DNA of 10,790 bases from Bacilli bacterium (lineage in GTDB: Bacteria; Bacillota_I; Bacilli_A; RF39; UBA660), in contig JAFUFG010000154.1 in assembly GCA_017470045.1 (NCBI GenBank), forward strand, positions 1-10,790, in the 5' to 3' direction. Of the stretch, positions 1 through 10,790 are shown in pieces. Below the pieces are notes generated by a model that made no database searches, was not told the origin of the DNA, and was given only the letters and a program-made list of their open reading frames with translations. Position numbers and translations under genes: made by a program. Positions within the stretch are counted from its first letter, which is position 1. Every line of letters starts with the position of its first letter.

Positions 1-2
1 CT

Positions 3-629
3 CTTCATAATACCATATATATTATAGACTACCCTGGTTTTGGAAAAAGCAAATACAAAAAAGAAAATCAAACGATATTAGATTATGCAAATACCATAAA
101 AAAATGGATGGAAAAAGAGCATATTAAAAACCCTACGATTATTGCCCACTCTTTCGGTGGAAGAATCACAACTCTTCTAAGTGGTTATTATAAAATACCA
201 ATCAAACAATTAATCCTTATGGATATCGCATCCATTCGTCCAAAGCGAACCCTTTATTCAAGAGTAAAAACTTATACGTATAAAATATTAAAAAGAATGT
301 TTAAAAGAAATAAAAAAATACAAGAAAAACTATTTTCTCATTTCGCATCTACTGATTACGCTACTCTTCCCATATCTCTTCGTAAAACATTTCAAAATAT
401 CGTAAATGTTGATCTAACCAAATTCTTAAAAGAAATCGAACCAAAAACATTAATTATCTGGGGAGAAAAAGATACTGCTACTCCACTAAAAGATGCTTAT
501 AAAATAAAAAAAGAAATAAAAGATTCTGAATTAATCGTCTATGAATCCGCATCTCATTATTCGTATCTAGACTATCCGTATCTAACACTCCGAATCATAG
601 AAGAATTTCTAAAAGAAAAAGAAACGTAA
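3..629 (+). CDS. Alpha/beta hydrolase, C-terminal part (5' end outside window)
   Basis: The reading frame is open from the window edge, so the start codon lies upstream and about 208 residues are visible. Counting from the first visible residue, it shows the strand-turn IIDYPGFGKS (8-17), a nucleophile elbow AHSFGG with Ser50, an acid loop IIWGEKDTATP with Asp157, and ASHYSYLDYP with His185. This is a complete Ser-Asp-His triad in alpha/beta-hydrolase order. Residues 80-140, between elbow and acid loop, are where the family carries its lid; here the segment is strongly basic (many Lys/Arg). No signal peptide or membrane segment is visible, so a cytosolic enzyme is likely, but the N-terminus is missing. 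The substrate cannot be inferred; esterase, lipase-like or haloperoxidase-like are all possible. It is the only plus-strand gene and converges on the minus-strand gene at 640-1299. The call is firm for the fold and open for function. Confidence 0.9.
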   Translation, partial: LHNTIYIIDYPGFGKSKYKKENQTILDYANTIKKWMEKEHIKNPTIIAHSFGGRITTLLSGYYKIPIKQLILMDIASIRPKRTLYSRVKTYTYKILKRMFKRNKKIQEKLFSHFASTDYATLPISLRKTFQNIVNVDLTKFLKEIEPKTLIIWGEKDTATPLKDAYKIKKEIKDSELIVYESASHYSYLDYPYLTLRIIEEFLKEKET

Positions 630-641
630 ATTACGTTTCTT
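619..641. terminator. Bidirectional rho-independent terminator between convergent genes
   Basis: AAGAAACGT (619-627) pairs perfectly with ACGTTTCTT (633-641) around the 5-base AT loop AAATT. Plus-strand transcription leaves the stem into ATTTTTCTT. Minus-strand transcription leaves it into TTTTCTTTT. Both strands therefore have a hairpin plus T-rich tract. The TAA stops of both flanking genes (627-629 plus, 640-642 minus) fall in or at the edge of the stem. Confidence 0.75.
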
Positions 642-1299
642 ATTTTTCTTCTATAATTTGAATCTTACCGTGATAATGACGATCCATCTTTGGAGTAATC
701 TTATTAACCCATAGATTTAAATTATACATCTTCGTACTATTTCCAGGAATTACATCTTCATCTAATAAATAATAAGATTCTTCTTTTTTATCTGCTAAAG
801 TAAATACTGTTCCATTATTAATATTAAAATGAATACTTTCTTCATTAAATAAACGATCTTCACATTTATCTAGTTTAATAAACTCATCATCTCGAACAAA
901 TACGATACGATATTTCGTAGACTTATCATTCTTATTCGTAATCGTAAAACGACGAAGTTGCTTTTCAGATGCTAAAATATCATCTTGAATATCTTCATCC
1001 GTTAATGTAACAACATCCCCTATTACATTATGAACCGTAGAATAATCCACTTCTAAACTGCCACTTTCATACGTATTTAAGTATAAAACATTACGATAAT
1101 TTCTACCAATAATAATAGAGATAATAAATAAGATTACAAGAATTACTCCAGATAAACATACTGTATAGAATCTCTCATGTTTTTTGATTTTATTAATAAA
1201 ATGTTCTCTCTCTGTATTTGGATTCTTTTGAATATTCGAAATTTTTAACTTACGAAGTACAATTCGACCAGAATCTCTCACTACATGAAATTTTTTCAT
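640..1299 (-). CDS. Single-pass membrane protein, possible TasA/camelysin-like extracellular domain
   Basis: I do not recognise this gene with certainty. From the ATG at 1299 it is 219 residues: a basic N-terminal segment (1-43), one clear transmembrane helix (about 44-65, VCLSGVILVILFIISIII), and a hydrophilic, strand-rich C-terminal domain of about 150 residues. The many positive charges before the helix suggest N-in, C-out topology. An upstream ATG at 1305 is in frame but sits only 2 bases after AGTAGG; from 1299 the spacing is 8 bases, so I prefer 1299. The C-terminal domain has GSLEVDY near its start, a FTITNKNDKSTKYRIVF strand pattern in the middle, and LNLWVN...GKIQI at the end. This resembles the spaced pattern of camelysin/TasA-like secreted domains of Bacillota, but the match is from memory and weak. 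It has its own promoter and terminator, so it looks monocistronic. Confidence 0.7.
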   Translation of the reverse strand: MKKFHVVRDSGRIVLRKLKISNIQKNPNTEREHFINKIKKHERFYTVCLSGVILVILFIISIIIGRNYRNVLYLNTYESGSLEVDYSTVHNVIGDVVTLTDEDIQDDILASEKQLRRFTITNKNDKSTKYRIVFVRDDEFIKLDKCEDRLFNEESIHFNINNGTVFTLADKKEESYYLLDEDVIPGNSTKMYNLNLWVNKITPKMDRHYHGKIQIIEEK

Positions 1300-1321
1300 A
1301 ACCATCGCCTACTCTAATTCA

Positions 1322-1330
1322 AGTATACCA
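1322..1330 (-). promoter_or_regulatory. Extended -10 promoter for the membrane protein gene
   Basis: The minus strand reads TGGTATACT, an extended -10 (TGN plus TATACT, 5 of 6 consensus), directly after the aspS terminator T-tract and about 23 bases before the preferred start codon at 1299. No good -35 is seen, which is common for extended -10 promoters. Predicted transcription starts near 1315, leaving a short leader containing AGTAGG. Confidence 0.45.
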
Positions 1331-1369
1331 AAAAAGTACAAAAAAAAGAATAACTTTTCAGTTATTCTT
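1331..1369 (-). terminator. Rho-independent terminator of the hisS-aspS operon
   Basis: On the minus strand, AAGAATAAC (1369-1361) pairs perfectly with GTTATTCTT (1354-1346) around a TGAAAA loop. It is followed by the T-rich tract TTTTTGTACTTTTTT. The TAA stop of aspS (1370-1368) overlaps the 5' foot of the stem. Confidence 0.8.
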
Positions 1370-2687
1370 ATGGATTAAGACGATTAGGTCCACGGAATAA
1401 GAATTGAGTTTCTTTAACACTTGGAATACTTAATAATAACATTGTAAGTCTATCTACTCCAATCGCAAATCCACCATGTGGAGGGCATCCATATTTAAAG
1501 AACTCTAAGTAGAACTTAACATCTTCTCCTAAACCTTTTTCTTTTGCATTCTTGCAAATTTCTTCATAACGATGTTCTCTTTGAGCACCACTAGTAATCT
1601 CAACACCTCTCCAGATTAAGTCGTATCCTTGTAGAACACCTTCACTATTTCTCATATGATAGAAAGCTCTTTTTTCAGCTGGGAAATCAATGATAAATAA
1701 AAATTCATGATTAAATTTATCTTTTGCAAGCTTGTAAGATAAGCGTTCTGCTTCTGTAGTCATATCAGTCTTTTCAGAATCATCTACTTTATATCCATAA
1801 CGTTCTTCTAATTCTTTATAAACATCAGCAAGTCTCATTACTGGGAATGGCAATGTTGGAACAACTACTTCTTCTCCAAATAATTCTTGAATCTTTTCTC
1901 CATATTCTTCTTTTAATTTACCTAATGCATAAGCAAGCATTTCTGCTTCAACATTCATAACATCTTCAAAGCTATTGATATAAGAAAGTTCTACATCGAA
2001 ACTAGTAAATTCTGTAGCATGTCTTGAAGTATTAGAGTTCTCTGCACGGAAACATGGAGCTACTTCAAAAATACGACTCATTCCACTTGCCATAGCCATT
2101 TGTTTATAGAATTGTGGACTTTGTGCAAGATATGCAGAACGATCAAAATATTTTACTTCGAATACTTCGGCACCAGATTCACTTGCTGCACCTAATAATT
2201 TTGGAGTATGAATCTCAGTAAAATCATTGTTGTATAAATACTCTCTCATATAACGGATTAAAGTACTTTGTACCTTAAACATAAAATTATTCTTTTCATT
2301 TCTTAAATCAATGAAACGATAATCCAATCTAGTATCAATATTAACATTTGCCAAGTCCTTAAAGTTAAATGGTAATTCTTCTCCACTTGTACTTGTAACT
2401 TCAATCTTACTTGGAATAATCTCCATACCATTTAATTTAACTTTAGGAGATTCCATTACTTTACCAGTAATTTTAACGGTACTTTCTACAGGTAGATTAT
2501 TAATAATTTCTACCATTTCTTTATTTGCTTCTTCACTTTTTTCAATGGTAACTTGTACTTTACCAGTTGCATCTCTTAATATTACAAATTGTACCCATTG
2601 TAGATTACGAATATTATCAACGAATCCACTAATCGTTACTTCTTTTTCAAAATAATTTTTTAATTCATTTATATTTAATTTTTCCAT
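1368..2687 (-). CDS. aspS: Aspartyl-tRNA synthetase, archaeal/eukaryal type
   Basis: This class IIb synthetase attaches aspartate to tRNA in the cytosol. At 439 residues it lacks the GAD insert of the roughly 590-residue bacterial AspRS and matches the short archaeal-type enzyme. The N-terminal OB-fold anticodon-binding domain covers about 15-100. The catalytic domain follows, with the motif 1 region at 155-178 (IHTPKLLGAASESGAEVFE), LAQSPQFYKQ (188-197, an AspRS rather than AsnRS signature), motif 2 at 213-233 (FRAE...SRHATEFTSFDVE), ITSGAQREHRYEE (364-376) and motif 3 GGFAIGVDRL (405-414). Archaeal-type AspRS may be discriminating or may also charge tRNA-Asn for GatCAB amidation. The OB-fold position that is Trp or His in characterised enzymes appears to be Asp24 here, so I cannot say which. 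The start has AGGAGG at 2699-2694 with 6 bases of spacing. It is the last gene of the T-box operon. Confidence 0.93.
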   Translation of the reverse strand: MEKLNINELKNYFEKEVTISGFVDNIRNLQWVQFVILRDATGKVQVTIEKSEEANKEMVEIINNLPVESTVKITGKVMESPKVKLNGMEIIPSKIEVTSTSGEELPFNFKDLANVNIDTRLDYRFIDLRNEKNNFMFKVQSTLIRYMREYLYNNDFTEIHTPKLLGAASESGAEVFEVKYFDRSAYLAQSPQFYKQMAMASGMSRIFEVAPCFRAENSNTSRHATEFTSFDVELSYINSFEDVMNVEAEMLAYALGKLKEEYGEKIQELFGEEVVVPTLPFPVMRLADVYKELEERYGYKVDDSEKTDMTTEAERLSYKLAKDKFNHEFLFIIDFPAEKRAFYHMRNSEGVLQGYDLIWRGVEITSGAQREHRYEEICKNAKEKGLGEDVKFYLEFFKYGCPPHGGFAIGVDRLTMLLLSIPSVKETQFLFRGPNRLNP

Positions 2688-2693
2688 AATTTA

Positions 2694-2700
2694 CCTCCTA
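2694..2700 (-). promoter_or_regulatory. Ribosome binding site of aspS containing the upstream stop codon
   Basis: The minus strand reads TAGGAGG. TAG (2700-2698) ends the 281-codon gene, and its AG is the start of the AGGAGG Shine-Dalgarno of aspS (2699-2694). Ribosomes terminating upstream are thus placed on the aspS initiation site, which suggests translational coupling. Confidence 0.8.
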
Positions 2701-3543
2701 TTTATTATGATAAGTTTTTAAAACATTTTGTTTGCTCTTTTCAAAATTTGTAGTAACACCAGATGTACATAATTCGTTCGCACTATTTACAAGATCAAAC
2801 CATAAGTAGAAATCTCCTTTATTAGGAGAATTTTCTAACTCCGTATCCATATCTAAAATATCCATATAATCTAATGCATGTTCAAATTCTTGGAATAAGT
2901 ATTTAGACTTATCCATATAATTCTCACAATGTTCTGCTTCTTGAATAACTTTACCAACAAGTTTTACAGCCATATCATGATGTTTGAATATTTTGGCATT
3001 ACTTCCATCATCTGGATACAAAGAAAGAACTTTTTCTCTTTCTTCATCATATTCTTTTAAAGAACCAGCTGCTAAATGATAAATAGCATCAGTGAAAGAA
3101 AACCAATCTTTAGAAGTTCCTACACTAGGATGATCATAACGAGTGTTATCAAAGTCTACTGGTTTCGAATAAAGGAAAGGATTGTGACTAGCCCAATGAT
3201 AAATCAACGAAGTAGCTTTCATTCGAGAACCACCTTGTCCTTCTACTTTGGAAATAAAATCCGTAAGATAATCATTCATCATAGGATACTTTAAATAAAT
3301 ATCTTGAGCAGTAGAATCATTTAATCCCTTCGAAAATAAAATACATTTCTTTACACGATCGATAGATTGATCAAACATATCAAAAGCATCAAGATTACCA
3401 AAACCAGTATGATTCATTTTAAAATAATGATCTGCAGCTTCTAACAATTCAAGCTCATCATATCGTAAATCTGTAACACCTACACCATATTCTTTTAAAA
3501 CCTCTTTATACTTTTTTAGTTGTTCTTTCTTTGAAATACTCAT
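2698..3543 (-). CDS. Unrecognised protein encoded between hisS and aspS
   Basis: I do not recognise a family. The product is 281 residues, soluble in appearance, without a signal peptide or transmembrane helix. It looks mainly alpha-helical and acidic, rich in aromatic residues (Tyr, Phe, Trp) and with about eleven scattered His. Local landmarks are a Lys-rich start (MSISKKEQLKKYKEVLKEYG), IYHWASHNPFLYSKPVDFDN (114-133), DAIYHLAAGS (152-161), IFKHHDMAVKLVG (185-197) and EAEHCENYMDK (202-212). No P-loop, HTH, nuclease or synthetase motif is apparent. The start has GGAG within TAGGAG, and that TAG is the hisS stop, so translation is probably coupled to hisS; its own TAG lies in the aspS ribosome binding site. 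Shared transcription and tight junctions argue for a real, co-regulated gene. A role linked to tRNA charging is only guilt by association. Confidence 0.85.
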   Translation of the reverse strand: MSISKKEQLKKYKEVLKEYGVGVTDLRYDELELLEAADHYFKMNHTGFGNLDAFDMFDQSIDRVKKCILFSKGLNDSTAQDIYLKYPMMNDYLTDFISKVEGQGGSRMKATSLIYHWASHNPFLYSKPVDFDNTRYDHPSVGTSKDWFSFTDAIYHLAAGSLKEYDEEREKVLSLYPDDGSNAKIFKHHDMAVKLVGKVIQEAEHCENYMDKSKYLFQEFEHALDYMDILDMDTELENSPNKGDFYLWFDLVNSANELCTSGVTTNFEKSKQNVLKTYHNK

Positions 3544-3548
3544 ATTAA

Positions 3549-3554
3549 CTCCTA
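3549..3554 (-). promoter_or_regulatory. Ribosome binding site of the 281-codon gene containing the hisS stop
   Basis: The minus strand reads TAGGAG. TAG (3554-3552) is the hisS stop, and AGGAG (3553-3549) is the Shine-Dalgarno of the next gene, whose ATG begins 5 bases later at 3543. The architecture is the same as at the next junction (2694-2700). Confidence 0.75.
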
Positions 3555-4916
3555 TTCATGACAATGTCCGCATCCACAATGCCCATGTTCGTGTTCATGA
3601 TCACAATCACAATCATCTCCACAACCATAGTCGCCAAATTCATCCCCTGTATTCAATTTTTCATCTAAATAATAAATTAAAACATCTAAACTAATAATTT
3701 CTTCTTCTCCAGTAGCTTGATTCTTAATCTTAATTTCATTATTATTTAAATCTTCACTATTAAGTACAGCTGTAAATTTTGCTTTTAAACGATCTGCTTG
3801 TTTAAATTGACCTTTTAAAGCACGACCAGTATATTCTGTATCAACAATAAATCCTGCCATACGTAATTCTTGAGATAAGTATACAGCGTATTTCTTTTCT
3901 TCTTCATTTACATACATTAAGAATAAATCAATGTCGTCAACAATAGGCATCTTAACTTCTTCAAGTTCTAATGCTTTTACAAGTCTTCCAACTCCACAAG
4001 CAAAACCAATACAAGGAGTTTCTGGTCCATCTAATTGGCTAACAAGTCCATTATAACGACCACCACCACCTAATACATTATTAGAGCCAAAGCCTTCTAC
4101 CTTAGCTTCAATCTCAAATACGGTATGATTGTAATAATCAAGTCCTCTTACAATATTAGGATTTACCTCATATTTTACTCCTAAAATATCTAAGTAATCT
4201 TTTACTGTTTCAAATCTTTCACAACTTTCATCATTTAAGTAATCAATAGTCTTAGGTGCATTCTTCATAATATCTTTATCTGCATCTACTTTACAATCTA
4301 AAATACGTAATGGATTCTTATCAATTCTTGCATTACAATCTTCACATAATTCAGACATATGTGGTTTGAAATAATCAATTAAAGCTTGACGATAGTTATC
4401 TCTACTTTCTTTATCCCCTAAAGAATTAATATTAACTTTAATTTCTTTTAAACCTAACATTTTATAAATATTAACAGCTAAAGAAATAACTTCTGCATCT
4501 GTCATTGGATCATCGCTACCTAATACTTCCATACCAAATTGAGTAAGTTCACGATCTCTTCCACTTTGTGGTCTCTCATAACGATACATTGTTCCATTAT
4601 AATAAACCTTAACTGGTTGATTTGGATCTCCAAACATCTTATTTTCAATATAACTTCTTACTACTCCTGCAGTTCCTTCTGGACGAAGAGTAATCTCTCT
4701 ACCTCCACGATCTACAAAATCATAAGTTTCCTTTGTAACAATATCAGTAGAATCTCCAATTCCTCTATGGAATAGTTCTGTTGCTTCAAATAATGGAGTA
4801 CGAATGTAGTTATAATTATATTTCTCCATAGCAGCATCAATAACGCTTTCTACATATTTCCATACTTTTGCTTCTCTACCAGTAATGTCATTACAGCCTT
4901 TTTGTCTTTGAATCAT
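3552..4916 (-). CDS. hisS: Histidyl-tRNA synthetase with Cys/His-rich C-terminal tail
   Basis: This class II synthetase charges tRNA-His in the cytosol. From the ATG at 4916 (AGGAGGG at 4928-4922, about 6 bases away) it is 454 residues and opens MIQRQKGCNDI as HisRS should. A longer in-frame reading from a GTG at 4982 would translate T-box RNA and is rejected. Motif 1 lies around TPLFEATELFHRGIGDSTDI, motif 2 is MYRYERPQSGRDRELTQFGM, the HisRS-specific elements are RGLDYYNHTVFEI and GGGGRYNGL, and motif 3 is GFACGVGRL. The anticodon-binding domain ends near DVLIYYLDEKL (residue 421). After it comes an unusual 33-residue tail (422-454) with six Cys (432, 436, 438, 447, 449, 452), six His (440, 442, 444, 446, 451, 453) and many Asp/Glu. 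HisRS usually ends at about 420-430 residues, so the tail is an addition. It looks able to bind metal, which is inference. It is the first gene of the T-box operon. Confidence 0.96.
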   Translation of the reverse strand: MIQRQKGCNDITGREAKVWKYVESVIDAAMEKYNYNYIRTPLFEATELFHRGIGDSTDIVTKETYDFVDRGGREITLRPEGTAGVVRSYIENKMFGDPNQPVKVYYNGTMYRYERPQSGRDRELTQFGMEVLGSDDPMTDAEVISLAVNIYKMLGLKEIKVNINSLGDKESRDNYRQALIDYFKPHMSELCEDCNARIDKNPLRILDCKVDADKDIMKNAPKTIDYLNDESCERFETVKDYLDILGVKYEVNPNIVRGLDYYNHTVFEIEAKVEGFGSNNVLGGGGRYNGLVSQLDGPETPCIGFACGVGRLVKALELEEVKMPIVDDIDLFLMYVNEEEKKYAVYLSQELRMAGFIVDTEYTGRALKGQFKQADRLKAKFTAVLNSEDLNNNEIKIKNQATGEEEIISLDVLIYYLDEKLNTGDEFGDYGCGDDCDCDHEHEHGHCGCGHCHE

Positions 4917-4920
4917 TTTA

Positions 4921-5123
4921 TCCCTCCTACAAAATAAAAAGGTGCCACCCAAAGGACGAACAAACAAAGTTCGTGGTGCCACCTTATTTTCTACTCTTAA
5001 TAACCGATAACGTAGTCATACGCTTCCCTTTAATTGGATGTCTTCTATTTACTATTTGAAGTATTTTCACCAACCATACTCTCTCTAAACAACATCATAA
5101 ATATACTCTTTCCAAAGAAGATA
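4921..5123 (-). promoter_or_regulatory. T-box riboswitch leader, probable tRNA-Asp sensor
   Basis: This leader controls the hisS operon by tRNA-dependent antitermination. Stem I shows the specifier-loop AGTA (5107-5104) directly before helix strand TATTTA (5103-5098), which pairs with TAAATA (5051-5046). That strand is followed by GAA and then GAC (5042-5040) with a 3' A, so the specifier reads GAC, an Asp codon. The distal part has AGAGAG (5086-5081) and GGTTGGTG (5075-5068). The antiterminator is classical: AAGG (4985-4982) pairs with CCTT (4955-4952), and ACGAAC (4974-4969) with GTTCGT (4961-4956). The 7-base bulge is TGGCACC (4981-4975). UGGC would pair with a GCCA tRNA end, matching the G73 of tRNA-Asp and not the C73 of tRNA-His. 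The operon holds both hisS and aspS, so an Asp input is plausible. Confidence 0.9.
4931..4983 (-). terminator. T-box attenuator (terminator conformation)
   Basis: The 3' arm GGTGGCACC (4949-4941) is followed by TTTTTATTTT (4940-4931), just before the hisS Shine-Dalgarno. It can pair with the T-box copy GGTGGCACC (4983-4975) with one G-G mismatch. The inner ACGAAC/GTTCGT helix is kept and CCTTTG bulges out. This pairing hides the tRNA-binding bulge and excludes the AAGG/CCTT antiterminator helix. Confidence 0.65.
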
Positions 5124-5128
5124 CCCAT

Positions 5129-5157
5129 AGTATAAAACTTTTTTTTCAAAAAGTAAA
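5129..5157 (-). promoter_or_regulatory. Sigma-A-type promoter of the T-box/hisS operon
   Basis: The minus strand has TTTACT (5157-5152, 4 of 6 to TTGACA), a 17-base spacer and TATACT (5134-5129, 5 of 6). Transcription would begin near 5122, immediately before stem I of the T-box. The spacing to the leader supports the call. Confidence 0.65.
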
Positions 5158-5164
5158 TACATAA

Positions 5165-5350
5165 TTATTTATTATTTTCTTCTTCGTTTTCCTCTTCATT
5201 TTCAACGTTTTTCTCTATTATTTTAGTTTTATCATCCTTCTTATCAACATCTTTTTTGTTCTTTGAGAAAATGCCAGATGCAGATAAAAAACTAAATAAG
5301 AAAATACATACCATTACCGTTGTAACATATACAGGATTATATTTTTCCAT
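5165..5350 (-). CDS. Small membrane protein, 61 residues
   Basis: I do not recognise this gene. Residues 7-25 (VYVTTVMVCIFLFSFLSAS) form one hydrophobic helix. They are followed by a highly charged, low-complexity tail: Lys/Asp-rich at 30-46, then Glu/Asn-rich to the end. The lack of positive charge before the helix and the basic stretch after it suggest a cytoplasmic C-terminus, or an uncleaved signal anchor. GGTGAT (5359-5354), which matches the 3' part of the Shine-Dalgarno complement, lies 3 bases before the ATG. A consensus extended -10 sits just upstream. No clear terminator follows, so its transcript could run into the T-box leader. Small size and simple composition leave some doubt, but promoter, ribosome site and helix together favour a real gene. 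Confidence 0.6.
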   Translation of the reverse strand: MEKYNPVYVTTVMVCIFLFSFLSASGIFSKNKKDVDKKDDKTKIIEKNVENEEENEEENNK

Positions 5351-5365
5351 AACATCACCAATATT

Positions 5366-5374
5366 ATTATAACA
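5366..5374 (-). promoter_or_regulatory. Extended -10 promoter of the small membrane protein gene
   Basis: The minus strand reads TGTTATAAT: the TGN extension and a perfect TATAAT (5371-5366). It lies between the permease terminator and the start codon at 5350. The predicted start of transcription is near 5360, giving a leader of only about 10 bases that contains GGTGAT. No convincing -35 is seen. Confidence 0.5.
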
Positions 5375-5408
5375 TAAAAAAGAAAAAGAGACTTAAATTG
5401 CCTCTTTT
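5374..5408 (-). terminator. Rho-independent terminator after the permease gene
   Basis: The minus strand has AAAAGAGGC (5408-5400) and GTCTCTTTT (5392-5384), a 9-bp stem with one G-T pair and loop AATTTAA, then TTCTTTTTT. The permease TAA stop (5395-5393) is in the loop. It ends the secDF-rel-dtd-permease run. Confidence 0.75.
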
Positions 5409-6448
5409 ACTTTGTCAAATCCTCTCATCAAATCTCCTTTAAAGAAATGATAAGTTGTACGAATTAATAAATAAACTGGTAATGCTGCAATAATACCAAC
5501 TACTCCAAGTAATGTACCACCAACAGATACTGCCATAATAGTAATTAATGGATTTACATTATTGGTCTTACCATAAATTCTTGGAGAGATAACATATCCA
5601 TCTAATTGTGGGAAAATCAAACAAATAATAGTTGTTGCAATCGTAAGTGGAACAGATACTACTGTTGCTGTAAATATTGCAATAATATTTGTGATTAATC
5701 CACCAAAGTATGGAATTACTGTTGTTAAACAAGCAAGCAATCCTAAGATTAACCAGTTTGGATGACCTACAATAAAAAATAAGAAACTATATTCAAAAAA
5801 TTGAATAATCATAAAAGTAAGTAACCCTTTTAAATAATTCGTAATTTCAACATCAATGCATTTAAGATAAGAAAATGCTCTTTTATTAAGAGATAATAAT
5901 GCTTCCTTTGACCAAGTACGAATCTTACCCATATCTGCTAAGAAATAAATAAATCCAACAAATCCAACAATAAACTTACTTGAGAATCCTAATATCATAT
6001 TAATAACTCCCATAGTAGAACTAGTCGCAATATTACCAATTTCTTTTAAGATATCATTTAAATAATCCGTAAGTCTTAATTCAAAAGAACCAAAATTCAA
6101 ATTGTATTTTAACCCCATATTATCCATGAACTCTAAAACACCTTTTACAAAAGATTTTGATTGTTCATAAAGCAATGGTAAAGTTAAAGCAATCATCCCA
6201 AATACAATTAAGGCAATTCCTAACACTACAATAGTAACTGCTAAGTTCTTGGATACACCCTTTCTAACCATCCAATTAATCATTGGAGTAAATGCATAAG
6301 CAAATACAAATCCAACAATAAATGGAGATAATACAGAAGCTACTTTTCCAAGTATTCCTAACCATAAATTAATATTGGATAAACCAATATATAAAAGTAA
6401 CATCAAAGCTGCCAAATTAATAATTCCATAATTTAATTTTTTAGACAT
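5393..6448 (-). CDS. AI-2E family transporter (TqsA/PerM-like permease)
   Basis: The product is a 351-residue polytopic inner-membrane protein of the AI-2E transporter family. Family members include TqsA and PerM homologues and some Na+/H+ antiporters, so the substrate here cannot be assigned. There are two N-terminal hydrophobic segments (about 10-55), a helix at about 68-92, and a polar loop (95-140) typical of the family. Then come hydrophobic segments near 145-175 and several more from 205 to 335. The family signature is visible in PNWLILGLLACLTTVIPYFGG and in FPQLDGYVISPRIYGKTNNV, followed by NPLITIMAVSVGGTLLGVVG. AGAGG (6460-6456) sits 7 bases before the ATG and lies inside the end of dtd. 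Only 4 bases separate it from the dtd stop, so it is surely in the same transcript. Length is normal for the family. Confidence 0.92.
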   Translation of the reverse strand: MSKKLNYGIINLAALMLLLYIGLSNINLWLGILGKVASVLSPFIVGFVFAYAFTPMINWMVRKGVSKNLAVTIVVLGIALIVFGMIALTLPLLYEQSKSFVKGVLEFMDNMGLKYNLNFGSFELRLTDYLNDILKEIGNIATSSTMGVINMILGFSSKFIVGFVGFIYFLADMGKIRTWSKEALLSLNKRAFSYLKCIDVEITNYLKGLLTFMIIQFFEYSFLFFIVGHPNWLILGLLACLTTVIPYFGGLITNIIAIFTATVVSVPLTIATTIICLIFPQLDGYVISPRIYGKTNNVNPLITIMAVSVGGTLLGVVGIIAALPVYLLIRTTYHFFKGDLMRGFDKVKEAI

Positions 6449-6452
6449 AATA

Positions 6453-6887
6453 TTACCTCTCTAAAAGAATTGTCGTTGGTCCAACATTAGTTAAAGAAAT
6501 ATTCATATCTCCTCCAAATACACCAACTTCAACTTTTACATATTTTCTTAATTCTTCATTAAATAATTCATAAAGTTTTGAAGACTCTTCACTCTTCATT
6601 GCTTTTACATAACTTGGTCGATTTCCTTTGTTACAATCCGCATAAAGAGTAAATTGAGAGATGGATAAAACACTTCCTCCAAAATCTAAAATACTTTTAT
6701 TCATAACATCATTTTCATCTGGAAAAATTCGAAGATTTACAAGTTTCTTTGCAAGATATTCGATTTGTTCCATCCCATCTCCATCAGTAAATCCAACAAA
6801 GACAACTAATCCAGATTCAATTTCTCCAGTAATATGAGAATCTACAACACATTTCGCATAATCACTTCTTTGAACTAATAATCTCAT
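6453..6887 (-). CDS. dtd: D-aminoacyl-tRNA deacylase
   Basis: Dtd hydrolyses D-amino acids (and mischarged glycine) from tRNA in the cytosol, protecting translation from wrong chirality. The 144-residue product has the family's usual length and opening (MRLLVQRSDYAKCVVD, then GLVVFVGFTDGD). The catalytic-site motif SQFTL is at 77-81 and KGNRPSY at 87-93. The Gly-cisPro motif is present as NVGPTT with Gly136-Pro137. The residue before that Gly is Val, and Thr replaces the common Val after the Pro; both look conservative. Its ATG overlaps the rel TGA as ATGA (6887-6884), so it is translationally coupled to rel, as in the common Bacillota rel-dtd pair. Confidence 0.96.
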   Translation of the reverse strand: MRLLVQRSDYAKCVVDSHITGEIESGLVVFVGFTDGDGMEQIEYLAKKLVNLRIFPDENDVMNKSILDFGGSVLSISQFTLYADCNKGNRPSYVKAMKSEESSKLYELFNEELRKYVKVEVGVFGGDMNISLTNVGPTTILLER

Positions 6888-7912
6888 CGGAATGCCCTCT
6901 CTACTTTCTCTACATAACTAAGTTTCTCAACACCTAGAATAACATGTTCTAATTGTTCTAAACCAGTTACATAACAATCTACTTCATAAATACTCTTATC
7001 CCCTTGACTTAAAGTCTTAATACCATCGATATTAACAGTGAATAAAGAGATTGATTGCATTAAATCCATCATATGATTTTCACTATCATTCGTAGTAACT
7101 AATAAACAAGTTAAATAACGTTTATTCGCATTACTATTCCAATTAACCTCTAGTGTACGATCTTCTAACATAGAAAGATTATGACAATTCATACGATGTA
7201 CCGTAATACCATTTCCTTTTGTAATATACCCAATGATTTCATCTCCATACACTGGATTACAACAATTTGCTAAATTAACTTTAATACTATCAATACCACT
7301 AACAATAATATCTGCATCAATATTCTTACTAGTTACTTTAACAACTTTAGGAGCAGGTACTTCTTGGATTTTATCAATAACATTAACAACACCACTAACG
7401 GTTGCTTTTCCATTTCCAACTGCTAAATAGATTTCATCAAGATTCTCTACTTTAATAGAATCACAAATCTTTTTAACATTCTCATCACTAAAGAATTCAC
7501 TAAATACAAGTTTACGTTTACGTAATTCTTTCTCTAATGCATACTTACCACGATCAATATAGATTTCACGATCATTCTTTGTAAAGAACTGTTTAATCTT
7601 ATTCTTCGTCGCAGTACTCTTAACCATATTGATCCACTCTTTAGAAGGAGTAGAACTCTTATTTGTATTAATTTTAACAATATCATTATCTTGTAACTCA
7701 TAGTTTAATGGAACAATATTATTATTAACAATTGCACCTACTGTAGTCTCTCCAACTTTCGTATGAATCTTATACGCAAAGTCTAATGGAGTAGCACCAC
7801 GAGGTAACTCAATAACATCTCCCTTAGGAGTAAAGACATAAATATTATTATTTAATACTTCATCTTTTACACTTTGAACAAATTCTTCACTATTAATATT
7901 TTGATGACTCAA
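6884..7912 (-). CDS. rel: Rel (p)ppGpp enzyme, C-terminal regulatory half, separated by a frameshift
   Basis: This is the regulatory half of a long RelA/SpoT homologue. It senses uncharged tRNA on the ribosome and controls the catalytic half. The first available start is a TTG at 7912. Counted from it, the TGS domain is at about 24-83 (YVFTPKGDVIELPRGATPLD, with His50 in FAYKIH), and a helical linker follows. The zinc-finger/RIS region has Cys217, Cys218, His239 and Cys243, and the C-terminal ACT domain is at about 266-341. The homologous frame extends upstream of the TTG to about 7943, where KLQFFKSIID is encoded as expected for an intact Rel. This region is therefore the continuation of the upstream gene in another frame, not an independently evolved gene. 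No good Shine-Dalgarno precedes the TTG. It overlaps the upstream stop as TTGA. Confidence 0.88.
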   Translation of the reverse strand: MSHQNINSEEFVQSVKDEVLNNNIYVFTPKGDVIELPRGATPLDFAYKIHTKVGETTVGAIVNNNIVPLNYELQDNDIVKINTNKSSTPSKEWINMVKSTATKNKIKQFFTKNDREIYIDRGKYALEKELRKRKLVFSEFFSDENVKKICDSIKVENLDEIYLAVGNGKATVSGVVNVIDKIQEVPAPKVVKVTSKNIDADIIVSGIDSIKVNLANCCNPVYGDEIIGYITKGNGITVHRMNCHNLSMLEDRTLEVNWNSNANKRYLTCLLVTTNDSENHMMDLMQSISLFTVNIDGIKTLSQGDKSIYEVDCYVTGLEQLEHVILGVEKLSYVEKVERAFR

Positions 7913-9036
7913 ATCAATAATAGACTTAAAGAATTGTAATTTTGTTCCGTTGTAGAAGTAAGATTTGCATTACTTTCACTACCCTTATTTTCTTTATAAG
8001 CCCAGTGAGCAGCAATACCATTTTCTGCAACTTCATCCATCTCATAAGTACGAATTTGGATTTCAAATAAATCTCCACCTACTCCAAATACAGTAGTATG
8101 TAATGATTGATACATATTTGGCTTTGGAGAAGCAACATAATCTTTAAAACGTTTAGGTAAAGGTCTAAATTTAGAATGGATTAATCCAAGTGCTAAATAA
8201 CACTCTTGCTCTGTTTGCACTAAAATACGAAGTGCTAACAAATCATAGATTTCACTAAACTTCTTACCTTTATCTAATTTATTATAGATACTATAAATAC
8301 ATTTTGCTCGACCTTTAATTTCATGAGGAATATGATGTTCTGTTAATAAATCAGAAACCTCTTGCTGCATCTCATAAACATATTTATCACGTTCTAGTTT
8401 TGTTTTATTTAACTTCTCTGCAATATCATAGAAAACTTCTGGTTTCAAATAACGTAAAGATAAATCCTCCATCTCACTTTTGATCTTATGAATACCTAAA
8501 TGGTGTGCAATAGGAGCAAGAATCTCTAATGCTTCTTTTGCCTTTACCTTTTGTCTGTCTTCTGGTATTGCCCATAACGTACGTAAGTTATGAAGACGAT
8601 CTGCTAACTTAACGATAATTACACGAACGTCTTCACTCATACCTACAATAATCTTTTTATAATAATCGATTAAATATTCATTCTCCGTAGAAAAATGAAT
8701 CTTACTTAACTTTGTAACACCTTGTACTAATTTTGTAATGGTAGGACCAAACTTTTCCTCCATCTCTTCAATCGTACAATCACAATCTTCTAATACATCA
8801 TGTAAAAGTCCCGCAGAAATTGTTTCATAATCTGCATAAATAGTTGTTAATATCATCGCAACGTTTAAAGGATGAGTAATATAAGGCTCACCACTTTTAC
8901 GAGTTTGACCATCATGTTTTAATTCTGCAAACTCATAAGCATCTCGTATCACCTTTAATTGTTTCTCATCCTCAATGTAATTCTTTGCGCTTTCAATCAC
9001 TTCTTCAATGCTAACATCTACTCTAGCCTTTGACAT
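7909..9036 (-). CDS. rel: Rel (p)ppGpp synthetase/hydrolase, catalytic half, frame broken at its 3' end
   Basis: This half makes and degrades (p)ppGpp, the stringent-response alarmone. I choose the ATG at 9036, 7 bases after GGGAG; an in-frame GTG at 9054 has no such site. In 375 residues the HD hydrolase domain shows His55, HD at 79-80 (GLLHDVLED) and Asp146 in LADRLHNLRT. The synthetase domain shows GRAKCIYSIY (242-251), Asp265 in YDLLALRI, RFKD at 296-299 (the pattern of bifunctional Rel rather than RelA), YQSLHT (309-314), Glu325 in EIQIRT and IAAHWAYKE. After STTEQ (361-365) the frame departs from the family, and ten unrelated residues lead to a TGA. One extra A in the A4 run at 7943-7940 would restore a full-length Rel of about 729 residues. 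Rel follows secDF by 17 bases. Confidence 0.9.
   Translation of the reverse strand: MSKARVDVSIEEVIESAKNYIEDEKQLKVIRDAYEFAELKHDGQTRKSGEPYITHPLNVAMILTTIYADYETISAGLLHDVLEDCDCTIEEMEEKFGPTITKLVQGVTKLSKIHFSTENEYLIDYYKKIIVGMSEDVRVIIVKLADRLHNLRTLWAIPEDRQKVKAKEALEILAPIAHHLGIHKIKSEMEDLSLRYLKPEVFYDIAEKLNKTKLERDKYVYEMQQEVSDLLTEHHIPHEIKGRAKCIYSIYNKLDKGKKFSEIYDLLALRILVQTEQECYLALGLIHSKFRPLPKRFKDYVASPKPNMYQSLHTTVFGVGGDLFEIQIRTYEMDEVAENGIAAHWAYKENKGSESNANLTSTTEQNYNSLSLLLI
7940..7943 (-). other. rel: Frameshift point within rel
   Basis: The minus strand reads GAACAAAATTAC. Frame 1 gives E-Q-N-Y and soon stops. With five A instead of four it would give E-Q-K-L-Q-F-F-K, which continues into the C-terminal half with family-like residues and spacing. 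No classical X-XXY-YYZ slippery heptamer is present. Confidence 0.75.
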
Positions 9037-9053
9037 GGGACCACTCCCTTTCA

Positions 9054-10790
9054 CTAACAGTTAATACCTTTTATCTTCTTTTCTTCAAACTCATCTGTAT
9101 ATACTCTTTTTGCTTTTTTAGGTTTACCAATACTCTTCTTCTCAAAGAACATGAATATCGTACTTGCAATAAAGATAGAAGAATAAGTACCAGCAATAAC
9201 TCCAATTAACATTGCAATATTAAAGTTAATGATTTCTTTACTTCCTAAGAATAATAATGCAAGGATTGGAAGTAATGTGGTAACAGAAGTATAAATCGTT
9301 CTACTGAATGTATCAGCAACACTACGATTAACAACTTCCTCTAATTTTTCTTTTGTCATCTTCTTATCATTTTCATCTGCTAAGTTCTCACGAATACGGT
9401 CAAAGGATACAATGGTATCATTAATCGAATAACCAACAATTGCAAGAACAGCAGCAATAAACATAGAAGATACTTCAAATCTACAAATTGCAAAGATACT
9501 AGCAATAACAAGTACATCATGTACAAGTGCTAATACTCCACCTACTGCATAACTAAATTTGAAACGTAATGAGATATATAGAATAATACCAACTAATGCA
9601 ACTAGAACAGATAAAATAGCATTCTTAACTAATTCTTTTGCAACTACATTACTAACTACTCCAATATTTACTTTTGCTTCATATTTATCTTCGAAATAGT
9701 TATTAATTTCTTTTACTTGATCTCCATCAACAGTAGAATCAATACGTACATCTACTTCTTCATCACCAATTGTAATAGTAGATGCCTTTAAATCAAATGA
9801 TTTTAAATCTGCAGTAATATCTTTCTTTGTAACTTTTTGTTCTGTAGAAATCGTAATATTTGTACCAGATTGATAATCAATTCCTAGATTAAATCCTTTC
9901 ATCCCATAGAATACAATTCCACATACAATAATACAAATTGATAATGCATAACATAATTTTTTATGTTTGAAGAAATTTACACCTTCAAAAGGTTTTTTCT
10001 TAATACTTTCATTTTTACTTACATCTGGAATATCTTCTTTCTTAACATTAATAAAGAATCTTGTTCTTTCTTCAAATACTCCAGTATTAACAAATAATCC
10101 TAATAAGAATCTAGTTAAGAATACCATTGTAACCATCGTTACACATACCGTAATAATTAATACAGTAGCAAAACCTTTAATACTAGATTCTCCTAAAATA
10201 AACATAATAATTGCTACTAATAAAGTAGTTAAGTTCGAATCTAAAATTGCGCTAAAACTAGATTTAGAACCTTCTTTAAATGCTAACGTTAATCCTTTAC
10301 CAGAATACAATTCATCACGAATTCTTGAGAATGTAATAACGTTTGAATCAACTGCCATACCAATTCCAAGTACCAATGCAGCAATTCCAGGAAGAGTTAA
10401 TACTCCACCAATTACCCAGAATACTAAGAATACTAAGAATGCATATAATACCATTGCAATACTAGAAATTAGTCCAGCAAAGTGATATACAAACATTAAG
10501 ATAATACTGATTGCTACAACACCAATAATTCCAGCAATTAATGTTTTTTGTAATGTTTCATCTCCGAAACTTGCTCCTACAGTATTAGAAGAAATTTCAG
10601 TAAGTTTGCTTGGTAAACTACCGGAATTAATTAAATCTACTAAGTTTTCCACTTCTTCTTGAGTAAAGTTACCTTGAATAATAACATCACTTGCAAATCC
10701 TTGAGAAACAGTAGCTGCACTTAAACAGTTAGATGCACTAGATCCACAAAGATTTCCCTCACTACTATATTTATCTGTTAGTTCATTATA
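9054..10790 (-). CDS. secDF: Fused SecDF protein-export membrane protein (5' end outside window)
   Basis: SecDF uses the proton gradient to help the SecYEG translocon complete export. About 578 residues are visible. The frame is open to the window edge, so the true start is beyond 10790; the GTG at 10652 is internal. The visible part begins in the SecD periplasmic domain (QGNFTQEEVENLVDLINSGS, then NTVGASFGDETLQ). It continues into the SecD membrane half with GIGMAVDSNVITFSRIRDEL. After a cytoplasmic linker comes SecF: a transmembrane helix, the SecF signature FNLGIDYQSGTNITI, a small periplasmic domain, and the membrane half with GYSINDTIVSFDRIRENL. Both halves in one chain is the Bacillus-type fusion. 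It ends with a basic tail at a TAG (9056-9054), 17 bases before rel. The secDF-rel adjacency is familiar for Bacillota. Confidence 0.95.
   Translation of the reverse strand, partial: YNELTDKYSSEGNLCGSSASNCLSAATVSQGFASDVIIQGNFTQEEVENLVDLINSGSLPSKLTEISSNTVGASFGDETLQKTLIAGIIGVVAISIILMFVYHFAGLISSIAMVLYAFLVFLVFWVIGGVLTLPGIAALVLGIGMAVDSNVITFSRIRDELYSGKGLTLAFKEGSKSSFSAILDSNLTTLLVAIIMFILGESSIKGFATVLIITVCVTMVTMVFLTRFLLGLFVNTGVFEERTRFFINVKKEDIPDVSKNESIKKKPFEGVNFFKHKKLCYALSICIIVCGIVFYGMKGFNLGIDYQSGTNITISTEQKVTKKDITADLKSFDLKASTITIGDEEVDVRIDSTVDGDQVKEINNYFEDKYEAKVNIGVVSNVVAKELVKNAILSVLVALVGIILYISLRFKFSYAVGGVLALVHDVLVIASIFAICRFEVSSMFIAAVLAIVGYSINDTIVSFDRIRENLADENDKKMTKEKLEEVVNRSVADTFSRTIYTSVTTLLPILALLFLGSKEIINFNIAMLIGVIAGTYSSIFIASTIFMFFEKKSIGKPKKAKRVYTDEFEEKKIKGINC

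Follow-up and report, generated by a model that had tools for sequence, protein, structure and literature searches.

Why does a histidyl-tRNA synthetase (HisRS) end in a run of cysteines, histidines and acidic residues, and what might this run do? The question is raised by a stretch of 10,790 nucleotides from a Bacilli bacterium (GTDB lineage Bacillota_I; Bacilli_A; RF39; UBA660; contig JAFUFG010000154.1), which we analyzed at full length and refer to as the window. Its minus strand carries hisS (3552..4916), which starts with an ATG at 4916, ends with a TAG at 3552-3554 and encodes 454 amino acids. In a profile search, the protein matched TIGR00442 (hisS) over model positions 1-405 of 406 with 470.6 bits, the cut-off being 286.75, which places it in the HisRS family. 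The catalytic and anticodon-binding matches were complete by residue 419, where the HGTP_anticodon match stops. Residues 422-454 (3555..3653, minus strand) form the tail, NTGDEFGDYGCGDDCDCDHEHEHGHCGCGHCHE, whose 33 residues comprise six Cys, six His and ten Asp or Glu and include CDC and CGC, i.e., a CxC arrangement. Given the Cys plus His frequency of the HisRS core (2.4%), at least 12 such residues in 33 have a binomial probability of 9e-12. Translation and profile matches agree with the first-pass annotation, which had described a Cys/His/acidic tail of this length in frame behind the anticodon-binding domain. It had also described an ordinary TAG end inside the next ribosome site, and the TAG does overlap TAGGAG, the likely ribosome site of the next gene, 5' of its ATG.

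An AlphaFold2 model based on 52 homologues assigned the last helix of the confident anticodon domain to residues 410-422, and gave residues 425-454 a pLDDT below 50. Two stretches of the catalytic domain (residues 45-64 and 113-116) also had low pLDDT values. Taking a pLDDT below 50 as a sign of disorder, we infer that the tail is disordered. The best-matching solved structure, HisRS of S. aureus (1qe0, 420 amino acids), aligned over residues 1-417. It shares the catalytic and anticodon-binding part with the window protein, and is too short for the tail, ending where the window tail begins.

Among the 120 best homologues returned by a protein search, 119 carry at least four Cys beyond residue 421; the remaining one, P0094, ends early with two Cys. 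Absence of the tail from all close relatives, which the first-pass annotation had named as the observation that would speak against it, is thus not what we found, and the alignment that it had proposed revealed that the tail composition is kept among close relatives. A scan of genome contigs confirmed 417 relatives, and the best 80 by similarity to the window HisRS were retained. Of 81 HisRS (the window and the best 80 of the 417 loci), 76 have three or more Cys past residue 421. This set favors tail bearers, as it was ranked against a tailed protein and one of the six peptides used in the scan (DDCDCDHE) comes from the tail. The other five lack tail Cys, namely L053, L058, L070, L079 and L064, whose frame is lost before the tail. 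These counts bear on one possible explanation, that the C-terminus is a product of neutral low-complexity drift or of sequencing or assembly errors, a reading that we consider close to negligible. As 76 of 81 sequences, taken from separate records, carry the tail in frame, we reject an artefact by loss of a stop codon, as the first-pass annotation had done.

Farther from the window, tails become less common. In a sample of the order, 97 genomes were searched, HisRS was found at E <= 1e-60 in 76, and 54 ends were read. At least three Cys occurred in 23 of these 54 ends (20 among the closest 30, 3 among the 20 that followed and 0 of 4 more); the tail therefore appears dispensable in many lineages, although the genomes are MAGs and absences are accordingly weak. 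Among the 28 best-scoring loci of a draw from the whole class (two that also belonged to the order draws not counted), 8 had at least three Cys, as did 9 of 40 further HisRS ends. The class tails differ in form: some consist of CCGGHGHDHEHECCGG repeats, and others are of the CxxC type, e.g., SNCEGCSTESCDEC in L261. A protein search assigned the repeated CCGGHGHDHEHECCGG HisRS tail (P0137 and relatives) to Turicibacter sanguinis, whose HisRS thus bears a version of its own.

The 110 hand-picked rows of a quick tree were the window, 40 of the 80 loci (those with odd numbers), 30 loci from the class, 25 of the 30 from the order, and 14 proteins; the 40 further class ends were left off. The tail label was strongly clustered (shuffled labels gave a mean of 30 changes) and needs at least 12 changes on this tree, which contains long branches; eight of them are forced by well-supported branches. 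Both a single old origin followed by losses and several gains are possible. Judging from the sequences compared, we conclude that the tail is typical of the closest relatives of the window HisRS and recurs in Bacilli.

What is kept in these tails is their make-up. Among 80 tails (L064 left out), length ranges from 16 to 102 residues and Cys content from 0 to 29. Their 3080 residues comprise 20.3% Cys, 12.8% His, 33.6% Asp plus Glu, and 0.1% each of Arg and Pro; the HisRS cores contain 1.5% Cys and 0.9% His. Random DNA with the base content of the cores predicts 2.9% Cys, 1.8% His and 9.5% Lys, far from the tails with their 20.3%, 12.8% and 2.4%, respectively. Codon changes were counted in ten close pairs without a shared member, chosen from a longer pair list. 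Over whole tails, 69 silent and 70 replacement changes were found, and replacements clearly exceeded silent changes in L017/L065, L013/L019, L046/L047 and L066/L067. This fast change, together with the growth of some tails by repeats, speaks for neutral drift. The Cys codons behaved differently, 81 of 83 aligned Cys columns being retained, including 28 in which silent changes had occurred, in alignments that reward Cys matches. In the cleanest pair, L021/L026, the 102 ungapped tail codons had 23 silent and 5 replacement changes, and all 29 Cys were kept, 11 with silent changes. Across 23 pairs without a shared member, Cys was kept in 131 of 155 columns and His in 92 of 140, again with alignments leaning toward Cys matches; the cores of these pairs had 2338 silent and 633 replacement changes. 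We reject neutral drift because both the composition and the Cys codons contradict it, even though the other tail residues turn over rapidly. Selection thus seems to preserve the cysteines and the general composition of the tail, and not its exact sequence.

The cysteines are also spaced in a particular manner. We took 55 non-redundant tails with 3-10 Cys and shuffled each tail 1000 times. CxC was observed 119 times, compared with 47.4 +/- 5.9 in the shuffled tails (z = +12.2), and none of the 1000 shuffles reached as high a value. The motif is present in 52 of these 55 tails and in 73 of all 81. CxxxC was likewise above expectation (65 versus 44.6), as were HxH and HH, whereas CxxC (17 versus 46.1) and CC (28 versus 49.5) fell below it. 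A tail serving as a redox buffer, an iron-sulfur site or a disulfide switch instead of a metal buffer would be compatible with the Cys content alone. CxxC, however, is the usual redox pair and is depleted here, CxC is favored, and His and acidic residues are enriched. A thiol/redox role is therefore, in our view, most doubtful.

In 12 of the 81 tails, the Cys number rises to 13-29, and several of these expanded tails contain internal repeats such as CGCQEGKECTCG and CDCGCQEGKECTCGDDCHCG. The L031 tail, for example, has 29 Cys and 4 His. The long-tail rows fall into separate subclades of the tree (L029/L031/L055; L021; L033; L231; P0250), and expansion has therefore probably happened more than once, to the extent that the quick tree can tell. 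Since the expanded tails are rich in Cys and poor in His, they would favor thiolate metals, and we take the metal to be more likely Zn(II) or Cu(I) than the nickel of a His-type store. High Cys content, CxC spacing, few hydrophobic residues and repeats are shared with metallothioneins (PF00131), and the likeness presumably extends to the bacterial metallothioneins SmtA and BmtA. Metallothioneins are, however, free and small, whereas the tail is fused to an essential enzyme; the tails are acidic and, in the short form, His-rich. Against Pfam Metallothio (PF00131), only one of five tails passed the cut-off of 23, that of L055 with 23.6 bits as the sum over three stretches. The L060 tail stayed below it at 12.4 bits, and the window tail gave no match up to E 10. 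In a PF00131 search of 12 whole genomes, none passed the cut-off, the L055 tail itself reaching at most 13.2 bits per stretch, and an NCBIfam search with the five tails returned only weak, chance-like matches. As the window tail stays outside PF00131, we describe the tail as working like a metallothionein and not as being one.

Related sequences occur on other carriers. When one expanded tail was used as a query in 12 genomes, it retrieved a free 56-residue protein made of the same repeats, CNCGPDCTCGCQEGKECTC (L087, 1429-1599, minus strand). This metallothionein-like protein belongs to the genome of L001, which, at 90% identity, is the closest genome locus among the best 80 of 417. The free protein, in turn, gave matches in 15 of 288 order genomes: free frames of 47-66 residues with the module in ten, an N-terminal copy of the module on GrpE in four (one of which also has a free frame), a C-terminal one on a ferredoxin in one (L107, G044), and one HisRS, GrpE and ferredoxin being recognized by eye. 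A protein search with 20 candidates yielded 16 relatives of the free protein (P0121-P0136), all of them lacking a precomputed Pfam domain and a name.

GrpE was then searched as a family with PF01025. Of 91 genomes with a GrpE, 65 were read, and 30 of the loci in question were the best-scoring and not random ones. Metallothionein-like N-terminal tails with at least three Cys were found in 25 of the 65 genomes (e.g., L102, L103, L105, L108, L179, L203 and L208). Compensation between HisRS and GrpE tails was not seen: with tails defined by at least three Cys, a hand tally gave Cys-bearing GrpE in 12 of 20 genomes with a tailed HisRS and in 9 of 29 others (P = 0.08). On two long contigs, of 765 kb (G011, out of ~1.0 Mb) and 800 kb (G007, out of ~1.5 Mb), HisRS carries the only acidic Cys/His-rich tail found. 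The other matches there were, by eye, non-coding frames, a Fur-family protein, metal sites of ordinary enzymes and a membrane-protein loop. A membrane protein with a CEHDHCSC loop lies beside a Fur-family-like regulator (G011:C1, ~488630-489915, in the genome of L027; by eye), a pair that is possibly a metal locus.

The explanation that we favor, and hold to be reasonably probable on the strength of these comparisons, is that the tail is a metallothionein-type domain, disordered, acidic and rich in Cys and His, which binds metal and is fused to HisRS. With the help of His and carboxylates, the CxC thiols would most probably coordinate Zn(II) and/or Cu(I), and a housekeeping enzyme would double as a metal buffer of the cytosol. 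Because the module sits on several carriers and also occurs as a free protein, is predicted to be disordered and retains its cysteines, its basic job would be independent of the carrier. Several observations count against the metallothionein-type buffer: 5 of the 81 HisRS have no tail Cys, only 23 of the 54 order HisRS ends have at least three, tail residues other than Cys change fast, His is kept less well than Cys in the pairs, and the PF00131 pass of L055 is a three-repeat sum. HisRS might be a favored carrier in that it handles free histidine, a small-molecule metal ligand, and a metal trap would keep both the histidine and the enzyme metal-free; that histidine handling explains the choice of carrier is a guess.

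If the tail buffers metal, a trade-off with metal export might be visible. The heavy-metal efflux ATPase (TIGR01525) was present in 5 of 12 genomes with expanded tails and in 24 of 32 others, a difference in the predicted direction that was not significant (P = 0.07). The order sample, which shares five genomes with the expanded-tail sample, gave no clear effect (14 of 23 versus 24 of 32, P = 0.38). ZnuA (PF01297) occurred in 93 of 97 genomes and was hence uninformative.

The main rival to the buffer is a metal sensor, in which occupancy of the tail alters HisRS activity so that translation follows the metal state. Metal could act through tRNA binding at the neighboring anticodon domain, the dimer state or zinc-stimulated Ap4A synthesis. 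The tail begins right behind the last helix of the anticodon domain, and Cys/His tails on HisRS in several parts of Bacilli suggest that the carrier matters. Furthermore, zinc reportedly plays a role in Ap4A production by tRNA synthetases, as Blanquet is said to have described in 1983. The module is, however, also found on GrpE, on a ferredoxin and in free proteins and would thus work without HisRS. A length of 16-102 residues and the lack of a fixed motif beyond CxC are unlike a tuned switch, and with its pLDDT below 50 the tail has no confident placement in the model. We regard a sensor as unlikely. A broader variant, that HisRS is bifunctional and metal on the tail feeds back on histidine charging, with CxC repeats or other carriers reinforcing the effect, also strikes us as rather improbable; the feedback could run directly, via metal-histidine complexes or via Ap4A.

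HisRS may contain a metal site of its own. A CxDC...LDC motif (4293..4346, minus strand) comprises C191, C194 and C208, which are invariant in 52 aligned homologues, and could form an internal site. This invariance would suit a cis-acting metallochaperone, i.e., a tail that loads metal into this site. The exact pattern, however, was found in only 49 of the 81 loci and 81 of the 110 tree rows; it is missing from the tail bearers L027, L029, L031 and L055 and present in the tail-less P0161, and metal at the site is itself putative. We therefore think such a loading function very unlikely.

Upstream of hisS, the regulatory signal points to tRNA charging. A candidate T-box leader (4949..5122, minus strand) matched RF00230 with 92.7 bits (E 9.6e-20), just under the gathering score of 93. 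In 7 of 12 related loci, a T-box at gathering lies within ~630 bases upstream of hisS; in two of these seven, L006 and L021, an open stretch of 147 residues separates leader and gene. Within the window leader, GACAT (5038..5042, minus strand) contains overlapping Asp (GAC) and His (CAT) codons and is a candidate specifier. A text search of a T-box paper gave no hit for hisS (PMC2494555). We saw no metal-responsive regulation of hisS, the leader being a T-box. Downstream in the same direction lies aspS (1368..2687, minus strand; NF003483, 473.8 bits), encoding an aspartyl-tRNA synthetase of the non-discriminating type. It follows hisS in 76 of the 80 related loci, 56-732 bases past the hisS match.

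This arrangement invites a translational reading of the tail: a shortage of charged tRNA-His or tRNA-Cys would slow ribosomes on the run of His and Cys codons and thereby tune the downstream gene. The overlap of the hisS stop with the next ribosome site fits this idea, as does an operon that already senses tRNA charging via its T-box. In the expanded tails, however, Cys scales and His does not (cf. L031), which makes His-codon attenuation unlikely, and the module also exists as free genes and as an N-terminal part of GrpE. We deem a translational sensor extremely improbable.

Two further features of the window are recorded here. Between hisS and aspS lies a gene for 281 amino acids (2698-3543, minus strand) without a Pfam or NCBIfam match; among the 80 related loci, it gave a weak partial match in L004 only (32% over 53%), and aspS normally adjoins hisS directly in related loci. 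A RelA/SpoT-like protein, recognized by eye, is split into overlapping minus-strand frames (6884-7912 and 7909-9054) that meet near 7909; the split is perhaps natural or perhaps an assembly frameshift.

To our knowledge, HisRS has no zinc requirement, and a search of the open-licence literature, which omits most subscription papers, retrieved no description of a Cys/His tail on this enzyme. Tails of this kind are nevertheless known. SlyD is reported to have a C-terminal tail that is unstructured, abounds in His, Cys, Asp and Glu, and binds metal, with up to seven Ni(II) per protein (PMC7055735), in keeping with the first-pass annotation, which had likened the HisRS tail to metal-handling tails such as that of SlyD. 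Like SlyD, and the His-rich ends of HypB and UreE, the tail is a species-variable C-terminal end on an enzyme with another function, H/C/D/E-rich by composition and predicted to be disordered from the pLDDT below 50 at residues 425-454. The carriers differ, since the SlyD tail rides on an FKBP prolyl isomerase and SlyD, HypB and UreE serve nickel-enzyme maturation, whereas here the carrier is an aminoacyl-tRNA synthetase, and the expansions are dominated by Cys and built from CxC repeats. A link between zinc and a synthetase has a precedent in Anabaena ThrRS T2, a paralogue tied to the zinc state; this second gene is reported to cope with zinc shortage (PMC9437257), while in HisRS the link would be a tail. 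The nearest known relative in sequence is thus metallothionein and the nearest in kind the SlyD tail. By its sequence, the HisRS tail appears to be a metal-binding-type tail of a kind known from SlyD and metallothioneins, here on a carrier that is both new and surprising.

Should the tail bind metal, an enzyme at the core of translation would also take part in the handling of metals, in a lineage that we know almost exclusively from gut metagenomes, and metal state would be linked to protein synthesis directly and in a way that can be tested. With Turicibacter sanguinis, a named species has a tail version of its own, so that tests beyond metagenomes may be possible. The module on HisRS, GrpE, ferredoxin and free proteins would, moreover, offer a natural series for how metallothioneins arise.
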